A stretch of 30,571 nt of DNA from IMG/VR virus record IMGVR_UViG_3300036770_002962, positions 1 to 30,571 of that record. One strand, given 5' to 3'. This DNA comes from a virus. Each line of letters starts with the position of its first letter. Within the stretch, counting starts at the first letter, position 1. The position numbers and the translations under genes were made by a program. A model generated the notes under the pieces. That model worked only from the letters and a program-made list of their open reading frames with translations. It did no database searches and was not told the DNA's origin. This document shows positions 1 to 30,571 of this stretch, in pieces.

Positions 1-830
1 GGCGGGATCACCGGCGGCGGGGGTGGTGGTGAGGGGGGGGGGGAAGTGGGGGGGGAAGGCGGAGGGGGCGGCGGAGGCATAGGCGGCGGCTCCTCAATGA
101 TGATTGGCGTCTCTATAACAGGCTCGGGCACTGGCGCCTGAATCGGGGGAGGCTCGGGAACGGGGAGCGGAACAGGCTCCGGGAGCGGGCTTTGTTCCAC
201 AACCTCCGGCCATTTGATCGGCCACACCGGCTCGAACTTCGGCGGCCCTACGTCCTGGCGGGCGCGCTCAAGCGTGGCCTCAAGCGTCGTCGTCTCTTCC
301 CAGTCGATATTGCCCGCGGGATCGGATTTCAGCTTGATCAAATTCGGAGAACATGCGCCTTCCCATGGCAGGCCCGACCACAGGCAGGCTTCCGCCAGGC
401 GGCGACGATAGAGGCCGCGAAGGGGTTTGCCTCCTGCCCGGCAGGCGCGCGGGATCTCAAGCAATGCGCCTGCATAATCCTTAGCGCGCAGCTTAAGGCG
501 GAGCGTCTCCAGAAGGCGTCCGAGATTGTAGCAATACGAGACGAGCGCATCAAATTGCCCTTGCGTGAGCGGCGTGTCTGGAATGTCCGTGCGGACGTTG
601 TGTGCAAACCGCTCCATCTCCTCGCGGAGCCTGACGTCCGCCTCGGCGATCGACATTGTCTGACCAGGTCCAACGCCTTGTGTGAACCCGTATCCAATGG
701 TCCAAATGCCCACGACGTCCTGATAAGCTGCAGGCCGAAAAGCCTCAAAGTGGCGGATCAACTTGGCGCACGCCTCGGAAGGCGTCAGCTCGGACGGAAG
801 CCGCGTTCGTGGTATTTCAATCCCGACCAT
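1..830 (-). CDS. GH24 endolysin (phage lysozyme) with proline-rich tail, 3' end cut by window
   Basis: Translating the minus strand from the ATG at 830 gives an open frame of 276 codons that runs off the left edge. Residues 24-48 carry the T4-lysozyme-type signature: Glu29, eight residues, Asp38, five residues, Thr44, followed by IGYG. Family knowledge: these three residues are the catalytic set that cleaves the MurNAc-GlcNAc bond of peptidoglycan. There is no N-terminal hydrophobic segment, so this is not an obvious SAR endolysin and would need a holin. The lysozyme fold ends near residue 165. After a short linker, from about residue 215, the protein is almost pure Pro/Glu/Val and then poly-Pro, encoded by C-runs. 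The start overlaps the stop of the membrane-protein gene by 14 bp, which suggests coupled lysis genes. What follows the poly-Pro tract lies outside the window. Confidence 0.9.
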   Translation of the reverse strand, partial: MVGIEIPRTRLPSELTPSEACAKLIRHFEAFRPAAYQDVVGIWTIGYGFTQGVGPGQTMSIAEADVRLREEMERFAHNVRTDIPDTPLTQGQFDALVSYCYNLGRLLETLRLKLRAKDYAGALLEIPRACRAGGKPLRGLYRRRLAEACLWSGLPWEGACSPNLIKLKSDPAGNIDWEETTTLEATLERARQDVGPPKFEPVWPIKWPEVVEQSPLPEPVPLPVPEPPPIQAPVPEPVIETPIIIEEPPPMPPPPPPPSPPTSPPPSPPPPPPVIP

Positions 831-1809
831 CACTGTCCTCGTCTGGTTTGTTGCTCACGGCTGTTTTCTGCGCTTCCGCCGCATAGGCAATCAACTTTCG
901 CATCTTGGCTTTCGCGCTCGCCCTGCCCCCGGATGCGCCCGTCTCCTGCGCCTTGATCCGCTTTGAAAGGGCGATCTGGACGCTTAAGAGCGACTGGGCT
1001 CCGACGCTCCCGCACATTTCCAACAGGATCACCCAAAAAAGGGCGAAGGCATCCCGGAAGGCGATCCCGTCCCAGCCTTTGACGTAGCGATCGGGGAAGC
1101 GGAACACGGCAGGCAAGCCGGGATCGCCGACGCTCTCAGCCGTTGCCGTGGTTCGCGCTGTCAGCCGCTCCCCCTCAATCTTGGCGATTTGCTCGTCCAG
1201 GAGGTTTAGCTTTGTGCTGGCGTCCAGCTCATATTGCGAGATGTTAGCCTCAAACGCGCTGAGGTCGTCATTGCCGGCGATCCCGTCTGAGAGAACAAGG
1301 CGCATACTCTCCCGAGCGCCCGCGACCAGCCTGTCCCGATCGGCCCGAATTGCGGCTTTCTCCGTGTCGATCCTGGCAAGGCGCGTGTCAGCGCTTTCCA
1401 CCGTGACCGTCTCGGTCTGCTGCACGGCTGACGTCTTGCGGTAGTGGTAATCATTGCCCTCAGACACAAAGCCGAGGGCCGCAACGCAGCAGGCAATCAG
1501 GGCCATGACCCATATTCCGCGAAGCGTTGCGGTTGCCGCATTCGGTAGGCGCTGGGCTTTCATCCAAACAATGCACAATCCGCCGAAGATCACAAAGGTT
1601 CTGAAAACCACCCCGGCAGCTTGAAACGCTAATTCCATACCAGGCGGGGCCAAGCCTTTATAGAATAGGGCGTCGAGTGTGTAGAGCACGACGCAAGCTA
1701 GTGCGATTGCGCCCCAGAGCGCCGTCAACGCGATGGTGCTAATGGTGAACGCCGGAAGGTGGTCTTTTGTCCACCGCGCCGCAGCTATCAGGTCAGAGCG
1801 CCAGGTCAT
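817..1809 (-). CDS. Four-helix membrane protein with long coiled coil, lysis-region
   Basis: The predicted 330-residue protein has three hydrophobic segments near residues 22-46, 60-83 and 95-116. A charged helical stretch from about 125 to 225, rich in Glu, Arg, Asp and Leu, looks like a coiled coil. A fourth hydrophobic segment follows near 250-275, and then a basic C-terminal tail. Its ATG overlaps the preceding stop as ATGA, and its 3' end overlaps the endolysin start, so it belongs to the lysis cassette. I do not recognise the family. Its position fits a holin-like or envelope-disrupting partner of the endolysin, but at 330 residues with a long soluble loop it is far larger than usual holins. 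A membrane-anchored virion or exclusion protein is an alternative. The function is inferred only from position and topology. Confidence 0.8.
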   Translation of the reverse strand: MTWRSDLIAAARWTKDHLPAFTISTIALTALWGAIALACVVLYTLDALFYKGLAPPGMELAFQAAGVVFRTFVIFGGLCIVWMKAQRLPNAATATLRGIWVMALIACCVAALGFVSEGNDYHYRKTSAVQQTETVTVESADTRLARIDTEKAAIRADRDRLVAGARESMRLVLSDGIAGNDDLSAFEANISQYELDASTKLNLLDEQIAKIEGERLTARTTATAESVGDPGLPAVFRFPDRYVKGWDGIAFRDAFALFWVILLEMCGSVGAQSLLSVQIALSKRIKAQETGASGGRASAKAKMRKLIAYAAEAQKTAVSNKPDEDSDGRD

Positions 1810-2204
1810 AGCTTCAGCATCCAGCTAAACAATTCAGGGCTTTTAACGGCGACGGCGCCCAGCGCCACGCCACCCGCCAGGAGCATCTGAGGCGGCAAGC
1901 GGCCTAGTGCGGATTGGCGAGGAATGGGCTGGCCCGTTTGATCCGCTACAACCTGGGAGAGCTGGCGCACGGCGCGCTCCACGTCAGCAACGGACATCTG
2001 CAAAGCCCGATGGCGGTCCATGGCTGCGACGTGTTCATTGCTCATAGCTGTGGCCAGCGTTGTGAGGTCTCCCCGGTCCGCCTTATGCTGCAAGTCAAGT
2101 CGCAGAAGATCAAGTTCTCGCAAGCTGGCCTTGGAGGACAGTTCGAGTCTAACGATGTCATCCACGCCCAACCCCTGCTTTGCGCCGCTTAGGACGTGAA
2201 CCAC
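1806..2204 (-). CDS. Small coiled-coil protein with C-terminal hydrophobic segment, lysis-region
   Basis: This frame begins with GTG at 2204, overlapping the upstream stop by 16 bp. A second GTG at 2165, seven bases after CAGGGG, is an equally good start and gives about 119 residues. The body is helical and charged (roughly residues 18-100). The last 30 residues contain a glycine/alanine/valine-rich hydrophobic stretch starting LLAGGVALGAVAV, which could be a single membrane span. It ends in an ATGA overlap with the four-helix membrane protein. The N-in helical domain plus one C-terminal span resembles small one-span lysis or anti-holin proteins and also phage proteins annotated only as hypothetical. 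Position next to the endolysin is the only support for a lysis role. Confidence 0.7.
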   Translation of the reverse strand: MVHVLSGAKQGLGVDDIVRLELSSKASLRELDLLRLDLQHKADRGDLTTLATAMSNEHVAAMDRHRALQMSVADVERAVRQLSQVVADQTGQPIPRQSALGRLPPQMLLAGGVALGAVAVKSPELFSWMLKL

Positions 2205-2755
2205 TGTTGCGCGACCTGGCCTTCAAGCGTGGTCAGCATAGCGCGTTGCTCATTTGTCATTGGTATATTGCCGACCGCCATGGATCGGAGCGTTGTCAGC
2301 TCTGTGAGAAGGCGCGTTTTGAGATCAGCCAGGCTCTCGTCTGGGAGAGCAAACGCGGCGAGATCGGCAGGCATAAGAGCCGGCGAGGACACGACAGAGG
2401 TAGCTTCGTCAGATACCAGCGCTTGATATGGTGAAACCGTTTTTAGCAACTCATACGCAATAGTCAGAATTTGCGCGTCCGCTTTTCCGTTTCCTGCGGC
2501 GCCAACAGTAACACCAGATGCAACAATGTTGTGTTGATCGTGCCTATATGGGATTGGGGCTGGCGCACCATTTTCAATCGTATGCCAGTCAACGCTTACA
2601 AAAAGAAGATAAGCCTTTTTCGGAGAAGGTAATGCCGCGCCAGTCACCGGATCAGTGCGGATGATCCGTTTTGACAGCCTAGCGTCTGTAATACGCACAT
2701 ATGTATTTATTTCAGCAGGAACATTTGGAAGTTTTACGATACCGCGCAAAGCCAT
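2189..2755 (-). CDS. Hypothetical protein downstream of tailspike
   Basis: This 188-residue product is not a family I recognise. The ATG at 2755 has AGGA eight bases upstream and follows the tailspike stop by 18 bp, so the two are probably co-transcribed. The N-terminal 100 residues are of mixed beta type with no membrane span or signal peptide. The C-terminal 60 residues are helical (PDESLADLKTRLLTEL and what follows). Base composition is more AT-rich than that of the ejection genes, like the adjoining tailspike, so the pair may have been exchanged together as a host-range unit. A tailspike-associated structural protein or chaperone is possible but unproven. Confidence 0.7.
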   Translation of the reverse strand: MALRGIVKLPNVPAEINTYVRITDARLSKRIIRTDPVTGAALPSPKKAYLLFVSVDWHTIENGAPAPIPYRHDQHNIVASGVTVGAAGNGKADAQILTIAYELLKTVSPYQALVSDEATSVVSSPALMPADLAAFALPDESLADLKTRLLTELTTLRSMAVGNIPMTNEQRAMLTTLEGQVAQQWFTS

Positions 2756-2773
2756 GGGTAAAATCCTAAAAGG

Positions 2774-4948
2774 TTAAGCGTAAATTTCAAGCGGGTAATA
2801 CGAAACGCAAAACGAGGCTTGCGAATTGGCTACAGATCCGCTTGAAACATCGGATTCAAGCGCAAATTCATCACCGAAAGCGTAAGAAATCCCGCTTGCT
2901 ATTGTAAGCGCTTTTATCCCGCTTTCTGCTGACCCATACGTCATGGTTGATGCCGTCGCAGAGCCGTTTTTGAACAAAGTGAATGTGCGAGTTTCTGACC
3001 CGCCTGGAGCCGTTGCCAACGTCACCTGCAAACGATCAATGATGCCTCCAGAGGGCGCAGAAATCCGCATATTGTTGTAAGTACCCGAACCGGCATTATC
3101 TCCGATTAAGCAAAAATAGGTTTTCGATGTCGTCAATCCTGTCGCGCTGGCAGTCCTGCCGTTCCAGTAATTTTGAGACCCAGCCCAACGGTTATAAAGA
3201 ATGCCTTCGTGTGTAAGGGTTTTTATTTTGATGTTTGTCGGGATCGGCCCCCCATCGCTTTCCGGGTAAGCAAGAAAAATATTGAACCCCAATCCACCAT
3301 TGGTAATTTCGGTGTTGATGTCCGGAAAGTTGGCATCGTTGCAGACATAAACGCCTTTTGGCGCTGGCGTCTGTATAAACGTATTCTCTTGCGGGAATGA
3401 ACCGGGATAGGGACTGGTTGTGTCTGTGAAGAAGACAATATCTTTTCCGAGCGCAGCTAGTTGGCATTGAATGAACGTGTTTGAAAAATAGTTGTTATCC
3501 GCAAAATATAGACCTAAGCCATAACTGCCAGAAGCGCCGCCGTATTCAATTTCGCTGTCCTCTATAGCGCAGCGCGACATTGCGACGTTGTTCACTGGCC
3601 CTCCGGCCATAAGAACGCCGCGGGCGCTGCTGTTTGCTGGGCTGCGCGAGAAGAAGCGCCGCAGAATCAAAAGCGCCGTGCCAACAGCCACGCCTGGCGG
3701 GTTTGTCACATCATATGATCTTGCATCAATCGCATATGCAGTTTGCTTCGTAACGAGAACATTGGTGATCTCGCTGCGAAACACCGTGCGCGTTTTGATT
3801 GCAATACCGGCCTTGCTATCACAGTTAAGCGTCAGGTTTTGAATTGAGAAGTTATGATAGGGGCCGCGGACGTCGATCATTGCCGCCGTTGCGCTGGTCG
3901 CGCCGACCCATTTGATGCTTGTTACGTAGTTTGGTGTTCCAAATTCATTATCGGCCGCGCCTGAGCCAAGGCCAATCAGCGTCAAGCCCGTTGTTGTTGA
4001 TCGTGTCGTGGTTGTGCCGTCGCCAATAACAATCGAACTGTCGATGGCTGCATTTCCGACCGGAAACCAAACCTGAATGCCGGCCTCGTTTTGAGCTGCC
4101 GCAACCGCAGCATTGATCGCGGTGCTATCAGACGCGACGCCATTCCATGTCCCGCCAAACCATGTAACATTAACAATGGCTGTGCGTATGGTAGCGCGCA
4201 CCCGCGCAACATTTGCGCCGACGAATATTTGACGGTCTGGAGCTTGGATTGCGCCTATTGTCAAAGTTGCTGTCGAAGCAGGCGGAGCAATGGTCCCACC
4301 ATCGAAAGCTAGGATGAACCCGTCTGTCGTAGCAGATGAACTTAGCGTTATTGCGCTGTTAACCGATATAACGCCGCCGCTTCCCGCAGCAGTTTTTGCC
4401 GCAGTCAGAACCGCGTCAGTTCCAGTTGAACCCCACCATTTTGTCTGAACATACCCAGACCATTGACGCTTCCACCGCCTGCCCGCTGTGTCCACAATCA
4501 CGGTTCCGCCATTGTCCGCCGTGGTCGTGTCCGTGCTGTCGTATCTGAATGTTCCGCCTCCATCGCCCGCAACATAGTTTGATATCACGCTGAGAAGCTC
4601 GGGAATTTCCACCGTCGGAGCGTTGTAAGCCTGCAAGGCGGCGATGGTGCTGAGAACGAGGGTCTCGTCTCCATCTTCCGCGACCGCTATCGGGTCACGA
4701 TCCAGGATTAGGATGTCCGCCGCGTCGGTCAACTTCATCCGGTAGGTGATATCCGGATCTAGGTAGATTGGCGGGAAGCGGCCTGCACTGTCGGCAATGA
4801 CCGGGTTGGTATTGGCGACCGTCCGCTGAACCGTGGTGTACGTGTTCACCAACGTCGTCGTGCCGGTCAAGTAAAAATAAGCCTTTGCCCCTGAAATCGG
4901 CGCCCCGACCGAATCAACCACATTGAAGACAGGGTCATTCAGATACAT
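2774..4948 (-). CDS. Tailspike protein with right-handed beta-helix (pectate-lyase-like)
   Basis: I place the start at the ATG at 4948 because AAGGAG lies eight bases before it. An in-frame GTG at 4954 is only two bases from that site. The product is about 724 residues. Residues 1-95 form a virion-binding head (NDPVFNVVDSVGAPISGAKAY and what follows) typical of podovirus tailspikes and fibers. After a linker, the segment around residues 260-300 has the W-F-G-G-T-W-N-G ... DSTAINAAVAAA pattern that opens pectate-lyase-type beta-helices. A long Asn/Gly/Thr-rich repetitive region follows, with a compact beta domain at the end. Family knowledge: such spikes bind and often cut surface polysaccharide. 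No catalytic residues can be assigned by eye. GC is lower than in the neighbours, as is common for exchanged receptor-binding genes. Confidence 0.9.
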   Translation of the reverse strand: MYLNDPVFNVVDSVGAPISGAKAYFYLTGTTTLVNTYTTVQRTVANTNPVIADSAGRFPPIYLDPDITYRMKLTDAADILILDRDPIAVAEDGDETLVLSTIAALQAYNAPTVEIPELLSVISNYVAGDGGGTFRYDSTDTTTADNGGTVIVDTAGRRWKRQWSGYVQTKWWGSTGTDAVLTAAKTAAGSGGVISVNSAITLSSSATTDGFILAFDGGTIAPPASTATLTIGAIQAPDRQIFVGANVARVRATIRTAIVNVTWFGGTWNGVASDSTAINAAVAAAQNEAGIQVWFPVGNAAIDSSIVIGDGTTTTRSTTTGLTLIGLGSGAADNEFGTPNYVTSIKWVGATSATAAMIDVRGPYHNFSIQNLTLNCDSKAGIAIKTRTVFRSEITNVLVTKQTAYAIDARSYDVTNPPGVAVGTALLILRRFFSRSPANSSARGVLMAGGPVNNVAMSRCAIEDSEIEYGGASGSYGLGLYFADNNYFSNTFIQCQLAALGKDIVFFTDTTSPYPGSFPQENTFIQTPAPKGVYVCNDANFPDINTEITNGGLGFNIFLAYPESDGGPIPTNIKIKTLTHEGILYNRWAGSQNYWNGRTASATGLTTSKTYFCLIGDNAGSGTYNNMRISAPSGGIIDRLQVTLATAPGGSETRTFTLFKNGSATASTMTYGSAESGIKALTIASGISYAFGDEFALESDVSSGSVANSQASFCVSYYPLEIYA

Positions 4949-5530
4949 GGTCACGGCTCCTTTAAGCGGCGAACATGCTTTACCCTATTGTCAGGCAAGG
5001 AACAATGTGCAAGGCTTCCTCATCGGCCTTTTACCGGCCTTGATCACGTAATTCACACGGCCTGTTCACAAGGTCGTGATATGCCTGTTTATTAGGCTAA
5101 AATAGAGCCATTGCACAACAATTGACCAGCGGTAACGCCGCCGTGATAGTTGTATCAAAACGCCGGAAACGCTGGCAATATCAACGTCTTGCGCCGGTCC
5201 GTCTAGTTACTGGACGCGCACCAATTAAGGCGAGAATGTGGCAAGAATGTGGCGGGATTGTGTCATCACCAACAATTGAACAGGGGGTGTTGATATCATT
5301 GGTAATAATTGGCCGCTGTAACAATTCTAAGCGTATATTTAAACGCTCAATTTCAGCGATATTTAGAGCGTTTTGGCCAGAATAGGGCGCTTTGAGGCGC
5401 AAGGCTTTGAAAACGTTACGCTTTTGGCGTTATTGCTTTGTTTACCATTCCCGCATATATCTAGGCCATCGGCGACGGAGACCCAGTCCCATAGGTCCCC
5501 GCCGCCATCACCGCGAAATGGAGCTTCGCA
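4949..5530. promoter_or_regulatory. AT-rich intergenic region between tailspike and rightward membrane gene
   Basis: About 580 bp hold no gene that I can support; short frames in it lack a credible ribosome site. The stretch is clearly more AT-rich than its surroundings. At 5043-5080 there is a nested dyad: outer arms ATCACG/CGTGAT, inner arms CACGGCCT/AGGTCGTG with one G-U pair. At 5330-5373 several GCGT/ACGC half-sites form overlapping inverted repeats: AGCGT/ACGCT at 5330-5347, and AAACGCTC/GAGCGTTT at 5341-5348 and 5366-5373. These look like operator sites. The region must also supply leftward expression of the tailspike unless transcripts read through the opposing gene. Confidence 0.6.
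5433..5461 (+). promoter_or_regulatory. Candidate sigma70 promoter for the rightward membrane gene
   Basis: TTGCTT at 5433-5438 and TATATC at 5456-5461 are separated by 17 bp. This is a reasonable -35/-10 pair, about 70 bp before the ATG at 5531. The GCGT inverted repeats at 5330-5373 lie just upstream. It was chosen by eye and not tested. Confidence 0.4.
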
Positions 5531-6148
5531 ATGTCCTATAGCTATACCACGACTTCCGCGTCGGACAATAACACGGCGCAACTGGCCTGCTACGCCTTGA
5601 CTGGCCTGGCGGTCATCCTCTCGGCAATGGCCTTCTGGTCCCGCGGGTTCGTTCCCGCAGTTCTTATGACCGCCGCCTTCGCGGCTGTTAGCTTCCTCCT
5701 CGCCGGATCGGTCATCCGCTTCGCTGAGGCGCTCGCCAAGGGTCACACGATTACGGCGGGCCTGGTTGTCCTGATGGCGACCGTCTGTCTTTGCCTTGAA
5801 GCTGGCCTCACTCACTACGGCCTATCCCACCTGAACGCTCAATACTCTATCGCCCCGAACTGGTCGCTCTGGCCCGCCAGCTTTGGCCTCTCGATCTTCA
5901 ACGTGTTCTCGCAATACACCTTCGCCCGCGAACTCAAGGCCCACAAGCCGCGCATCGTGGTCAAGGAACGGGCCGAGCGGGTTGACGACTTCCTCGGAGC
6001 GCCTGGCGAGTATGCCGCCCACGATGCGCGCATGACGAAGTGGGAGAACCGGGTTGCTCAGGATCCCGAGCGGGTCAAGGCGGCGGATCCCAAAACCGCT
6101 GACATTCTCGCCACGATCGGGCGCAAGGTTATTGCTGGCGCCGCCTAA
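5531..6148 (+). CDS. Lone rightward four-helix membrane protein (moron-like)
   Basis: The 205-residue product has hydrophobic segments near residues 18-38, 41-62, 72-94 and 104-126, then a charged soluble tail of about 75 residues rich in Glu, Arg and Lys. GGAGC lies eight bases before the ATG. It is the only rightward gene inside a 28-kb leftward block, with a promoter candidate upstream and a strong terminator directly after it. This layout is typical of morons, independently expressed cargo genes such as superinfection-exclusion or lysogenic-conversion proteins. I do not recognise the family, and a role in exclusion is inference. Its helix layout loosely recalls the lysis-region membrane protein at 817-1809: both have an acidic residue and His-Tyr just after the third span. 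A distant relationship could be tested. Confidence 0.8.
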   Translation: MSYSYTTTSASDNNTAQLACYALTGLAVILSAMAFWSRGFVPAVLMTAAFAAVSFLLAGSVIRFAEALAKGHTITAGLVVLMATVCLCLEAGLTHYGLSHLNAQYSIAPNWSLWPASFGLSIFNVFSQYTFARELKAHKPRIVVKERAERVDDFLGAPGEYAAHDARMTKWENRVAQDPERVKAADPKTADILATIGRKVIAGAA

Positions 6149-6163
6149 TTAGCTCATCACCAC

Positions 6164-9100
6164 CTAGCCCCTCGGCTTATTGCCGGGGGGTTTTTTTTGC
6201 TCTTGCGGGATCATGGATGCGCTTGCCGCAACGCTGAACAACGGAACGCCTTTTTCAAGGATCTGCTTGCGCATCTCTGGCGTGATAGGCAGCGAGTGCA
6301 ATTGCACCTTCTCGCCTTGCGGCCCGTCAACGGTTCTGCGACCAGTCGTAGCGCCGTACTTCTTTCCAAGCTTGTTTGCGGCATTCACCACGATCTTATC
6401 ATAGAAGTCCCCGCGATTGTCGTTCGCGTTAACGATCTTCCCGTTCTGGACGTTGCCCGGGATCCATGCCAGCTCGTCGAAATCATTCTCCGCCGCGTAG
6501 CGAAGGGCGCGCTTCAGCACCAGTTGCACCCAGGCGTTATTCTTAAATGGCGCGTCGGGAACTTTGTCTTCGTACCCCGCTCGTATTTGTTCGGCGATTT
6601 CGCTTTGAAGCGCCAATTGACGCTCTGTCAATTCACGAGGCGGACGTTGCCCTTGTGCGGCGTATTGCCTGCTTTCAGCAATCACCGCATCTAAATCAGC
6701 GTTAAGATTGCGGCCTTCTTTATACCCTTTCTGCCTCCCCGCCTGATGCCAATCGCTTTGGATCTCCTCCAAAGCCATCACCCGCTTGCCATCGATGTCG
6801 CGTTCTTTGAAGCGCATGTGGGCGAGGACGTTAGGGTCATCCCAGTGGGAGGAGCGGAATTGCATGTCCTGCGGAAATGGCGTGCGCGCCGCCTCTAATA
6901 CTTGCTCGTCCGTTAAGCCTTTTATTGCCTCTCGGAACTCAAGCGGACCAAACTTGCGCGCGTTACTTACATCCTCCGGCGTGTTGATCTTTTCCAGCAC
7001 GTTTTTTGCAAACCGTAACTCTGGTTGAGGGTGCGGAGCTTGCGGCAACTTTAAGAGTACTTCTTTGTAATTAGATCCGCCTGGCAAGGTGAACTGCGCG
7101 AACTTGGTATCACCCACCATTGTCGAGTTGTTAAGCATGTCTCTACGAACATCTTCTGCACCTTGATAATAATCATTGCGCGCTTGCCGCCATGCTTCAT
7201 CTTTGAAAGCCTGTAGTTCGGCTTGCGAGAACAAATCTTCATCAATGTAACGCATCCTGCCTTTTGACGGCAGATGATCACCCGCCCAGGTTTCAGCTCC
7301 GCCATAATCGTCATACTCATCGCGAATGCTTTGAGGTTGTTTTTTGTACATTTCTTCAAGGCGCGCGTTGCGATCTTCGCGCAGCCAATCAAACCAATCG
7401 CCAGCTTCCCAGCTTTCGTCAAAACGTTGACGAGCTAGCTCCTCCACGCTGGGAACATTTCCATCACCTCCCCCCAACACCGTTTCTTCAAGTTGCACGC
7501 CCTTGGTCTTGAGATAGTCCAGCGCCTCTTGCTTGCTGACTGGCCCCGTCTGGAGATCAAGCCAATCATTGAAACCCGTCCATTCCATCTCTTCCGCTTT
7601 GACGTTTGGCGCTTTTGAAATCGTCGCCTTCCATTGCGCGGCAGGAGCCCGGTTAGTCGTGCTCTGCATGACCGCATTCTCAAGCTCGCTGTAAAAACCT
7701 AGCGGGCTGACCTTCGGACCTTGCGGAGGTTGAGGTGCAAGCACGTTGCCCAGGTTGCTCCCCATCCGCGTTCTGTCGATCGCAGCGCCACGCGCTAGGC
7801 GTCCACCAACGGCCCCACCAGCCGCGCCTAGAAGAGCGTTTCGCGCGCGTTCTTCCGGCGTCTCGCCCTGCGTGCCGCCTAAAGCGCCGCCCACAAAGGC
7901 GCCGCCAAGTTCGGGAGGCATTGCCAGCGTGTTCCGGCCCCCTTTAGGGGCCTGCGTAGGGTTTGCCAGGACGTTCTGCGCCGTCGCGCCTCTCGCACTC
8001 GCGCCGAGTCGGGCCATCTCGTTAGGAAACAAAAGCCTCGCCGCGCGCTGAGGATCGCTCATCAGTAGATCGCCAATGGCGTTCTGCTGCGCTTCCGTGT
8101 ATCCGGCGCGTCGGGCAAACTGGATTGCAAGCCTCGCCGCTTCGCCCACATTGCCCGCAAGTGTATTGCGCACAATCGCCGTTGCGGATGATCCTGCATT
8201 TAGCAAATCATCCAGCGCCTGATCAGGCATCCCCAACAAGGCTTGGGATGTCACCGAGCCAACGTTTGGATCAAGCCTTGAGCCTTTCTTGAGAAGGTCA
8301 AACTCCTGGCTGAACTTGGTAACCAGTTGATCCGCTGCGTCGTCTCCAAACAGGAGCGCCATCTTATCGCGAAGGTTTGGCGCTCTAAGCGCTGCGGGCT
8401 TGAGCTGGCCCATGCGGATCTTGTTGACCAGGTTGGTCACAAACGCGCCGCGATAGGCTTTAGCGGCGGCGTCGTCCATTTGGGAGATGTCCGCAGCCAC
8501 TTGTTCAAGCGGCTTAGTGTAACTGTTCTGACCAAGCTTTACTGCTTCTCGAACTTTCGGAGCCTCACCCCCGGCCTTGCGCGCAGCTGCGTAAGCGCCC
8601 GGAACGATTTCATCAAGCGCCGCCACAAACGCCCGCCGCACCTCATCAATCTGACGGGTTTCCTTGTCGCCCATTTTGCGACCGGAGAACTCAATCCGGT
8701 CAATCTGCTGTTTGACCTCATCGTAAAACTCAAGGGGCGGAATCTCGTCAATCGCGCGCCCGGAAGCTGCGGCCTTGTCCGCTATAACGCCCCTTGCAGC
8801 TTCCACGGCCTGCTGCACTGTCGGACTGCGATCAATGAGGTTTTGTAGTTTGGTGCTGACCTTGAACGGAGCGGCTTTCGCAATGTCATATTGCGGCGTG
8901 GCGGTTTCCCGAGCCGCTTTGACCATTGCGTCAACATCGCCAAGGATTTCATCAGCCTTTAAGCCGGTTGACGTTTCCAGATCCCGCATCATGCGCGCCG
9001 GAAAGCCCGCCACGCGGTCGGCCAAGATCGCCTGCACCTTGTCGCCCGTTGTTCCTTTGCCGCGAACAAGAGCCGTCAGAGTGTTGAGCGTGCTTTGCGC

Positions 9101-10009
9101 CAGCTCGCCCGCCATTGCGGGCTTGCCCTGATACTGCTCCGCAGCTTTCAGGAAGTCGTCCAGGTTATTGATTCCGGCCCGTTGCAGATCCGCACGAACG
9201 GCCTTTTGCGCGACCCGTTCCGCCTGCCGAGCGGTTGCGCCCGGTCCAAAGGCTTTGACCGCCTGTCCTGCAATTGCGGTTCCCACCGGCTGAAGCGCAC
9301 GGCCTACAACCGGCAACGCGCCGCCAACCACCGCGCCCAATCCAGCCGCAGGAAGCGCCGCTTGACCGCGCTCCTCCATCGTCGGACCCGCCTGACCGGC
9401 CTGCATAGCGCGCCGCTCGGCCTCAACTGTACCGCCATACAACGCGCCCTCTGTAGCTCCGAGGCCCGCACCGGCTGCTATGCGCCCACCCATACGGGTG
9501 AGGCCCGTGCTGGGAATAGCTCGCGCCAGAACATTGACCGCCGGTCGCGCCGCCATCGTCACGCCCTTAGCGACACCTGCTGCAGGTGCCATGAAGCCCG
9601 CAATATCTGCGGCAGCTGTGCTAAGAGGAAACGCTTGTGCGCCCTGCTGCAAGCGCTGTTGATAGAACGCCTTGGCCTCGGGAAACTGACCAGTAAGCGC
9701 ATAGGGTGCGGCAAGGATGTTAGGCGCTTGGCCTAGAGTTGCTGACTGCGCAAATTGACCTGCAACGGCTCCAAGGCGCGTTGGAGCCTTAGGGCGCTGG
9801 GGTTGTGTCTCCGGAACCGGGACATTCGCCGCCCCTGCTCGAAATGCCTGGCGGCTTGCTTCTTCCTCCGGCTGATAGCCTAAACCGCCCAAAGCCGTTG
9901 GACGCTTCATCTCAGCCGCTGGTTTTTGCTTGGCTGCTCGCGCTTCCAGTTCTCTAAGCCGCTTGAGCTTCCGCAGCCGCGTGAGTTCCGAGCGTTCGTC
10001 AACCACCAC
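6164..10009 (-). CDS. Giant ejection (internal virion) protein with polyvalent-protein-type C-terminus
   Basis: The 1281-residue product starts at GTG 10009 or 10006, five or eight bases after GGAG; its start overlaps the preceding stop by 11 bp. The N-terminus is basic and helical. Residues of about 80-260 are Ala/Gly-rich with amphipathic or hydrophobic glycine-zipper stretches, and about 270-650 is helical. A second Gly/Ala-rich stretch follows near 700-760. The last 500 residues differ: acidic and aromatic-rich with EEIQSDWHQAGRQKGY, then AWVQLVLKRALRYAAEN and a closing beta-rich part. I know these motifs from large polyvalent phage proteins delivered with the genome. As the last of three ejection-type genes it probably enters the cell with DNA, as P22 gp16/gp20/gp7 do. 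The enzymatic activity of the C-terminal module is unknown to me. Confidence 0.85.
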   Translation of the reverse strand: MVVDERSELTRLRKLKRLRELEARAAKQKPAAEMKRPTALGGLGYQPEEEASRQAFRAGAANVPVPETQPQRPKAPTRLGAVAGQFAQSATLGQAPNILAAPYALTGQFPEAKAFYQQRLQQGAQAFPLSTAAADIAGFMAPAAGVAKGVTMAARPAVNVLARAIPSTGLTRMGGRIAAGAGLGATEGALYGGTVEAERRAMQAGQAGPTMEERGQAALPAAGLGAVVGGALPVVGRALQPVGTAIAGQAVKAFGPGATARQAERVAQKAVRADLQRAGINNLDDFLKAAEQYQGKPAMAGELAQSTLNTLTALVRGKGTTGDKVQAILADRVAGFPARMMRDLETSTGLKADEILGDVDAMVKAARETATPQYDIAKAAPFKVSTKLQNLIDRSPTVQQAVEAARGVIADKAAASGRAIDEIPPLEFYDEVKQQIDRIEFSGRKMGDKETRQIDEVRRAFVAALDEIVPGAYAAARKAGGEAPKVREAVKLGQNSYTKPLEQVAADISQMDDAAAKAYRGAFVTNLVNKIRMGQLKPAALRAPNLRDKMALLFGDDAADQLVTKFSQEFDLLKKGSRLDPNVGSVTSQALLGMPDQALDDLLNAGSSATAIVRNTLAGNVGEAARLAIQFARRAGYTEAQQNAIGDLLMSDPQRAARLLFPNEMARLGASARGATAQNVLANPTQAPKGGRNTLAMPPELGGAFVGGALGGTQGETPEERARNALLGAAGGAVGGRLARGAAIDRTRMGSNLGNVLAPQPPQGPKVSPLGFYSELENAVMQSTTNRAPAAQWKATISKAPNVKAEEMEWTGFNDWLDLQTGPVSKQEALDYLKTKGVQLEETVLGGGDGNVPSVEELARQRFDESWEAGDWFDWLREDRNARLEEMYKKQPQSIRDEYDDYGGAETWAGDHLPSKGRMRYIDEDLFSQAELQAFKDEAWRQARNDYYQGAEDVRRDMLNNSTMVGDTKFAQFTLPGGSNYKEVLLKLPQAPHPQPELRFAKNVLEKINTPEDVSNARKFGPLEFREAIKGLTDEQVLEAARTPFPQDMQFRSSHWDDPNVLAHMRFKERDIDGKRVMALEEIQSDWHQAGRQKGYKEGRNLNADLDAVIAESRQYAAQGQRPPRELTERQLALQSEIAEQIRAGYEDKVPDAPFKNNAWVQLVLKRALRYAAENDFDELAWIPGNVQNGKIVNANDNRGDFYDKIVVNAANKLGKKYGATTGRRTVDGPQGEKVQLHSLPITPEMRKQILEKGVPLFSVAASASMIPQEQKKPPGNKPRG
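6168..6198 (+). terminator. Rho-independent terminator after the rightward membrane gene
   Basis: CCCCTCGGC (6168-6176), a TTATT loop, GCCGGGGGG (6182-6190) and eight T residues (6191-6198) form a nine-pair stem with one G-U pair and a perfect U-tract on the plus strand. It lies 19 bp after the stop of the membrane gene and inside the last codons of the leftward ejection-protein gene, so the same DNA serves as coding sequence on the other strand. It would shield the leftward operon from opposing transcription. Confidence 0.9.
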
Positions 10010-11306
10010 CTAACTCCCGCCTTAGTTGTTCCAACTCTGCTTGCTCTGCAGCTGATAGATTACCACCCGAAACTGTTGCTTGCGGCGAGGGAGGCGGAGC
10101 GCCGGGCTCTCCGGAACGCAGAATAAAGCCGCGTTGCGATTGCGCGGATGCGGATTGGCGCGGCTGATAAAACCTTTTTAGTTCAGGCGTGTTCGCATAA
10201 ATTGAATATTCATCCCGCAAGGCTGCCTCGCGATCGTTCAACAGTTGTTCAATCGCATCTAATTTTGCCCTAGCGCCTTCTTTGCCGCCTTTTGCGTAAA
10301 ACTTATCAACCCGACCCGGTTCCCCAATCATATCGTTCAAAATTGCAAAATCAGGTCCAACTAGAGCGCCAAGATCCAAACCAGCAGGCCCTTTTAGTTG
10401 CATGGCAAGGGCTCGATGAGTTGTCTCAAGTGTTGCACCTTTTGCGCCAAAGCCACCTTGCGCCAAAAAGTCAGAGTTCAAAACGGCTTGTTTGAAATTT
10501 TGCAATGCTTTGCGAAATGGCGTAGCCGCTGCAAACTTTTTTGCCGCCTCACGGGCAAGGGTGGGGTTTAGTTTAGGCTCAGAGGGCATAGCCTGCTTAT
10601 CCGCTGGCCCTCCCGGAATAGGGGTTAAATCACCCTCTGGTGTATAACGGTAACCGCTTGGTGCACGCGGGGCGGCTGCTGCTGTGGTTGCCCTTGGCAT
10701 AGCTTGAGGACCACCCGGAACAGGTCTTAGCTCCCCCGTTTCAGGGTCGTACATATACCCGGTCGGAATTGCACCCATGGTAGAGGGAAGCTGGATCTTC
10801 TCCATTTCCTGCCCCATCGCCGTTCCAAACATGCGCAAATTGTCGTCGGACAAATCCTGCTGACTAAGTTGACTAATTGTGTCTGGCGGGAGGCCCATAG
10901 CCTGGAAGGTATTGCCAAACATGGAAAGAGCTTGGGCGCGCTGCTCTTTGGGAATCTGCAACAAGGCCTGGCTTACATTTCCAAGATACTGAAGCTTATC
11001 CGCCGCCGCTTGACGCGCCATTTTGTCAGCGTCCTGTTGCCGCGTGTACGCCAGCGCCTCCGCCTGTTCCTTTTGCTTGCGCATCGCCTCCGTCTGAGCG
11101 GCTTCACGCTGTCCAAGAATATCCACCTGCTCAACCATACCGGCCCGGCCATACGCTTCCCGGGCGGCTCGCGTATCGCCACGCGCCAGAGCTCGAGCGG
11201 CCTGGTTCTGTCCGATCTGCTGGCGGGCGCTTTCAACCGCCTGTTGACCGCGCTGGAAAGCCTGCTGCGTTCCACCGACGATGTCCGTAAAGTAATTTTG
11301 CGCCAT
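9999..11306 (-). CDS. Ejection (internal virion/DNA transfer) protein, middle of three
   Basis: The best start is the ATG at 11306, one base after the preceding stop and eight bases after GAGG; this gives 435 residues. A longer in-frame reading to 11345 would overlap the upstream gene. The protein is soluble: an N-terminal Ala/Gln/Arg helical region (to about residue 140), a Pro/Gly linker with two copies of a GY-Y-PE-G-L-P-IPGG-like motif (near 180-240), and a C-terminal helical domain. The linker repeats suggest small beta hairpins. Position between two other ejection-type genes and composition match proteins packed in podovirus capsids and injected with DNA. There is no sequence motif that gives an enzyme activity. 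Confidence 0.8.
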   Translation of the reverse strand: MAQNYFTDIVGGTQQAFQRGQQAVESARQQIGQNQAARALARGDTRAAREAYGRAGMVEQVDILGQREAAQTEAMRKQKEQAEALAYTRQQDADKMARQAAADKLQYLGNVSQALLQIPKEQRAQALSMFGNTFQAMGLPPDTISQLSQQDLSDDNLRMFGTAMGQEMEKIQLPSTMGAIPTGYMYDPETGELRPVPGGPQAMPRATTAAAAPRAPSGYRYTPEGDLTPIPGGPADKQAMPSEPKLNPTLAREAAKKFAAATPFRKALQNFKQAVLNSDFLAQGGFGAKGATLETTHRALAMQLKGPAGLDLGALVGPDFAILNDMIGEPGRVDKFYAKGGKEGARAKLDAIEQLLNDREAALRDEYSIYANTPELKRFYQPRQSASAQSQRGFILRSGEPGAPPPSPQATVSGGNLSAAEQAELEQLRRELGGG

Positions 11307-11307
11307 G

Positions 11308-12498
11308 TCAGACCCTCGGTGCCGCAGGTGGTTGGAAGGTTGCAAAGGATTGGCCGGTTAAGCCGCCATAGCCGCGCGTTTGAGCGGCAGGGTTGAACAT
11401 TTCACGCGCCTGGTTCTGACCGCCCATGCTGGTTAAAATATTGGACAAGCCGCCCGCCACCTCACCCGCTACCTGACCGCCTGCATAGCGGTTCGCATAA
11501 CTTGTCTGTCCTCGAAGAGCGGCCATGTTCTGTTGTGCCTGCCCATAGCTGGCGGCGTAGTTCTGCCCAGCCGCGCCGATCTGACTGGTTGCGCTTGGCC
11601 CATAGCCCGCCAGTTGAGACAGGCGGTTGAAGTAATTTGCATACTCGGCGGAAGCCTCCTGCTGGCCTACGTTCTGAAGCTCGCGCATGGCCGCACCGCT
11701 TTCCAGCCCGCCCATGGCCGCCCGCTGCGCCAGTACGTTCTGCGAGCCCTGCTGCAAGCGGTATTGATAGTCAGGCGAGGCAAAGAAGCCAGCGAAGCGG
11801 GGATCTGCACCCGCTGGCGCATTGGCTGGCATGGCTTGACCCGCTGGCGCCTGTGGTGCGGGCTGTCCAGCGGCCTGTTGCGCCGGAGCCATTTGCAGGG
11901 TCTGGTCTTGGCGTGGCGCCATTGCAACACCCGAGACCTCGCCCTCAGGGCTTATGGCCATGGTCCGCGCCGCGGCGGTTTCCAGTCCCGGCATAGCCTG
12001 CGAGCCCATTTGTCCCGCTATCTGCTGCTCGTAAGCTTGCGGCGCCTGGCGGCCCTCTGCGGCTCCGAAGGTGGAGTAATGATATTGTGCAAAGGCGTTC
12101 GGGTCGCCGTTAAACATGGCTGCAACTTGTGGCTTGGCGAACTCCCGCGCAACGTCAGGATTGGCCGCAAGATAGGCGTTCTGTCCCCCCCCCATCGGGG
12201 TAGGCGTCTGCATTGGCTGCTGACCCTGAGCGGCTGCAAACGTACCTTGCGGAACCTGTATGCCGTAAAGCTGACTGAGTTGCTGCAACGCCCCTAAGCC
12301 AACCTGGCGCCACGGCTCAAGGTCCGCGCGCTGCTGCTGATACATTTGCTGTTCAAGGCCGAGTTGCTGATTTGTGGCTTGCTGTTGCGCTTGTAACGCC
12401 TCAGATCCCGCCTTGCGTTGCTGGGATGCGCCGTAAAGCGTGGCCCCTGCTGACAGAGCGGTTGATGCGATAATGGCCGCAGTTGTCCCAATCGCCAT
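11308..12498 (-). CDS. Ejection (DNA transfer) protein, first of three
   Basis: The 396-residue product starts at ATG 12498, one base past the GNAT stop. Residues 4-25 are a hydrophobic Ala/Thr stretch that could act as a membrane helix. A Gln-rich coiled region covers 30-75. The central 100-230 part is low-complexity Ala/Pro/Gln and holds an AYLAANPDVA motif. The C-terminal part (FFASPDYQYRLQQGSQN, then AAMGGLESGAAMREL, then an Ala/Gly/Gln-rich end) is a pattern I associate with phage proteins annotated as DNA transfer or tail-associated ejection proteins. Family knowledge: P22 gp7 and its relatives leave the capsid and help form a conduit through the envelope. Confidence in the broad role is good, in details low. 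Confidence 0.8.
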   Translation of the reverse strand: MAIGTTAAIIASTALSAGATLYGASQQRKAGSEALQAQQQATNQQLGLEQQMYQQQRADLEPWRQVGLGALQQLSQLYGIQVPQGTFAAAQGQQPMQTPTPMGGGQNAYLAANPDVAREFAKPQVAAMFNGDPNAFAQYHYSTFGAAEGRQAPQAYEQQIAGQMGSQAMPGLETAAARTMAISPEGEVSGVAMAPRQDQTLQMAPAQQAAGQPAPQAPAGQAMPANAPAGADPRFAGFFASPDYQYRLQQGSQNVLAQRAAMGGLESGAAMRELQNVGQQEASAEYANYFNRLSQLAGYGPSATSQIGAAGQNYAASYGQAQQNMAALRGQTSYANRYAGGQVAGEVAGGLSNILTSMGGQNQAREMFNPAAQTRGYGGLTGQSFATFQPPAAPRV

Positions 12499-12499
12499 C

Positions 12500-12907
12500 T
12501 CAGAACCTCTTTATATAAGCCGTTTCAGCCCGCTCAAAGCCCGCTCGCGTATAAACCGCGTTAACCGCTTCGCTTCTGTTATCCGAAAGCGCTGAGAATT
12601 GCACGGCAGTTGCGCCATTTTCTTGAGCCCATGCCTCAAAAGCTTTTCGCAGCTCCCGCCCCTGCTTCGGAGCCCACCAGAACATTTCAACCGCCAGCTT
12701 GAAACCTGGCGCAAAGTAGAACGGCGTAATCACTCCCCCACACATTCCCTCATCGGTCAGGAATATTACCCCGTTTTGAATGACGTTTGCCGCGAAAAGC
12801 CCGGTTGCGTCATCGTCGTATGGAACATGGTTCCACGGGCTGTAGCTGTGGAAAGCCCTGCCCATCGCAACAATTGAGGGAATATCTTCAACCGTCGCCC
12901 GCCTCAC
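12500..12907 (-). CDS. GNAT-family N-acetyltransferase
   Basis: The 135-residue product begins RRATVEDIPSIVAMGRAFH, the usual first strand and helix of GNAT enzymes. It ends with an SDNRSEAVNAVYTRAGFERAE stretch, the late motif in which a residue of the helix binds acetyl-CoA. The central R/Q-x-x-G-x-G/A loop is replaced by PKQGRELRKAFEAWA, which still fits pyrophosphate binding. Small GNATs in this genome position, between the tail-hub block and the ejection genes, occur in many podoviruses; the substrate is unknown. It overlaps the gene upstream by four bases (ATGA), so it is translated with virion genes. It may modify a virion or host protein, which is inference. Confidence 0.85.
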   Translation of the reverse strand: MRRATVEDIPSIVAMGRAFHSYSPWNHVPYDDDATGLFAANVIQNGVIFLTDEGMCGGVITPFYFAPGFKLAVEMFWWAPKQGRELRKAFEAWAQENGATAVQFSALSDNRSEAVNAVYTRAGFERAETAYIKRF

Positions 12908-13248
12908 ACCGTTGTCTCCGTGACCGATCCGAGGAGGCGGAGCTTTGTTGTGGTGTCGCCCTTGGCGTATATCTTTGCCCCCGCAGGCAAGCCGGACAGG
13001 CCCACCAGCGGCGCAAGGTCGGTCTGTTGGCTTCCAATCGTGCGGGTGTAGATCAGGTTCGCCGTCGCCACTGCGGCCCCATCCAGCGCCACATGAAGCG
13101 TCAGGGTGTAACCCGTGGTCGCGTCGGTATTGTAGCAGAGAAGCTTTTGCACAGTAGCTTTGTAGCCCGCCGGAACGGTGTAAACCGCCACGCTTGAGGC
13201 GGTCAGAAGGGCGCCGCTATTGTCAAATGCTACGGACCGGCTGCTCAT
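12904..13248 (-). CDS. Small beta-rich virion-type protein
   Basis: The 114-residue protein is made of alternating hydrophobic and Thr/Ser-rich strands (VYTVPAGYKATVQKLLCYN, LTLHVALDGAAVATANLIY) with no helix of note, signal or membrane span. That is the composition of a small beta-sandwich head or tail decoration protein. It is joined by ATGA to the GNAT gene and follows the coiled-coil gene by two bases. I cannot name a family. A decoration or fiber-attachment role fits the position but is inference. Confidence 0.7.
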   Translation of the reverse strand: MSSRSVAFDNSGALLTASSVAVYTVPAGYKATVQKLLCYNTDATTGYTLTLHVALDGAAVATANLIYTRTIGSQQTDLAPLVGLSGLPAGAKIYAKGDTTTKLRLLGSVTETTV

Positions 13249-13250
13249 GA

Positions 13251-13742
13251 TCAGGGCTCCAATACTGCAAACTCACCCGGAGGCGGTCCGGGATCCGTTC
13301 CGCCAGGAACGCCATAAGTTCCGACGTTGTAAACGTTGAACGTCCCTGCCGCAGGCATATACATATAATCCGTGACGCCCAAGCCCCTAACCTTGAGATC
13401 AAAAGTTGCAAGCTGGGGCACGATGTTTTCAACTCGCGCGGCTGACACGGCCTCCGCCGCCAACGCCTGAGCCCCTGAGACGCTATCCTCAAGATCCGCC
13501 AGACGAGCCGTAAAGTCCCCAGAGATGTCATTGATATTCGTAGCAAGGTCCGCAAGCGCCGCTTCCAGATCCGCAATCCTGTTCGTTAGCTCCGCCGTCA
13601 AATCTGACAACGCGGCAAGCGTGGCTTGCGTTGCGGCCTCCACCACCTCATCCTTGACCGTAGTCAGCCATTGATGGCCGTACCGGGTCAGGCGCCCGGT
13701 TGCGTCAACAAATGGATCCCCTGCGCTTGGATAATCGGTCAT
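13251..13742 (-). CDS. Coiled-coil structural protein (tail needle/fiber-linker type)
   Basis: The 163-residue product has a short N-terminal head (residues 1-28), a long heptad-like helix (about 30-110, with repeated L/I at a/d positions such as ALSDLTAELTNRIADLEAAL), and a beta-rich C-terminal knob ending in Pro/Gly. This architecture suits a trimeric rod: a tail needle, fiber linker or short fiber. It overlaps the tail-hub gene by ATGA. In P22 the needle gene (26) follows gene 10 directly, the same order as here. Assigning it as the needle plug is plausible but rests on order and architecture, not on sequence similarity. Confidence 0.7.
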   Translation of the reverse strand: MTDYPSAGDPFVDATGRLTRYGHQWLTTVKDEVVEAATQATLAALSDLTAELTNRIADLEAALADLATNINDISGDFTARLADLEDSVSGAQALAAEAVSAARVENIVPQLATFDLKVRGLGVTDYMYMPAAGTFNVYNVGTYGVPGGTDPGPPPGEFAVLEP

Positions 13743-15115
13743 ATCTCGTTAATCCACGCGCTTGAAACTCGCATGGGCGCCGTGTTGGTCGTTCGCACCT
13801 GAAACACCCGGCCCGGCCTGCGGATCTGTCCCAGACGATACCAAAGTATCTCTTGTCCGTAGTTGCCCGTCAGGCCAAGGCTTACGCCCTCGTAAGGGCC
13901 GAAGGTCTGGCCCCCGTCATCGCTATACCGCATTTCCAGCGTCACATTTACTCCGATCGGGGGAGTTCCCGTGGCGACCGTCACGCCAAAAGTCCGGCAG
14001 GGGAACTTATCGCCTTCTGCGAGAACTCCAGCGGTAAAGATGCGTTGAATGGGATCAGATCCGTCCGCCGAGCTTTCCGGGTTCAATCGCCAGATCTGAC
14101 CCGTCTCATCATCTCCCGCGTAAACCTCCGCGCCCTCACCCTGAACGCCAAGATGCGCCCTCCAGGTTGACCGTTCATAACTTGAGAACTCCGCCCAGAT
14201 CTGGGTCGCCACGTCGTAAACGTAGGTTCCCTGCGTGCCGATCGAGAGGCAGTAGAAGGTGTGCCCGTCCTGGGCGTAGGTCCAAGCTCGCAAGTCTTCA
14301 AAGTCTGCCTTGCGGATCCGCTCTTCGATGCCATGATTGGACAGGCGCTGAGGCGCACTGTCCCCAGCCCGATAGACAATCCCGTCATTTCCTACCCAGA
14401 ATAGGGTGTTATCCAGCTTGGCAATGCTATCGCGCGCCGCGCATCCCTTTTGAAACTCTCGCCCCTTGGCAACGCGGAACGGCTCCACCGCCAGGCCGGT
14501 CGGATACCAAGCCTCGACCGTCGCCTCGCCGAACAGATACAACTCGTTCGCGCTGGCGAAGACCGCGATGAGATCGTCTGGCGTGGAGCTGGCCGCGCTG
14601 TAATCCAGCGCTCCAAACGTGATCCCATTGATTGCTGACCAGTAAATGCGTTGGCTGTTAGCCCTGACTGCAATGAAATAGCTGTTAAGCCACGCAACGG
14701 AGACGACGCCTGCACTGTCGGGAAAGCTGACCGTTGAAATCGTGGTTCCATCTGTGGAGTAAAGCGCCGTTCCGTTAGCGATCAGCGCATAGGTGGGACC
14801 GATCGCAATTGAGACGCGATCGGAGCCGGGAATAGCGCCGAGAGACGTTGCAACGCCTGCCACTGTCACCCGGTAAGCCGTTTCACCGCTCACCACGATT
14901 ATATCGCCGTTGAATGCGCCAGGCTCACGGGCAATCCCCCGAATCGGGCCGCTTCCCGCTGTCGTCAAAGCCGTAAGCCCGGCGCGCTGAAGAAGGACAA
15001 AGCCACTTTCCAACGCGACCGGGCTTGGTTCGCCAATGTAGTTCTTAAGCACGATCTCGGGCAGGCGCGTTTCTGCACGCTGATAGGTCTGCAATCCGAG
15101 AGCGATCTTCGGCAT
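13739..15115 (-). CDS. P22 gp10-like tail hub (packaged-DNA stabilization) protein
   Basis: The 458-residue protein shows repeated beta-blade segments over residues 40-340, such as DIIVVSGETAYRVTVAG and YWSAINGITFGALDY. The C-terminal part reads EMRYSDDGGQTFGPY, then WYRLGQIRRPGRVFQVR. From memory the same layout closes P22 gp10 (a strand with DG-x-x-(Y/F)G, then LWKRVGRIR, then VFK-like). Family knowledge: gp10 forms the hexameric hub below the portal and gp4 ring and keeps DNA in the head. The start overlaps the stop of the small basic protein as TAATG. It lies in the late block with the gp4-like gene, as expected. No defects are visible. Confidence 0.85.
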   Translation of the reverse strand: MPKIALGLQTYQRAETRLPEIVLKNYIGEPSPVALESGFVLLQRAGLTALTTAGSGPIRGIAREPGAFNGDIIVVSGETAYRVTVAGVATSLGAIPGSDRVSIAIGPTYALIANGTALYSTDGTTISTVSFPDSAGVVSVAWLNSYFIAVRANSQRIYWSAINGITFGALDYSAASSTPDDLIAVFASANELYLFGEATVEAWYPTGLAVEPFRVAKGREFQKGCAARDSIAKLDNTLFWVGNDGIVYRAGDSAPQRLSNHGIEERIRKADFEDLRAWTYAQDGHTFYCLSIGTQGTYVYDVATQIWAEFSSYERSTWRAHLGVQGEGAEVYAGDDETGQIWRLNPESSADGSDPIQRIFTAGVLAEGDKFPCRTFGVTVATGTPPIGVNVTLEMRYSDDGGQTFGPYEGVSLGLTGNYGQEILWYRLGQIRRPGRVFQVRTTNTAPMRVSSAWINEI

Positions 15116-15243
15116 TACTTCTTCTTCTTCGGCATCATCGGCTTGGTCATCTTGACCGGCTTGCCGCTCTTCTCAGATGCGGCCTTCGCGGCCTTCATCC
15201 CTGCGGGGCCATATCCGTACTTCTTTCCACCGACCATCGGCAT
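15115..15243 (-). CDS. Small lysine-rich phage protein (42 aa)
   Basis: The minus-strand ATG at 15243 opens 42 codons starting MPMVGGKKYGYGPAGMKAAK and ending in four lysines, then TAA overlapping the ATG of the tail-hub gene (TAATG). The protein is very basic, with a GGKKYGYGPAGMKAAK core. Tiny proteins of this sort (V-G-x-K-K-[FY]-x-Y...G...AA) are scattered through the structural regions of many tailed phages; a DNA- or capsid-binding role has been guessed but I know of none proven. The tight gene coupling is good evidence that it is translated. Confidence 0.75.
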   Translation of the reverse strand: MPMVGGKKYGYGPAGMKAAKAASEKSGKPVKMTKPMMPKKKK

Positions 15244-15244
15244 G

Positions 15245-15421
15245 TTATTTTCCTTTCCTTGACTTGCCCGCGCTGCTGAGTGCGATTGCGACGGCTTGTT
15301 TACGTGAGGTCACAACCGGCGCCTTCTTTGGCCCTTTCGGATTAATTCCGCCGTGAAGCGTTCCCGCCTTGAACTCGCGCATGACTTTGGAAATCTTCTT
15401 ATCCGCCTGCGTCTTTTTCAT
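15245..15421 (-). CDS. Small basic DUF6496-like protein (58 aa)
   Basis: The ATG at 15421 opens 58 codons: a Lys-rich N-terminus, then KVMREFKAGTLHGG, a loop, and TSRKQAVAIALSSAGKSRK at the end. The pair VMREFK-x-G-x-L and RKQAxAIALSxAGKS is the pattern I remember for the DUF6496 family, small proteins in phages and bacteria of unknown function. It ends one base before the ATG of the next small basic gene. A weak AAAGG lies 11 bases before the start. The function is unknown; basic charge suggests nucleic-acid contact. Confidence 0.75.
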   Translation of the reverse strand: MKKTQADKKISKVMREFKAGTLHGGINPKGPKKAPVVTSRKQAVAIALSSAGKSRKGK

Positions 15422-15447
15422 AATCTTATTGCCTTTAACCCGTATTA

Positions 15448-15687
15448 CTAATTTCCTGCTTCAATTGCGGTCTCAATTGCTGCGTTGATCGGCGCGAGGT
15501 CATAACCAGCCCACCAGTCATTCATGAGCATCTGTTTCAAATGCAGGACGTTGCGGGCGAGCGTGTTAACGCCGTCCGCGTCCTGCGTCGGAACTAAACT
15601 GTTGATGAGGCCAACGCTATCTATCATAGCGCTGTAATAACGAGCGATCTGCTCGGCGCTAGGGGGTTCAATGACAAGATCGAGCAT
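15448..15687 (-). CDS. Small hypothetical protein between fiber and basic proteins
   Basis: The 79-residue product is soluble, acidic and helical (PSAEQIARYYSAMIDSV, then LARNVLHLKQMLMNDWW). The start ATG at 15687 lies three bases after the fiber stop; AAAGGA is about ten bases upstream, inside the last fiber codons, so translation is likely coupled. I do not recognise the family. Its invariable-looking YYxAMIDSVxLIN helix and its position after an S74 fiber suggest a small virion or assembly factor, which is inference. Confidence 0.65.
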   Translation of the reverse strand: MLDLVIEPPSAEQIARYYSAMIDSVGLINSLVPTQDADGVNTLARNVLHLKQMLMNDWWAGYDLAPINAAIETAIEAGN

Positions 15688-15690
15688 TGA

Positions 15691-17004
15691 TTATAATCCT
15701 TTAAGGGCTTTGATTTCCGCCGACAATTGTTTGACGGCGTTGACAAGATGCCAAACCAGCGGATCAGTTGAGACCGACAGGACCCCGGTCGAGTTCTCGG
15801 TTACGCAGGCGGGCAGAACCTGCTGGATTTCCTGCGCGATGACACCAAGCTGGACGCCCTGCCGGTCAATGGCGGCAGACTGCGGCAGTTCGGTGATTTC
15901 CTCGGGCGTACGATATTCAAACGTGCGGACCCTGAGAGCCTCGATGACAGATAAGCCATCGTTGAAATCCGCGATGTTCTTTTTGATGCGAGCGTCGGAA
16001 GTCGTTTCCCAGGTCGTGACGTTCTTTTCGTTATACGCGCCGTTTGTGCCGCCGATAAAGGCAGTGTCATCGCCTTTGCCGGTAAGACCTTCGCCCACAA
16101 CAGTTTGATCGTTGCCGCCTGCTGCGCTGGGGTCGGAAGCGGTTCCAATTATGGTGTTACGTGAGCCGGTAGTAATGACGTCTCCGGTTTCCGTTCCAAT
16201 ACCAACATTTGACGCGCCAGTGGTTTGATAACGTAAGGCAAACGCACCAAGAGCCGAATTACTGCCACCTGTGGAAGTAGTTAGCGCCAGTGCTCCAAAC
16301 GCAGCATTACTGCTTGCAGTCGTATTTGTGCGCAGAGCGTCTTGTCCAAAGCCACAGTTGTATGCACCCGTCGTTGTCGAAAGCATAGAAGAATGACCAA
16401 CGGCGGTGTTAAGCCCGCCTGTTGTGGCCGATGCGAGCGCTTGAAATCCAACTGCGGTGTTGTTGCTAGCGGATGTGTTTGACAATAGCGCCTGATGTCC
16501 GACAGCCGTTAGAGCATCGCCAGTGTTATTGGCGACAGTCGTAGAACCGCGCGCGGCGTCAATACCAACGCCGACATTGTTTGAAGTATTAAAATAACGT
16601 AGCGCGTTTGTCCCAATACCTACGTTATTTCCGCCCGTTGTTGTTTCGCGCAAAGCGTTTGCGCCAAAAGCGTTATTGATACTTCCGGTTGTGACTTCTT
16701 TTGCTGCTCTTGAGCCAATCGCCACATTGCCGGTACCTGTCAAGCTAGCGCTATCCAGCACTTCAAGTCCAAACGCCGTGTTGCTTGATACGCTTGTCTG
16801 ACCACCGAGGCCGATGGTAAGGGTCTGCGCCGTAATGCGCCCGCCTTTGTTGACTTTAAACTGACTGACACCGCCGAGCTGAAAGTCAATGAGCGCAGAA
16901 CTTGCGGAAGACGCGGTGTCGGTCACGTTCATTTTAAGCGCCGTGAAGGTGGTGGCGCCCGCGTTCCAGGTATCCGTGAGGTCGTACAAATAAGCCTTAG
17001 ACAT
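15691..17004 (-). CDS. Tail fiber with 17-residue repeats and S74 autocleaving chaperone domain
   Basis: The 437-residue protein has a short head (1-80) and then about eleven repeats of roughly 17 residues (N-[TV]-A-[VI]-G-x-x-A-L-x...TTG), like the collagen-free heads of trimeric fibers and YadA-type adhesins. Residues from 336 form the intramolecular chaperone: SDARIKKNIADF, then LGVIAQEIQQVLP, then helices. In the S74 family the Ser and Lys of SDxRxKxxI make the catalytic pair; here these are Ser336 and Lys341, both intact, so the chaperone should cut itself off just before Ser336 after trimerisation. The gene lies far from the tailspike and is flanked by small proteins. It is probably a second receptor-binding or head fiber. 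Confidence 0.9.
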   Translation of the reverse strand: MSKAYLYDLTDTWNAGATTFTALKMNVTDTASSASSALIDFQLGGVSQFKVNKGGRITAQTLTIGLGGQTSVSSNTAFGLEVLDSASLTGTGNVAIGSRAAKEVTTGSINNAFGANALRETTTGGNNVGIGTNALRYFNTSNNVGVGIDAARGSTTVANNTGDALTAVGHQALLSNTSASNNTAVGFQALASATTGGLNTAVGHSSMLSTTTGAYNCGFGQDALRTNTTASSNAAFGALALTTSTGGSNSALGAFALRYQTTGASNVGIGTETGDVITTGSRNTIIGTASDPSAAGGNDQTVVGEGLTGKGDDTAFIGGTNGAYNEKNVTTWETTSDARIKKNIADFNDGLSVIEALRVRTFEYRTPEEITELPQSAAIDRQGVQLGVIAQEIQQVLPACVTENSTGVLSVSTDPLVWHLVNAVKQLSAEIKALKGL

Positions 17005-17014
17005 AGATCAGCCC

Positions 17015-17161
17015 TCAAACATCGCGTTCATAGACATGGTCGCCGTCGCGTTCCGACACGCGCACTTCATCGCGCGTCAACACCTCTGTGTGAATAGTGG
17101 CTTCCGGCCACATGATCACCAGAGTTTGCTCCTGAAGCGCTGTTGAAAGCGTCGCGCGCAT
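17015..17161 (-). CDS. Small hypothetical protein (48 aa), TAATG-coupled
   Basis: The ATG at 17161 overlaps the TAA of the preceding gene (TAATG) and opens 48 codons beginning MRATLSTALQEQTLVIMWP and ending in an acidic/basic stretch with RVSERDGDHVYERDV. GAGGGC near its stop also serves as the ribosome site for the fiber gene. No motif or membrane span can be claimed. The tight coupling on both sides is the only evidence that it is a gene. Confidence 0.6.
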   Translation of the reverse strand: MRATLSTALQEQTLVIMWPEATIHTEVLTRDEVRVSERDGDHVYERDV

Positions 17162-17412
17162 TAGAACAGCGCCACAATATCGGTTGCGTCCGTATTCGTG
17201 CTGTTAACCCGTCGCGCCTGAATCGGAATGATCTGGCCTGAGGACACGTTCTTGAACGTGATCGCCGTGGTCCCATCAATCGGAACAAGCGCCACATCTC
17301 CCCCAACACCTATGAAAAACGCTCGCGCCGGGCTGGCGAGGTCAACCGTGTCAGAGGGGGTGACGGCTGCGTAATTGTACGCGCTGTTAACTTCCTTATT
17401 GCTCGTGGCCAT
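17161..17412 (-). CDS. Small beta-rich head or tail protein (83 aa)
   Basis: The start is the ATG at 17412, overlapping the TAA of the gp4-like gene; the longer frame to 17454 would overlap that gene. The product begins [20 protein letters not shown]. It is strand-rich with a FKNVSSGQIIPIQARRV stretch, which I associate with small phage head-decoration-like proteins (xFKNVxxGxxLPIxxxRV), and ends DIVALF. That pattern is widespread in phage late regions next to adaptor genes, with no firm function. It probably decorates the head or the fiber base. Confidence 0.75.
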   Translation of the reverse strand: MATSNKEVNSAYNYAAVTPSDTVDLASPARAFFIGVGGDVALVPIDGTTAITFKNVSSGQIIPIQARRVNSTNTDATDIVALF

Positions 17413-18218
17413 TAGTAAAGGCTCCCTCTGCTGAACACTTGGCTCGGCATCCACCGCAGAGCCTCGTCGAATTTCATATTGTCAATGCGCCGGAACTGCG
17501 TGGCAATGCGAGCGCGGCCCGTCTCCGCCATGGATACCAGAACCGCAGACGGCTGAACTCCATATTCCGGCGCCGTCAACACCGCCAGCAACGCCGCAAC
17601 GCCTTCATCGTGGTCGGGCCCAAGCGGCTGCTCGTCAGTGAGCTTTAGGGCGCTGATATCCGTCCAGGTTCGGGTCCACTGAAGGAAAACAAACTGCTGA
17701 GAGACCGTCATTTGAGTTGAACTGACAGTCTGCGAGGGTGTGACCGTGTAAGTCCCCGCCCCACCCGTTCCCGTGCCCAGCGCCGTGATTGTGGTGTTCT
17801 GCGTGACCCCGGTCCCGTTGAAGATCTGGCCCACCGCCAGCGTCCCGCGGCTGACCGCACTCACCGTCATTGTCGTCCCGGTAATGGAAGCCGTGAACAC
17901 GGGAGGAATGCCATTGTTCAGCAACTCAATCCGGGCGCCGTTACGCGGAACCCGGTAGGTCACTCCATTATCGTCCGTCACCGTTGCCGGGAGGCTGACC
18001 ACATACGTTCCCGTATAGCGGTAATCCTCTTCCCCCGTGACCGCCTCAGTCAGAAGCTTGTCCGTCAAGCGTCCTGCAATGCCAACGCCCACCAGACGGG
18101 CCAACATGGACTTCAGAGCTAAAAGCGCATCAGCGGCCTGACTGGCCGTAGGATCGCGCCCGGCAGGGACCGCCTCAATGAGGCGCAAAGCCCGCTTGAT
18201 GATATCGTCCACCGTCAT
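17412..18218 (-). CDS. P22 gp4-like head-tail adaptor with inserted beta domain
   Basis: The ATG at 18218 (ATGA overlap with the glycosyltransferase stop, GAGG eight bases upstream) gives 268 residues; a longer frame to 18248 is less likely. Residues 1-65 are helical ([16 protein letters not shown], then [11 protein letters not shown]) as in gp4-type tail accessory factors. The C-terminal 75 residues are helical too, with the [28 protein letters not shown] segment usual for this family. Between them, at about 98-180, sits a Gly/Thr/Ser-rich beta module ([17 protein letters not shown] and the like) resembling modules found in tail fibers and tube proteins. Known role of the family: a dodecameric ring between portal and tail hub. 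The insert is the odd part. Confidence 0.8.
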
Positions 18219-18889
18219 GCCGCCGCCCTCATCCGATTGCGCAGCCAATCCCCAAGCCGTCCGGTAAAGCCCAGATTAGGCGCAGCGATATGGGTGAGGT
18301 TTAACTCTGGAAGGCAGTGAATGTCTATGCCTGCCGAACGGGCCATCTCGCAAAACCAATAGTCCTCCCCCCACATTGTACTGTTTGCAAAGGGCATCTC
18401 AAAGAAGGCGTAGGGTTCCCGCTCCCCGTCCTTGTAAGTCCGGGCCGGAAACGTCTCCATGATATCCTGTAACGCCTTGCGGGATATTGCCAGAAAGCCC
18501 GTCCCCAGCCCTGCAACCGGGATTGCGCCTTCCCTGTCCGCCCATAACGGGGCCTCTCCAGGAAGCCAACGGACAATAAAGTCCCCGCTCTCGTTCTTCA
18601 GCCGGTAAGATCCGCCGATAATATCGTGCGAGCATGTCGCCAGATCGGTCAACGCGCCCGGCTCCCAAGCCATGTCGCTATCGACGAAGACCAGCCTGTC
18701 GGATCGGCTTTTCAGGAAATCATGCGCAAGAATGTTGCGGGCTGAAGGGATGCTTGAGCACCCCTCCAGCCGCGCGACATCCAGAACGTGCCCGTTGGAA
18801 TGAGCAATAAGCTGCTCGCCCAAGAGACTATCCATCGTCGCCGCACATACCCGGCCGTCATAGCAAGGTATGGCGACGGCGATATGCAT
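18215..18889 (-). CDS. Glycosyltransferase (GT-A fold)
   Basis: The ATG at 18889 overlaps the TAA of the preceding gene (TAATG) and gives 224 residues. The product opens [19 protein letters not shown], typical of GT2-like GT-A enzymes. It has the metal-binding motif in [10 protein letters not shown] (Asp-Ser-Asp), the acceptor part [14 protein letters not shown], and WGEDYWFC, the catalytic ED region. Family knowledge: these enzymes transfer a sugar from a nucleotide donor. Sitting between capsid and adaptor genes, it could glycosylate a virion protein or host surface polysaccharide; the sequence does not say which. Full-length, with no signal or membrane anchor. Confidence 0.85.
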
Positions 18890-19101
18890 TAGGCCGAGGC
18901 CACAAAGCCAAGGTTGATCAGCGCGGTGCGCAGAGAGTTCACGCAATCGCGGATTTCAGCCGTGGTTGGGGTCGTCGTCAGAGCCGCAAAGGTTGCGGCC
19001 TGAGCCACCGGCGTCACGCCATAAAAGGCGATCTTGTCGGCGGTCGTCTGACCCATGACGGTACCGTCAGGGTTCTTATCCGAAAGCTGCTTCTTAGCCA
19101 T
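18889..19101 (-). CDS. Small post-capsid protein (70 aa)
   Basis: The 70-residue product begins MAKKQLSDKNPDGTVMGQT and has a DKIAFYGVTPVAQ motif, which I know from small proteins following the coat gene in many podoviruses and siphoviruses (DG..LG.s..dkIgFyG..Pv.Q). The remaining half is one or two helices. AAAGGAG precedes the ATG by about ten bases, 20 bp after the coat stop. The role is not established; a head decoration or tail-tip piece is assumed. Confidence 0.75.
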   Translation of the reverse strand: MAKKQLSDKNPDGTVMGQTTADKIAFYGVTPVAQAATFAALTTTPTTAEIRDCVNSLRTALINLGFVASA

Positions 19102-19121
19102 GATACAAGGCTCCTTTCACG

Positions 19122-20321
19122 TTACGAGGTCGGCGTCAGGGCGGCGATACGAGCGGCAAGCTGCGCACGGATCGTTTTGTACCCATAAAGCACGTCAAGG
19201 CGGCAGGGGAACGCGTCATTGTTGATGTCGTACTGACGAACAACGCGGATGGATATTCCATCGTAAACTTCGCGGGCTGCGAAGTCGACGCCCTTGGGCA
19301 TCACGAGGTCAGCCGTCGCGAACGTGAAGGCATCCTTGTGATAGACCATGGACTGGCCGTAGGTGGACGAAGCCGCACCGACGAAGGTGAGCTGCTTGTT
19401 ATCAGCCGCGCCGTTGGAGACGTTCTGAGACGCACCAGATGCCACGATCGCCGGAGAGATCTTGATCGTGCCGCCGCCGCCTGCGTAAGCCTCAGTTACA
19501 ACGAACTGTTGCAGGATCCCCGTGGAAACCTTCGTTTCCGGGTGGACTGCATAGACGTCCGCAATCGTGAACACGTCGCCCACAACCATCGCGCCGGTGC
19601 CGGTGTCGACGACGAGCGAGGAGCCCGTCTGAGCCGTGGCGGCGTTGGTGAGGTACGTGGTCGCCACGCGAGCGCCGTTCGTGAAGTTGGTCAGGTGGCT
19701 TGTTTCCATGAAATCGAAGCCAGCGGCTCGGCCAACCACGCCGTCGCGATACTGCTTGGAAATCTCAGGCGCTGCGTTGAAGAGCGTCGAGAAAGCCGAG
19801 ACAAGGTTCGCCATGTCGTTATTAGTGAGGAGCGCCGTGCGATCGCCCTCGGGAGCCAAATTCTCCTGAAGCTTGCGCTTGCCGGAGAGGATATTCGCAT
19901 AGGTGACAGCCGCCGAGACGTTGTTCACCGTGTTATAAACGTCCTTGTACATGGTTCCGAGCGCGTCCGCCTCGATCGCTGAGGCCAGAACGGCCATGGC
20001 GGGTTCAAGGATGCGGCGGCTGAAGTCGTCAAGATCAAGCGTCAGCTCGGCGGAGCTGAAGTTCATGTCGACGCCCTTCTGGGTGGCGACGGTCAGGTCA
20101 ATCTTGCTTTCCGTCGTGTCCTGGACGCCAATCACCGCGCCGGTCCTCACCGTGTACTGGTTCGGCAGACGGATGCGGAGCGTGTCGCCGATCTTTGCGC
20201 CGGACTGGGCGAAAGAGCTGTCATAAGCGCGATTGATCGAGCCAATGAACGTCAGTTTCTGGTGGAGGATCCGGAGGGCCTCCCGGGTAATCATATCCGG
20301 GGTCAGAATTGTGTTTGACAT
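19122..20321 (-). CDS. Major capsid protein, P22 coat-like
   Basis: The 399-residue protein begins MSNTILTPDMITREALRIL. It follows the P22-coat order: an N-terminal arm, then IGDTLRIRLP and the ESKIDLTVATQKGVDMNFSS strand of the inserted domain (PF11651-type), then a spine helix with MAVLASAIEADAL. Family knowledge: 415 to 420 copies form the T=7 shell with a scaffold and portal. It lies directly after the scaffold gene, as in P22. The ribosome site (AGG and AGGAA close to ATG) is unremarkable. Confidence 0.9.
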   Translation of the reverse strand: MSNTILTPDMITREALRILHQKLTFIGSINRAYDSSFAQSGAKIGDTLRIRLPNQYTVRTGAVIGVQDTTESKIDLTVATQKGVDMNFSSAELTLDLDDFSRRILEPAMAVLASAIEADALGTMYKDVYNTVNNVSAAVTYANILSGKRKLQENLAPEGDRTALLTNNDMANLVSAFSTLFNAAPEISKQYRDGVVGRAAGFDFMETSHLTNFTNGARVATTYLTNAATAQTGSSLVVDTGTGAMVVGDVFTIADVYAVHPETKVSTGILQQFVVTEAYAGGGGTIKISPAIVASGASQNVSNGAADNKQLTFVGAASSTYGQSMVYHKDAFTFATADLVMPKGVDFAAREVYDGISIRVVRQYDINNDAFPCRLDVLYGYKTIRAQLAARIAALTPTS

Positions 20322-20327
20322 TTCCTG

Positions 20328-21050
20328 TTACCTTTTGACTTGGGATGAACGCCAGCGCATCCACTCGTCCGTCGACATGGTTTCCGGCGTTCGCACGGCG
20401 GCCCTGCCTGAGACGGTCGGCCCTGGCGCCGGGGCTGCGGACAACGGCCTGGCCTTTGGTGCGGTTAACCGCATTTCCAGCTTTGCCACCGCAGCGCCCT
20501 GCATGTGGGGGGGAAGTCCTGCGATCTTGCGCAACTCGCTCACGTTTTCACCAAGATAGTTGGCAAGCGCTAAACTGTTTTCCGATTCCAGAACGATATC
20601 AGCGATTTCCTTAGTAACAGGTAGGGTCGTGTCATTGAAGAAAGCATAGCTTCCTTCAGTCTCCGCCTTCTCCGCCAGCGCATTGCGCTGTTGGATAATG
20701 CGTTCCTGTTCCATCTTCGCACGCAAACGGGCTTCAACCTGCTCAACAATGCGGTCCGGGGTCAGATCGGTTGTGTCCTCACCTGTGTAAACCGGCTGGG
20801 GTGGCGGGGTATATTGAGACCGCATAGCCTGCTCGCGCCAGTAATCGCGCTCACGTTCGGCCTGTCGAGCCTGCCAGGTTAGCTCAGAGAGACGTTTTCC
20901 AACGCCCCTGTTCCGCTTCTCCGGCTGTCCACCTTCATCGGTCGCCTCATCCTGTTGTTCCGCCGCGATAGGTTCGGATTGCTCCGGGGGCGCGCTGGCG
21001 GGCTCGGGAGTTGGCGTGGAAATCGTGCTGTTATCAGTCGTATCGGTCAT
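20328..21050 (-). CDS. Scaffolding protein
   Basis: The 240-residue product is highly charged: an acidic, Pro/Glu-rich N-terminus (1-45), a helical middle (50-160, e.g. SELTWQARQAERERDYWREQ and RLRAKMEQERIIQQRNAL), and a basic C-terminus ending DEWMRWRSSQVKR. That is the composition of P22-type scaffolds, whose basic C-terminal helix-turn-helix binds coat. The position between portal and coat fits. AAAGG is six bases before the ATG. Confidence 0.8.
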   Translation of the reverse strand: MTDTTDNSTISTPTPEPASAPPEQSEPIAAEQQDEATDEGGQPEKRNRGVGKRLSELTWQARQAERERDYWREQAMRSQYTPPPQPVYTGEDTTDLTPDRIVEQVEARLRAKMEQERIIQQRNALAEKAETEGSYAFFNDTTLPVTKEIADIVLESENSLALANYLGENVSELRKIAGLPPHMQGAAVAKLEMRLTAPKARPLSAAPAPGPTVSGRAAVRTPETMSTDEWMRWRSSQVKR

Positions 21051-21074
21051 TGTGCGCCTTTCAAGCGGCCCAGT

Positions 21075-23027
21075 TTAGGCGGGCATCCCTCCCACGGGTG
21101 CGCCTTGCGGCGAGGTTCCGAGGCCTGTGGGGGAAGCTCCCGGAACGGGTAAACCTAATTGCATGAGGCGCTCGGTCATGTCGAACTCAAGCTTGTTAGC
21201 CTCAATCATTGTCTTTCTGGCCTTGGCCTGCTTTTCAGGGTCAGGCGGCGGGGCTTGGCCCTGGCCTTGGAAAAGCTGGCGGATTTCCTGCGAGACCTCA
21301 GCCGCGTCGGGCCAGTCCATCATCTCCGCAATGCGCGGCAGGAGGATAGGCGCCAGCATTGGAGCGGCTTGCATCATCTCAAGCAAGCCTTGCGCCGTCT
21401 CCGAGCGCTGCGAGGTAAAGCTTGGCCCCGTGGCCACGCGCACATCATATTGGCCGCGCTTGAGGTCAATCGGACCAGCGTTGACCGCTACGATGGCGGC
21501 TTCCTGCTTTTTGCCGAGCACCCGGACTTGACGTTCCGTGTCGTAGATCTTCGGGATCAACTGCACCAGGATGCGCCCTGTTTCCTCAACAGCGGCCAAG
21601 AGGTTATCAATGAAGGCAAAGGTGCCAACATCGGCTTCCTTCTGACGCGCCATAATGGCCCGGCCAGACGTTTCATTACTGCGAGCGCCAAGGCTGGCGT
21701 CATATATGCCCGTTGTGGCTTTCAAATCGTCGGATGCAAGGGCCGCTTCCTGCAGCATCGCCCCTTCTATCCGGGCCGGTTCCATGCGCTGAGGCGGACC
21801 ACCTGCTTGCGGGTCAGGTGTATACGTCAGGTAAGGCGGATTGCCTGTGGCCATTTGATGCCACTCTTCCTCCCGGCCCTCGATCTGCCGATCGGTTACG
21901 AGGAACGGGGCTTTAGGCGCAAGCGCCAGCTTCTCAACAGAAGCCGAGCGCCAGTAGTTGATCATGCGCTGACTGTCTTTGGCGTAACGGATGATGGACG
22001 AGCGGACGATGCGTGGCCCGATTTCCACTTCCTCGCCCCAGACGGGTATGATCGGGATCCGGTCGCCTGCCCACTCGTGCGGCCCTGACAGGATTTCAGC
22101 GCCGGTCATGATATACCAGCGCACCTTTTTCTTTGCGACCTTGCGGCGCATTGGCTCGCCGTTCTTATCCACCCGCACGCCTGGCGGCGGCGGTATGTCT
22201 GGAGGCTGTACGCCCTGCATCGCGTCCATCTGGGCGCGTGCAAGCGCTTCCTGATAGGCAGTCGCGAGTTCTGCGTAATCATCCGCATAGATCGTCGAGC
22301 CGTTTTCCAGCGCAATTAATTCGACCGTTTCTTCCGTGACTTCCCAATATTCAGCGACCCGGACCATGTCCAAAGTGATCCAGTCGGCATAATCCACACC
22401 GTCCAGGCCCGCATCGCCATAGAAATCAATCTCAGCCGTGTCCTTGCCATAGAGCGCATGAAACGCTTCTTTTGGAAGTTCGGTGATCACAAAGCAATAT
22501 TTTGCATCCCGCCGCGTGCGCTCAACGGCTGCCGGATCCCAAACAACGCCGAGCGGGTCCGGAATGCTTTCAATGAAGAGGTCCTGATCGAAGGTTTTTT
22601 CCGTGGCGTAATCCGTCTTGATACGCCAATGCCCCATGCCGCAGCTTGAGGAATGCTTCAGCCCTTGAGAGTAAACGCGCCCCGCCTGGCTCATCTGCTC
22701 AATCGAGCGGATCATCCCTTCCATGACCTCAGCGGTCTGCAAGTCGCCCTGCTCGGCAGGCGTGACTTGAATAGCTGGAGGCGCAAGCCGCACCTCGTTA
22801 ACCACCTGGCGGATGAACTGAGGAAGCCGGTTAATCGTCAAGCACGGGCGGCCTGCTTGCTGGCGATCGAGCCTGACCTTTTCCGGCCACTGCTCGCCCG
22901 CCAGGAATTTCAGATCATCGACGGCCGAGTTGCGGTTTTCACGCTCAAAATCAATCGCATCGCCGTATTGCTTGCGGCGCTTAGAAAGCCACTCATAAGC
23001 CTTTGGATCTGACTGGCGACGGGCCAT
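21075..23027 (-). CDS. Portal protein, P22 gp1-like
   Basis: The 650-residue product opens with a helical region (SKRRKQYGDAIDFERENR, then DLKFLAGEQWPEKV) that is the usual start of P22-like portals. It has the PCLTINRLPQFIRQVVNE core strand-helix and a long helical C-terminal end. Family knowledge: twelve copies form the channel for DNA. TerL stops at its start (TAATG overlap, 23027), and the scaffold follows 24 bp later, the canonical terL-portal-scaffold order. No defects are seen. The C-terminal tail is Gly/Pro-rich, shorter than the P22 barrel. Confidence 0.9.
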   Translation of the reverse strand: MARRQSDPKAYEWLSKRRKQYGDAIDFERENRNSAVDDLKFLAGEQWPEKVRLDRQQAGRPCLTINRLPQFIRQVVNEVRLAPPAIQVTPAEQGDLQTAEVMEGMIRSIEQMSQAGRVYSQGLKHSSSCGMGHWRIKTDYATEKTFDQDLFIESIPDPLGVVWDPAAVERTRRDAKYCFVITELPKEAFHALYGKDTAEIDFYGDAGLDGVDYADWITLDMVRVAEYWEVTEETVELIALENGSTIYADDYAELATAYQEALARAQMDAMQGVQPPDIPPPPGVRVDKNGEPMRRKVAKKKVRWYIMTGAEILSGPHEWAGDRIPIIPVWGEEVEIGPRIVRSSIIRYAKDSQRMINYWRSASVEKLALAPKAPFLVTDRQIEGREEEWHQMATGNPPYLTYTPDPQAGGPPQRMEPARIEGAMLQEAALASDDLKATTGIYDASLGARSNETSGRAIMARQKEADVGTFAFIDNLLAAVEETGRILVQLIPKIYDTERQVRVLGKKQEAAIVAVNAGPIDLKRGQYDVRVATGPSFTSQRSETAQGLLEMMQAAPMLAPILLPRIAEMMDWPDAAEVSQEIRQLFQGQGQAPPPDPEKQAKARKTMIEANKLEFDMTERLMQLGLPVPGASPTGLGTSPQGAPVGGMPA

Positions 23028-24307
23028 TAACTAGCCATCCACCCGGCTGCACCGGCGTAAGGGTTGTGTGTCTTCGGTTTAACGACGACGCGCATATCAT
23101 TAACACCAGCAACAAGATAGCGCAAAGCGTCCGCCGCGTGACTTGACCAGTCGTGAAACGCTTTGGGCTCAAACGCCTTCCGCTTCTCCGACCATTGCCG
23201 ATGGTAGTGTTTCAGCGCCTTTATGCCTTGCTTGCACTTTTCTGCGTCAATCCACATTCTGGGCAGGGCTAACCGCACGGCTTGGATGCCATCATCGTCA
23301 TTATGACGCGGAAGGATGCGCCCACGCACGCCGAACTCCTCTAATACTTCAACCCGTGTTTTTCCTACGGTGAAATCACGGGCGCGCATATCATGCGGAA
23401 AGATATGCTCCATGTAAAGATAAGGCTTTTCCTTGAGGACGCGGACATAATGGTCAAGGCCAACGCCTGACGCTTCATAGAAGTCGATGATTTGAATGGC
23501 CGTTCCATTAAGCTGGGCGAACCAAATTGATGTGCTATCCCCAATTCCAATATCCCAAGCAGTAACAACCCCTAAGGCCGGATCCCACGGAACACGGCCT
23601 ATTCGTTTGTCCTTTTCCGCCTGCTGAAGCTCTTTAGCGTAGTAAGCGCCCTCGATCGCGGCGGCGAAAGAGCACTCATATTCCCGCTCGTACTGGTCCG
23701 CCGTCATCTGGCGGCGTGCATCGGCCAGTTCCGCCTCGTCCACTATACCCGTCTCGCTTGCCCTCAAGGTCAGGTGGAACCAGGTGTCATCCAGCTTACT
23801 CGCCTCGTTTATCTCGTAGAAGTCGTTCTCCCCTTTCGGGGTGCCGATAAAGACGGCCCATCCTTTGCGATCGCTGAGCGCCGGACGGATGACCTCGCGC
23901 CAAGCCCGAGGATCAATATCCCCAAACTCATCAAGGACAACCCCGTCAAGATATAGGCCCCTGAGCCTTTCATAATTTTCCGCACCGTAAAGCCTCACCC
24001 TTGCGCCATTGGGGAAATCCACCCGCAATTCCGTTTCATGCCATGACACGCCAGGAATCGGGCTTGAGAAGTGTTTCAGATACTCCCACGCCACGTCTTT
24101 AGCCTGCGCGTAGGTCGGCGCCACATAGGCAAAGCGCGGATCTTTCAGACTACAGGTCAACGCCGCCTTGATCAGCTCGTTAACGCAAGCGACCGTCTTA
24201 CCAGCCCTGCGATGGGCGACGATGCAGGACCAGCGCTTATCCCGCATATGGAACGGGCGGAAGCTTTCCCGGGGAGCGTAAGGGATTACGATCCGGGCCA
24301 TACCCAC
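23027..24307 (-). CDS. terL: Terminase large subunit
   Basis: The 426-residue protein has a Walker A at about 32-38 (HRRAGKT), a Walker B at 123-128 (VVLDEF, catalytic Glu127) and a C-terminal RNase H-like nuclease beginning TAWDIGIGDSTSIWF, with a late Asp in HDWSSHAADALRYL. The start is either GTG 24307 or ATG 24301; AGAGG lies upstream of both. Family knowledge: an ATP-driven packaging motor and a headful nuclease. It overlaps the small terminase candidate by 22 bp. It is on the short side for this group but all motifs are present. Confidence 0.95.
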   Translation of the reverse strand: MGMARIVIPYAPRESFRPFHMRDKRWSCIVAHRRAGKTVACVNELIKAALTCSLKDPRFAYVAPTYAQAKDVAWEYLKHFSSPIPGVSWHETELRVDFPNGARVRLYGAENYERLRGLYLDGVVLDEFGDIDPRAWREVIRPALSDRKGWAVFIGTPKGENDFYEINEASKLDDTWFHLTLRASETGIVDEAELADARRQMTADQYEREYECSFAAAIEGAYYAKELQQAEKDKRIGRVPWDPALGVVTAWDIGIGDSTSIWFAQLNGTAIQIIDFYEASGVGLDHYVRVLKEKPYLYMEHIFPHDMRARDFTVGKTRVEVLEEFGVRGRILPRHNDDDGIQAVRLALPRMWIDAEKCKQGIKALKHYHRQWSEKRKAFEPKAFHDWSSHAADALRYLVAGVNDMRVVVKPKTHNPYAGAAGWMAS

Positions 24308-24573
24308 GTTACCTCTGTCTTGACTGGCGGCCCGTTCAGATCCCCTGCAATGGGCTGCGTGCTCTTGCCGTAGCCTCGATCAAGTAATTCCTTGGCAGCT
24401 GCGATCTGAGCGGCTGGCGTATCAATCCGGTTCTGCATGATCTCAATCAAGGTCGCGATCGCATCCGGCCCATGCTTTTGAGCTAAGGCGCGTATGTCCG
24501 CCGTCGCCTTATTGACCGAGCCTTTCGGCCTTCCGGCCTTCCCATACTTCTGATGTCCCTTCGGCGCACCCAT
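24286..24573 (-). CDS. Small terminase subunit candidate
   Basis: The 95-residue protein starts MGAPKGHQKYGKAGRPKGSV with the basic GRPKGS-x-NK motif near residue 15-21, common at the start of small DNA-binding phage proteins encoded before terL. It continues with a helical region (ATADIRALAQKHGPDAIATL, then AAAKELLDRGYG). It overlaps terL by 22 bp. P22 gp3 is longer (162), so this is a short version or only its DNA-binding part. The start ATG 24573 has GGAAA about six bases upstream, right next to the ATATTG cluster that may be its binding site. Confidence 0.75.
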   Translation of the reverse strand: MGAPKGHQKYGKAGRPKGSVNKATADIRALAQKHGPDAIATLIEIMQNRIDTPAAQIAAAKELLDRGYGKSTQPIAGDLNGPPVKTEVTWVWPGS

Positions 24574-24587
24574 GATTTTCCAAAAAT

Positions 24588-24650
24588 TTAATATTGGACC
24601 AATATACCGCCAATATAGGCCCTATATTGCCCCAATATCCAGCAATATTC
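24588..24650. promoter_or_regulatory. Six CAATAT/ATATTG motifs before the small terminase gene (pac or operator candidate)
   Basis: Within 60 bp the hexamer CAATAT or its complement ATATTG occurs at 24591, 24600, 24611, 24624, 24633 and 24643, spaced 9-13 bp. Two pairs form perfect dyads: ATATTGG-A-CCAATAT (24591-24605) and CAATATAG-GCC-CTATATTG (24611-24629). The region is far more AT-rich than its flanks. It sits between a stop at 24664 and the ATG at 24573. Confidence 0.6.
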
Positions 24651-24663
24651 TAACGCCTTGTTT

Positions 24664-24870
24664 TCATTGGACCAGCGTGGTTGACGGACAAGTCCCTTCA
24701 AAAAGTAGGTATATTCTGCGCCCGTAAACCATATACTCGCATTCCCACATCCAGCGGTAGGTTATTGTCTGCACCATGACGGCCCGACCTGTCCAAACGG
24801 CTTGGACGGGGTAGGCAATGGCGGGGCTTGCAAGGGCAAGCGCCAAGATCAGGGCTATGACCTTACGCAT
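24664..24870 (-). CDS. Small secreted or periplasmic protein (68 aa)
   Basis: The product begins with a typical signal peptide: MRKV, a hydrophobic Ala/Leu/Ile core to residue 15, and an A-I-A signal-peptidase-I site at residues 17-19. The mature part is about 49 residues with two Cys (in MWECEYMVY and EGTCPSTTL) that could form a disulfide. The start overlaps the upstream gene by eight bases. No family is recognised. Small exported phage proteins sometimes act on the host envelope, which is only a guess here. Confidence 0.6.
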   Translation of the reverse strand: MRKVIALILALALASPAIAYPVQAVWTGRAVMVQTITYRWMWECEYMVYGRRIYLLFEGTCPSTTLVQ

Positions 24871-25078
24871 CGGGCGTCACCTTTGGCGGCCTGCCTCTAC
24901 GTTTGGGAGCGGCTGCGGTTTCCAACTGGATAACTTGCGCAGTGACGGCTTGCGGGCTGAACTCGCCGCACCAGTCCCACGCCTGCACGCTCGGCCATAG
25001 AGCGCCCATGGCGGTCGCTACGGGAGGCCAGCGGCGACAAAATCCGCCGGCTGCAAAGCGGCATAGGTTGCAATTCAT
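24863..25078 (-). CDS. Small four-cysteine protein with RGRPPK tail (71 aa)
   Basis: The 71 residues begin MNCNLCRF. Cys3, Cys6, Cys14 and Cys37 sit in a C-x2-C...C-RR-WPP...DWCGEF arrangement. I recall this pattern from many small phage and prophage proteins, probably a four-Cys metal (zinc or iron-sulfur) site. The last part, residues 60-66, is RRGRPPK, an AT-hook-like basic motif. Translation probably couples to the signal-peptide gene, whose ATG lies inside its last codons. The function is unknown. Confidence 0.65.
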   Translation of the reverse strand: MNCNLCRFAAGGFCRRWPPVATAMGALWPSVQAWDWCGEFSPQAVTAQVIQLETAAAPKRRGRPPKVTPDA

Positions 25079-25079
25079 G

Positions 25080-25337
25080 CTAGCAATCCCAGCGCCGCAT
25101 AGAGGCTTTGGCCCGCTCCGCGTTTTTAGCGGTCTTCACGACGCCGCCCATACGAGCGCAGAAGCTAGCTTTCCGTCCCGCGTCTGCTTTGGTCTTCGGA
25201 TTGGGGGCTGGCGCTTTGAGGTTAGACCCGGTTTCCCGGTTATACTTCTCGCGGCCTTTGGCTGTCAGACCAGCGCCCCGGCTGACGGGAAGCTTCTCGC
25301 CGCGTCCAACTGACAGAGATACGGGTTTCTTCGCCAT
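25080..25337 (-). CDS. Small basic DUF6321-like protein (85 aa)
   Basis: The start is the ATG at 25337 rather than the longer frame to 25439, because the product then begins MAKKPVSLSVGRGEKLPVSR. It continues GAGLTAKGREKYNRETGSNLKAP and ends SFCARMGGV...RRWDC. The run of GLTAKGR-x-KYNR-x-TGSNLKAP, FCARM and a C-terminal W-[DN]-C is what I remember as the DUF6321 family of small basic phage proteins of unknown function. It is closely spaced with the next basic gene. Confidence 0.8.
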   Translation of the reverse strand: MAKKPVSLSVGRGEKLPVSRGAGLTAKGREKYNRETGSNLKAPAPNPKTKADAGRKASFCARMGGVVKTAKNAERAKASMRRWDC

Positions 25338-25338
25338 G

Positions 25339-25506
25339 CTATTTCCCCTTTTTCTTGGCGGGTTTAGCCGTCTTGGCTGCGGCTCTGAAGGCTGCCGCGG
25401 TGGGGGCGCCCTTCGTTCCCGGCGTCCGCATCTTTTCACCTGAGCCTGCCGCTATGCGCTCGCGCTTCGCGTGAATGTTTGCATACAGTCCTGGTTTGCT
25501 TGCCAT
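25339..25506 (-). CDS. Small basic phage protein, GLYANIHAKR type (55 aa)
   Basis: The ATG at 25506, with GGGGAG about six bases before it, opens 55 codons: MASKPGLYANIHAKRERIAA then GSGEKMRTPGTKGAPTAAAF and a Lys/Ala-rich end. The GLYANI-x-AKRxRIAAGSGEKMRxPGxKGAPTAxAF pattern is common in many tailed phages but has no assigned role. It stands in a run of small basic genes. Confidence 0.8.
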   Translation of the reverse strand: MASKPGLYANIHAKRERIAAGSGEKMRTPGTKGAPTAAAFRAAAKTAKPAKKKGK

Positions 25507-25507
25507 G

Positions 25508-25918
25508 TTACTCCCCCAGCTCAATCACCCACGGGCGCGGGATTTCCGCCTCATGGTAATCGTGTCCAATCCACAAATCAATCACGACTTGTTGGCGATC
25601 CTCCAGCAAGATCGCCACGCACCGCGGCCATGTCCTGGTCGGCTTGTAATTGCCCCGGAATGCGGCCGTCCACATCTCCGCAACGGCATGGCGGGCGGCC
25701 TCCTCGATCAGGTGTTGAGCGTGGCGGCGTTTGGTTTTTCCGAGGTCCAATTCTTTAATTGTTTCAGTGACATGCGCCACGATTGCCAGGATGAATTCAT
25801 CGTCGATCATATGGGGGTAGAAAAGAACCTGAGATACGCGAGGGCCTGCCGCGAACAGGAGGCCCAACAAGGAAAACGCTACGACGCACGCGACTGGGAT
25901 CAAAATGTAATCTGGCAT
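25508..25918 (-). CDS. Hypothetical protein with one N-terminal membrane span
   Basis: The 136-residue product begins with a hydrophobic segment over residues 4-24 that looks like an uncleaved membrane anchor. The rest is soluble, helical then strand-like. GGAG lies eight bases before the ATG at 25918 and directly after the twin hairpins at 25941-26018, so its translation might be affected by them. It shares no motif that I know. Confidence 0.65.
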   Translation of the reverse strand: MPDYILIPVACVVAFSLLGLLFAAGPRVSQVLFYPHMIDDEFILAIVAHVTETIKELDLGKTKRRHAQHLIEEAARHAVAEMWTAAFRGNYKPTRTWPRCVAILLEDRQQVVIDLWIGHDYHEAEIPRPWVIELGE

Positions 25919-25940
25919 GGGCCGGGCTCCAGAAAAGGAA

Positions 25941-25970
25941 GCGGCCTCCCCGGGAAGCTAGGGAGGCCGC
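25941..25970 (-). terminator. Hairpin A, terminator-like on the minus strand
   Basis: GCGGCCTCCC (25941-25950) and GGGAGGCCGC (25961-25970) form a perfect ten-pair stem with a ten-base loop. On the minus strand it is followed by TTCCTTTTCT, an imperfect U-rich tract, which is consistent with an intrinsic terminator or attenuator for leftward transcription. Confidence 0.6.
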
Positions 25971-25973
25971 GAG

Positions 25974-26018
25974 CCCGCGTCGGCATAGCAGGTTGGGGGG
26001 GCTATGGGCCGACGCGGG
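25974..26018 (-). other. Hairpin B: 11-pair stem with a 5-pair inner stem
   Basis: CCCGCGTCGGC (25974-25984) pairs with GCCGACGCGGG (26008-26018). Inside, ATAGC (25985-25989) pairs with GCTAT (26001-26005), with a GG bulge, around an 11-base G-rich loop. Only three bases separate it from hairpin A. No ORF of note covers it. Confidence 0.6.
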
Positions 26019-26044
26019 ATGTCTAGGTTATAGCCTCGGAAACG

Positions 26045-26431
26045 TCAAGAATTGGTTTCCGCCTCAGCGATCTCGGCGGTCGAATTTGAGATCCAAAAGG
26101 GTTTCCAACCAACCGCCGCATCCTTGACGATCTCGTCCACCGCCTCGTTCACCTCCTCGATCGCCTGCACAATAGGCTCTTGCTGGGGCTCTGAGGGGGT
26201 CTCTGTGAGCGCGGCGGGCTCGTCCGCTACGTGGGTAGCCTCCGGTGCTGCAATCACTTCTGCGATCATGCTAGCGCCTTCCAGCGCTCTTACCGCGCTT
26301 TCCAGTTCCCAGATGGCGCAATTGGCCTCCCCGAGCTGCGTTGTGAGGGCTGCAATGTCCGCGTTCACGCGATCGCGGGCGTGCACCGCCAAGGCGTGCC
26401 GCTCGCGAAGTTCGTTCAACAAAGTCGTCAT
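26045..26431 (-). CDS. Hypothetical acidic coiled-coil protein
   Basis: The 128-residue product has a heptad-like helix over residues 1-52 (LLNELRERHALAVHARDRV, then LTTQLGEANCAIWELESAV), an acidic Glu/Pro/Ala linker, a short second helix (IVQAIEEVNEAVDEIVKDA) and a short end. AGGAAGG lies about eight bases before the ATG, a strong site. I do not recognise a family. It is the last gene before the twin hairpins. Confidence 0.7.
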   Translation of the reverse strand: MTTLLNELRERHALAVHARDRVNADIAALTTQLGEANCAIWELESAVRALEGASMIAEVIAAPEATHVADEPAALTETPSEPQQEPIVQAIEEVNEAVDEIVKDAAVGWKPFWISNSTAEIAEAETNS

Positions 26432-26461
26432 GGTAAAACCTTCCTGTTTGTGTGGGTTACG

Positions 26462-26860
26462 TTAAAACATCCGTCCCCCGAGGGGGAGGGCTCGTGGCTG
26501 GGCGGGTCCTGAGCGGACGCGCGCCTCGCATTCCGGGCAGTAATTTTTTCCAACTGCGGTGTTCTGCAAGCACTGACTGGCCTGCCCCTCAATAATCCGC
26601 CAATACTGGCAAACCGTGTTCCGCGCGGGCTTGCGCGACCATGAGGACACAACGTGGTGGCGCACATGGGGAACATAGGTTTTTTCCGAGCCGGGGATCC
26701 CGACCTTGCGCTTTTCCTGCGCCAGGCATGAACTGACATATTTGGCCTCGCACCCCACGTTCTTGGCGATTTGCCAGACGGGTTGATATGGGTCCGCCTC
26801 ATGCTGGGCTATGATCAGGGCCTTGACGCTTGGCCGCCCGTAACCGCTTTCACCGCTCAT
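26462..26860 (-). CDS. HTH plus four-cysteine zinc protein (GcrA-like)
   Basis: The ATG at 26860 overlaps the RusA stop by ATGA and gives 132 residues; the longer frame to 26941 is unlikely. Residues 11-50 read as a helix-turn-helix (PVWQIAKNVGCEAKYVSSCL). Near the end Cys84, Cys97, Cys108 and Cys111 form C-x12-C-x10-C-x2-C with a GKNYCPEC segment. The combination and the C...C....G.xYC pattern recall the alphaproteobacterial cell-cycle regulator GcrA, which some phages carry. Sequence resemblance is loose, so an unrelated zinc-ribbon regulator of late genes is an alternative. Confidence 0.65.
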   Translation of the reverse strand: MSGESGYGRPSVKALIIAQHEADPYQPVWQIAKNVGCEAKYVSSCLAQEKRKVGIPGSEKTYVPHVRHHVVSSWSRKPARNTVCQYWRIIEGQASQCLQNTAVGKNYCPECEARVRSGPAQPRALPLGGRMF

Positions 26861-27291
26861 TCGATCGTGCTCCCCTGTACCGTGATTTGAACCCGCCCCT
26901 TCGCGATCTTGCCCGACCAGTAGGCGGAAACTCCTACGCAATTGCGATCATCGTCCGTGATCTGGCCTGCGAGCAGGTCCAGAATGGGCTTGATCCTGTT
27001 ATCAATATCGCTCGTCGCTGTGGGCCGCCCGGCCAGGATCTGCACCCGGTAAGGCCCGGAAATCCGGCCCGGCCTCTGGGCCATCATCTCCACGAGCGAG
27101 CGGGCGCGCCAGCGCATGTAGGCCTGGGATTTTACCCGCCCGCCCCGGACGTTGTTGAGGAAAAGATTGTTCACGCTCGGGCAAAGATCCAGCTCCAAAA
27201 CCACCGGCGCGCTGGCCTCAGCCTCGGGAACGTAATCCGGGATTGCGTAGTCCCCGAGCCCCGCGCGGCCCAATTTCGGTTTATCCGTCAA
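26857..27291 (-). CDS. rusA: RusA-family Holliday junction resolvase
   Basis: The 144-residue product carries the RusA core: PSVNNLFLNN near 38-47, then Asp95-Ile-Asp97-Asn-Arg-Ile-Lys101 with Asp105 and a DDDRN block at 113-117. By comparison with E. coli RusA the Asp pair, the Lys and the later Asp are the metal and catalytic residues and all are kept. Family knowledge: a dimeric endonuclease that resolves branched DNA before packaging. It is coupled by ATGA on both sides, upstream to the replication gene and downstream to the HTH-zinc gene. Confidence 0.9.
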   Translation of the reverse strand: MTDKPKLGRAGLGDYAIPDYVPEAEASAPVVLELDLCPSVNNLFLNNVRGGRVKSQAYMRWRARSLVEMMAQRPGRISGPYRVQILAGRPTATSDIDNRIKPILDLLAGQITDDDRNCVGVSAYWSGKIAKGRVQITVQGSTIE

Positions 27292-27908
27292 GACAGCTCC
27301 TCCAGTTTGAGCGCCAATGCGCGCCGGGGCTTGGTTCTTTCTTCAAGGCGCGCCAACAATTCCGTCCAAGTCGGGAACCAATGCCCGCGCCAGCCGGTGA
27401 CCGTGTCGCGAACAATATCGCCCGGAAAGGTTAAGCAACCGCGAATATAGATTTGGCTCATGAGATCAAAATCGGATTGGTTCCGCTGCTGGTAATTCAT
27501 GGCGAGGCTTAGCGCCGTGATCCATTTCGCCACCCATTCCTTGCCCGCTGGGAGGAGGGCTTGTGCGACCATTTTCTTAGCCCCTTGCAGGTCTTGCGGC
27601 CCCTCCAAACGGGACAATTTCGCCCCGATGAAAACGTCCTTCCAGGTCGAGGCGCCCGTTTTGGGGTCCACGGGGAACGTCATCCGGGTCTTCCAGGAGA
27701 CCTCCAGCCCGCATGAACGCAGCCGCGAGACTAGGTCTTTCGTGTTGGCCTCCGGATCCGCTGCGACCATTGCGCGAGGCATTTCGGTTTCGGATGATCT
27801 GACCAGATCCGTTCCGGATCCAGTTCCGCCACGTTGCACGCCAGTCGGCTTTGACGCCTCGGCTTCCGCCTTGAGCGATCCAGTGATCGCGGAACTTATC
27901 GGCTTCAT
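27288..27908 (-). CDS. Replication-region protein overlapping the DnaT-like gene
   Basis: The ATG at 27908 has GAGGAG seven bases upstream and gives 206 residues, 332 bp of which overlap another coding frame; later ATGs at 27782 and 27770 lack a ribosome site. The first 50 residues are low-complexity. The last 60 residues (YIRGCLTFPGDIVRDTVTGW, then HWFPTWTELLARLEERTKPRR) show a pattern I associate with phage replication-associated proteins of Rhizobiales and relatives (LxxYPxDvv...W...WFPtwaEL..le...R). The biochemical role is unknown; a helicase loader or replisome partner is a guess. It is coupled to rusA by ATGA. Confidence 0.75.
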   Translation of the reverse strand: MKPISSAITGSLKAEAEASKPTGVQRGGTGSGTDLVRSSETEMPRAMVAADPEANTKDLVSRLRSCGLEVSWKTRMTFPVDPKTGASTWKDVFIGAKLSRLEGPQDLQGAKKMVAQALLPAGKEWVAKWITALSLAMNYQQRNQSDFDLMSQIYIRGCLTFPGDIVRDTVTGWRGHWFPTWTELLARLEERTKPRRALALKLEELS

Positions 27909-28410
27909 GGTTGATCTCCTCTGCGGTCAGATATTCCCCGTTTGGGGTACGGTATTGGTAAGCCTCTGACGCCCAGTCCTCGGGGAGGGTCCAGTTTTCG
28001 GGTAAACGGGAGCCCCGTTCGCTCGATTTGCGGCGCGTTTTCGAATTTTCGCCAAAACTATTTTGGGGAGAGGGGGGGATTATAGGGGGGGAGAAGGGGA
28101 TAGAGTTAGGGGGTGTGGGGGGAAGAGAAAGGGGAAGAGGGGGGGAACAAGGGGGGGGGAGGGTTGTCCCGTGACCGTCACGTGACTGTCCCGTGACCGT
28201 CACGTGACCGTCACGTGACGTGTCGTCTTGCGGTGTTTCCTTGGGCTCCGCCTGCCGCTTTTCCCTGGACTTGCGCTTGCGTTCCTTCGCCGCTTCACGG
28301 ATCTCCGCGAGGCGCGTGCTTTGAGCCTCCACTGCCTCGATGGCGATTGCGATCACTTCCGGGGTAGCCCCGGCCTCAGCCAGACGGCGCACAAGATCGG
28401 CAATCGTCAT
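27577..28410 (-). CDS. Replication protein with DnaT/YdaU-like C-terminal domain
   Basis: The 277-residue product starts at ATG 28410, overlapping the HTH stop (ATGA). A helical N-terminus (1-60, ending in a basic stretch) is followed by a Pro-rich linker (about 85-125), then the domain RGSRLPENWTLPEDW, then EINHEADKFRDHW, then KADWRATWRNWIRN (about 132-185). This C-terminal domain is common in phage replication initiator or helicase-loader proteins after various N-terminal modules. The last 90 residues are overlapped by the next gene. The linker DNA contains 11-bp iterons and a G-rich tract, which may be the origin. The likely role is initiation or helicase loading, by analogy. Confidence 0.8.
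   Translation of the reverse strand: MTIADLVRRLAEAGATPEVIAIAIEAVEAQSTRLAEIREAAKERKRKSREKRQAEPKETPQDDTSRDGHVTVTGQSRDGHGTTLPPPCSPPLPLSLPPTPPNSIPFSPPIIPPSPQNSFGENSKTRRKSSERGSRLPENWTLPEDWASEAYQYRTPNGEYLTAEEINHEADKFRDHWIAQGGSRGVKADWRATWRNWIRNGSGQIIRNRNASRNGRSGSGGQHERPSLAAAFMRAGGLLEDPDDVPRGPQNGRLDLEGRFHRGEIVPFGGAARPARG
28065..28163 (+). repeat. G-rich homopurine tract, G-quadruplex potential
   Basis: On the plus strand, about 100 bases hold at least eight runs of four or more G separated by short A/T/GA spacers, nearly without pyrimidines. On the minus strand this codes the Pro-rich linker of the replication protein. The left flank (28032-28064) is AT-richer. It stands directly beside the 11-bp iterons. 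Confidence 0.75.
28171..28215. repeat. Four tandem 11-bp dyad iterons inside the replication gene
   Basis: GTGACCGTCAC occurs at 28171-28181, 28193-28203 and 28204-28214, with a variant GTGACTGTCCC at 28182-28192 and the start of a fifth unit after 28214. Each unit is a dyad (GTGAC-C-GTCAC), and each junction makes the palindrome GTCACGTGAC. The period of 11 is not a multiple of three, so the coding sequence alone does not explain it. Confidence 0.8.
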
Positions 28411-28625
28411 CTCCTCGCCCTCCCCTTCGCCGCCGTCCTGAATATGTCCGGGCGTACGATTTCCTTGGGGATGCCAAGTCGCCGCTCAATCTCCACGGCC
28501 CGTCCGAGCGGGATCACTCCCCTACGCTTCCAGGCGCTCACGGTCGCAACTGGGATTTCCAGCGCCCGCGCTAGCTGCGTCGGGCCGCCAAACAGGCGAG
28601 TAAAAAGTTCTTCTGAAATCACCAT
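28407..28625 (-). CDS. Cro/CI-type helix-turn-helix regulator (YdaS-like)
   Basis: The 72-residue product has the sequence GGPTQLARALEIPVATVSAW followed by KRRGVIPLGRAVEIERRLG, a clear helix-turn-helix with the recognition helix TVSAWKRRG at about 28-36, as in YdaS or Cro-like phage regulators. AGAGG lies six bases before the ATG. It is divergent from the ERF gene across a region with a perfect palindrome, where it most likely binds. It is coupled by ATGA to the replication gene. It may be a Cro/antitoxin-like switch protein, though no partner repressor is in the window. Confidence 0.85.
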   Translation of the reverse strand: MVISEELFTRLFGGPTQLARALEIPVATVSAWKRRGVIPLGRAVEIERRLGIPKEIVRPDIFRTAAKGRARR

Positions 28626-28761
28626 CCTGCACCTCTTTCCGCGCCCTTAACTCGCTTTCGTGCAAAAGGCAACAAAATAATTTACCATAAGCGCTTGCAT
28701 GGTCTGTTGCATTATGCAACAAGAATTGCAACACGAAATTGCAACACGAAAGGGAAGCAAT
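28626..28761. promoter_or_regulatory. Divergent control region: palindrome and TGCAACA repeats
   Basis: The 136-bp gap between the divergent HTH and ERF genes is more AT-rich than the genes. TGTTGCAT-T-ATGCAACA is a perfect 17-bp palindrome at 28705-28721. Its right half ATGCAACA is repeated as TTGCAACA at 28726 and 28739, inside two tandem copies of a 15-bp block AATTGCAACACGAAA at 28724-28738 and 28737-28751. AGGGAA at 28751-28756 is the ERF ribosome site. Promoter boxes cannot be placed with confidence. Confidence 0.7.
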
Positions 28762-29334
28762 ATGAAACACGAAACACTGTCCGCCGCACTGGCCGCCGCT
28801 CAGGCTGTTATGCCTCCGGTCGTCAAGGACCGGGTCGCCAAAATCGGCCCCGGTCGCGAATACCGCTATGCGGACCTTGCGACGATCTTGGCCACCGTCC
28901 GCCCTGTCCTGGGCGCGCACGGCTTGGCCCTTACCCAGCGCACGCAGATCAGGGGCGATGCTATCGTCCTGCTTACAGAGCTGCGCCACGCCAGCGGCGA
29001 GGTCCTCGACTCAGAGTATCCCGTCGCCGCGATCGGCATTAAACATCAGGACATGGGCGGCGCCCTTACCTACGCCCGCCGATATGCGCTCTGCGGCCTG
29101 ATTGGCATTGCCGCCGACGAGGACGATGACGGGGCGACGGCCCCTGCCCCTGTGCCGGTTCGCGAGCCTGCGATCTCTGCCGATCAGGCGCTTGAGATCA
29201 ATGACATGCTTAATGAACTGGGCGCAAACCGCGCGGCGTTTCTTAAGTGGGCGCAGGCTGACAGCGTCGAGCAGATCCCGGCCCGTAAATATGAGGCTGT
29301 TATCAATAAACTCTCAGCCAAGCGGGGGGCGTGA
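28762..29334 (+). CDS. erf: ERF-family single-strand annealing protein
   Basis: The ATG at 28762, after AGGGAAGCA, is preferred to an earlier in-frame ATG at 28699 that would lie inside the operator. The 190 residues show the ERF core: REYRYADLATILATVRPVL, HGLALTQRT, LTELRHASGEVLDSEYPV, QDMGGALTYARRYALCGLIG and DEDDDG. Family knowledge: Erf-type proteins form rings on single-stranded DNA and anneal complementary strands, often paired with a 5'-3' exonuclease, which is found downstream. A short C-terminal helical tail follows. The stop overlaps the next start (TGATG). Confidence 0.93.
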   Translation: MKHETLSAALAAAQAVMPPVVKDRVAKIGPGREYRYADLATILATVRPVLGAHGLALTQRTQIRGDAIVLLTELRHASGEVLDSEYPVAAIGIKHQDMGGALTYARRYALCGLIGIAADEDDDGATAPAPVPVREPAISADQALEINDMLNELGANRAAFLKWAQADSVEQIPARKYEAVINKLSAKRGA

Positions 29335-29957
29335 TGACTGTGGAAATCAAACACCGTTTCACGGGCGCGGTTCTGCACACCGTCCAGGCCGACACGCTAC
29401 GCGGGGCGGACCTGAACGGAACGGACCTAGGCGGGGCGGACCTAAGCGGGGCAAACCTGCGCGGGGCGCACCTGAGCGGGGCGGATTTGCGCGAGGCAAA
29501 ACTGAGCGAGGCAAACCTGCGCGGGGCGTACCTGCGCGGGGCGGATCTGCGCGGAGCGGATTTGATCGGGGCGGACCTCCGCGGGGTAAATTTGCGCGGG
29601 GCGAACTTGTACGGAGCGAACCTGCGCGACGCGGACCTGAGCGGGGCGGACCTGTACGAAGCGAACCTGTGCGGGGCGAACTTGTACGGAGCGGATTTGG
29701 GCGGGGCGAACCTGCGCGAAGCGGTTATCAATGCTAACAAGCTTGATCGGATACTCGCCCGCGCCACGCGGGTCAGCGATAATCACGAGTTCTTCCTCTT
29801 CGCGCTCCAAGACGGCCCGCCGAAGATAAAAGCCGGTTGCCGCTGGATGACGATTGACGATTACCGCGCCCATGTCGCCACTAATTATCCCAGAGCGTGC
29901 AAGGCGCGGGAAACGCTGAACATTCTTAATTATTTCGAGGCTTGCATACATGACTGA
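29334..29957 (+). CDS. Pentapeptide-repeat protein with C-terminal soluble domain
   Basis: The ATG at 29334 overlaps the ERF stop; a GTG at 29331 is another possible start. The first 20 residues are ordinary. About 22 pentapeptides of type [DN]-L-x-x-A follow (residues 22-133), which should fold as a right-handed square beta-helix. The last 70 residues form a separate domain (HEFFLFALQDGPPKIKAGCR, then RAHVATNYPRACKARETLNI) seen behind pentapeptide repeats in other phages. Some of these proteins mimic DNA or inhibit gyrase; whether this one does is unknown. It sits between recombination genes, so a DNA-related role is possible. The DNA shows a 15-bp periodicity. Confidence 0.9.
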   Translation: MTVEIKHRFTGAVLHTVQADTLRGADLNGTDLGGADLSGANLRGAHLSGADLREAKLSEANLRGAYLRGADLRGADLIGADLRGVNLRGANLYGANLRDADLSGADLYEANLCGANLYGADLGGANLREAVINANKLDRILARATRVSDNHEFFLFALQDGPPKIKAGCRWMTIDDYRAHVATNYPRACKARETLNILNYFEACIHD

Positions 29958-29988
29958 TTTCACCGCTTATTATTGCGAGGCTTGCATA
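29936..29988 (+). repeat. Duplicated ribosome-site sequence, 40 bp apart
   Basis: CGAGGCTTGCATA occurs at 29936-29948 and 29976-29988. In each copy GAGG lies before an ATG: 29950 for the mini-ORF and 29988 for the exonuclease. In the coding frames both copies read E-A-C-I. Confidence 0.75.
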
Positions 29989-29991
29989 TGA
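29950..29991 (+). CDS. 13-residue mini-ORF (leader-like) before the exonuclease
   Basis: ATG 29950 follows GAGG by nine bases and opens 13 codons, MTDFTAYYCEACI, before TGA at 29989. Its start overlaps the pentapeptide stop by eight bases and its stop overlaps the exonuclease start (ATGA). It could be a coupling peptide or a remnant of a duplication. Expression is not shown by sequence alone. Confidence 0.35.
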   Translation: MTDFTAYYCEACI

Positions 29992-30571
29992 GTGACCTAA
30001 CACTCGTCCAAGGCTCACCGGAGTGGTTGCACGCACGCCTAGGCAAAGTCACCGCCTCCCGCGTGGCCGACATTGTGGCGCGCACAAAGACAGGCTATTC
30101 CGCCTCCCGCGCTACCTACCGCGCCCAGCTCGTGTGCGAGCGCCTGACTGGGCTTCCGCAGGACAGCTTTAGCTCTCCCGCCATGGACTGGGGCCGCGAG
30201 CAGGAAAGCAATGCCCGCGCGGCCTATGAATTCGAGACAGGCCGCACCGTCGATCTGGTCGGGTTTGTTTCTCATCCCTCTTATACCATGGCAGGCGCAT
30301 CCCCGGACGGCCTCATCGGCCAGGATGGGCTTATTGAGATCAAGTGTCCTAACACCGCAACGCACATCGAGACGCTGCTCGGGAAGGCAGTTCCCGGAAA
30401 GTATGTGGCGCAGATGCAGTGGCAAATGGCTTGCACGGGCCGCCAGTGGTGCGACTTTGTCTCATACGATCCGCGCCTGCCTGGACACCTTCAGCTCGCC
30501 ATTTACCGGATGGAAAGGGATCCCGCGCATATTGAGGATCTCAATCGCGCCGTGGGCGAGTTCCTCGCCGA
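29988..30571 (+). CDS. YqaJ/lambda-exonuclease-type nuclease, 3' end cut by window
   Basis: The ATG at 29988 opens a frame that runs off the right edge after 194 codons. The N-terminus QGSPEWLHARLGKVTASRVA matches the first motif of the YqaJ/lambda Exo family. WGREQESNARAAYE follows near 68-81. The catalytic set is Asp107 in SPDGLI and Glu117-x-Lys119 in LIEIKCPN, then YVAQMQWQMACTG. Family knowledge: processive 5'-3' digestion of double-stranded DNA to give 3' overhangs for the annealing protein, here ERF. All active-site residues in the visible part are present. Confidence 0.92.
   Translation, partial: MSDLTLVQGSPEWLHARLGKVTASRVADIVARTKTGYSASRATYRAQLVCERLTGLPQDSFSSPAMDWGREQESNARAAYEFETGRTVDLVGFVSHPSYTMAGASPDGLIGQDGLIEIKCPNTATHIETLLGKAVPGKYVAQMQWQMACTGRQWCDFVSYDPRLPGHLQLAIYRMERDPAHIEDLNRAVGEFLA

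Follow-up and report, generated by a model that had tools for sequence, protein, structure and literature searches.

A cluster of short dyad repeats beside a G-rich tract lies within a replication gene of the window, by which we mean the whole viral contig of 30,571 bases that was analysed, and raises the question of whether this DNA, besides encoding protein, is the origin at which the phage replicates. A preliminary description had proposed such an origin, bound by the product of the surrounding gene.

The gene (coordinates 27577 to 28410, minus strand) is annotated as encoding a replication initiator of 277 aa, P0001, whose C-terminal domain gave profile matches to phrog_3992 (primosomal protein; E 2.1e-16) and phrog_1408 (replication initiation protein; E 1.3e-14), the family names being annotations. 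Residues ~134–214 (27768 to 28011, minus strand) form a confident domain in the AlphaFold2 model, and DnaT chains 2ru8 and 4ou6 were among the top matches in a fold search with P0001, though below significance. The placing of the DNA element inside the gene of a replication protein with a DnaT-like domain is borne out by the two phrog matches and this structured domain. A Pfam search with P0001 returned nothing above the cut-off, both the DnaT model and PF09681 (Phage_rep_org_N) being unmatched, and a sequence search of solved structures gave no match. A protein-based genome scan found two distant loci only, and a scan of viral contigs with the single N-terminal sequence found no relatives. 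A 206-aa ORF (27288 to 27908, minus strand), with no family match and a true start that may sit further inside, shares 332 nt with the initiator gene in a different frame.

The N-terminal module (residues 1–54; 28249 to 28410, minus strand), common to P0001 and the relatives L111, L175, L188 and L206, was modelled by AlphaFold2 (16 sequences; pLDDT 87–94 over residues 1–50) as a short helix at 3–12 followed by one continuous helix at 17–54. The latter ends in a basic segment, REAAKERKRKSREKRQ (28252 to 28299, minus strand), in which R44 and K45 are invariant in A3 and which is proposed to read the iterons, its place just before them being kept in most initiators found by DNA scans. The long helix with a basic end in the model, together with E-box-like sites, recalls bZIP/bHLH proteins. 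The bZIP signature includes two small residues; a bZIP/bHLH identity was rejected, as there was no Pfam match and R/K stand at these two positions.

Residues 55–133 form a linker that is disordered in the model, and the DNA encoding it comprises the iterons and the G-rich tract. In coding order, the N-terminal module (28410 to 28249) is followed by the iterons (28219 to 28166), a C-rich tract (28165 to 28065), an AT dyad (28066 to 28052) and the DnaT-like domain, so that iterons, tract and dyad all sit in the linker between the two structured parts. Since the minus strand carries the gene, iterons and G-tract are entirely coding, and the coding strand of the tract is C-rich.

The array (28166 to 28219) consists of GTGACNGTCAC dyads spaced 11 bp apart, and GTCACGTGAC forms the joints between them. 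Copies of GTGACCGTCAC occupy 28171–28181, 28182–28192 (with two changes, GTGACTGTCCC), 28193–28203 and 28204–28214, and half-copies flank both ends. Tandem Repeats Finder assigned two periods to 28166–28219, one of 11 (score 87, 4.9 copies) and one of 22 (score 96), and near-matches to the iteron with at most two mismatches numbered 19 in the window against 6.3 ± 2.9 in shuffles (0 of 100 reached 19). The sequence, the repeat search and the shuffles thus confirm the four tandem copies first described, one with two changes, at a period of 11 that is out of codon register. Eight of the 44 GTGAC/GTCAC half-sites on the contig fall inside one 60-bp stretch. The altered copy (28182 to 28192), third in coding order, reads GGGAC on the coding strand; a perfect copy would place TGA in frame, and the change from GTGAC to GGGAC removes it while the 11-bp register is kept.

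Beyond the array is a homopurine G-run tract (28065 to 28165), also retained in relatives. Nine runs of at least four G occur in 120 bp here, compared with at most six elsewhere on the contig, and purines make up 90% of the best 100-bp stretch, compared with at most 75% of any other 100 bp, in agreement with the earlier report of at least eight G-runs in about 100 bp. The tract contains a core twin-run element, GGGGGTGTGGGGGGAA (28109 to 28124, plus strand; TTCCCCCCACACCCCC on the coding strand). The AT-richer flank noted previously is present as a 15-bp dyad, CCAAAACTATTTTGG (28052 to 28066), a candidate opening site and the only AT-rich sequence beside the iterons, the main flank being G-rich. 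The contig has a further G-rich stretch, made of GGGGGGGGAAGT repeats, near its left end (36 to 89).

These features could have arisen as a by-product of a low-complexity linker rich in Ser/Arg/Asp/His and Pro, with no role as DNA, since the linker is predicted to be disordered and Pro-rich linkers are common. However, in 5000 synonymous recodings that kept the protein fixed and used the codon usage of the phage itself, none reached the observed number of half-sites (8; mean 2.2, maximum 7), perfect dyads (3; mean 0.1, maximum 2) or C-runs (14; mean 4.8, maximum 12). The iterons, the G-tract and the AT dyad have been selected as DNA, and the by-product explanation, to which evidence from relatives given below is also opposed, is highly improbable.

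The short N-terminus and basic segment recur in L111, L159, L192, L172, L175, L188, L196, L206 and Pan3_57, a gene of Pseudanabaena phage Pan3, together with the iterons and, behind these, a pyrimidine-rich coding tract. In the Pan3 genome the densest C-run stretch is the initiator linker. The preliminary description would have been undermined by relatives that retain a Pro-rich linker and lose the repeats; instead, ten window-like genes have both linker and repeats, with the pyrimidine-rich tract behind the iterons. In L077 and L169 iterons are present and the tract is absent. A core of the form TTCCCCCC(C)A(C/G)ACCCCC(CC) occurs in six genes (the window, Pan3, L111, L172, L175 and L206), 23–41 nt past the last half-site and in frame 0, 1 or 2. 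The C-termini of window-like genes vary, being DnaT-like in L192 and L206, of another replication family in L111 and O-like in Pan3, and those of L172 and L196 had no family assignment.

Comparison with the close relative L003 using blastn revealed 81.3% identity up to 28002 and 81.9% from 28746, and no similarity over the intervening segment (28003 to 28745), which includes the Cro-like gene, the N-terminus, the iterons and the G-tract. L003 has a different N-terminus and no GTGAC array, and carries its own 11-bp AGCAATGCTAT repeats in the same linker, indicating that iterons and tract are tied to the N-terminus rather than to the DnaT-like domain. At the level of sequence comparison, the same elements are thus shown to recur at the corresponding position in initiators of other phages and to be exchanged along with the N-terminus. 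Distinct repeats were also observed in the linkers of TP901-1 rep (L054), 80alpha gp20 (L219; CCGTTAACGG), Pam5 (L036; GGGGTCAGAATGTGACCCCC) and a Collimonas relative (L052), as though each N-terminus had, as a rule, an iteron type of its own; a GTGAC array is absent from TP901-1 rep.

When 2.9 million viral contigs were scanned by DNA alone, most occurrences of the iteron word lay within genes for replication initiators. The phages concerned are of Staphylococcus, actinobacterial, marine and proteobacterial type, and the word usually comes directly after a motif resembling R-x-R-K-x-R-Q-R. The 22-mer GTGACNGTCACGTGACNGTCAC was present in 14 viral stretches, 12 of them in initiator-type genes, one immediately before the start of an initiator (L043) and one ambiguous (L051), and a shorter 17-mer in at least 119. 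For GTGACNGTCACGGGACA there were 52 viral stretches, with ~10 in unrelated genes, a number that chance could yield for a 16-base word. Among isolate phages, a pure array matched Staphylococcus genes whose annotations name replication initiation, a replisome organizer or a DnaD-like helicase loader, as well as phages of Pseudomonas, Gordonia, Rhodococcus and Mycobacterium. The array of the window itself had no blastn match in isolate phages, and the 22-mer was not found in 385 class-mates of the genome of an alphaproteobacterial relative.

The array adjoins a Cro/YdaS-like gene (28407 to 28625), and dyad repeats in such a position might be an operator for that regulator or for another repressor. 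However, the array accompanies initiators of many phages whatever their neighbours, and it lies inside the gene, outside the divergent promoter region, which has repeats of its own (28715 to 28751); we give an operator hardly any credence. The latter repeats, 13 bp in length (TTGCAACACGAAAT), are located between the Cro-like gene and an ERF gene and are probably the operators of the divergent promoter. Further along, a pentapeptide-repeat-like ORF (29331 to 29957) contains a 15-bp repeat, CGCGGGGCGGACCTG, about 21 times between 29400 and 29718.

Among the matches listed, 73 non-redundant ORFs carried the iteron word (near-duplicates removed, at least 30 residues upstream required, ORFs under DNA matches picked by length), and 70% had at least seven K/R in the 14 residues upstream, compared with 9% of random control segments. 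The association was weaker in sets chosen independently of the iterons, which occurred in 4 of 14 basic and 1 of 37 non-basic genes (Fisher p 0.017). Several basic initiators, including L015, L006 and L032, have no iterons, and in a Pseudomonas group the first GTGAC cluster precedes the basic segment. One initiator gene of Pseudomonas phage P7869 (L055; 1766 to 2665) holds two GTCAC clusters, an early one, GTCACGTGACTGTCAC, and a second of 10-bp GTCACGCAAT repeats right behind the basic segment, followed by CCCCCCTTACCCCCCTGAGGGGG. Refining the earlier reading, the likely iteron reader is the basic end of the long N-terminal helix.

Across 59 initiator genes the dyads were found in two frames, 47 and 29 times, encoding x-R-D-x-H (SRDGH) or V-T-V-T, and the third frame would hold TGA. 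For copies whose 11-bp step would bring them into the stop frame, the replacement seen most often was GGGAC (15 of 29, a frequency biased by GGGAC being part of one search word, though its frame is not biased), and the degenerate copy of the window is one such case. In the comparison of related genes suggested at the outset, iterons persisted as DNA in two frames and in unrelated initiators while the protein diverges. The occurrence of the same DNA words in differing frames among relatives is likewise at odds with the by-product explanation.

The twin-run element was also scanned for without the iterons. TTCCCCCCACACCCCCC was present in 99 viral stretches, and a composition-matched control in which the central ACA was replaced by TGT in only three, which a by-product of the linker would not account for. 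At least 19 of 40 non-redundant ORFs under the element matched replication families (initiation, primosomal or helicase-loader; 12 at 1e-5 and 7 at 1e-8), and these genes have unrelated N-termini and other iterons. The leading families among 60 ORFs under the element were nearly all replication families, and further matches fall in genes with no family assignment. The element was read in three C frames (PPTPP, SPHTPL and FPPHPP) and also reversed, as in Mycobacterium phage Babsiella gp64; the reversed core encodes KGGVGGN instead of PPTPP, again contrary to a by-product of a Pro-rich linker. Across the element, 25 of the 99 stretches had no ORF of 110 aa and some were clearly intergenic, hence it is not exclusive to initiators. 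In the related contigs L249, L262, L241, L242 and L264 it was observed in an intergenic segment, AAAGGTTCCCCCCACACCCCCCTCCAAA, and is kept while the adjoining bases diverge. The 17-mer twin run was not found in 249 genomes of the phylum of the Collimonas relative, an uninformative absence as few would be expected there at the viral-contig rate.

The coding strand has one G in the 100 nt beyond the last half-site, and the transcript of such a C-rich, G-poor tract could be a Rho loading (rut) site controlling transcription, leaving the iterons alone as the origin. However, other initiators have the element the other way round, with the G-runs in the coding strand, from which no rut site would result, and it accompanies unrelated iterons, making this role unlikely. 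The comparisons instead support the view that the G-tract holds a separate conserved element, found also in initiator genes with other iterons, which refines its earlier description as acting in melting or strand choice; as its orientation differs from gene to gene, strand choice cannot be explained by one model in every case.

Taken with the protein families, the recurrence in other initiators, the recodings, the L003 exchange and the conservation of the tract, the case for the origin originally proposed is strengthened, and the repeats and G-rich tract very probably constitute a phage replication origin inside the gene of its own initiator. GC skew, put forward as a check, adds weak support. 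The cumulative minimum of the contig (29,080) is 0.9 kb from the array, but it coincides with a switch in gene direction near 28.65 kb. Pan3 has its detrended minimum at 32,061, which is 1.7 kb from the initiator gene and also at such a switch, hence these minima prove little.

An origin inside an initiator gene is of a kind already known from lambda O, and the tandem iterons of the window, within the gene and between its two domains, have the arrangement of a lambda-type ori. The lambda origin has four larger iterons of 18 bp. It lies in the middle of gene O, with an AT-rich tract beside its iterons (PMC7466680). The window similarly has iterons and a putative opening region within the linker-coding part of its initiator gene, but differs in its 11-bp dyads, homopurine G-run tract and short AT dyad, and no sequence relation was found between the DNA-binding parts of lambda O and P0001. 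Intragenic origins have been proposed or shown for 80alpha and SPP1, with SPP1 oriL inside gene 38 (PMC5499656), and the 80alpha record has a rep_origin annotated within gp20. 80alpha gp20 and, by its description, SPP1 G38P thus share with the window an origin within the initiator gene, though the CCGTTAACGG-like iterons of 80alpha are unlike those of the window.

Staphylococcal replisome organizers of the DW2 gp16 type (PF09681) resemble the window in having GTGAC/GTCAC iterons right behind a basic segment, NRLRKQKQR, whose R, N, R, R, K and R do not vary among 16 sequences. They differ in that their N-terminal domain is of winged-helix type, not a short helical module, and in a flank that is AT- and purine-rich where the window has a C-tract. 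In the model of a staphylococcal-type initiator, a winged-helix-like N-terminus is followed by a helix (106–131) that carries NRLRKQKQR and ends at the start of the iteron-coded disordered part. P0001 was not assigned to Phage_rep_org_N (PF09681), and only the basic segment and iterons are in common. A twin G-run is also present near a replication start in human mitochondrial CSB 2 (G5AG7 to G6AG9), where it forms a DNA-RNA hybrid quadruplex (PMC5027508); this is an analogy and not homology, the phage elements occurring in both orientations.

By analogy with the intragenic origins of lambda, 80alpha and SPP1, loading on the iterons would be followed by opening of the neighbouring tract. It is reasonably probable that the N-terminal helix would dimerise and its basic end read TGAC half-sites, several dimers loading along one face of the array. 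More tentatively, the protein-DNA complex might strain the adjoining tract and open the AT dyad; as the flank is G-rich, opening is placed there, with the G-run strand, by speculation, held apart as a quadruplex or triplex and the C-rich strand left free. On balance we then favour the DnaT-like domain passing host helicase or primosome proteins to the C-rich strand.

Opinion is evenly poised on the broader proposal that two portable DNA elements may be common to the origins of unrelated tailed phages. The first would be a GTGAC/GTCAC dyad array that moves together with a short basic helix of the initiator, among differing N- and C-terminal domains and in phages whose hosts span several phyla; the second a twin G-run, GGGGGGTGTGGGGGGAA, that accompanies many different iterons in both orientations and may be a general opening or priming element. 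A literature text search for GTCACGTGAC, GGGGTGTGGGG and CCCCACACCCC with phage returned no origin paper, an absence that carries little weight as subscription journals were mostly uncovered. No earlier description was found of the iteron/basic-helix pair or the twin G-run element, and their novelty is provisional.

To our knowledge, most tailed-phage origins are unmapped, and a recognisable iteron word together with a twin G-run would permit origins to be predicted from sequence over thousands of contigs. The window is a clean case of two codes in one stretch of DNA, in which repeats are kept at one helical turn and stops in the reading frame have been removed. Should the basic helix prove to read the iterons, origin recognition would rest on a very small and portable device.
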